Assembly: GCA_020833055.1 (NCBI GenBank)
Contig: JAJHQZ010000012.1
Coordinates: 1 to 30,586, forward strand
Length of the DNA: 30,586 bases
Direction: 5' to 3'
Origin: Candidatus Korarchaeum sp.
GTDB taxonomy: Archaea > Korarchaeota > Korarchaeia > Korarchaeales > Korarchaeaceae
A program made the position numbers and the translations under genes. Positions within the stretch are counted from its first letter, which is position 1. Each line of letters starts with the position of its first letter. Positions 1-30,586 of this stretch are shown piece by piece. The notes under the pieces were generated by a model. That model saw only the letters and a list, made by a program, of their open reading frames with translations, did no database searches and was not told the DNA's origin.

Positions 1-822
1 ACTACTAATACGACTGGTAACTATAGCTATGAGTGGAACTGGAGCAACCAGAGTGCTGGGAATTACACTTCTCCTTATAATTATAACTGGAGCTATAATT
101 GGAGCTTCGGCGCATCTAGATGCAGCAATGCCCAGGAGGAGATCTCCGGTATCTTGAGCAAAGCTGATAGCTATATAGCTGAAGCGAAAGCTCTGCTCTC
201 CTCCGGGAATTATAGAGAAGCAGCTAAGCTCGCATTGAAAGCGATAAACACGTTGGGGAGGGCTTGGATAATCATAGGCCAATGCTATGCTCCTATCTCC
301 ATTCAGACGAACGCTACAGTTAATGTAACCACTAATACAACTACCAACTTAACTGCAAATGCGACTAATTTGACTAACGTCACTAAAGTGGCGCCGGGCC
401 TCTTAGTCGCTATCTTGAGGCATGAGGTCAGGCTCTCCAGGTTGAAAGCGATGATATCTGCTGCTGGGAATGCTAGTCTGAACGTGAGCGAGGCTGAGAA
501 CCTCTCGAAGCAAGTGGAGGCCCTCTTGGAACAGGCTAGAGCTTACGCTTTAGCTGGTGATAAAGATACTGCAGCTCAACTAATGGCTAAGGCGAACAGT
601 TTAATGTCCCAGATAGTGAGATGCCTGAAGGAGAGTTCGTCTAAAGCTGTGAAGGAGGGGAAAGTGGAAAAGATCAGGGGGATGAAGATCAACGCGACGA
701 TAGGGGATAAGCTGCCTCCTGGCATAGAGAAGAAGGGTAAGAAGCCCGAGATACCTCCCGGACAGGCTAAGAAAGAGGGTAAAGGGAAACCTGAATCTCC
801 GGGGAAGGGTAAGAAGAGCTGA
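1..822 (+). CDS. Sequon-rich exported protein, 5' end cut off by window
   Basis: Family not recognised. The frame is open from base 1 to the stop at 820-822, so the gene starts left of the window; a TTG at 154 is only an internal codon. The visible 273 residues begin with an Asn/Tyr/Trp/Ser-rich stretch, then an alpha-helical, Ala/Leu/Glu-rich region, interrupted around 300-390 by an Asn/Thr-rich segment, and end in a Lys/Gly/Pro-rich basic tail with repeated PPG motifs. About 16 N-X-S/T sequons are visible, which strongly suggests an N-glycosylated surface or secreted protein, as in many archaea. The signal peptide would lie outside the window. Two cysteines (codons near 121 and 283) could form a disulfide. 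It may be functionally linked to the membrane-anchored regulator just downstream, but that gene has its own TATA-like element. Confidence 0.8.
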   Translation, partial: TTNTTGNYSYEWNWSNQSAGNYTSPYNYNWSYNWSFGASRCSNAQEEISGILSKADSYIAEAKALLSSGNYREAAKLALKAINTLGRAWIIIGQCYAPISIQTNATVNVTTNTTTNLTANATNLTNVTKVAPGLLVAILRHEVRLSRLKAMISAAGNASLNVSEAENLSKQVEALLEQARAYALAGDKDTAAQLMAKANSLMSQIVRCLKESSSKAVKEGKVEKIRGMKINATIGDKLPPGIEKKGKKPEIPPGQAKKEGKGKPESPGKGKKS

Positions 823-833
823 AACTCCATAAA

Positions 834-846
834 CTTTTATTTTTTA
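834..846 (+). promoter_or_regulatory. TATA-like promoter of the membrane-anchored wHTH gene
   Basis: A T-rich element (cttttatttttta) is centred about 23 bases before the ATG at 863, the spacing expected when transcription starts at or next to the start codon. No ribosome site is visible, which fits a leaderless mRNA. Confidence 0.45.
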
Positions 847-862
847 TGATGTATCCGATGGG

Positions 863-1795
863 ATGATGAGGAAGGTAGCGGTAGCGCTCGCGTTCATACT
901 CCTCCCCTCTCTGATGCTTTCATCTGCTCCAGTCATAGAGGCCGCTCTCATAGTATTCCCGGACGGATGGGTCGATGTCACTCTATCCGTATCAGGAGTT
1001 AGCTCCAGGTACTACGATCTCAGGATAGTGGGCGATCCCCAGAATTTGATCGTGACTAGCAGTGGCCTAATCCTGAATTACAGCCGCATTGGGGGTATCA
1101 TAAGGGTAGATACCTTGGGCCTGCCTCAATTCGAGGTCAACTATCAGACCCAGTCCTTGACGTCTAAGATTGGAATTATATGGAACCTCACGCTCTCCCT
1201 CCCCTCTAGCTCGACTAAAGTATACTTACCTGCTGACGCGACAATAGTGGGGATCTCATCTCTTCCAGATGAGATAAGCTCAGAAGGGGAATGGATAAAG
1301 CTTAGTTTTGGAACAGGGACTCTCTGGGTATCCTATAAGCTTGAGAAAATCTCGACACCACTGACCGTGACGAGATCTCAAGCGAGGACTGAGGTGAGGA
1401 CCGCGACATCAGTAACTGAGTCTAAGGGGAATGAGTCGAGCGGGATTGAAGTCTCTACTGAGAGTACGATTAGTGAGATTAAGACGAGCGTTCCCAGTAA
1501 GAGCTCCGAGAATGCTCCATTTTGGTACATCTACATATTAGTCCCGATAATCGTGGGCGTATCAGCGCTCCTGCTAATCAGAAGTAGGGCGAAGAAAGTG
1601 GAATATGGTGAGATAGAGGAGCTCATCATCAGGGAACTCAGGGCTAGAGGCGGTGAGATGACTCAATCTGATCTCATAAAAGCCCTAGGACTTCCCAGGG
1701 CGACCGTCTGGAGGAGGATAAGGAAGATGGAGATGGAAGGCATCTTAACTCTCGAGAGGAGGGGGAATATCACTGTAGTAAGGTTGAGGAGATGA
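863..1795 (+). CDS. Membrane-anchored winged-helix transcription regulator
   Basis: 310 residues. Residues 1-28 form a signal-type hydrophobic N-terminus, residues 29-165 a beta-rich probably extracytoplasmic domain with two sequons, residues 166-218 a Ser/Thr/Glu-rich linker, residues 221-239 one transmembrane helix followed by a basic stop-transfer (RSRAKK), and residues 249-310 a winged helix-turn-helix. In the wHTH the TQSDLIKALGLPRATVWRRI segment is the HTH and the following Leu/Arg/Gly hairpin is the wing. The order outside domain, membrane helix, DNA-binding domain suggests a one-protein sensor that reads an outside signal and acts on DNA at the membrane. Related architectures exist in archaea, mostly uncharacterised. 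Its TGA overlaps the next ATG by four bases, so it is translated together with the radical SAM gene. Ligand and target are unknown. Confidence 0.8.
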   Translation: MMRKVAVALAFILLPSLMLSSAPVIEAALIVFPDGWVDVTLSVSGVSSRYYDLRIVGDPQNLIVTSSGLILNYSRIGGIIRVDTLGLPQFEVNYQTQSLTSKIGIIWNLTLSLPSSSTKVYLPADATIVGISSLPDEISSEGEWIKLSFGTGTLWVSYKLEKISTPLTVTRSQARTEVRTATSVTESKGNESSGIEVSTESTISEIKTSVPSKSSENAPFWYIYILVPIIVGVSALLLIRSRAKKVEYGEIEELIIRELRARGGEMTQSDLIKALGLPRATVWRRIRKMEMEGILTLERRGNITVVRLRR

Positions 1796-2832
1796 TGAAG
1801 TCGAGGCTTCAGAGGAAGTATGAGGATCATTTGGAGTGTTTAGTCTGCGAGAGGAGATGCAAGATAAGGGAGGGGATGAGGGGCGCCTGCGGAAATTACG
1901 CTAACATAAACGGGAGCTTATACCATGTGGGCTATGGGAAATTGAGCTACATTGAGAGCAGACCCATAGAGATCAAGCCCCTATTTCACTACTGGCCCAA
2001 CAGCACAGCTCTGACTTACTCGAATTATGGATGCAATTTCTACTGCCCTTGGTGCCAGAATCATGAGATAAGCTTCAGGTGGCCCCCCGAAGTCCCTGAA
2101 GTCAAACCGTCCTACCTCATAGATTTAGCTAAGAGGAGAGGGGATCATGGGATCTCAGCGAGCCTCAATGAGCCAGCTACCAACTTCGATTTCGTTTTAG
2201 AGGCTTCTAAGTTAGCTAAGGATTCAGGGCTCTATTCTATGGTGGTCACGAATGGTTACTTCACTTTAGAAGCCCTGAGGGAGCTCCTCAATGCCGGGAC
2301 TGATGGTTACAGTATTGACATAAAGGGATGCCCTGAGATGGCTGAGAGGAAGATATTGCCTCACGTGAACCACGATATAATCTTCAGGAATGCTAGAGAG
2401 GTCATCGAGGAGGGGGGTCACGTGGAGATAGTCTACTTAGTGGTCACAGGGGCTAACGATTTCGAGAGTTGCTTCAACTGGATAGTGGATAAGCACCTCT
2501 CCCTCGGGCCTGACGTACCTCTGCACATAAATCGCTACTTCCCAGCGAATAGGTGGAGGGAGCCTGAGACAGATCTCAAGAAGCTCCTCGACTTCAGGGA
2601 GAGGGCTATGAGGGAGGGTATTAACTTCGTTTACGTGGGGAACGTTTGGGATCCCGATCTAGAGAGTACCTTCTGCCCTAAGTGCGGGAAGCTCCTCATC
2701 CGAAGGAGGATGTGTAGAGTGACTCACTTCAGCTTGATTCAGGAAGGGGGGAAGTGGAGGTGCCCCAGATGCGGGGCAGAGATACCGATGAGGGGAAAGT
2801 TCATTCAGCAGAGGAGAGGCCTCTTAGCCTAG
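1792..2832 (+). CDS. Radical SAM enzyme, AmmeMemoRadiSam/PflA-like
   Basis: 346 residues, COG1180 type. The [4Fe-4S]/SAM motif is CX3CX2C at C81, C85 and C88 (CNFYCPWC). Upstream, C16, C19, C23 and C33 make a small Cys cluster, and the C-terminus carries two CPxCG knuckles (from about residue 298 and residue 324) that look like a zinc ribbon. This Cys-rich front and tail match the enzyme of the AmmeMemoRadiSam group, which co-occurs with AMMECR1 and Memo-like proteins and whose reaction is unknown; neither partner is in this window. It is less likely to be a glycyl radical activase: a separate, better activase with a ferredoxin insert sits at 12311-13201. The start ATG lies inside the previous stop (ATGA), so it belongs to the regulator's operon. 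Confidence 0.82.
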   Translation: MMKSRLQRKYEDHLECLVCERRCKIREGMRGACGNYANINGSLYHVGYGKLSYIESRPIEIKPLFHYWPNSTALTYSNYGCNFYCPWCQNHEISFRWPPEVPEVKPSYLIDLAKRRGDHGISASLNEPATNFDFVLEASKLAKDSGLYSMVVTNGYFTLEALRELLNAGTDGYSIDIKGCPEMAERKILPHVNHDIIFRNAREVIEEGGHVEIVYLVVTGANDFESCFNWIVDKHLSLGPDVPLHINRYFPANRWREPETDLKKLLDFRERAMREGINFVYVGNVWDPDLESTFCPKCGKLLIRRRMCRVTHFSLIQEGGKWRCPRCGAEIPMRGKFIQQRRGLLA

Positions 2833-2844
2833 GATCTCCGGAGC

Positions 2845-2892
2845 CCCCTCATAGGGGAACATCCTCAGTCCGATGACCCGTTAGGTTTTTTT
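2845..2892 (+). terminator. Hairpin plus T-run after the radical SAM gene
   Basis: Bases 2845-2857 form a perfect five-pair hairpin, CCCCT-CAT-AGGGG, and a run of eight T follows at about 2885. Archaeal termination needs mainly the T-run. The same T-rich stretch also serves as the TATA region of the next gene, so the assignment is tentative. Confidence 0.35.
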
Positions 2893-2916
2893 TATTTTTA
2901 AGATCCACGCTTATCG

Positions 2917-3735
2917 ATGAGGAGACTCCTGAAATACATATTGGTGACATTCTCCCTCACGATAGCTCTTGATATAACGATAATCGTGATTGTTAAGGCC
3001 TCTCCACCTCTAGCTAAGCTCCTGCTCACCTCAAGGTTTTTGATACCGGCTTCAGGAGTAGCTCTGATAAGCTTCGCGTACTTCGGTGATCTCCTAGAGA
3101 GGCTCCTGAGCCCATCGTTCAAGAGGAGGTATATCGCTCACTCCCTGATATTCTCGATATCGATAATAGCTATCAGCTACGTGATAACGCTTTCGATAAA
3201 CGAGATCCCCCTCAAGGTCAGCTACTCCGGATTGGAGCTCATATCATACGATGAGCTCGGGAGCTTAATGCTAGTGCTCTCCAGCTTCCTCTCCGGGATG
3301 ACCGTGAATACGATCGCCTCGCTAATTGAGGAAATAGGCTGGAGAGGGTTCTTGCTAGAGGAGACTATAAGATTCGGATTATTCAGATCATCGATCATAA
3401 TAGGCTCTATCTGGTGGTTATGGCGTATCCCCTTAGCATTCATATTCGTGAAGATTTATCCGAAACATGAAGATATACTAGGGCTGATCTCATTCCTTCT
3501 TCTCACATTAACTCTCTCATACATCCTCTCCTGGTTGAGATTGATGAGTGGAAGCCTCTATCCGGTCGCTCTATTCAACGGTACCCTCAGCTCGATCTCC
3601 AACTCACTATCGCTCCCCCTGAGAGTGGAGGATGAGCTCTTCGGATTCCCCCTGGGGCTGCCTGTCTTAGCAGCTTCATTGATACTAGCAGTTATATTAG
3701 TGCTAAGTAAAGTTAAAAATAGCTACCATTTTTAA
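2917..3735 (+). CDS. CPBP-type membrane protein lacking catalytic histidines
   Basis: 272 residues with about seven or eight hydrophobic segments. The CPBP (CAAX protease/bacteriocin-processing, Abi) family is recognised from the first motif EEIGWRGFLLEE (E138, E139, R143). In active members the second motif carries a histidine in a WxLWHxP context; here residue 170 is Arg (WWLWRIP). The third motif normally has HxxxN after a SLxPxxL context; here residue 221 is Asn and the position four further on is Ser (FNGTLS). Both metal or acid-base histidines are therefore absent although the fold motifs are clear, suggesting a non-peptidase relative. A T-rich element at 2885-2897 is centred about 26 bases before the ATG, so the mRNA is probably leaderless. 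The neighbours give no clue to a target. Confidence 0.75.
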   Translation: MRRLLKYILVTFSLTIALDITIIVIVKASPPLAKLLLTSRFLIPASGVALISFAYFGDLLERLLSPSFKRRYIAHSLIFSISIIAISYVITLSINEIPLKVSYSGLELISYDELGSLMLVLSSFLSGMTVNTIASLIEEIGWRGFLLEETIRFGLFRSSIIIGSIWWLWRIPLAFIFVKIYPKHEDILGLISFLLLTLTLSYILSWLRLMSGSLYPVALFNGTLSSISNSLSLPLRVEDELFGFPLGLPVLAASLILAVILVLSKVKNSYHF

Positions 3736-3778
3736 ATAATCCCTAGAAATTATTGATAAATGTCCCTCTAATTCGGAT

Positions 3779-3935
3779 AAGACCCCCATACCGGGAGCCA
3801 CGCACTGTCGACGTCTCTACAGCTGAGGTGCGAGTTTCTCTCCGAGTGCTCATCGTTTGCTGATCTCTCCAGCCGCTTCACCCACCTCGGAAGTGAGAGA
3901 TGCGTCATCTCGCTAGCCCTACTCACTGGGGGCTC
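3779..3935 (-). ncRNA. Candidate structured RNA in convergent gap
   Basis: This is the core of the 298-base gap between two gene ends (3736-4033), with no plausible coding frame. It is G+C-rich compared with its AT-rich flanks and contains several pairings: GAGATG 3897-3902 with CATCTC 3906-3911 over a three-base loop; AGTGA 3892-3896 with TCACT 3923-3927 enclosing it; and GAGGTG 3825-3830 with CACCTC 3883-3888. On the minus strand a TATA-like gatataataat (3939-3950) sits about 25 bases before a possible start near 3919. I could not match it to tRNA, 5S, SRP, RNase P or box C/D RNA. The strand is uncertain because hairpins read on both. Confidence 0.3.
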
Positions 3936-3987
3936 GGGATTATTATATCGAATGATCTGTCGCTATTTTAAGCTCATAAACGATCTC

Positions 3988-4001
3988 ACAGTTGAAACTG
4001 T
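3988..4001 (-). terminator. Inverted repeat downstream of sufS
   Basis: ACAGTT-GA-AACTGT is a perfect six-base inverted repeat lying 33-46 bases past the sufS stop. It could be a 3' hairpin of the sufS transcript. The loop is only two bases and no T-run directly follows in the minus direction, so it is weak as a terminator. Confidence 0.2.
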
Positions 4002-4033
4002 AAGTTCACTTTCGGATCTTCAATGTAAACTTT

Positions 4034-5230
4034 TTAGGTGAGAGCAGCTATCTCCTTAAGCTCCTCGTGGAGTATCTCTATCTCCTCCTCAGTATTGTAG
4101 AGGTAGAAGCTGGCTCTAACGGTCCCCTGAGGAGCACCTAGCCTCCTATGGAGGGGATGGGCGCAATGGAGCCCTGTCCTGACCGCTATATTCTTAGCAT
4201 CCAGTAGAGCCCCCACCATGTGGGGGTCCATCCCCTTCAAGTTGAACGAAACTATGCCGCCTCTCTCCTCAGCCCTCCTCGGCCCGTAGATCTTAATGCC
4301 TTCTATCCCCGAGAGGAGCTCCAGTGCCTTGCGAGTCAGCCTCACTTCGTGCTCCCTCACCCATTCCATCCCCACATCCATTAAGTAATTAGCTGCGGCA
4401 GCTAAGCCTATACCTCCAGCTACGTTCGGGGTCCCTCCCTCGTGCTTCCACGGGAGGCCGGCCCACTCCTGATCCTCGAGAGTCACATCCTCTATAGTCC
4501 CCCCTCCCGGTTTCGCTGGCATCATCTCCGCGAGCAGATCCTTCTTACCGTATAGCACTCCAGTACCCGTGGGGCCGAGCATCTTATGCCCTGAGAAAGC
4601 TAGAAAATCGCAATCAAGCTTTTTCACATCTACGGGCATGTGGGGGACCATTTGGGCCCCATCTATCAATATTAATGCCCCAACTTCCCTAGCTAGCTTT
4701 GTGAATTTCTCAATGTTTGGAATAGCTCCCGTGACGTTTGACATGCCTGAGATAGCTACTAACTTGGTCCTCTCATCTATGAGCCTCTCTGCTTCCTCCA
4801 CAATCGGGACTCCGTACTCATCCACCTTAACGTAAGCTAGCTCGCATCCCCTCAGCTTTGAGATCATTCTCCACGGCAGCATGTTGCTGTGATGCTCCAT
4901 CTCAGTGGTCACTATCTTATCCCCTTCCTTCAGATTCCAAACTGCCCATCCCCAAGCCACGATATTTATCGAATCGGTCGTGTTCGATGTGAAAACTATC
5001 TCCTCGAATTCAGCGTTTATGAACTTCGCCAGGGTTTCGTGAGCCCTCTCATATAGCTCAGAGGCCTCCCTGCTCAATTTATGTATCCCCCTATGGACGT
5101 TAGCGTTGAACCTCTCGTAAAATTCCCTTTCAGCCTCTATCACCTGCCTGGGCCTCTGGGTCGTCGCGGCGTTATCGAAGTATATCAAGCTCCTCAGTAT
5201 CGGGAAGTCCTCCCTTATCTTAGCGATCAT
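4034..5230 (-). CDS. sufS: SufS-type cysteine desulfurase
   Basis: 398 residues, a group II PLP cysteine desulfurase. It takes sulfur from cysteine, giving alanine and an enzyme persulfide for Fe-S cluster and other sulfur biosynthesis. Visible features are the PLP lysine K216 in FSGHKMLGPTGTG, the PLP-binding D190, the TEMEHHSN histidine motif (about 109-116), and the persulfide cysteine C356 in RTGLHCAHPLHRRLG, typical of SufS rather than IscS/NifS. The ATG at 5230 follows a GGAGGTG ribosome site by five bases and overlaps the end of the TusA-like gene. It is the last gene of a CBS-protein, TusA-like, SufS run. No SufBCD genes lie in the window, so the acceptor may be elsewhere or may be the small neighbour protein. 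Confidence 0.95.
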   Translation of the reverse strand: MIAKIREDFPILRSLIYFDNAATTQRPRQVIEAEREFYERFNANVHRGIHKLSREASELYERAHETLAKFINAEFEEIVFTSNTTDSINIVAWGWAVWNLKEGDKIVTTEMEHHSNMLPWRMISKLRGCELAYVKVDEYGVPIVEEAERLIDERTKLVAISGMSNVTGAIPNIEKFTKLAREVGALILIDGAQMVPHMPVDVKKLDCDFLAFSGHKMLGPTGTGVLYGKKDLLAEMMPAKPGGGTIEDVTLEDQEWAGLPWKHEGGTPNVAGGIGLAAAANYLMDVGMEWVREHEVRLTRKALELLSGIEGIKIYGPRRAEERGGIVSFNLKGMDPHMVGALLDAKNIAVRTGLHCAHPLHRRLGAPQGTVRASFYLYNTEEEIEILHEELKEIAALT

Positions 5231-5471
5231 CCCGACACCTCCTTATCAATAGCTCTAAGAGGTTCCCCTTGGATGATACGATCTCGCAAGAAGCTCCGTA
5301 TGCTCTAGCTAAAGCTTCTACAGACTCTAAGCTGAACCTATCCGTATCTATGAGCACTTCCACAGCATCGTCCTTGCCCATCGATGAGAGTAGCTTCGTC
5401 AACTTTATCAGGGGCACGTACTGACACTTGTACTTCTCCTTGACCATCTCTATCCTCTCCAATACCCTCAT
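5220..5471 (-). CDS. TusA-like small sulfur-carrier protein
   Basis: 83 residues from ATG 5471, chosen because it clears the upstream gene's stop by eight bases and follows a purine-rich gagggggaag; an ATG at 5516 would force a 37-base overlap. The pattern is that of the TusA/SirA fold: a Cys near the start of the first helix (C16, CQYVPLIKL), a helix, then Gly/Asp and a beta-strand (VEVLIDTD), a second helix, and AYGASCEIV. In standard TusA the motif is CPxP; here it is C-Q-Y-V-P, so the first proline is missing and the second is displaced. A role in accepting persulfide sulfur from SufS next door is a reasonable inference from fold and overlap. Assignment to the family is moderate. Confidence 0.6.
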   Translation of the reverse strand: MRVLERIEMVKEKYKCQYVPLIKLTKLLSSMGKDDAVEVLIDTDRFSLESVEALARAYGASCEIVSSKGNLLELLIRRCRDDR

Positions 5472-5479
5472 CTTCCCCC

Positions 5480-6250
5480 TCAAGGCGTCATTATTCCCAG
5501 AGTCGACTCCCTCCATATGCCCTCCACTACATCCCTAGCAGTTATTATACCGATTACCTTACCCTCCTGCACTATAGGGAGCCTCTTCACTCTGTTCTCT
5601 GCCATCAACCTAGCTGCTTCGGGCAAGGTAGCGTTGGGATCTATAGTTATTAGCTTTAAAGTCGCGTACTTCCCCACAGGATCGCAGTAATCACCCCCTC
5701 CAATGAGGAATCCCTTAACTACATCCCTCTCAGTGAATATCCCCACTATCTCCCCCTCTTCCTCGAGCAAGAGGCAGCCTATCCTCTCCCTCCTCATCAG
5801 CTCGACTGCCCTCTCCACGCTCTCCCCTATGCCTATCTTAATCACTCTCCATGTAGCGTAAGGCCTGAGGGGTACCTTACTCTTGGAGCTCGCGTAAGCC
5901 CTAGTTATATCGGCCGCAGTAACTACGCCGACTATCTCCTCACCTTCCATGACCACGAGCCTAGACTTAACTTTCATCATCGCTGAAGCTGCGTCCACGT
6001 AGCTATCGCCGGGCCTCACTACCCCGTACCTCCTGCTAGCTACATCAGCCACGCTGAGTTGCTCCGGCGCTATCTTCTGAGAGACAACAGTATTTATGAG
6101 ATCTCTCTCAGTCAGGAAGCCTAATATCCTATCGGATTTAACTAAGGGGCTCCAGACATCCCTCTCAGCCATTATCTCTAGGGCCTGAAGGAGGTTCATA
6201 TCCGGATTTATTATCAGGGGATTGGGGGACATGAACTCAGATACCCTCAT
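5480..6250 (-). CDS. Protein with four CBS domains (two Bateman modules)
   Basis: 256 residues from ATG 6250, preceded by GGTGAG at three bases; an ATG 15 bases further upstream is possible. The protein is essentially four CBS repeats of about 60 residues, each ending in a G(F/V/I)xTxxD element (FLTERDL, VVTAADI, IFTERDV, IITARDV). Such stand-alone proteins bind adenine nucleotides such as AMP, ATP or SAM and act as energy or metabolite sensors; no enzymatic domain is attached. A TATA box (ggatatatcc, about 6278-6287) lies upstream. It heads an apparent operon with the TusA-like gene and sufS, suggesting that sulfur mobilisation is tuned by nucleotide or SAM level, which is inference from position only. 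Confidence 0.85.
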   Translation of the reverse strand: MRVSEFMSPNPLIINPDMNLLQALEIMAERDVWSPLVKSDRILGFLTERDLINTVVSQKIAPEQLSVADVASRRYGVVRPGDSYVDAASAMMKVKSRLVVMEGEEIVGVVTAADITRAYASSKSKVPLRPYATWRVIKIGIGESVERAVELMRRERIGCLLLEEEGEIVGIFTERDVVKGFLIGGGDYCDPVGKYATLKLITIDPNATLPEAARLMAENRVKRLPIVQEGKVIGIITARDVVEGIWRESTLGIMTP

Positions 6251-6302
6251 GAACTCACCACACATCCCTGATCTCGAGGGATATATCCTTTTCTAAAAAA
6301 TA

Positions 6303-6671
6303 TTAAGGCCTCTCGAACCTTTTCCTCTCAACTATGAACCTCTCATGCTCCCCCTCACCTATGACCTCCTCCCCCCTGAGGCACCTCACCTCGAACTTCA
6401 GCCTCCTCCCGCTCACCTCCAGGAGCCTCGCCCTAACTAATATCTCATCCCCCAACCACGCTGGGGCCCTGTGCCTCACGCAGATCATCGTGCCCACGCT
6501 GATCATACCATCTGGGAGTTTATCAGCTACTATCGATTCCGAGACGCTCTCCATTAAAGCTATCATAGAGGGGGTTGAGAGGACATCGACCCTCCCGCTT
6601 CCGACTATGCTAGCTAGCATCTCCTCAGTTACTCTGAACTTCCTCTCCGCCTCCAATCCCGCTTCTATCAT
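6303..6671 (-). CDS. FlK-like hotdog acyl-CoA thioesterase
   Basis: 122 residues, the usual size of a single hotdog domain. The catalytic residues known from fluoroacetyl-CoA thioesterase FlK (Thr42, Glu50, His76) have exact counterparts at T33, E41 and H67, with the same 8 and 26 residue spacing, in the contexts VLSTPSMIALME and VRHRAP. The substrate is probably a short acyl-CoA; nothing here points to fluoroacetate. The ATG at 6671 gives the family's standard N-terminus (GLEAERKFRVTEEM) and has an upstream ggaggggg site, so the 47-base overlap with the end of the antiporter gene seems real. It is translated after the antiporter in the same transcript. Confidence 0.85.
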   Translation of the reverse strand: MIEAGLEAERKFRVTEEMLASIVGSGRVDVLSTPSMIALMESVSESIVADKLPDGMISVGTMICVRHRAPAWLGDEILVRARLLEVSGRRLKFEVRCLRGEEVIGEGEHERFIVERKRFERP

Positions 6672-7881
6672 CTCCCATCCCCCTCCTGCATACCCTCTCC
6701 AGTATTAATGGAGATAGTAGCGTAGTGAGGGCGACCATCCCCACTATCTCGGCATAAGCCTCGCTCCCTAAAGCTCCAGTAGTGATACCTATCGAAGCTA
6801 TTATCAACCCGAGCTCCCCCCTCGGCATCATACCCACCCCTAGCCCAACGGCCTCCCTCAAGCTGAGGGATAGGAGCGATGGTATCGCAGCGCCTACGAA
6901 CTTCCCAGCCATTGCGAGGGCCGTGAGGATCAGTATGACGCTCACTACCTTCGGATCGCTCATTACTCTGAGGTCTAGGAGGGTCCCGAGGTACGCGAAG
7001 AAGATAGATCCGAATATCGCCTCCAAATCTGAGACTAGCTCCATTATCTCCTCCCTCCACTTGGACTCACCTATCGCCAGCCCAGCTGCATAAGCTCCGA
7101 CCAGGGGGCTGAGCCCGAGGGCTCCTGTCACCGAAGCCGTGCCGAGGCCGGCTGAGATAGCTATAGCTTTCACAGCTCCCTTCCCGCCGAAGTCCTCAAG
7201 GGCCTCTATGAACCTCGGTATTATCGCTACTGATATCCCTAGGATTATTAGCCAGATCACTATGAAGGATGCTGTCTTCCATGCTATGGACAGTGGGTCT
7301 AGCGATCCACCCGATATAGCGCTCACGACGACACCCAGAACTACTATGCCCACTATGTCATCTAGGACAGCTGCGCTCATCAGAGTAGCTCCCATCCTAG
7401 TGCTGAGCAGCCCCATGTCGCTCAATACCCTCTTGGATATCGCTATGCTAGTGGCTACGAATGCAGCTCCAGCTATTAGTGCTACGGCCTCGCTGCTCCC
7501 AGTGGTCAAGTAGAAGTAATAAGCCAGGAGGAAGGGTAAGATACCTCCTCCAGTGGCTATCAAGGCAGCTATCATCCCGGATGCCCTCAAGCTCTCCAAT
7601 CCAAGCTCTATACCAGCCGCTAGAAGGAGGAGGATGGCCCCTATTTCAGCGAAGCCTTCAACGTATTCGTTTATCACTACTAGGGGCTCCCCGAAGATTA
7701 TGATACCTCCTCCGAGGGCGTAGGGGCCGAGTAGGATCCCCGCGAAGAGCTCACCCAGGACCGGAGGGAGCTTGAGCCCTCTGAATACACCTGAGAAGAG
7801 CTTAGCCGCTATGATCAATATGCTTACGGTGATTATTCCCCTTATCAGAGGTTCCATATCCTCTAATGGCGGATGCAACAT
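6625..7881 (-). CDS. CPA2-family cation/proton antiporter
   Basis: 418 residues, about 12 hydrophobic segments with no cytosolic TrkA-N domain, typical of the shorter KefB/NapA-like Na+(K+)/H+ exchangers. Characteristic pieces are PPVLGELFAGILLGP near the N-terminus, the DDIVG pair of aspartates in the mid-protein helix that binds and exchanges cation and proton, and a basic-polar MMPRGELGLI stretch late in the protein. It would exchange Na+ or K+ for protons at the cell membrane. The ATG at 7857 (residue 9), after agagg, is an alternative start. The TATA element at about 7908-7920 lies in the 68-base region shared with the divergent NifX-like gene, so the two may be co-regulated. The C-terminal 15 codons overlap the thioesterase gene. 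Confidence 0.9.
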   Translation of the reverse strand: MLHPPLEDMEPLIRGIITVSILIIAAKLFSGVFRGLKLPPVLGELFAGILLGPYALGGGIIIFGEPLVVINEYVEGFAEIGAILLLLAAGIELGLESLRASGMIAALIATGGGILPFLLAYYFYLTTGSSEAVALIAGAAFVATSIAISKRVLSDMGLLSTRMGATLMSAAVLDDIVGIVVLGVVVSAISGGSLDPLSIAWKTASFIVIWLIILGISVAIIPRFIEALEDFGGKGAVKAIAISAGLGTASVTGALGLSPLVGAYAAGLAIGESKWREEIMELVSDLEAIFGSIFFAYLGTLLDLRVMSDPKVVSVILILTALAMAGKFVGAAIPSLLSLSLREAVGLGVGMMPRGELGLIIASIGITTGALGSEAYAEIVGMVALTTLLSPLILERVCRRGMGDDRSGIGGGEEVQSN

Positions 7882-7913
7882 AAAAGGATGCTCCCGCTCT
7901 TCTTCAGAAAATA

Positions 7914-7938
7914 TTAAATATTTGTGAAATATATTTCA
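7914..7938 (+). promoter_or_regulatory. Promoter plus 14-bp palindromic operator, copy A
   Basis: TATA-like ttaaatattt (7914-7923) is followed after one base by TGAAATATATTTCA (7925-7938), a perfect 14-base palindrome. The element lies just before the ribosome site and GTG start of the NifX-like gene, where a bound repressor would block initiation. A second copy with 22 of 25 bases identical is at 8342-8366. Confidence 0.6.
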
Positions 7939-7949
7939 GGGGTGATAGC

Positions 7950-8345
7950 GTGAGAGTTGCTGTCTTCACGGACGAGGGGGATAGGGTGAGCTACCATTTC
8001 GGCAGGGCCAGGACTGTGACGATAGTGGATCTGGATGATATGGAATCCGTTGAGGTCATCCAGAACCTGCATGGAGCTGGGAGAGGAGGTGGAAGGGCCC
8101 TATCCGAAGCCCTGGCTAGGAGAGGGATCGATGCTGTGATCGTGGGCGGTATCGGGCCCGGGGCCCTGAGCCACCTATTGGAATATGGAATCAGAGTATA
8201 TAGAGCTGCTGGGATGAGTGTCAGCGATGCTCTGAAATCTTTAGCTGAGGGGAAGCTCGAGGAGATAAGGGAGCCGTGCGAGGATCGTGGGGAATGCGGG
8301 CATGGATGCGAGAGCGAGTCCATAGGATTACATGGAAAAGTTTAA
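7950..8345 (+). CDS. NifX/NafY-like protein (COG1433) with Cys/His tail
   Basis: 131 residues. Residues 1-105 are the ribonuclease-H-like domain shared by NifX, NafY and the NifB C-terminus (MRVAVFTDEGDRVSYHFGRA, then DAVIVGGIGPGAL and GIRVYRAAG), which binds iron-sulfur or Fe-Mo precursors. Many archaea without nitrogenase carry such proteins and their role is unclear. The tail holds C110, C116, H118, C120 and H128, a likely metal or cluster site. The GTG start at 7950 is chosen because GGGGTGAT sits three bases before it. It has a TATA and palindromic operator upstream (7914-7938), and the next small gene repeats the same control block, so the two form a co-regulated pair, probably responding to redox or metal state. 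Confidence 0.85.
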   Translation: MRVAVFTDEGDRVSYHFGRARTVTIVDLDDMESVEVIQNLHGAGRGGGRALSEALARRGIDAVIVGGIGPGALSHLLEYGIRVYRAAGMSVSDALKSLAEGKLEEIREPCEDRGECGHGCESESIGLHGKV

Positions 8346-8366
8346 ATATTTATGGAACATATTTCA
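8342..8366 (+). promoter_or_regulatory. Promoter plus imperfect operator, copy B
   Basis: TATA-like ttaaatattt (8342-8351) and TGGAACATATTTCA (8353-8366) repeat copy A at 7914-7938 with three transition differences in 25 bases. It overlaps the stop codon of the NifX-like gene (8343-8345) and precedes GGTGGTGGC and the ATG at 8379. The left half-site has two mismatches to a perfect palindrome, so binding may be weaker than at copy A. Confidence 0.55.
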
Positions 8367-8378
8367 TATGGTGGTGGC

Positions 8379-8657
8379 ATGGGTTGGGGAAGAGGTTGGT
8401 GGTGGAGAGGTTGGGGGCCCTGGCCGGGTCATGGGCCCTTCAGCTACCTTCCTCCCTGGGAGAGGCCTGGATGGGCTTTTAGAGGGCGTTGCTGGCCTTT
8501 CTGGTACTACGGAGCTCCCCCTAGCCCCTGGATAGGGGAAAATTTCCCAAGCAAGGAGGAGGAGATCAGATACCTCGAGGAGCTGGAAAGAGGCATCAGG
8601 GAGCAGCTGAAGTACATCGAGGAGAGGCTCAGGGAGCTGAAGGGTGAGACCCCCTAA
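8379..8657 (+). CDS. Trp/Gly-rich DUF5320-like small protein
   Basis: 92 residues from ATG 8379, chosen because the GGTGGTG ribosome site is at the same distance as in the upstream gene; an ATG at 8352 would fall inside the operator. Residues 1-50 are packed with Trp, Gly, Pro and aromatic residues (MGWGRGWWWRGWGPW) and contain a single Cys. Residues 57-92 are charged and strongly heptad-like (EEEIRYLEELERGI and on), a probable coiled coil for oligomerisation. This layout of a glycine/aromatic head plus a Glu/Leu coiled coil, next to a COG1433 gene, is typical of DUF5320 proteins. Their function is unknown. Family membership is inferred from layout and context rather than a sharp motif. Confidence 0.65.
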   Translation: MGWGRGWWWRGWGPWPGHGPFSYLPPWERPGWAFRGRCWPFWYYGAPPSPWIGENFPSKEEEIRYLEELERGIREQLKYIEERLRELKGETP

Positions 8658-8687
8658 TTTTTTAATTTCTCAACGACTTGAGTGATT

Positions 8688-9677
8688 ATGCTAATAAGAG
8701 GGGTGGGGGCCAGATTCATATTTTACCTGATTGTGCTATTCCTCCTCATCCCGGTCATAAGGGACACTGGCTCCCCTAGGTTCATGCTGAATATACCGAC
8801 TTACGATGGGTCCGGCCAGGCGATGCACCCGGATGTGCTCCTCCTCAAGAACCCCATCGGAGGCTACAGGTACTGGATGGCCTTCACCCCATATCCTAAC
8901 GGCTCAAGCATATATGAGAATCCATCTATAGTCGCAAGTAATGATGGGAAGGACTGGCAGGTGCCTAAAGGTCTAATTAATCCGTTGGAGCGAGCTCCGA
9001 GCCAGGGTCACTACTCAGATCCCGATATCTTCTCGGATGAGAGGGGGAGGCTCTGGCTCTTCTTCAGGTGGTCCTATAAGCTTGAGGAGCGAATATATGC
9101 GAAGTACTCGATAGACGGCATTAGATGGAGCGAGAAGATCCCCATACTGGAGGGGAACTCCGAGAGCCTCATATCCCCGGCGGTAGTGCGCGATAAATTA
9201 TACAAGATGTGGTACGTCGATATAAGGCCCGAGCCTAACGTAATAAAGCTGAGGACGGCGCCATCCCCTCTTGGGCCCTGGAGCGAGCCCTTGAAGTGCA
9301 GAGTGAACGGCGTCCCTCCTGATAAGAATATATGGCACTTGGATGTCGTGAAGGTCAAGGGAGGTTACGATGCCTTCATCGTCCTGATAAACAAGGGGAA
9401 GGGATTGAGGGAGGGGGAACTCTACTTCGCTACGAGTAAGGATGGGATCGAATGGAACTTGAGCTCCTTCCCAGTGCTCGCACCCTCATCTAAGGGCTGG
9501 GATAGCTTCGTAATCTATCGCAGCTCCGCCATCCTGCTGGAAGAGATAGGGGGGTGCAGGCATTACGCCCTCTATTACTCAGCTGCTGAGAGCTCCGGCA
9601 AGTCCAAGATATGGCATACAGGTTACACGGAGGTTAATATCTGCGTGAATGGGGAGGGCGGGATTAAGTTAGGGTGA
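8688..9677 (+). CDS. Exported beta-propeller glycosidase-like protein
   Basis: 329 residues from ATG 8688; the TATA region 8658-8668 is about 26 bases upstream, fitting a leaderless start, and a GTG at 8682 is the alternative. Residues 5-24 form a hydrophobic signal or anchor segment. The rest shows repeated beta-propeller blades typical of GH43/GH130-like folds: ENPSIVASNDGKDW, GHYSDPDIFSDERGRLWLFF, SLISPAVVRDKLYKMWYVD and ATSKDGIEW. The SDPDIF aspartates resemble the early acidic residue of these families, but I cannot place a full catalytic triad, so the protein may bind rather than cut carbohydrate. A ligand at the cell surface is inferred. It stands alone between the DUF5320-like gene and threonine dehydratase. 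Confidence 0.6.
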   Translation: MLIRGVGARFIFYLIVLFLLIPVIRDTGSPRFMLNIPTYDGSGQAMHPDVLLLKNPIGGYRYWMAFTPYPNGSSIYENPSIVASNDGKDWQVPKGLINPLERAPSQGHYSDPDIFSDERGRLWLFFRWSYKLEERIYAKYSIDGIRWSEKIPILEGNSESLISPAVVRDKLYKMWYVDIRPEPNVIKLRTAPSPLGPWSEPLKCRVNGVPPDKNIWHLDVVKVKGGYDAFIVLINKGKGLREGELYFATSKDGIEWNLSSFPVLAPSSKGWDSFVIYRSSAILLEEIGGCRHYALYYSAAESSGKSKIWHTGYTEVNICVNGEGGIKLG

Positions 9678-9692
9678 GCCCCTCGCCGAATT

Positions 9693-9706
9693 GGAAATTT
9701 TATTAA
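9693..9706 (+). promoter_or_regulatory. TATA-like promoter of threonine dehydratase
   Basis: ggaaattttattaa is centred about 27 bases before ATG 9728. The spacing supports 9728 as a leaderless start rather than the in-frame ATG/TTG codons at 9691-9709, which overlap this promoter. Confidence 0.5.
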
Positions 9707-9727
9707 TGATGAGTGATCAGGATCCCT

Positions 9728-10928
9728 ATGAACCCCGAGGAGATCTTCAGTATGATAAAGCTAGCAGCTGCTTGGAGCCGGTGATACGCAAGACACCCGT
9801 CATGATCAGCGAAGCTATATCGCGACTGTCGAGAGCGGAGGTATTCCTGAAGATGGAGAACTTCCAGAGGACTGGATCCTTCAAGGTTAGAGGGGCTTAT
9901 TACAAGATGAGCAAGATGAAGGGAGTTAAGAGCGTCGTCGCGGCTAGCTCCGGAAACCACGCGCAGGGGGTATCTTACTCAGCTAGCCTCCTGGGTATGA
10001 AAGCCAAGGTAGTGATGCCGAAGTATACGCCCTTCTTCAAGGTGAATGCCGTTAAGGGCTATGGTGGCGAGGCGATCCTACATGGAGAGACTTACGACGA
10101 TGCTTATCTCAAAGCTATGGAGATCTCCAAGGAGGAGGGGATACCCTTCATACATCCCTTCGATGATCCCGAGATAATAGCTGGGCAGGGCACTATAGGA
10201 TTGGAGATAAGCGATCTGGATTTCGATGCCGTCATAGTGCCTGTGGGTGGAGGGGGCCTCATATCCGGGATAGCTATAGCTGTCAAGAGATTGAAGCCCA
10301 ATGCAAAAGTAATAGGGGTTCAGCCGGCTGGAGCTCCCTCTTCTTATCTCTCCTTCAGGGAGGGAAGGATTGTGGAGACCGATATAGCTTACAGTATCGC
10401 TGATGGCGTTATAGTTAAGAGGCCTGGGGAATTGACCCTGAAGATCATGAGGGAGTTCGTTGACGATATAGTATTAGTTGACGATAGGGAGATAGCTAGA
10501 GCTATATTCCTACTATTGGAGAGGGAGAAAACTGTCGTTGAGGGAGCTGGGGCGCTCCCGGTAGCAGCTCTACTATCTGGGAAGCTTAGGCTGGGGGGAG
10601 GAGGGTCGTCTGCGTCCTCTCCGGTGGTAATATAGATCCACCGATGCTGGATAGGATAATGAACAGGGTCTTACTGCTCGAGGGAAGGCAGATAAAAGTG
10701 ATGGGGGTCCTGCCCGAGAGACCGGGGCAGCTGAAGAGGGTCATCGATGTAGTTGCTGAGCTAGGCTTCAACATAGTTGAGATCGAGCATGAGAGGTTGA
10801 ACCCGCTCATACATCCTGGCATGACTCAAGTCACGCTAGTGCTCGAGGTCCCCGGCAGGGAGTACGCTGACCTCCTCATATCTAGGCTGAGGGGCATGGG
10901 GCTGGAGTTCAGCCAGGTCATGTTTTAA
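9728..10928 (+). pseudogene. ilvA: Threonine dehydratase with ACT domain, two frameshifts
   Basis: The enzyme converts threonine to 2-oxobutyrate and ammonia with PLP. Three reading frames in a row encode one normal protein of about 400 residues. From ATG 9728 one frame gives MNPEEIFSMIKLAAA, the expected first helix, then hits TGA at 9782. A second frame picks up at TTG 9772 (LEPVIRKTPV) and carries the PLP lysine (SFKVRGAYYK), SSGNHAQG and the phosphate loop VGGGGLISG, ending at TAG 10633-10635. A third frame supplies RVVCVLSGGNIDPP from 10602 and the ACT domain (residues PERPGQLKRVI and on) to 10928. Each break needs one added base, at TT near 9772 and at the six-G run 10593-10598. All catalytic motifs survive, so this is either a base-calling error or a very recent lesion. 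Confidence 0.85.
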
Positions 10929-10959
10929 TCCTTCAATCCCCCACCAGCTAGGTGGTCCC

Positions 10960-11352
10960 ATGGTGGAGTACGTATTCACTGACAGGGCTCCGAAGCCCAT
11001 AGGTCCCTATAGTCAGGCCGTTATAGCGGGCAACTTCGTCTTCCTAGCCGGGCAGATACCCATCGACCCGAAGACCGGCGAGCTCGTCGATGGCGGTATA
11101 AAGGAGCAGACCAGGAGGGTCCTGGAGAACATAAAGGCTGTCCTTGAGAAAGCCGGGTGCTCCCTCAAGGATGTTGTCAATGTCACGGTCTTCCTCAAGG
11201 ATCTATCCTATTTCAATGAATTCAATGAGGTATATAGCGAGTACTTCTCGGAGAACAAGCCAGCCAGAGCGACTATTCAAGTCGCAGCCCTGCCCAAGAA
11301 CGCTTTAGTTGAGATAGTGGCTATAGCTTATAGGGAGTCACTCCACGATTAA
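10960..11352 (+). CDS. ridA: RidA (YjgF) enamine/imine deaminase
   Basis: 130 residues, full family length. RidA hydrolyses the 2-aminoacrylate and 2-aminocrotonate enamines released by PLP dehydratases to oxo-acids. The key residues are present: R103 in [12 protein letters not shown], which pairs with the substrate carboxylate, and E118 in ALVEIVAIA, with the usual N-terminal GPYSQA and GQIPIDP. The ATG at 10960 follows ggtgg. Its position directly after threonine dehydratase, the enzyme that produces its substrate, is a textbook functional pairing. The last 15 bases overlap the end of the convergent HtrA-like gene. Confidence 0.95.
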
Positions 11353-12270
11353 GGGGACGCAGACCTCGAATGAGCTCCCATCCCTGTACACCTTTAGGTT
11401 AACGCAATCCGAACCGTAGTTATCTTCTAGGGCATTCCTCAGGTCACTAGCTTTAATTAACTTCCTTCCGGCCGCCTCGACTATGACATCCCCCGGCCTT
11501 ATGCCCTTAGATGCTGCGGGCGATCTCGGGATGACTTGAACGACTATGAGCCCCTCCCTCTGTGGTATACCGTACATCTGGGATATATTCGGGTTCAATG
11601 GTGCGACGAAGACCCCTATCCATGCCCTTATCGGTCTCCCATATTTTTCTATCATCGAGAGGAACCTCTTCACGGAGTTTATGGGGATCGCGAACCCTAT
11701 GCCTTGAGCGAATGGCACTATTGCAGTGGCTACGCCTACGGCCTCTCCCCCGCAATTGACTATCGGCCCTCCGCTGTTCCCCGGGTTTATAGCTGCATCT
11801 GTCTGGAGTAGGTCATCTAAGTAGATGCCGCTCGCCTCATCTATTATAGCTCTCCCGACCGCGCTTATGACTCCCATGGAGACTGAAGTCCCTGTCAACC
11901 CCAAGGGCGAACCCACTGCGAAGACCAGCTCACCTATCCTAACGCTATCGGAATCTCCCATCCTCAGGGGAGGGAGATCTGAGTCTACCTCGACTAAGGC
12001 TAGGTCCCTCATGGTATCTAGGGCCCTCAACTTGCCCCTTGAGCTCGAACCATCGCTGAAAACTACATTTATCTCCTTCGCTCTAGCGACTACGTGGGCG
12101 TTAGTCACGACTATGCCCTTCCTCGCGATGAAACCCGAGCCAGCTCCATGCAGGACCCTTGGACCGAAGAAGAAGGAGATCTCGGGGACTGTAGTGTATA
12201 CTGTGACCACGCTCTCAGCTATCTCCGAGACCATCGATGCTATCCTATCGCTAATCTCCTTGAAGTCCAT
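11338..12270 (-). CDS. HtrA/DegP-like serine protease with one PDZ domain
   Basis: 310 residues. Residues 15-205 are a trypsin-fold protease with the triad H59 (TNAHVV), D89 (RDLALVEVD) and S166 (GNSGGP), all intact. Residues 215-305 are one PDZ domain ([30 protein letters not shown]). HtrA proteins degrade or hold misfolded proteins under stress. There is no obvious signal peptide or membrane segment at the N-terminus, so as read it is cytosolic, unlike most bacterial DegP. The ATG at 12270 lies about 24 bases after a TATA-like aggttatctatt, so a leaderless transcript separate from the activase gene upstream is likely. Confidence 0.92.
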
Positions 12271-12310
12271 ACTCCCATCTGGGCTGGAGGAATAGATAAC
12301 CTTTTCTAGC

Positions 12311-13201
12311 TCAACCGTATAGCACTACTTTCAGCCCTATGCCCTCGAATACCTCCTTTATCTCCTTCAGCCTCTCCCTACTCGGTGCCTCATGCACCCT
12401 CATCTTATATGGCATGCCCAGCCTGGCGTACTTCTCAGCTACATCGTGGAAGGGGAGTAGATGTATCTCCTCAACCCTCAAGGTCGATAAAAAGCCGGCT
12501 ATTCCCCTTATATTCTCCTCTGTATCCGTTATAGTCGGTATCACAGGGAACCTGATCACCATATCCCTCTTGCTCTCACTCAGGAACCTCATGTTATCTA
12601 AGATCGGCTTGCTCGGGACTCCGGTGTATAGCGAGCTGCTCTCATCATCGAACAGCTTTATGTCATGATAGAAGAGATCTATGTACTGCATCAACTTCCT
12701 CAATATCTCCCTGGACACGAACCCGGAGGTCTCCACTACCGTATGTATTCCCTCAGCCTTGCAAGCCTCCAGCAGCCCCTTGAGGAAGAGGGGTTGGAAG
12801 AACGGCTCCCCTCCGGTGAAGGTGACCCCTCCTCCCGAGGAATCGAAGAAAGTCACATCCTTCCTTATCTCCTCCATCACTTCCTCGACGCTATACTCCC
12901 TCCCGACTAACTTCAGAGCGTTAGATGGGCAGTTATCACTGCACTTCCCACAGCCATCGCAGAGCTCCCTATCTATTATGTGGACGTCCCCCTTATCTAT
13001 CCTTATAGCTTGCAGAGGGCATAAATCGATGCAGAGGTGACAGTGGAGGCACTTATATTCGAAGTACATTATCTGCGGCTTCGAGCTTATCCCTTCCGGG
13101 TTCTGGCACCACCAACAGCGTAAGGGACATCCCTTCAGGAATACATTGGTCCTTATCCCTGGGCCGTCGTGTATCGCGAACCTCTGGATATCGAATATCA
13201 T
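12311..13201 (-). CDS. Glycyl radical enzyme activating enzyme
   Basis: 296 residues from ATG 13201, chosen over a TTG nine bases upstream because gagaggg precedes it and the family starts here (MIFDIQRFAIHDGPGIRT). It is a radical SAM protein with the activase motif at C25, C29 and C32 (CPLRCWWC), and an inserted double [4Fe-4S] ferredoxin: C51, C54, C57, C61 and C81, C84, C87, C91. It uses SAM to place the glycyl radical on its partner, the enzyme encoded 20 bases upstream in the same operon. The extra ferredoxin clusters are usual for activases of the dehydratase and decarboxylase type and absent from the pyruvate formate-lyase activase itself, which fits the partner's class. Confidence 0.95.
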   Translation of the reverse strand: MIFDIQRFAIHDGPGIRTNVFLKGCPLRCWWCQNPEGISSKPQIMYFEYKCLHCHLCIDLCPLQAIRIDKGDVHIIDRELCDGCGKCSDNCPSNALKLVGREYSVEEVMEEIRKDVTFFDSSGGGVTFTGGEPFFQPLFLKGLLEACKAEGIHTVVETSGFVSREILRKLMQYIDLFYHDIKLFDDESSSLYTGVPSKPILDNMRFLSESKRDMVIRFPVIPTITDTEENIRGIAGFLSTLRVEEIHLLPFHDVAEKYARLGMPYKMRVHEAPSRERLKEIKEVFEGIGLKVVLYG

Positions 13202-13221
13202 CCCTCTCAAGCTGACTCCTC

Positions 13222-15675
13222 TCAGAGCGATTTGTGCTCAGTCCTCTCTATTATCTCATCCTGGAGCCCCTTCGGTAAGTTGACGAAGTAATCGCTGTAA
13301 CCGGCTACCCTGACCATGAGGTCCTGGAAGTCCTGGGGCCTCCTCTGAGCTTCCCTCAGGAGCTCAGCGCTGACGACATTGAACTGCACGTGATGACCAC
13401 CGAGCCTGAAGAAAGCTCTGATGAGTTGAGCTAGCTTCCTCAAATTCTCCTCACTATCAAATATATCAGGCGTGAGTTTCTGGTTCAGGAGGGCCCCTCC
13501 AGTCTTGTCCCAATCGCACTTAGCGACGCTCCTGAAGACAGCTGCTATACCTCTCCTATCCATGCCTTGCACTGGAGATACGCCCTCAGATACCGGGAAT
13601 CCCGCAGCTCTGCCATCAGGCGTCGCTCCAGTCACCTTCCCGAAGTATACGTGGACTGTCGTGGGCAGGAAGTACGCTCTCCTCGATGCCTTCCTCACGG
13701 GACTCCTCGGATAACTCTCTATAAGCTCCACGATCTTATCGACTACTTCCTTAGCTATGGAGTCAGCGTAATCGTTATCGTTCCCGAATTTGGGCGTCTT
13801 ATCAGGGTTCCTCAGTATCTCCCTGAGGAACTCGTACCCCTCGAAGTTCTTTGAGAGCGCATCCAAGAGCTCCGACATAGATACGGTTCCCTTCTCGAAT
13901 ACATGGTACTTTATAGCAGCTAAGCTGTCAGTTATAGTACCCAATCCGACCACTTGGATGTACTGAGTGTTGTACCTAGCTCCTCCGGCGTTGTAATCCT
14001 TCGCTTTCTCAACGCAATCCTCTATCCAGAGGGAGAGGAACGGGACTGGGAGGTACTTAGCGTATAGAGCTTCGATTATATCATTCCCCTTCATCTTTAT
14101 GTCCAGGAAGTACTTCACTTGCTTGATGAAAGCATTCCAAAGGTCCTCAAAGCTCTTGAACTCCCTCGGATCCCCTGTCTCAAGGCCTATCTTCTTCCCG
14201 GTCCTGGGGTCTACCCCATTATTGAGAGTTATCTCCAGTATCTTGGGCAAGTTGAAGTAACCCGTCAGTATGTAGCACTCCTTCCCGAAGGAGCCAGATT
14301 CAACGCACCCACTCGCCCCAGAGGTCCTGGCATCCTCTAAGCTCTTCCCCTGCCTCAGCATCTTCACAACGATACCATCGAAATTGAAGAACGGGGGCTC
14401 CCCGAACCCAGGGCCCACTACTTTTAGGGCCTTTATTAAGAAGCTATCTGGATTTTTCTCACTGATCAGAACCGCAGTATTGGGCTGGAGTGTCCTCATC
14501 TCATCCAGGACTTCCAATATTAAGTAGGAGAGTTCGTTAACACCGTCCTTCCCGTCCTTCGTCAAGCCCCCTAAGTTCAGCTTGGAGAAATCGTTGTAAG
14601 TGAAGCTCTCCTCAGCTGTGACTCCCACCTTAGGGACAGCTGGCTGATTGTTGAACTTGAGCCAGAATGCTTGCAATAACTCCTTAGCCCTCTCCCTAGT
14701 CAGTCTCCCTTCCTCTATATCCTTCTTGTAGAATGGATAGAGGTGCTGATCTATCCTCCCAGGGCTGAAAGAGTCCCATGGGTTCGTCTCATAAGTGATA
14801 CCTACGTGTATGAACCAGTAATGCTGAAGAGCCTCCCAGAATGTTCTGGGAGCATGAGCTGGTACCCATCTGCATATTTCAGCCATCTGCTCTAACTCCT
14901 TCTTCCTCTCAGGATCCTTCTCCTCCTTAGCCATCTGCTCCAATTTCTCAGCGTACCTCCTAGCGTATATCATTATGGCATCGGCCACTATATCCATGGC
15001 CTTGAGCTCCTCCATCTTCTCGTAGTACTCAGGATCTGAGGGATCTAAGGATTCCATCTTCCTCCTTATCTGTTCCTTTATGTCTAAGACTCCCATCTTG
15101 AATACTCTCTCCCCGCCGGCAGTGTGCCCGGGAGCCCTCTGCTCCATGAACTCAGTAAAAACACCTGCCTCGTAAGCGTCTATCCACTCCTCGGGTAAGC
15201 TCTCGAATATTATGTCCCTCATGGCCCTGCCTCTCCAGAACGGTATCGCTTCCCTCTCATAGAACTCCTTGGTCTCCTCATCTACCTTGTAGGGCATGTT
15301 CTTCCTCTTATCGAGGATCTCGAGATCCTCGAGGCTGTGGACGCATATCTCAGGGTAAGTCGGGACTTCCTTAACCCCAGTCCCCCTGAGGCCAACTATT
15401 AGCTGGCCCTCCTCGATGGGGAGGCTGACTCTCTCCATGAGGTACTTGAACGCTAGAGCCCTCTGAACTGGGATCGATTTCCCCTTCGGGATATCGCTCT
15501 TGTAAAATTCAGTGATTAATTTAGCCCTCTCTAGGGATACCTTGACTTGAGCTTTAACACTCTCCTCCCTCAACTTAGCGATCCTCTCATTTATCGGCCT
15601 AATTACACTCCTCCTCTTCTCAACTTCCTTCAGAATCTTGACCTCGCAAGAGGCTTCGGGGGTAATGGGAGTCAT
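13222..15675 (-). CDS. Glycyl radical enzyme, HypD/PflD-like dehydratase group
   Basis: 817 residues. The thiyl cysteine C457 with base E459 is in SGCVESG, and the glycyl radical site is G792 in RVAGYSDYF, so both halves of the active site are intact. The CVE motif excludes true pyruvate formate-lyase (which has two adjacent cysteines). Residues I recall as lining the trans-4-hydroxyproline dehydratase HypD pocket have counterparts at a near-constant offset of 23: H184, D301, S357, F363, C457, E459 and Y473, with a Thr near 672. The archaeal relative PflD of Archaeoglobus is also of this group, with unknown substrate. GAGGAGGTG precedes the ATG, and a 20-base direct repeat surrounds the promoter. 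The activase follows in the same operon. The exact substrate is not proven. Confidence 0.9.
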   Translation of the reverse strand: MTPITPEASCEVKILKEVEKRRSVIRPINERIAKLREESVKAQVKVSLERAKLITEFYKSDIPKGKSIPVQRALAFKYLMERVSLPIEEGQLIVGLRGTGVKEVPTYPEICVHSLEDLEILDKRKNMPYKVDEETKEFYEREAIPFWRGRAMRDIIFESLPEEWIDAYEAGVFTEFMEQRAPGHTAGGERVFKMGVLDIKEQIRRKMESLDPSDPEYYEKMEELKAMDIVADAIMIYARRYAEKLEQMAKEEKDPERKKELEQMAEICRWVPAHAPRTFWEALQHYWFIHVGITYETNPWDSFSPGRIDQHLYPFYKKDIEEGRLTRERAKELLQAFWLKFNNQPAVPKVGVTAEESFTYNDFSKLNLGGLTKDGKDGVNELSYLILEVLDEMRTLQPNTAVLISEKNPDSFLIKALKVVGPGFGEPPFFNFDGIVVKMLRQGKSLEDARTSGASGCVESGSFGKECYILTGYFNLPKILEITLNNGVDPRTGKKIGLETGDPREFKSFEDLWNAFIKQVKYFLDIKMKGNDIIEALYAKYLPVPFLSLWIEDCVEKAKDYNAGGARYNTQYIQVVGLGTITDSLAAIKYHVFEKGTVSMSELLDALSKNFEGYEFLREILRNPDKTPKFGNDNDYADSIAKEVVDKIVELIESYPRSPVRKASRRAYFLPTTVHVYFGKVTGATPDGRAAGFPVSEGVSPVQGMDRRGIAAVFRSVAKCDWDKTGGALLNQKLTPDIFDSEENLRKLAQLIRAFFRLGGHHVQFNVVSAELLREAQRRPQDFQDLMVRVAGYSDYFVNLPKGLQDEIIERTEHKSL

Positions 15676-15698
15676 TGACCCACCTCCTCAAAACGCAT

Positions 15699-15752
15699 CT
15701 CATGATTTTAAGCGTTGCGATCATCCGCAACTCTCTTGATTTAAGTTTTGCG
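15699..15752 (-). repeat. Two-copy direct repeat at the glycyl radical enzyme promoter
   Basis: On the plus strand, ctcatgattttaagcgttgc and on (15699-15719) is repeated as ctcttgatttaagttttgcg (15733-15752), with one gap and three mismatches. The start-to-start distance of 34 bases is about three helical turns. The inner copy contains the probable TATA region (cttaaaatc in the minus direction), about 30 bases before the ATG. Two same-face sites at a promoter are typical of a regulator-binding region. Confidence 0.5.
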
Positions 15753-15764
15753 TTCACGCCAGCT

Positions 15765-16385
15765 CTATGCATCCTCAACTGAGCTCTCCGATGTCGAGGA
15801 CATCTTCCTCTCCAGATACTCTCCGAAGAAGGCCCATGCTGAGAATACACCGACTAGAGCCCCTATTCCTATCGCGAAACCTAAGGAGAGCGCGAATTTT
15901 ATCTCATAAGTCAAGTTGGCTAGATCTATTATCAGAGTGGCTATTATGAGGGAGATAAGCATCAGGAAGAACCTCTCTGTCTTCTTCTCAAATCTCATAG
16001 ATTTCACTAATGCGTCCGTGAGTACTATGGAGACTAAAGTTAGGATAACGACGCTCCCGATCCTAGTGAGGTAGCTCATAGCCTCACTGTAGAGTTGAGC
16101 TTGCTCAGGGACGAATATCCTGATTATAGCTGCTGAAGCAGCGATGAGTATGAGCGAATCCGCAAGCAATGAGAACATCCTGGCAAGGGGGAGCCTAGTA
16201 CCCTCCGGAAATAGCTCCCTTATCCCCTCCTCGAGCTTCCCGGTCTTAACGAGCCACCTTATCATCCTATTGGTCAACCTGATTATGAGCAGGGATATGA
16301 GGAGGATCAATGAAGCTAGAGCTACCTTAGGTATTGCTGCGATCACATCGTTCATGGCCTCGAGGAGCTCCTCGACTATTTGCAT
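15765..16385 (-). CDS. Small multi-spanning membrane protein, MscS-like helices
   Basis: 206 residues with about five hydrophobic segments (near residues 18-36, 68-90, 108-128, 138-158 and 162-188). The last one is Gly/Ala-rich (SLGFAIGIGALVGVFSAWAFFGEYLERK), resembling the pore-lining helix of mechanosensitive channel relatives, and the cytoplasmic beta domain of MscS is absent. A similar helix-only family is known in bacteria and archaea, so a small channel is possible. The start ATG at 16385 lies next to the stop of the transporter gene upstream, so they are co-transcribed. The C-terminus is acidic and Ser-rich. Function otherwise unknown. Confidence 0.65.
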   Translation of the reverse strand: MQIVEELLEAMNDVIAAIPKVALASLILLISLLIIRLTNRMIRWLVKTGKLEEGIRELFPEGTRLPLARMFSLLADSLILIAASAAIIRIFVPEQAQLYSEAMSYLTRIGSVVILTLVSIVLTDALVKSMRFEKKTERFFLMLISLIIATLIIDLANLTYEIKFALSLGFAIGIGALVGVFSAWAFFGEYLERKMSSTSESSVEDA

Positions 16386-16386
16386 A

Positions 16387-17697
16387 TCACACCCCGATGA
16401 GAGTTAGAGCCACCCTATATAATATGTAGAGCATCAGTAAGAGGGTAGTCAGGGCTAAAGCCGATATGAATGTCTTGAGGAGCTCTCTAGAGGCTTGGAG
16501 AGTGAAGGAGTATCCCAGGAGGCTGGTTGAGTAGATTATCTTGCTTATCTCATATGCCCTCTTAGCCGGAACTATCGCAGCTTCTTGTATCGTGATTAGT
16601 GCTATTAAAGTTGAGAGCATCTTGATGGAACCAGCTAGGATCAGGTTCTGGGAGGGGGATTGGAGGGATGTGGAGATGAGGCTCGCTGCCAAAAGTCCTA
16701 TGTAGTTGGAGGATACTAGATAAGCTGAAGCCCTTATCCTCCCGATCCTATCATTCACTTCTGAGAATACGTGCATGCCAAGTAAGTTCACACCCAGGAA
16801 TGTCAGGGAGGTGAGGAAAGATATCGCTATATGATAAGTTGGCACCGCTATGAATGGTATTGCTGCCGTGAGCAGCGAGTTCAGTAGCATGGCTGCTATG
16901 TAAGCTTTGTATCCCCTCCATACGTACGAGCCAAGGATCCCGCCGACGTTCCCTGTGATAGTGAGGGCCACTGTTATGTAAACTGGGGCCCCAAGCTCCT
17001 TCAATAGAGGACTCCAGGAGATACCAAGCATATTGCTTCCAGCGAACATGAGGCTCAGGATTAGTAGAGCTGTCCCGCTCCTTATCTTCACTTCCTCCAC
17101 GACGCTAGATCTCGGCTCTGATATCGATCTTGGTACGGGCGTCATCATCAGGAGCATGGAGCCGGAGAGGCCTACGAGGAGGGCCGTGAAGTAGAGCAAG
17201 TAGTAAGATGAGGGGGCTGTGTAAGCAGCGGAGACGTAAGTCATTACTAGGGAACCGAGCAGGGAGGAGAGGGATGATGCAGCAGATCTGTGTATCGAGA
17301 CCTCTATCACCTCATCCCCGCTGAACATGGAGTATACTGCAGCCCCTATCAGGATGCTGGTGAGGGCCGCGGATACGTTCGCTAGCATGTAAGCGAGGGA
17401 GAGGATGGGGGGGCTTAAGAGGAGGAAGGGGAGTGAGAACCACATCAATCTCTCCAATACGTGCGAGGAGATTATCACCCTCTTGAACCTGCTCTCGAAA
17501 AGCCTCGGATCCCTATAGACGATAGATGATACTAAGATCCCTCCTATCGCTGTGGGTACGAGGACGAGGGAGATATCGCGAACTGGGTAGCCGGAGTATG
17601 CTAGCATAGGTATGAAGAGACCCCTAGTTATGGAGACGTAGAAGCCCGTGAAGAAAGCCTCAGCTATCATGGATATCTTCGATAGGGCGTTTCCCAT
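16387..17697 (-). CDS. MFS-like membrane transporter
   Basis: 436 residues with 11 to 12 hydrophobic segments and a central polar loop (about residues 190-206), the general layout of the major facilitator superfamily. Short loops with the usual basic residues after early helices (YRDPRLFESRFKR) are seen, but no diagnostic substrate motif, so the cargo is unassigned. GGGGGAG precedes the ATG at 17697 by a few bases, and a clear TATA box (ctatatatag, 17741-17750) lies upstream. The gene is followed immediately by the small membrane protein at 15765-16385, suggesting joint function. Confidence 0.7.
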   Translation of the reverse strand: MGNALSKISMIAEAFFTGFYVSITRGLFIPMLAYSGYPVRDISLVLVPTAIGGILVSSIVYRDPRLFESRFKRVIISSHVLERLMWFSLPFLLLSPPILSLAYMLANVSAALTSILIGAAVYSMFSGDEVIEVSIHRSAASSLSSLLGSLVMTYVSAAYTAPSSYYLLYFTALLVGLSGSMLLMMTPVPRSISEPRSSVVEEVKIRSGTALLILSLMFAGSNMLGISWSPLLKELGAPVYITVALTITGNVGGILGSYVWRGYKAYIAAMLLNSLLTAAIPFIAVPTYHIAISFLTSLTFLGVNLLGMHVFSEVNDRIGRIRASAYLVSSNYIGLLAASLISTSLQSPSQNLILAGSIKMLSTLIALITIQEAAIVPAKRAYEISKIIYSTSLLGYSFTLQASRELLKTFISALALTTLLLMLYILYRVALTLIGV

Positions 17698-17740
17698 GTA
17701 GCTCCCCCTTTCGTGAGTTTAGCTAAGGTAGCGTCCCTTA

Positions 17741-17750
17741 CTATATATAG
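17741..17750 (-). promoter_or_regulatory. TATA box of the MFS-like transporter operon
   Basis: ctatatatag lies about 48 bases before the start codon, so unlike many genes here this one has a leader of roughly 20 bases, which holds the GGGGGAG ribosome site. Confidence 0.5.
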
Positions 17751-17872
17751 AGATCCTTTGAGAGGGCCTCTTGGGAGCTCAGAAAAGTTATGCAAAGGAG
17801 TCTCGAAATGTCAAGTGACCTGCAGCTGAGATCTTGATTTTTATCGGAGAGGGCGGGAGGGACGCTTATCCG

Positions 17873-17996
17873 ATGATGTAATAGAATTCGATATTGTCTT
17901 AGCCGCTCAGCGAGTTTTAGCTTCCAGATTGAGGGATCCCTAGAGAATGAGGATTCACTGAAGGTTACGATGGGTATTTCAGAGAAAGCCATCTAA
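17873..17996 (+). pseudogene. Possible small gene with two frame breaks
   Basis: This lies in the gap 17698-18007 between two minus-strand genes. Starting at the ATGATG of 17873, three frames read in sequence give a protein-like chain: MM, then VIEFDIVLAAQRVLASRLRDP, then LENEDSLKVTMGISEKAI ending at TAA 17994-17996. Each switch needs one added base, near 17878 and at the CCC run 17938-17940. A T-rich element (gatttttatc) lies about 33 bases upstream. The family is not recognised, and a coincidence is possible at this length. The rest of the gap shows only the transporter promoter and the T-run after rubrerythrin. Confidence 0.25.
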
Positions 17997-18007
17997 AAAA
18001 GAGGAGG

Positions 18008-18568
18008 TTAGAAGCCCACATATCTATCCTTGGGAGCCCCGCAGACGGGGCACCTCTCCGGAGGCACCTCACCTACGTAAGTGTGACCGCAGACGGGGCA
18101 TATCCATACCTTCCCCTCTATCTTGAAATCCTTTCCAGCATCCACGCTTTCCTTAGCCTTTCTATAGAGCTCAGCATGTATCTTCTCAGCCTCATATGCC
18201 CATTTGAAACTTCTCTCCGCTTGATCGACCCCCTGCGATCTGGCTAGCTCCATATAAACTGGGTACATCTCCTTCACTTCATACTCCTCTCCCTCTATCG
18301 CGAGCTCTAAGTTGTGAGAGGTCGATCCCGGGCCTATAGGCGTCCCAGCGGAGACTTTGACACTCTCCTTATAATCCTTGAGCACGTTGTAGTGATTCGT
18401 AGCGTGAACTTGCTCAGCGTATGCTATAGCTTTAAAGAGCCTAGCCACGTTGGGGAATCCCTCCCTCTCAGCTATACCTGAGAAGATCAGGTACCTCATG
18501 TGGGCCATCGATTCCCCTCCGAAGGCTGAGAGTACGGCATCCTTGGTCATAGGGCGTATGTGGTGCAT
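18008..18568 (-). CDS. Rubrerythrin
   Basis: 186 residues. The N-terminal ferritin-like domain (about 1-145) has the diiron Glu/His ligands, including GGESMAHMRY, AYAEQVHATNHY, EGEEYEV and YEAEKIHAELY. Residues 150-186 are a rubredoxin-like knuckle pair, CPVCGH and CPVCGA. The protein reduces hydrogen peroxide in anaerobes using electrons via rubredoxin. The ATG at 18568 is about 26 bases after the TATA box (tttttaaatta), suggesting a leaderless mRNA; an ATG at 18550 is the alternative. The stop is followed by cctcttttttag, a T-run that may terminate transcription. It lies after the copper ATPase but has its own promoter. Confidence 0.95.
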   Translation of the reverse strand: MHHIRPMTKDAVLSAFGGESMAHMRYLIFSGIAEREGFPNVARLFKAIAYAEQVHATNHYNVLKDYKESVKVSAGTPIGPGSTSHNLELAIEGEEYEVKEMYPVYMELARSQGVDQAERSFKWAYEAEKIHAELYRKAKESVDAGKDFKIEGKVWICPVCGHTYVGEVPPERCPVCGAPKDRYVGF

Positions 18569-18620
18569 ATGCTAAACTACGCCTAAATAATTTAAAAATT
18601 ACTATAGTTAAGATATAGAA

Positions 18621-20663
18621 CTACTTGACGTTGAGGGATATCGCATTCAACACAACGATGATATCGCTCATACTCATTATCAAAGCCCCTATCGCGGGTC
18701 CTATCACCACTAGCCCCGCTAAGGCCCCCGCTGCGAGAGGGATAGTCAGCGAATTATATCCTATGGACCAGAGGACGTTCTCGAGCATCTTCCTGTATGA
18801 GGACTTGGCCAGCTTGAAGAAGTAGACCACATCCCTTATATCGCTCCTGACTAGTATTACGTCAGCGCTCTCTATAGCTATATCTGTGCCAGCACCTATA
18901 GCGATACCTACATCGGCTTGCAGCAGCGCTGGAGCGTCGTTTATCCCGTCCCCCACCATAGCGACAGCTAAGCCCTTCTCCTGCATCTCCCTTATTATAT
19001 CGACTTTCTCATGAGGTTTCACTTCAGCATGATAGCTATCTATTCCCAATCTCTCAGAGAGTTTAGAGGCAACAGCCCTCCTATCCCCAGTGAGCATGTG
19101 AACCTCGTAGCCCATCCCCTTGAGCTCCTCGATAGCCCTCTCAACTCCCTCCTTGGGATCGTCCTCTAACTCCACGATCCCAGCTAACGCTCCATCTACA
19201 ATTATCTGGACAGCCGTGCTCCCAGATTCGACTATATCCGATCCAGCAGTAATGGAGACCCTTCTGCCCTCTACAATCCCCTCCACACCCACACCCGGGA
19301 TGCTCCTGAACTCCCTCACGTCGACTAGCTTTATCCCTTCCTCCTCAGCTTTCCTCACGATGGCCCTAGCTACAGGGTGGCTCGAGAGGTAATCTAGTGA
19401 AGCAGCTAACTTCAGGACCTCGAGCTCATCGAAGCCGTTAAGGGCTTCTACCCTCTTCACTCTGAATTTACCCTCAGTTAGAGTGCCTGTCTTATCGAAT
19501 ACTATGACCTTCACGTCCTTAGCCCTCTCCAAGGCTTCCCTCGACTTCAGCAGTATGCCCCTGCTCGAGGATAGCATAGCCGTCCTCTGTATTACGATAG
19601 GGATAGCTAGGCCCAGCGCGTGAGGGCAGGCAACTACGACGACCGAGACAGCCCTCTCGATAGCGAAGCCCAAGCTATGACCTTTCAATGACCAATAGGC
19701 TAGGGTAATCGCTCCCGAGGCTATGACGAATATTGTGAGGAAGAACGCAGCTCTATCAGCTATTTCCTTGAATCTAGATCTGGAGGATCTTATCTCCTTG
19801 ATCAACCTCTCAACTTGACCCAGATAGCTATCTTCTCCCGTCCTCTTGACCTCTATCTTGACTGCTCCCTCTAGATTAATGCTACCGGCTATAACGCTCC
19901 CGCCCTTCCCCCTAACCACTGGGGCGGATTCCCCGGTCAGGATGGATTCATCGAAGGAGGAGGCGCCCTCTATAATAACGCCATCGGCTGGTACCCTCTC
20001 CCCGGGTTTAACGAGGACTATATCTCCGGGCTTCAGCTCCCTGACGGGGACGTCCCTGTAGCTACCGTCTGAGATGAGGTGGGCCTCATAAGGGAGGAGT
20101 CTCACGAGCAGATCCATCGAGCTCGTGGCTGCAGATATAACTTTAGCCTCTATGAAGTGCCCTATCAACATTATATCTATCAGGAGAGCGAGCTCCAGGT
20201 AGAAGGCTTTAGAACCCCCTGATAGGAAGGAATATAGGCTGTAGAAGAACGATGCTGAGATCCCTATGGAGACGAGCAACATCATCCCCGGGCTCCTCTC
20301 CTTGAGCTCAGATACAGCCCCTCTGAGGAAGGGGTAGCCACCGTAGAGGAAGAGGAGAGATGCCGAGATCAGCCCTATTATTCCCTGATGTATTCCAAGC
20401 GAGATCCCCAGATCCTCAGCCACATCCGATGTGAGAAAAATAGGGATTGTGAGGATTAGGGAGGCTATAAGCTTCCTCTTTAAATCGGAGGAATGATGGA
20501 CGTGGCCCTCATGATGACCTCCAGATAAGTAGCGTTTTGGATCCCTCGAGAATTCCTCCATACATGCTTTAGAGCAGAAATAGTATTCCTGTCCTTGGTA
20601 AGTGAGCTTGTACTCCGCTCTCTTAGGGTCGACGTCCATCCCGCACACAGGGTCCTTAACCAT
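18621..20663 (-). CDS. copB: P1B-type copper ATPase (CopB-like) with YHS domain
   Basis: 680 residues. Residues 1-45 are a YHS/TRASH-type metal-binding domain (DPVCGMDV, FCSKACMEEF), followed by a His-rich stretch (GGHHEGHVHHSSD). Membrane helices, the actuator motif TGES (243-246), the phosphorylated D390 in DKTGTLTEG, the HP motif (429-430) and GDGINDAPAL complete the P-type ATPase. The intramembrane motif is CPH (346-348), which marks subgroup P1B-3, linked to copper(I/II) export, rather than the CPC of CopA. It would pump copper out of the cell at ATP cost. A TATA-like cttttaaaag lies about 30 bases before the ATG, and an 18-base inverted repeat (20710-20727) is just beyond. Confidence 0.95.
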   Translation of the reverse strand: MVKDPVCGMDVDPKRAEYKLTYQGQEYYFCSKACMEEFSRDPKRYLSGGHHEGHVHHSSDLKRKLIASLILTIPIFLTSDVAEDLGISLGIHQGIIGLISASLLFLYGGYPFLRGAVSELKERSPGMMLLVSIGISASFFYSLYSFLSGGSKAFYLELALLIDIMLIGHFIEAKVISAATSSMDLLVRLLPYEAHLISDGSYRDVPVRELKPGDIVLVKPGERVPADGVIIEGASSFDESILTGESAPVVRGKGGSVIAGSINLEGAVKIEVKRTGEDSYLGQVERLIKEIRSSRSRFKEIADRAAFFLTIFVIASGAITLAYWSLKGHSLGFAIERAVSVVVVACPHALGLAIPIVIQRTAMLSSSRGILLKSREALERAKDVKVIVFDKTGTLTEGKFRVKRVEALNGFDELEVLKLAASLDYLSSHPVARAIVRKAEEEGIKLVDVREFRSIPGVGVEGIVEGRRVSITAGSDIVESGSTAVQIIVDGALAGIVELEDDPKEGVERAIEELKGMGYEVHMLTGDRRAVASKLSERLGIDSYHAEVKPHEKVDIIREMQEKGLAVAMVGDGINDAPALLQADVGIAIGAGTDIAIESADVILVRSDIRDVVYFFKLAKSSYRKMLENVLWSIGYNSLTIPLAAGALAGLVVIGPAIGALIMSMSDIIVVLNAISLNVK

Positions 20664-20709
20664 AGTTATCTAATGCCTGAGACTCCCATCTTTTTAAAAG
20701 TTGCTGGAG

Positions 20710-20727
20710 GGGCATATTTAAATGCCC
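20710..20727. promoter_or_regulatory. 18-bp inverted repeat between divergent genes
   Basis: GGGCATATTTAAATGCCC is an inverted repeat, GGGCAT and ATGCCC around a six-base AT core. It lies about 47 bases before the copper ATPase start and about 20 bases before the broken DUF3782-like gene on the other strand. The AT core can act as a TATA box for the plus-strand gene. A dimeric repressor or metal sensor site is plausible. Confidence 0.4.
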
Positions 20728-20746
20728 TAACATCCACTTTTGTAGT

Positions 20747-21345
20747 ACGGAGAAAACCGAAGAGCTCCTGGAGAAAGGAGTGAAGCCTTCTCTGGTATGC
20801 TCTGGAGAAGGACCCGAAGCTAGCTTCAGAACTGATCAGCAGGATGTTCGAGGAAGTACTCGCTGTCATCGTAAAGTCGATCGGATCTATCGAGCAGAAT
20901 AGCTTAGCTAACTGAAAATTTGAATAAACTATCCAAGACAGTCAACAGCTTGGCTTCAACTGTGGGGAAGCTCAGTAGGAGATATGAGAAGCTCAGGGAG
21001 ACAGAGTTAAGGCAGGATCTCAGGGATCTATGCTTCAAAAGGGGGCTAGAGGTAGATAGGAGCTTCATAACCAGGGGGAAGCCTGGGGTCGATGCTATAA
21101 TAACAGGGAGGAGGGTAGTAGCTTTAGTGGAGATAGCGATGAGAGGGGGATCCAAGGGCATAGGGCAGCTATTGAGGGCATCCGAAGCTTATGGGGAGAT
21201 CTATAAAGTTAGGCCGAGGCTCTTCCTCTTATGCGTTGAGGGACCAGATGAGCTCACCATTAGGAGAGTTGAGGAGGAGGGCGTTATTGTGACTATGAGG
21301 CTAGGGGAGATAGCTAGGGAACTGGAGAAAGTTGAATCTGGATGA
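20747..21345 (+). pseudogene. Broken DUF3782/PD-(D/E)XK-like gene
   Basis: Three successive frames make one protein. TEKTEELLEKGVKP starts at 20747 with no start codon found. LWYALEKDPKLASELISRMF and on run from 20790 to TGA 20913-20915, which is the helical N-terminus usual in this family. The third frame, LTENLNKLSKTVNSLA and on, continues the coiled coil from about 20908 and runs to 21345. The C-terminal 110 residues look like a restriction-endonuclease-like fold: VDAIITG gives the Asp strand and VVALVEIA the Glu strand, but the position expected to be Lys in ExK is Ala. TTG 20920 could start a shortened 141-residue protein. No start, two breaks and a missing catalytic lysine together favour a decayed gene. 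Confidence 0.65.
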
Positions 21346-21349
21346 TTGT

Positions 21350-21979
21350 TTAGAAGCTCAGTATTGTATCTCTCTCCTCCCCTATAGTAGTGGGATCCCC
21401 GTGCCCAGGAAAAACTGAAGTATCCTCGGGGAGGCTCAATAACTTCCTCAAGCTCTTCCTCATCTGCTTGTAGTCCGGCTTCCCTGAGTAGCGTAAGGTA
21501 CCCACAGCGCCCTTGAATAGCGTATCCCCCGTGAACACAGAATTTATCTCACTCGAGTAGTAGCAAGTGCTCCCGGGAGTGTGCCCCGGTGTATGAATGG
21601 CTAGGAAACTCAATTCCCCCAACTTTATCCTGATCCCATCCTCTATAGGTTCTATCCTCGGGAGGGTGCCGAAGTCCTCCTTCCAGTAGAGGGGGAGCAT
21701 CTCCAAGTCCATGGGATGGGCTAGTGCCCTGCAGTTCGTTGCTCTCACTATCTCACTGAGCCCCATTAAGTGATCGAAGTGCGTATGAGTTATCAAGATG
21801 ACTTCTAGCTTCAATCCCCTCTCCTCAATGAGCCTTACGACATCCTCGGCTGGGCATCCGGCATCTATGAGGAGCGAGTTCTTCCCAGTTTTATCCTCAA
21901 TTAGGTAGCAGAGGCTCTCGAAGGGGCCGCAGCATATCCTGAATACATTCGCTAGGGATGTCCCCAGGACTCTATCCAG
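21350..21979 (-). CDS. Metallo-beta-lactamase-fold hydrolase, unusual start
   Basis: 209 residues if read from CTG 21979. It belongs to the glyoxalase II-like branch: THTHFDH with the two-metal HxHxDH set, HTPGHTPGS, FTGDTLF and FPGHGDP ligands are all present. The family N-terminus, including FRICCGPFESLCYLIED and LLIDAG, is encoded upstream of the first standard codon (TTG 21814), so that codon is not the start. Two readings remain: a CTG start three bases after GGGGTGAT, a ribosome-site spacing used by other genes here; or a GTG start at 21987 with one base missing from the four-G run near 21961-21966. A TATA box (ttatataaaa, 22005-22014) lies upstream. The substrate is unknown, likely a thioester or related compound. 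Confidence 0.8.
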   Translation of the reverse strand: MDRVLGTSLANVFRICCGPFESLCYLIEDKTGKNSLLIDAGCPAEDVVRLIEERGLKLEVILITHTHFDHLMGLSEIVRATNCRALAHPMDLEMLPLYWKEDFGTLPRIEPIEDGIRIKLGELSFLAIHTPGHTPGSTCYYSSEINSVFTGDTLFKGAVGTLRYSGKPDYKQMRKSLRKLLSLPEDTSVFPGHGDPTTIGEERDTILSF

Positions 21980-22125
21980 GAGATCACCCCGAATTAATAA
22001 TCACTTATATAAAACTGTGGCACCCTCCCCCAGAACTCTCAGGATCCCTCGTATATCTCAGGGAGTTATTGTATTGAGATCCGTCCGTTAAATATATTAA
22101 AAAATGGGGGATTTGGAGGGAGAGA

Positions 22126-23676
22126 TTAACTCTTGTATATCGTGGAGTACGTGAGTAACATCGGTGGACCCACTAGCACGCCATTCACATTCTTCTGAGT
22201 TATGAGTATGAGCTCTCCCTGGAATAGAGGGATCAGAGGAGCATCCTCAGCTAATATCCTCTGTACCTCCGCATAATAGTTGCTCCTCACTTTAGTATCT
22301 ACTTCAACAGCTGCTTTATCGAGTAGTTCATCAACTCTGGGGTTTGAGTAGCCTGAAGCGAGCCACCTGTTGGACTCGGTCCTGAGGAAGGGTGTTAGGT
22401 AATCGTCAGGATCTATGTAGTCAGGATACCATCCCAGGAGGTGAATGTTCATCCTCCCAGATCTCTGCTGCTCTAAGTAAGTTGCCCATTCGCTGCTCTT
22501 CAGTTCTACTTCTATCATTCCAGTTGCCTCAAACTGCTTCTTGAGGAGTTGAGCTACATCAGCCTCAGTGTCACCGTAGTGAGTGGGCGTGTACCATAGC
22601 TCTATCTTAAGCTTTTTAGTCTCGCTATAGCCCGCTTGAGTTAGGAGCTTGCGGGCCATCTCCAGGTTCGGTTTATCACCGTACTTCTCCTTGAAGACAT
22701 CTAAGTGGCTCCACATCCCATTGGGTACCATGCTGTAGAGAGGAGCCACACTCCCCAGGAATACCTTATCCACTATCTCAGATCTATCGACAGCGTAAGC
22801 CAATGCCTGCCTGACCAATACGTTGTTGAACGGAGGCGTATCTACCTTCAGCACTATGTACCTTATGAATCCTCCTGGTGCGACTACGCTCTTGTAGTTA
22901 GGATTGTTCATGAGGTCCTTGTAATCCGTCGGCCTGAGGGTCTTCCAAGCTATATCTATCTCTCCCCTCTCTAGAGCGAGCCTCATCGTCGAAGCATCCT
23001 TGTAGAACCTTATCACGAAGCTCGGGCTCTTCGGCTTATCCCCATGGTAGTACGGGTTGGCCTCGAGTATAAGATACTCATCCCTCTTGAACTCCTTGAT
23101 GCAGTAAGCCCCAGCCCCTCCCCAAGTAGCATCGCTGACTATCTTGTCCTCTGGGTAGCTCGGGTGGACTGGGAAGTATGGAGGTGTAGCCACTAGGGCG
23201 AGGAAGTAGCTGACTGGCTTTTTGAGTTTGAATTGCACAGTATAATCATCCAAAGCCACTACATCCTCTACGAAATCAGTTACGAGCCAAGCTGGGTCCC
23301 CATTTATCTTCATCACTCTCTTAATGCTCCTGACGACGTCTTGAGCTTTAACCGGGGTGCCATCGCAGAACTTGACGTTCTTCTTGAGGTAGAATACCCA
23401 AGTAGATCCTCCGTCCTTCACTTCGTACCTCTCAGCTATGCCAGGGATGAGTTTGTCCGTACCGGGCTCGTACTTGTACAAGCCCTCCCCGACGTTAGAG
23501 AGGACCTCCCACGTGAAGAAGTCATATGCGTTAGATGTATCCAAATCGGAGATCTTATCCGTGGTTCCTAAGGTTATCCTAGCGGTAGGAGGAGCTGGTC
23601 TAAGGAGGAAATAAGCTGCTGCAGCGATTATTATTATGAGGACGACTAAAATCGCTAGTAAATACGCTCTCCTCAT
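22126..23676 (-). CDS. Solute-binding protein of Opp/Dpp-type ABC importer
   Basis: 516 residues from ATG 23676, which has GGTGGTG four bases upstream; GTG codons just before it are less likely. The N-terminus is a short basic stretch and one long hydrophobic helix (AYLLAILVVLIIIIAAAAYF) that probably anchors the protein, with no lipobox cysteine. The remainder is a family 5 extracellular binding protein: WVFYLKKNVKFCDGTPVKAQDVV, DRSEIVDKVFLG and NIHLLGWYPDYIDPDDYLTPF are typical segments. It captures a peptide, or possibly an oligosaccharide since archaeal members of this family bind both. It is divergent from the permease and ATPase genes at 23848-27567, with which it forms one transporter. 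Confidence 0.93.
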   Translation of the reverse strand: MRRAYLLAILVVLIIIIAAAAYFLLRPAPPTARITLGTTDKISDLDTSNAYDFFTWEVLSNVGEGLYKYEPGTDKLIPGIAERYEVKDGGSTWVFYLKKNVKFCDGTPVKAQDVVRSIKRVMKINGDPAWLVTDFVEDVVALDDYTVQFKLKKPVSYFLALVATPPYFPVHPSYPEDKIVSDATWGGAGAYCIKEFKRDEYLILEANPYYHGDKPKSPSFVIRFYKDASTMRLALERGEIDIAWKTLRPTDYKDLMNNPNYKSVVAPGGFIRYIVLKVDTPPFNNVLVRQALAYAVDRSEIVDKVFLGSVAPLYSMVPNGMWSHLDVFKEKYGDKPNLEMARKLLTQAGYSETKKLKIELWYTPTHYGDTEADVAQLLKKQFEATGMIEVELKSSEWATYLEQQRSGRMNIHLLGWYPDYIDPDDYLTPFLRTESNRWLASGYSNPRVDELLDKAAVEVDTKVRSNYYAEVQRILAEDAPLIPLFQGELILITQKNVNGVLVGPPMLLTYSTIYKS

Positions 23677-23847
23677 ACACACCACCGGATTTTACTGTAT
23701 CGGGGGCCCTGAAATATAAAAAGTTTATGGTGCACTCTTTTATGGATCCGCTGTTTGAACGGAGGAATGCGATTAACGGACCTCGGGAGGAAAATTTAAA
23801 TTTTGATGTTTTTCGAAGTGAGGAGATCTTACCGGAGGAGTTCGAGG
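23677..23847. promoter_or_regulatory. Divergent promoter region of the ABC importer
   Basis: 171 bases between the binding protein and permease genes. Minus strand: TATA-like ctttttatatttc at 23711-23723, about 41 bases before ATG 23676. Plus strand: TATA-like element inside the perfect palindrome AAAATTTAAATTTT (23791-23804), about 50 bases before ATG 23848. GGAGG near 23834 is the plus-strand ribosome site. The shared region lets both halves of the importer be controlled together. Confidence 0.55.
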
Positions 23848-24858
23848 ATGGGGCTCGCTAGATACATTGGGGTGAGGACCCTCCTGATAATACCGACTAT
23901 AATGATCCTCTATACGCTGGTATTCTTCATCTTGAGGATCCTCCCGGGGAATCCCGTCTTAGCGGTGCTGGGTACGAAGAACATACCTGAGGAGCAATTG
24001 AGGGCCATAATGGAGAGGCTCGGTTTGAACAAGCCCATTCACGTCCAGTACTTCGAGTACTTAGCTAACCTGCTCAGGGGGGATATGGGGGTCAGTTTAG
24101 TGATTCAGGGGAGGCCCATAGCTCGAGATATAATTGAGAGGCTTCCAGCGACTATAGAGCTCTCTATCTCCTCCATAATAGTCAGCTTAGTCTTAGGGGT
24201 CTCGTTCGGTTATATAGCTGCCAGGAGAAGGGGAAAGATCATAGATTCTTCTATAAGGGTCCTCGGCTCATTTCTGTACACTATATTCATCCCTTGGTTC
24301 GGTATGCTCCTCCAGATAATTTTCGGGATCTGGTTGAGGCTCCTCCCGATAGGGGGGAGGATCACGCCTGGGATAGCTCCTTCAGGACCGACTGGATTCG
24401 TCCTCCTCGACTCACTCATTCAAGGGGATTTATATGCCTTCCTAGATTCCCTCAAGTACCTGATACTCCCATCTATAACTTTGGGAATAATGCTGAGCGG
24501 CCCTTACATGAGGTTAGCGAGGAACAACATGATCAAGGCACTGGACTCTGGTTTCTCCCTAGCTTATAGGGCGAGGGGGATTAAGGAGGATAAGATAGTC
24601 AGGTACTCTCTCAAGCACGCTATGATACCTGTAGTCACATACACCGGGCTTCAGTTCGCCCTCTTACTGGGAGGGGCTGTCTTAACTGAGACAACCTTCA
24701 GTTGGCCGGGTATAGGGACTTACTTAGTTGAGAAGGTCTTTTACAGGGATTATCCAGCGATACAGGCTGTTGTGATAGTTTTCGCTTTCTTCGTTGGTGT
24801 GATAAGCTTGATCGTGGATATTATTTACGCTTACATAGATCCGAGGATAAGGTATTGA
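23848..24858 (+). CDS. dppB: ABC importer permease, DppB/OppB type
   Basis: 336 residues from ATG 23848. That start is chosen because the TATA region lies at 23791-23804, which would make the earlier TTG/ATG (23803-23806) part of the promoter, and because GGAGG is nine bases upstream. Six membrane helices are visible. The first (VRTLLIIPTIMILYTLVFFILRILPGNP) is followed by the long periplasmic-type loop of the DppB family, and the EAA-like coupling motif AYRARGIKEDKIVRYSLKHA binds the ATPases. It ends with DIIYAYIDPRIRY, the standard family C-terminus. The next gene starts nine bases on, so it is the first gene of a four-gene operon. Confidence 0.94.
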   Translation: MGLARYIGVRTLLIIPTIMILYTLVFFILRILPGNPVLAVLGTKNIPEEQLRAIMERLGLNKPIHVQYFEYLANLLRGDMGVSLVIQGRPIARDIIERLPATIELSISSIIVSLVLGVSFGYIAARRRGKIIDSSIRVLGSFLYTIFIPWFGMLLQIIFGIWLRLLPIGGRITPGIAPSGPTGFVLLDSLIQGDLYAFLDSLKYLILPSITLGIMLSGPYMRLARNNMIKALDSGFSLAYRARGIKEDKIVRYSLKHAMIPVVTYTGLQFALLLGGAVLTETTFSWPGIGTYLVEKVFYRDYPAIQAVVIVFAFFVGVISLIVDIIYAYIDPRIRY

Positions 24859-24867
24859 GGTGAGATT

Positions 24868-25677
24868 TTGTCAATACGCGGGAACCTCTTCTTAATCTCC
24901 GGGATAGTTATAGTGGCCTCCATACTCATCATATCGATTCTAGCTGATTACATAGCCCCGTTCTCATACGATGAGGTCGCCGGCCCCCCTCTATCCCCTC
25001 CTAACGGGGTCAACTTGATGGGCACTGATAACTTGGGCTACGATGTTTGGTCCAGGATCGTTTACGGATCCAGATCAGTCTTATTCGTCGTCTTCACTTC
25101 TATAATACTCAGCGCGGCAATAGGGATCCCACTGGGTCTCCTCAGTGGTTACATAAGTGGGAAGCTCGATAAGGCTCTCTCATTCATAATGGATTCTATA
25201 TACGCATTCCCGAGCCTCGTCCTAGCTATAGCTCTAGCAGTAGTGCTCGGACCTTCCCCAGTGAACGCTGCTATAGCGATAGCTATAGTCTACGTGCCGA
25301 CTTACTTCAGGATGGTCAGGGGGCAGGTGCTCAGCGTGAAGACAGAGCCCTTCATAGAGGTGAACAGGGCCCTCGGGCTCCCCCTGGCTAGGATGCTCTT
25401 CAGACACATAATGCCCCATGTAGCCCCCACGATAATGGTAGTCTTCAGTTTGAGCAGCACTGATGCCGTGCTGACTGAAGCTGCCCTCAGTTTCTTAGGC
25501 CTCTCAGTTCAACCACCCACTCCGGATTGGGGATATGAGCTCTACAAAGGTAAGGGGTTCCTCCTCTCAGGCGCTTGGTGGATGGTCTTCTTCCCAGGGC
25601 TCATGATAACGCTACTGGCCATGGGATTCGCTCTGATAAGCGAGGGATTGAGCAAGGGGGAGAGGGAGGTGATATGA
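24868..25677 (+). CDS. dppC: ABC importer permease, DppC/OppC type
   Basis: 269 residues starting at TTG 24868, with GAGGTGAG three bases upstream. DppC features are NLMGTDNLGYDVWSRIVYGSR near the N-terminus, about six hydrophobic helices, the coupling motif EVNRALGLPLARMLFRHIMPHV, and FLGLSVQPPTPDWGYEL near the end. It pairs with the DppB-type permease to form the membrane pore. The stop overlaps the next gene's ATG (ATGA), showing coupled translation. Confidence 0.95.
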   Translation: MSIRGNLFLISGIVIVASILIISILADYIAPFSYDEVAGPPLSPPNGVNLMGTDNLGYDVWSRIVYGSRSVLFVVFTSIILSAAIGIPLGLLSGYISGKLDKALSFIMDSIYAFPSLVLAIALAVVLGPSPVNAAIAIAIVYVPTYFRMVRGQVLSVKTEPFIEVNRALGLPLARMLFRHIMPHVAPTIMVVFSLSSTDAVLTEAALSFLGLSVQPPTPDWGYELYKGKGFLLSGAWWMVFFPGLMITLLAMGFALISEGLSKGEREVI

Positions 25678-26612
25678 TGCTCAAGATAGAGGACCTCAGC
25701 GTGAGGTACTTCACTAAGAAGGGAGTAGTTTACGCTGTGGATAACGTATCCCTCGAGGTCAGGAAGGGAGAGGCTTTAGCTTTAGTTGGCGAGAGCGGGA
25801 GCGGTAAATCCACCTTAGGCTTCGCGATAATGAGGATAGTCCCTCCTCCAGGGAGGATAGTGGGAGGCAGGATAATCCTCGAGGGTAGGGATATAATGGG
25901 GCTGAGAGAGGAGGAGATGAGGGAGATAAGGGGATCCAAGGTCTCCATGGTATTCCAGGATCCCTTCACTACGCTAGACCCTCTGAGGAGGGTGAACGAT
26001 ATAGTGGCTGAGGTCATGATAGAGCATGGAGTGGATGAGAGGGAAGCGAGGGAGAGAGCTATACATTTATTGAGGCGTGTAGGTATACCTGAGAAGTTAA
26101 TTGACGCGTATCCCCACCAATTGAGCGGGGGGCAGAAGCAGAGAGTAGCTATAGCTGCAGCCATAGCGATGAACCCCTCCCTGCTCATAGCTGATGAGCC
26201 CACAACAGCACTGGATGTGATAGTTCAGAGGCAGATAATGGACCTCCTTGATGAGATAAGGAAGGAAATGAGCATGATCTTGATAACTCACGATATAGCT
26301 CTAGCTCTAGAGAGGGCAGACAGGATATGCGTGATGTACGCTGGTAAGGTGATGGAAGTAGCTGATAAAGGTATGATTATGAAGGAGGCTCTGCATCCAT
26401 ATACGAAGGGGCTCCTCTCCTCATTGCCAAGGCTCCTCTCGAGAGAATGGCCCTCATCAATCCCGGGGACGCCTCCGGATCTCAGGGAGCCACCTAAGGG
26501 ATGCAGATTCCACCCTAGGTGCAGTAAGGCTATGGATATATGCAGAGAGCAGACTCCTGATCTCTTCAGCGTAGACGGACGCTTGGTCTCCTGCTGGTTA
26601 TATGGGAGGTGA
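25674..26612 (+). CDS. dppD: ABC importer ATPase, DppD/OppD type
   Basis: 312 residues from ATG 25674, four bases inside the previous stop, with GGAGGTGAT upstream; a longer reading from 25575 would lie inside dppC. Walker A is GESGSGKST, the Q-loop VFQDPFTTLDP, signature LSGGQKQR, Walker B LLIADEPTTALD, and the switch His is in ILITHDIAL. The C-terminal extension PPKGCRFHPRC, with further cysteines after it, is the iron-sulfur-type motif common in OppD/DppD. It hydrolyses ATP to drive import, as a heterodimer with the next gene's product. Confidence 0.96.
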   Translation: MMLKIEDLSVRYFTKKGVVYAVDNVSLEVRKGEALALVGESGSGKSTLGFAIMRIVPPPGRIVGGRIILEGRDIMGLREEEMREIRGSKVSMVFQDPFTTLDPLRRVNDIVAEVMIEHGVDEREARERAIHLLRRVGIPEKLIDAYPHQLSGGQKQRVAIAAAIAMNPSLLIADEPTTALDVIVQRQIMDLLDEIRKEMSMILITHDIALALERADRICVMYAGKVMEVADKGMIMKEALHPYTKGLLSSLPRLLSREWPSSIPGTPPDLREPPKGCRFHPRCSKAMDICREQTPDLFSVDGRLVSCWLYGR

Positions 26613-26616
26613 TCTA

Positions 26617-27567
26617 ATGCTCCTGAAATTAGAGGCCGTCAAGATGTACTTCTACTTAGGTACTCTCGGGAGGAGGAAGGTCGTCAGGGCTGTAGATGGA
26701 ATAGATGCTGAAGTCGAGAGGGGGGAGGTGCTCGGTATAGTTGGCGAGAGCGGGAGCGGTAAGTCGACCCTCGGTAGAGTGGCTCTGAGGCTCTATAAAC
26801 CGACTGAGGGCAGAGTGATATTCGATGGCACTGATATAACTGAGATGAGCGAGGGTGCCCTCAGGAGGATGAGGAGGAGGATGCAGTTAATCCCTCAGGA
26901 TCCTTATGGGAGCTTCAATCCAGTTCAGAAGCTCGGTGACTCTCTTATCGAGCCCCTAGAGGTACACTTCGGGATATCGAGGGAGGAAGCTGGGGATAGG
27001 GTATCGAAGATGTTGGAGAGAGTCGGTCTCTCCCCTCCGGAGGAATTCATGGAGAGGAAGCCCTATCAGTTGAGCGGGGGCCAGCTCCAGAGAGTAGCTA
27101 TAGCTAGGGCTATGTTGCTAGAGCCGGATTTCATAGTGGCTGATGAGCCCACTTCCAACCTGGATCTATCTATAAGAGCCTCCATACTCGAGCTGCTCAT
27201 GGAGTTCAAGGAGAGGCTGGGGCAGGGCCTGATGTTCATAACTCACGATATAGTCCTGGCTAGCTTGATATCCAACAGGATAGCCGTCCTCTACCTAGGG
27301 AGGGTCATGGAGGAGGGGGCCACTGCTGATTTAGTCAGGGATCCGAAGAACCCATATACTAAGGCCCTACTATCCTCAATACCCCTCGAGAGGTCAGGGT
27401 TCGAGGAGATCACGCTGAAGGGGGATATAGCTGATCCATCAAACCCGCCTCCCGGATGCAAGCTGCACCCCAGGTGCCCGTACGCTATGCAGATGTGCAG
27501 CGAGAGGGAGCCACCTCTCATAGATCTGGACGGTAGGAAGGTCAGGTGCTGGCTCCAAAGCAGATAA
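26617..27567 (+). CDS. dppF: ABC importer ATPase, DppF/OppF type
   Basis: 316 residues from ATG 26617. GGAGGTGA lies four bases before, within the end of dppD; an ATG at 26602 would put the ribosome site inside the gene. Walker A GESGSGKST, signature LSGGQLQR, Walker B FIVADEPTSNLD and switch ITHDIVL are intact, and the C-terminal PPPGCKLHPRCPYA cysteine motif is present. It is the second ATPase of the importer and ends the operon. The next gene, deoxyhypusine synthase, starts 26 bases later behind an AT-rich stretch that may be its own promoter. Confidence 0.96.
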   Translation: MLLKLEAVKMYFYLGTLGRRKVVRAVDGIDAEVERGEVLGIVGESGSGKSTLGRVALRLYKPTEGRVIFDGTDITEMSEGALRRMRRRMQLIPQDPYGSFNPVQKLGDSLIEPLEVHFGISREEAGDRVSKMLERVGLSPPEEFMERKPYQLSGGQLQRVAIARAMLLEPDFIVADEPTSNLDLSIRASILELLMEFKERLGQGLMFITHDIVLASLISNRIAVLYLGRVMEEGATADLVRDPKNPYTKALLSSIPLERSGFEEITLKGDIADPSNPPPGCKLHPRCPYAMQMCSEREPPLIDLDGRKVRCWLQSR

Positions 27568-27593
27568 ATTAATATGGAGGGGATTCATGCGGG

Positions 27594-28529
27594 ATGGAGT
27601 ACGTAAAGGACATAGTATGGAAGCCAGGGATGGGCGTGAGGGAGTTAGTTGAATCCCTCGGCAGCATAGGATTCCAGGCCACTGAGCTCTATAAAGCGGC
27701 CGAGATATTCTTCAAGATGAAGAGGGAGGGAGCTAAAGTAATACTGACTTTCACATCTAACATGGGGACTTCGGGGCTCAGGGGACTCTTCGCTCAGTTA
27801 GTGAAGCTCGGGATAGTGGATGTGCTGATAACTAGTGTCGGAGCGATAGAGGAGGATGTGATGAAGGCCCTGGGGGAGAGGTTCTACATACATCGCTTCT
27901 CAGCTGATGACGTGGAGTTGCATGAGCTCGGTATGAATAGAGTCGGGAACATACTCATAAGTAACGATAGTTACGCTAGGTTCGAGGCATTCATCACGCG
28001 CTTCATAGATGAGCTAGAGGTGAGGAAGCTAACTGTCTCAGATTTCCTCAGGGAATTGGGGCTCAGGTTGAGCGATGAGAACTCCTTCCTCTATCAAGCA
28101 GCTAGGAGGGGAGTCCCTATCTTCTGCCCAGCTATAACTGATGGTGCCCTCGGCTTCCACTTATTCATGGCTAGGGAGAGGCACCCGGATTTCGAGCTAG
28201 ATGTCATAGGGGACTTCGGGAAGATGGTATTGATGCTGAGTCAGGAGGACAGGAAGGGCGTGATAGCCCTCGGAGGGGGGGTATCTAAGCATCACGCGAT
28301 ACTCATGACTCTGTTGAGCGGAGGGGCTGATTACGCTATCTACATAACTACATCCACTCAGTTCTCAGGCAGTATGAGCGGCGCGACTACATCTGAGGCG
28401 AAGAGCTGGGGGAAGATAAAGGACGATTCTGACTCAGTCACCGTGATAGGGGATGCCACTATCCTATTCCCGCTGATCGCTTTCTACACTATAGAGAGGC
28501 TGAGGGAGGAGGGGCTCCTGAGGTGGTAA
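27594..28529 (+). CDS. dys: Deoxyhypusine synthase (or close homologue)
   Basis: 311 residues. The enzyme transfers the aminobutyl group of spermidine, using NAD, to a lysine of translation factor aIF5A. The catalytic lysine is K274 in SWGKI (human K329), with W272 and E268 beside it, H234 in GGGVSKHH, and NAD-site pieces FTSN, GAIEED, TDG (D183) and GDAT. Human pocket aspartates D243, D313 and D316 correspond to F188, S259 and M261. I believe archaeal enzymes often vary at these sites, so this may not signal a new activity, but a polyamine other than spermidine, or homospermidine synthesis, is possible. ATG 27594 lies about 25 bases after an AT-rich cagataaattaat. It overlaps functionally with the decarboxylase one base downstream. 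Confidence 0.88.
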   Translation: MEYVKDIVWKPGMGVRELVESLGSIGFQATELYKAAEIFFKMKREGAKVILTFTSNMGTSGLRGLFAQLVKLGIVDVLITSVGAIEEDVMKALGERFYIHRFSADDVELHELGMNRVGNILISNDSYARFEAFITRFIDELEVRKLTVSDFLRELGLRLSDENSFLYQAARRGVPIFCPAITDGALGFHLFMARERHPDFELDVIGDFGKMVLMLSQEDRKGVIALGGGVSKHHAILMTLLSGGADYAIYITTSTQFSGSMSGATTSEAKSWGKIKDDSDSVTVIGDATILFPLIAFYTIERLREEGLLRW

Positions 28530-28530
28530 C

Positions 28531-29565
28531 TTGGCCAGGTTCATACTGAGCAAGAGAGTAGCTCTCAGGCAGTACTCAATAGCGAGGAGTTACTGCGATG
28601 CCCTGGCTTACAGTTACAAGACTAACCCCCACGTATGGGAGGTGCTCAAGGAGACAGATTCCATGGTAGGAGTCAGTTCAATAGCCTCAATGGAGAGAGT
28701 GGAGGGGGGGAGGGCAGTTTACTACTTGCAGGGGGAGAGGGAGGATGAAATAAGTTACTTACTCGATAGAGGGGTGAGATGGTTCATAGTAGATAATGAA
28801 CCGGAGCTCGGAAAATTCATAAAGGTAGTTGAGAGGAGGGGGGAGAAGGTAAATCTATTTATCAGAGTAAAGATGAGGGAGCACACGATATATACGGGGA
28901 AGCACTTCGTCTACGGGATAGACTGGAGGAAGGTCCCCAGGATAATAGAGGAGATCAGGTCAGATCAGATAGATCAACTGGGGATCCACTTCCACAGGAA
29001 GACTCAGAACGTGGGGGAGTGGAGCCTGAAGGAGGATGTATCTGAGGCCTTAGCTGATTCCCTCGAGCTCATAGATTGGATAAACATAGGCGGAGGCATC
29101 CCAGTGAAGTACGCGAATTCAAAGCCAGAGGTAGATAATATCTTAAGGGAAATAGGGGAGCTTAAGGAGTTCCTCAATTCTAGAGGGATAAAGCTCATGA
29201 TGGAACCGGGGAGGTTCATAGCAGCACCTTCAGTAGCACTAGAAGCTGAGGTACTGAACGTATATGAGGGTAACGTAATCCTCGATTGCTCTATATTCAA
29301 CGCTTACATGGACACTTACTTACTCAACATAAGGCTCCCGGTCCTAGGGGAGCTCGAGGGAGGCGGGTTCAGGTACTTGCTCAAGGGGAGGTCCCCCGAC
29401 TCCCTGGATATATTCAGGTACTCGGTCTACTTGGATAGGGAGCTGAAGCCGGGGGATAAGGTGATATTCCTGAACGCGGGCGCCTACAACTTCCACACCG
29501 AGTTCAATGATATGCCGAAAATAAGGGTCGAGATAGTGGACGATTTCCCCTTCTCACTCCCTTAG
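28531..29565 (+). CDS. Fold-type III PLP decarboxylase, polyamine/amino-acid type
   Basis: 344 residues, starting at TTG 28531 two bases after the deoxyhypusine synthase stop, with gaggtgg upstream. It belongs to the ornithine/diaminopimelate/carboxynorspermidine decarboxylase superfamily: PLP lysine K30 in SYKTNP, HFHRKTQN (H153), the glycine loop INIGGGIP (187-189), EPGR (225-228), and the closing GAYNFHTEFN (317-326). The C-terminal motif that normally reads GPxCDxxD, with a catalytic Cys from the partner subunit, reads GRSPDSLD here, so that Cys is Pro289. The substrate is unknown. The tight link to deoxyhypusine synthase suggests it makes or alters a diamine or polyamine used in the same pathway, although lysine biosynthesis is an alternative. 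Confidence 0.8.
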   Translation: MARFILSKRVALRQYSIARSYCDALAYSYKTNPHVWEVLKETDSMVGVSSIASMERVEGGRAVYYLQGEREDEISYLLDRGVRWFIVDNEPELGKFIKVVERRGEKVNLFIRVKMREHTIYTGKHFVYGIDWRKVPRIIEEIRSDQIDQLGIHFHRKTQNVGEWSLKEDVSEALADSLELIDWINIGGGIPVKYANSKPEVDNILREIGELKEFLNSRGIKLMMEPGRFIAAPSVALEAEVLNVYEGNVILDCSIFNAYMDTYLLNIRLPVLGELEGGGFRYLLKGRSPDSLDIFRYSVYLDRELKPGDKVIFLNAGAYNFHTEFNDMPKIRVEIVDDFPFSLP

Positions 29566-30586
29566 TATGACTTGGCTCATGCAGTGAGGACCTCCATAAC
29601 CTCCTGTCAGGGCTGAGAAGTCTAGGAGATCGGCTTTAACACCGTACTCCTTCAGCCTCTCCTCAAAGGACTCTCCTGCCTGCTTAACCCCTATTATCCT
29701 CTTCTCCTCGAGGAGGAGGAAGTTAGGAGCGAAGTTCCTCTGTTCCTCAACAGTTATCTTGAATATCTCGAACCCCTTCTCCTCTAGGTATTTCCTGAGG
29801 GTCATCTCCCCCTTCCTCTTATAGCTCACCCTCTCCTCAGCCACGGGTTCGAACACCTCAACTGAGGGCTCCCTCCCCTCTACCATCCTGTCCTCGGAGA
29901 GTAGAGCCAGCTTACTGCTGAGGAAGTTGAAGTAGGTATCGAGGTGCATCTCCTCCATACCAGGAGTCGGATCCCTGACTAGAGCTACTTCAACGTCCCC
30001 GTAGACCCCATTATCTAGCATCTGCTTCACCCCATCCTCATCGCTCAGGAGGCCCACGCCCTGAAGGACGAAATCGCCGGCCGGCATGAAGTCCCCTCCT
30101 TCAGCATGCCCCGGCTCCCTAACCCTATATATGGGCTCTATACCCATCTGCCTAAGGGCCAGCTCTACTATATCGTTCTCTATCTTCCTCACGTCTAGGG
30201 TGAAGTTCCCTATGACTACGCCCTCCTTAGTAGTCAGCATCCCGTCCCTCATGAAGTATAGGTTGTTCGCCGGATCCAAGCAGTAGCTAGAGAGGAACCT
30301 AGTGGTCGGATCCAGGGCCCTGGGGTTGTACCTTATTTTTATTATGGGCCTCAGTATTATTATATCGGCCAGCACCTCGGGGCTGAGTACATCTATCGTC
30401 CTCCTGAGGTTCGATAGCAGTTGCTCCCTATCCTCATCCGATATCCCATCGAAAGTATACTTCACACTATTAAGGGCGAATTCCCTCAATCTCCTGAGGT
30501 TACCCGGATCATCGCACTTATTGATGAGCATCTCCCTGACATCATATACCTTAGCTCCGAACTCCTCAAGTTTCCTCCTATAATTC
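29554..30586 (-). CDS. Arginine deiminase-family enzyme, N-terminus beyond window
   Basis: The frame stays open from the ATG at 30531 to base 30586, and the extra codons (NYRRKLEEFGAKVYDVRE) match the family, so the true start lies right of the window. Of the visible residues, numbered from 30531, the guanidine-modifying core is complete: D96 (FMRD), E144 (EGGDFMP), H196 and D198 (MHLDT), and the nucleophile C317 (GGPHCMSQ). R115, equivalent to one of two substrate-carboxylate arginines of arginine deiminase (R185), is kept. The second (R243, in the usual GERSS segment) is replaced: the segment reads GVGLLSDED. The usual product is citrulline plus ammonia; another guanidine substrate such as agmatine is possible. 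It converges on the decarboxylase with a 12-base overlap. Confidence 0.82.
   Translation of the reverse strand, partial: NYRRKLEEFGAKVYDVREMLINKCDDPGNLRRLREFALNSVKYTFDGISDEDREQLLSNLRRTIDVLSPEVLADIIILRPIIKIRYNPRALDPTTRFLSSYCLDPANNLYFMRDGMLTTKEGVVIGNFTLDVRKIENDIVELALRQMGIEPIYRVREPGHAEGGDFMPAGDFVLQGVGLLSDEDGVKQMLDNGVYGDVEVALVRDPTPGMEEMHLDTYFNFLSSKLALLSEDRMVEGREPSVEVFEPVAEERVSYKRKGEMTLRKYLEEKGFEIFKITVEEQRNFAPNFLLLEEKRIIGVKQAGESFEERLKEYGVKADLLDFSALTGGYGGPHCMSQVILRE

Follow-up and report, generated by a model that had tools for sequence, protein, structure and literature searches.

We identify in the genome of a heat-loving korarchaeon a gene that very likely encodes a trans-4-hydroxy-L-proline dehydratase (HypD), a glycyl radical enzyme known from gut bacteria, where it serves in the degradation of hydroxyproline from collagen. 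The gene lies in a 30,586-nucleotide stretch of DNA (the window) that is one whole contig of a 1.39-Mb genome in 25 contigs, rated 99.5% complete. Our analysis establishes membership in the HypD family, the active-site residues, the fold, an activase and the gene context. The HypD reaction and mechanism are ascribed to the korarchaeal enzyme by homology, and the fate of its product and the source of its substrate are proposed more loosely. The kind of enzyme is already known, and the novelty lies firmly in its archaeal host range; no earlier report of an archaeal HypD was found among the open-access papers searched.

Assignment to the HypD family

The hypD open reading frame is intact, with an ATG start and a GGAGG ribosome-binding site upstream, and the PFL-like and Gly_radical domains of Pfam together span the full length of its product (Table 1). 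The product scores 1167.7 bits against the HypD equivalog model of NCBIfam (NF043068), above the cut-off of 1100, with the next equivalog at 582. Its best PDB match by sequence is C. difficile HypD (6vxc, 960 bits), to which alignment gives 53% identity and full-length homology, followed by glycerol dehydratase at 500 bits. Older automatic names call such proteins pyruvate formate-lyase or glycerol/propanediol dehydratase, as do the PFL-like name of the Pfam domain and weak matches to formate C-acetyltransferase models. We give these names almost no credence, as the pyruvate formate-lyase models (Pyr_form_ly_1 / TIGR01255) reach 151 bits where 994 are required, the double cysteine of that enzyme is missing from the korarchaeal sequence, and glycerol dehydratase, besides its far lower score, carries Phe in place of S334 and His in place of D278. 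Choline TMA-lyase CutC was likewise rejected (TIGR04394, 512 bits, below the cut-off of 1050).

Structure comparison agrees with this assignment. An AlphaFold model of the protein (pLDDT 85.5, pTM 0.89; residues 671-703, in model numbering, below pLDDT 50) superposes on 6vxc with a Z of 45.7 and an rmsd of 1.9 Å over 774 residues, whereas all other eliminases reach a Z of at most 41.9. Among these is the C-N-cleaving hydroxy-D-proline lyase HplG (7vua, Z 41.4), a member of the same superfamily with a related substrate. That the korarchaeal protein is such a lyase is highly improbable, given 413 bits against 960 for HypD and a structural-alignment identity of 30% against 51%.

In a tree of 85 sequences, 81 rows including C. 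difficile HypD are split from four other glycyl radical eliminases with 100 SH-aLRT. The tree was built by a quick method with four outgroup rows and carries a warning of long branches meeting at C. difficile HypD; the split between HypD and other eliminases is nevertheless the branch that matters, and the curated NF043068 model supports it independently. Placement relative to the HypD clade had been named beforehand, in an earlier note on this DNA, as the test of its proposal, and the protein falls inside. Of the two readings offered there, an archaeal hydroxyproline dehydratase is the one that the tree, the curated model, the structure comparison and the residues described below favor over a new dehydratase with the same pocket. 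The premise that glycyl radical enzymes are uncommon in archaea fared less well, since 39 of the 71 tree rows assignable to a domain are archaeal, the rows being the nearest relatives of the query. Archaeal and bacterial rows are interleaved (the domain label changes six times, compared with 24 times when labels are shuffled), which fits exchange between thermophiles.

Table 1. Coordinates of the hypD locus and of related features. Locations without a prefix refer to the window.
Feature	Location	Strand	Basis
hypD, glycyl radical enzyme, predicted trans-4-hydroxy-L-proline dehydratase, 817 aa	13222..15675	-	NF043068, 6vxc, residues, tree, model
hypD activase, radical-SAM glycyl-radical-enzyme activating protein, 299 aa	12311..13210	-	TIGR02494, NF043069, motifs
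Cys457 codon, predicted thiyl radical (= C434 of C. difficile HypD)	14305..14307	-	alignment; position computed from ORF coordinates
Glu459 codon, CXE motif (= E436)	14299..14301	-	alignment
Gly792 codon, predicted glycyl radical site in RVAGYSDYF (= G765)	13300..13302	-	alignment
MscS-like small membrane protein	15765..16385	-	PF05552 22.1 bits; 89 bp upstream of hypD
MFS-like transporter	16387..17697	-	PF07690 24.6 bits, under its cut-off
HypD-like glycyl radical enzyme, Thr variant (G057)	L114:6083-8467		
HypD-like glycyl radical enzyme, Thr variant (G065)	L116:7860-10244		
HypD-like glycyl radical enzyme, Thr variant (G060)	L117:4053-6434		
DUF4125 genes beside hypD or activase	L004:11391-11942, L008:6610-7170, L074:11345-11899, L053:2803-3354, L031:3608-4117, L114:4593-5141		PF13526

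Conservation of the active site

Ten positions from a mutagenesis study of C. difficile HypD (PMC7077986) were located in the korarchaeal protein by a MAFFT alignment with the 6vxc sequence. Korarchaeal residues are numbered with the first Met as 1; the AlphaFold model and one alignment (query 13222-15672) lack it, and numbers there are one lower. The seven pocket positions named in the earlier note are all identical (H160 is H184, D278 is D301, S334 is S357, F340 is F363, C434 is C457, E436 is E459 and Y450 is Y473), as are three further mutagenized positions (D339 is D362, T645 is T672 and G765 is G792), giving 10 of 10. The near-constant offset of 23 reported for them holds from D278 to Y450 but is 24 at H160 and 27 at T645 and G765. 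The expected line-up of the pocket is thus borne out by all ten aligned residues, with the fold nearest to 6vxc in an overall structure comparison.

Backman et al. found H160, D278, D339, E436, S334, F340, C434 and G765 to be needed for HypD activity, and Y450 and T645 to be important (PMC7077986). The CXE motif is conserved among glycyl radical eliminases, the E436Q variant of HypD being inactive, whereas Asp278 and Asp339 are strictly conserved in HypD but not in other eliminases (PMC7077986). The ten HypD residues are also identical in the 79 other alignment sequences wherever the positions are covered, and F152, R156, W277 and K326, which line the HypD active site (PMC7077986), appear conserved in the alignments by eye.

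The four other eliminases have just four or five of the ten residues in common with HypD, indicating that the ten-residue set is not a general signature of glycyl radical enzymes: glycerol dehydratase (HHFMYCEFSG) and Archaeoglobus PFL2 (HQFTNCELMG) each match at 4 of 10 columns, CutC at 4 of 9 readable columns, and the N-methyl-cis-4-hydroxy-L-proline dehydratase 8id1 (EASMFCEDVG) at 5 of 10. Glycerol dehydratase (1r8w) and CutC (9f3w) have the glycyl radical eliminase fold and the CXE motif but carry Phe at the Ser357 column and lack Asp301 and Asp362. The Archaeoglobus fulgidus PFL2 (2f3o), which the earlier note had treated as a relative, also is an archaeal enzyme and belongs to the same glycyl radical superfamily, but it is not a close relative, with 36% identity and only H, C, E and G of the ten positions in common.

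A HypD-clade enzyme that keeps the pocket chemistry but acts on something else, for instance a different isomer of hydroxyproline or an N-methylated form of it, is unlikely, though less so than the other alternatives. Several glycyl radical enzymes use other hydroxyprolines (7vua, 8iof, 8id1), a racemase/epimerase gene accompanies hypD in some genomes, so that other isomers may be present, and identity to the characterized enzyme is just 53%. Against this, none of the ten residues that serve catalysis and substrate binding in C. difficile HypD is changed in the korarchaeal protein; 8id1 differs at five of them.

Locus organization and host genome

The activase gene begins 11 bp downstream of hypD and is the sole adjoining hydroxyproline gene around hypD in the window. 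Its product contains the CxxxCxxC motif (GCPLRCWWC) and two ferredoxin-type 4Cys motifs, and scores 353 bits against TIGR02494 (cut-off 174); with the HypD activase model NF043069 it reaches 348 bits, under the cut-off of 425, yet this is its best equivalog. Compared with C. difficile HypD (6vxc, 6vxe; PMC7077986), the system has in common the full-length homology, the ten residues, the fold and the adjacent activase, and differs in its korarchaeal host, the lack of an adjacent proC and an activase under the curated cut-off.

On the other side of hypD, the MFS-like transporter is a possible uptake gene, and the MscS-like protein might just possibly have a role in hydroxyproline use. The order of this pair beside hypD is kept in four Korarchaeum-like genomes, two of which (G055 and G067) have extra genes between the pair and hypD, including in G055 an amino-acid permease (PF13520). 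Elsewhere in the window, threonine dehydratase-like, ACT-domain and RidA genes stand in a row at 9691-11352, convergent with the hypD side, and probably form a unit for amino-acid deamination that includes its own imine-clearing enzyme.

The closest genome, G054 (a single contig of 1,590,757 bp), has a HypD 97% identical to that of the window and a matching gene order over ~20 kb, with Candidatus Methanodesulfokora as the next named relatives at 87%. Based on this identity and gene order, the host is very probably Korarchaeum-like and bacterial contamination of the window is unlikely.

Proposed reaction and fate of the product

We propose that the activase would use S-adenosylmethionine and a 4Fe-4S cluster to generate a radical on Gly792, which would pass to Cys457; the Cys457 thiyl radical would then abstract a hydrogen at C5 of the substrate hydroxyproline. 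Departure of the C4 hydroxyl as water would be assisted by Glu459 together with His184 and Asp301, yielding delta1-pyrroline-5-carboxylate (P5C), while Ser357, Tyr473 and Thr672 would hold the substrate carboxylate and Phe363 would pack on the ring. P5C may be converted to proline by ProC where proC is present, as in most close relatives, or a class III aminotransferase may turn its open form, glutamate-5-semialdehyde, into ornithine. The hydroxyproline might be supplied by uptake of amino acids or peptides.

Genes of the host make P5C a plausible metabolic node. An aminotransferase homologue matches 7vno, which we take to be a Pyrococcus ornithine delta-aminotransferase, at 708 bits. Another gene matches 3vqr at 274 bits; 3vqr is presumably the dye-linked proline dehydrogenase of A. 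pernix to which PMC4364671 refers. Oxidation of P5C to glutamate was rejected as a candidate route, the sole aldehyde dehydrogenase found in the genome being of the methylmalonate-semialdehyde type.

Consistent with the earlier note, no proC lies in the window, and none was found in the flanks of hypD there or at any of the relatives' loci examined. In gut Clostridiales, by contrast, proC stands beside hypD; this arrangement is a gene-order feature of one lineage and not of the enzyme. The genome-wide search for a pyrroline-5-carboxylate reductase suggested in the note gave a divided answer, with no proC in the host's own assembly but one in most Korarchaeum-like genomes. Across the phylum, proC occurs in 17 of 29 genomes, including G054, G055, G057, G065 and G067, all five with HypD; among the 45 HypD-bearing relative genomes, many of them MAGs, it was found at the cut-off in 17 and was absent in 28. 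In G054, proC (at 754 kb) falls within a ~100-kb stretch (C1, ~687-787 kb) to which none of the examined contig ends of the host genome maps. Either this large stretch has been deleted from the window's genome or the assembly is incomplete there, and a gap is as likely an explanation as loss of proC. We therefore dropped the idea that this archaeon lacks ProC and sends P5C elsewhere, as the syntenic, complete G054 and 17 of the 29 genomes do have proC.

A second contig of the host genome (C8, L098) encodes a proline racemase family protein together with a branched-chain (amino-acid)-type ABC transporter, an amino-acid permease, an M20 peptidase and an ornithine-cyclodeaminase-family protein. 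The site residues of this racemase are Cys...Cys, the type of racemases/epimerases and not of trans-3-hydroxyproline dehydratase (PMC4364671). Among the 29 genomes of the phylum, HypD is present in 10 and the racemase in 8 (one broken), with both in six, a co-occurrence with a one-sided Fisher p of 0.009 for the whole set and 0.02 within the genus, uncorrected for relatedness.

A second HypD type in Korarchaeia

Korarchaeia hold two HypD types, of which the window's enzyme is the canonical one. The other, found in G057, G065 and G060, is 61% identical to it and scores 1139-1154 bits against the HypD model, above the cut-off. In this variant GCVE becomes GCVT (GCVTIGAFGKE), the other nine of the ten positions being unchanged, and RAPGHT is replaced by RAMGHA. 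Given that the CXE glutamate is conserved in characterized eliminases and that E436Q inactivates C. difficile HypD, the HypD label on the variant is doubtful. With somewhat less than even confidence, we suggest that the variant dehydrates a different proline-like compound or uses a different acid-base route, while databases call it HypD. In G057 (C45), an SBP-LivGFHM-type transporter (L114:9130-14012) runs divergently from the HypD-type gene, and a proline racemase gene that is broken comes after the transporter (L114, ~14182-14562). Its ABC proteins are 60-75% identical to those of the C8 transporter in the window's genome, where the transporter/racemase set is intact.

Distribution and gene context in other archaea

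HypD relatives were found in Thermococcales, DHVE2, Thermoplasmata, Aigarchaeota and Asgard MAGs, and the neighboring genes speak for a role in hydroxyproline metabolism. Two Thermococci MAGs (L047 and L058) have hypD followed by a proline racemase gene and then the activase gene, and the L047 racemase matches that of Thermococcus litoralis (6r76) at 707 bits. The T. litoralis enzyme epimerizes 4-hydroxyproline, and the organism accumulates trans-4-hydroxyproline (PMC4364671). Pyrroline-2-carboxylate (P2C) reductase homologues lie near hypD in seven loci (568 bits to 6t3e in L057), Xaa-Pro peptidase homologues in nine and amino-acid permeases at some others. Close homologues of both enzymes of the T. 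litoralis racemase/epimerase cluster (6r76, 6t3e) thus occur near hypD in Thermococci MAGs, but the cluster itself was described without a glycyl radical enzyme, the word 'glycyl' being missing from the text of PMC4364671.

That korarchaea, Thermococcales, Thermoplasmata and Asgard archaea have HypD with its active site complete raises the possibility that anaerobic hydroxyproline breakdown extends to hot springs, vents and sediments, and links this enzyme to the earlier work on hydroxyproline epimerase in T. litoralis (PMC4364671). The korarchaeal HypD also offers a testable heat-stable enzyme.

At 16 relative loci, genes for oligopeptide-transporter-type ATPases are found no more than 8 kb from hypD, and the window holds a full oligopeptide ABC transporter operon at 22126-27567; such genes near hypD fit a peptide-derived source of hydroxyproline. 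Beyond this operon, at 27594-30531, are a deoxyhypusine synthase gene and then a decarboxylase-fold protein, with an arginine-deiminase-family protein on the opposite strand, the latter two without a close curated family. A DUF4125 gene stands beside hypD or the activase at five loci, from Thermococcaceae, DHVE2 and Thermoplasmata, and at the second korarchaeal type (Table 1); its product may be an accessory of the HypD system.
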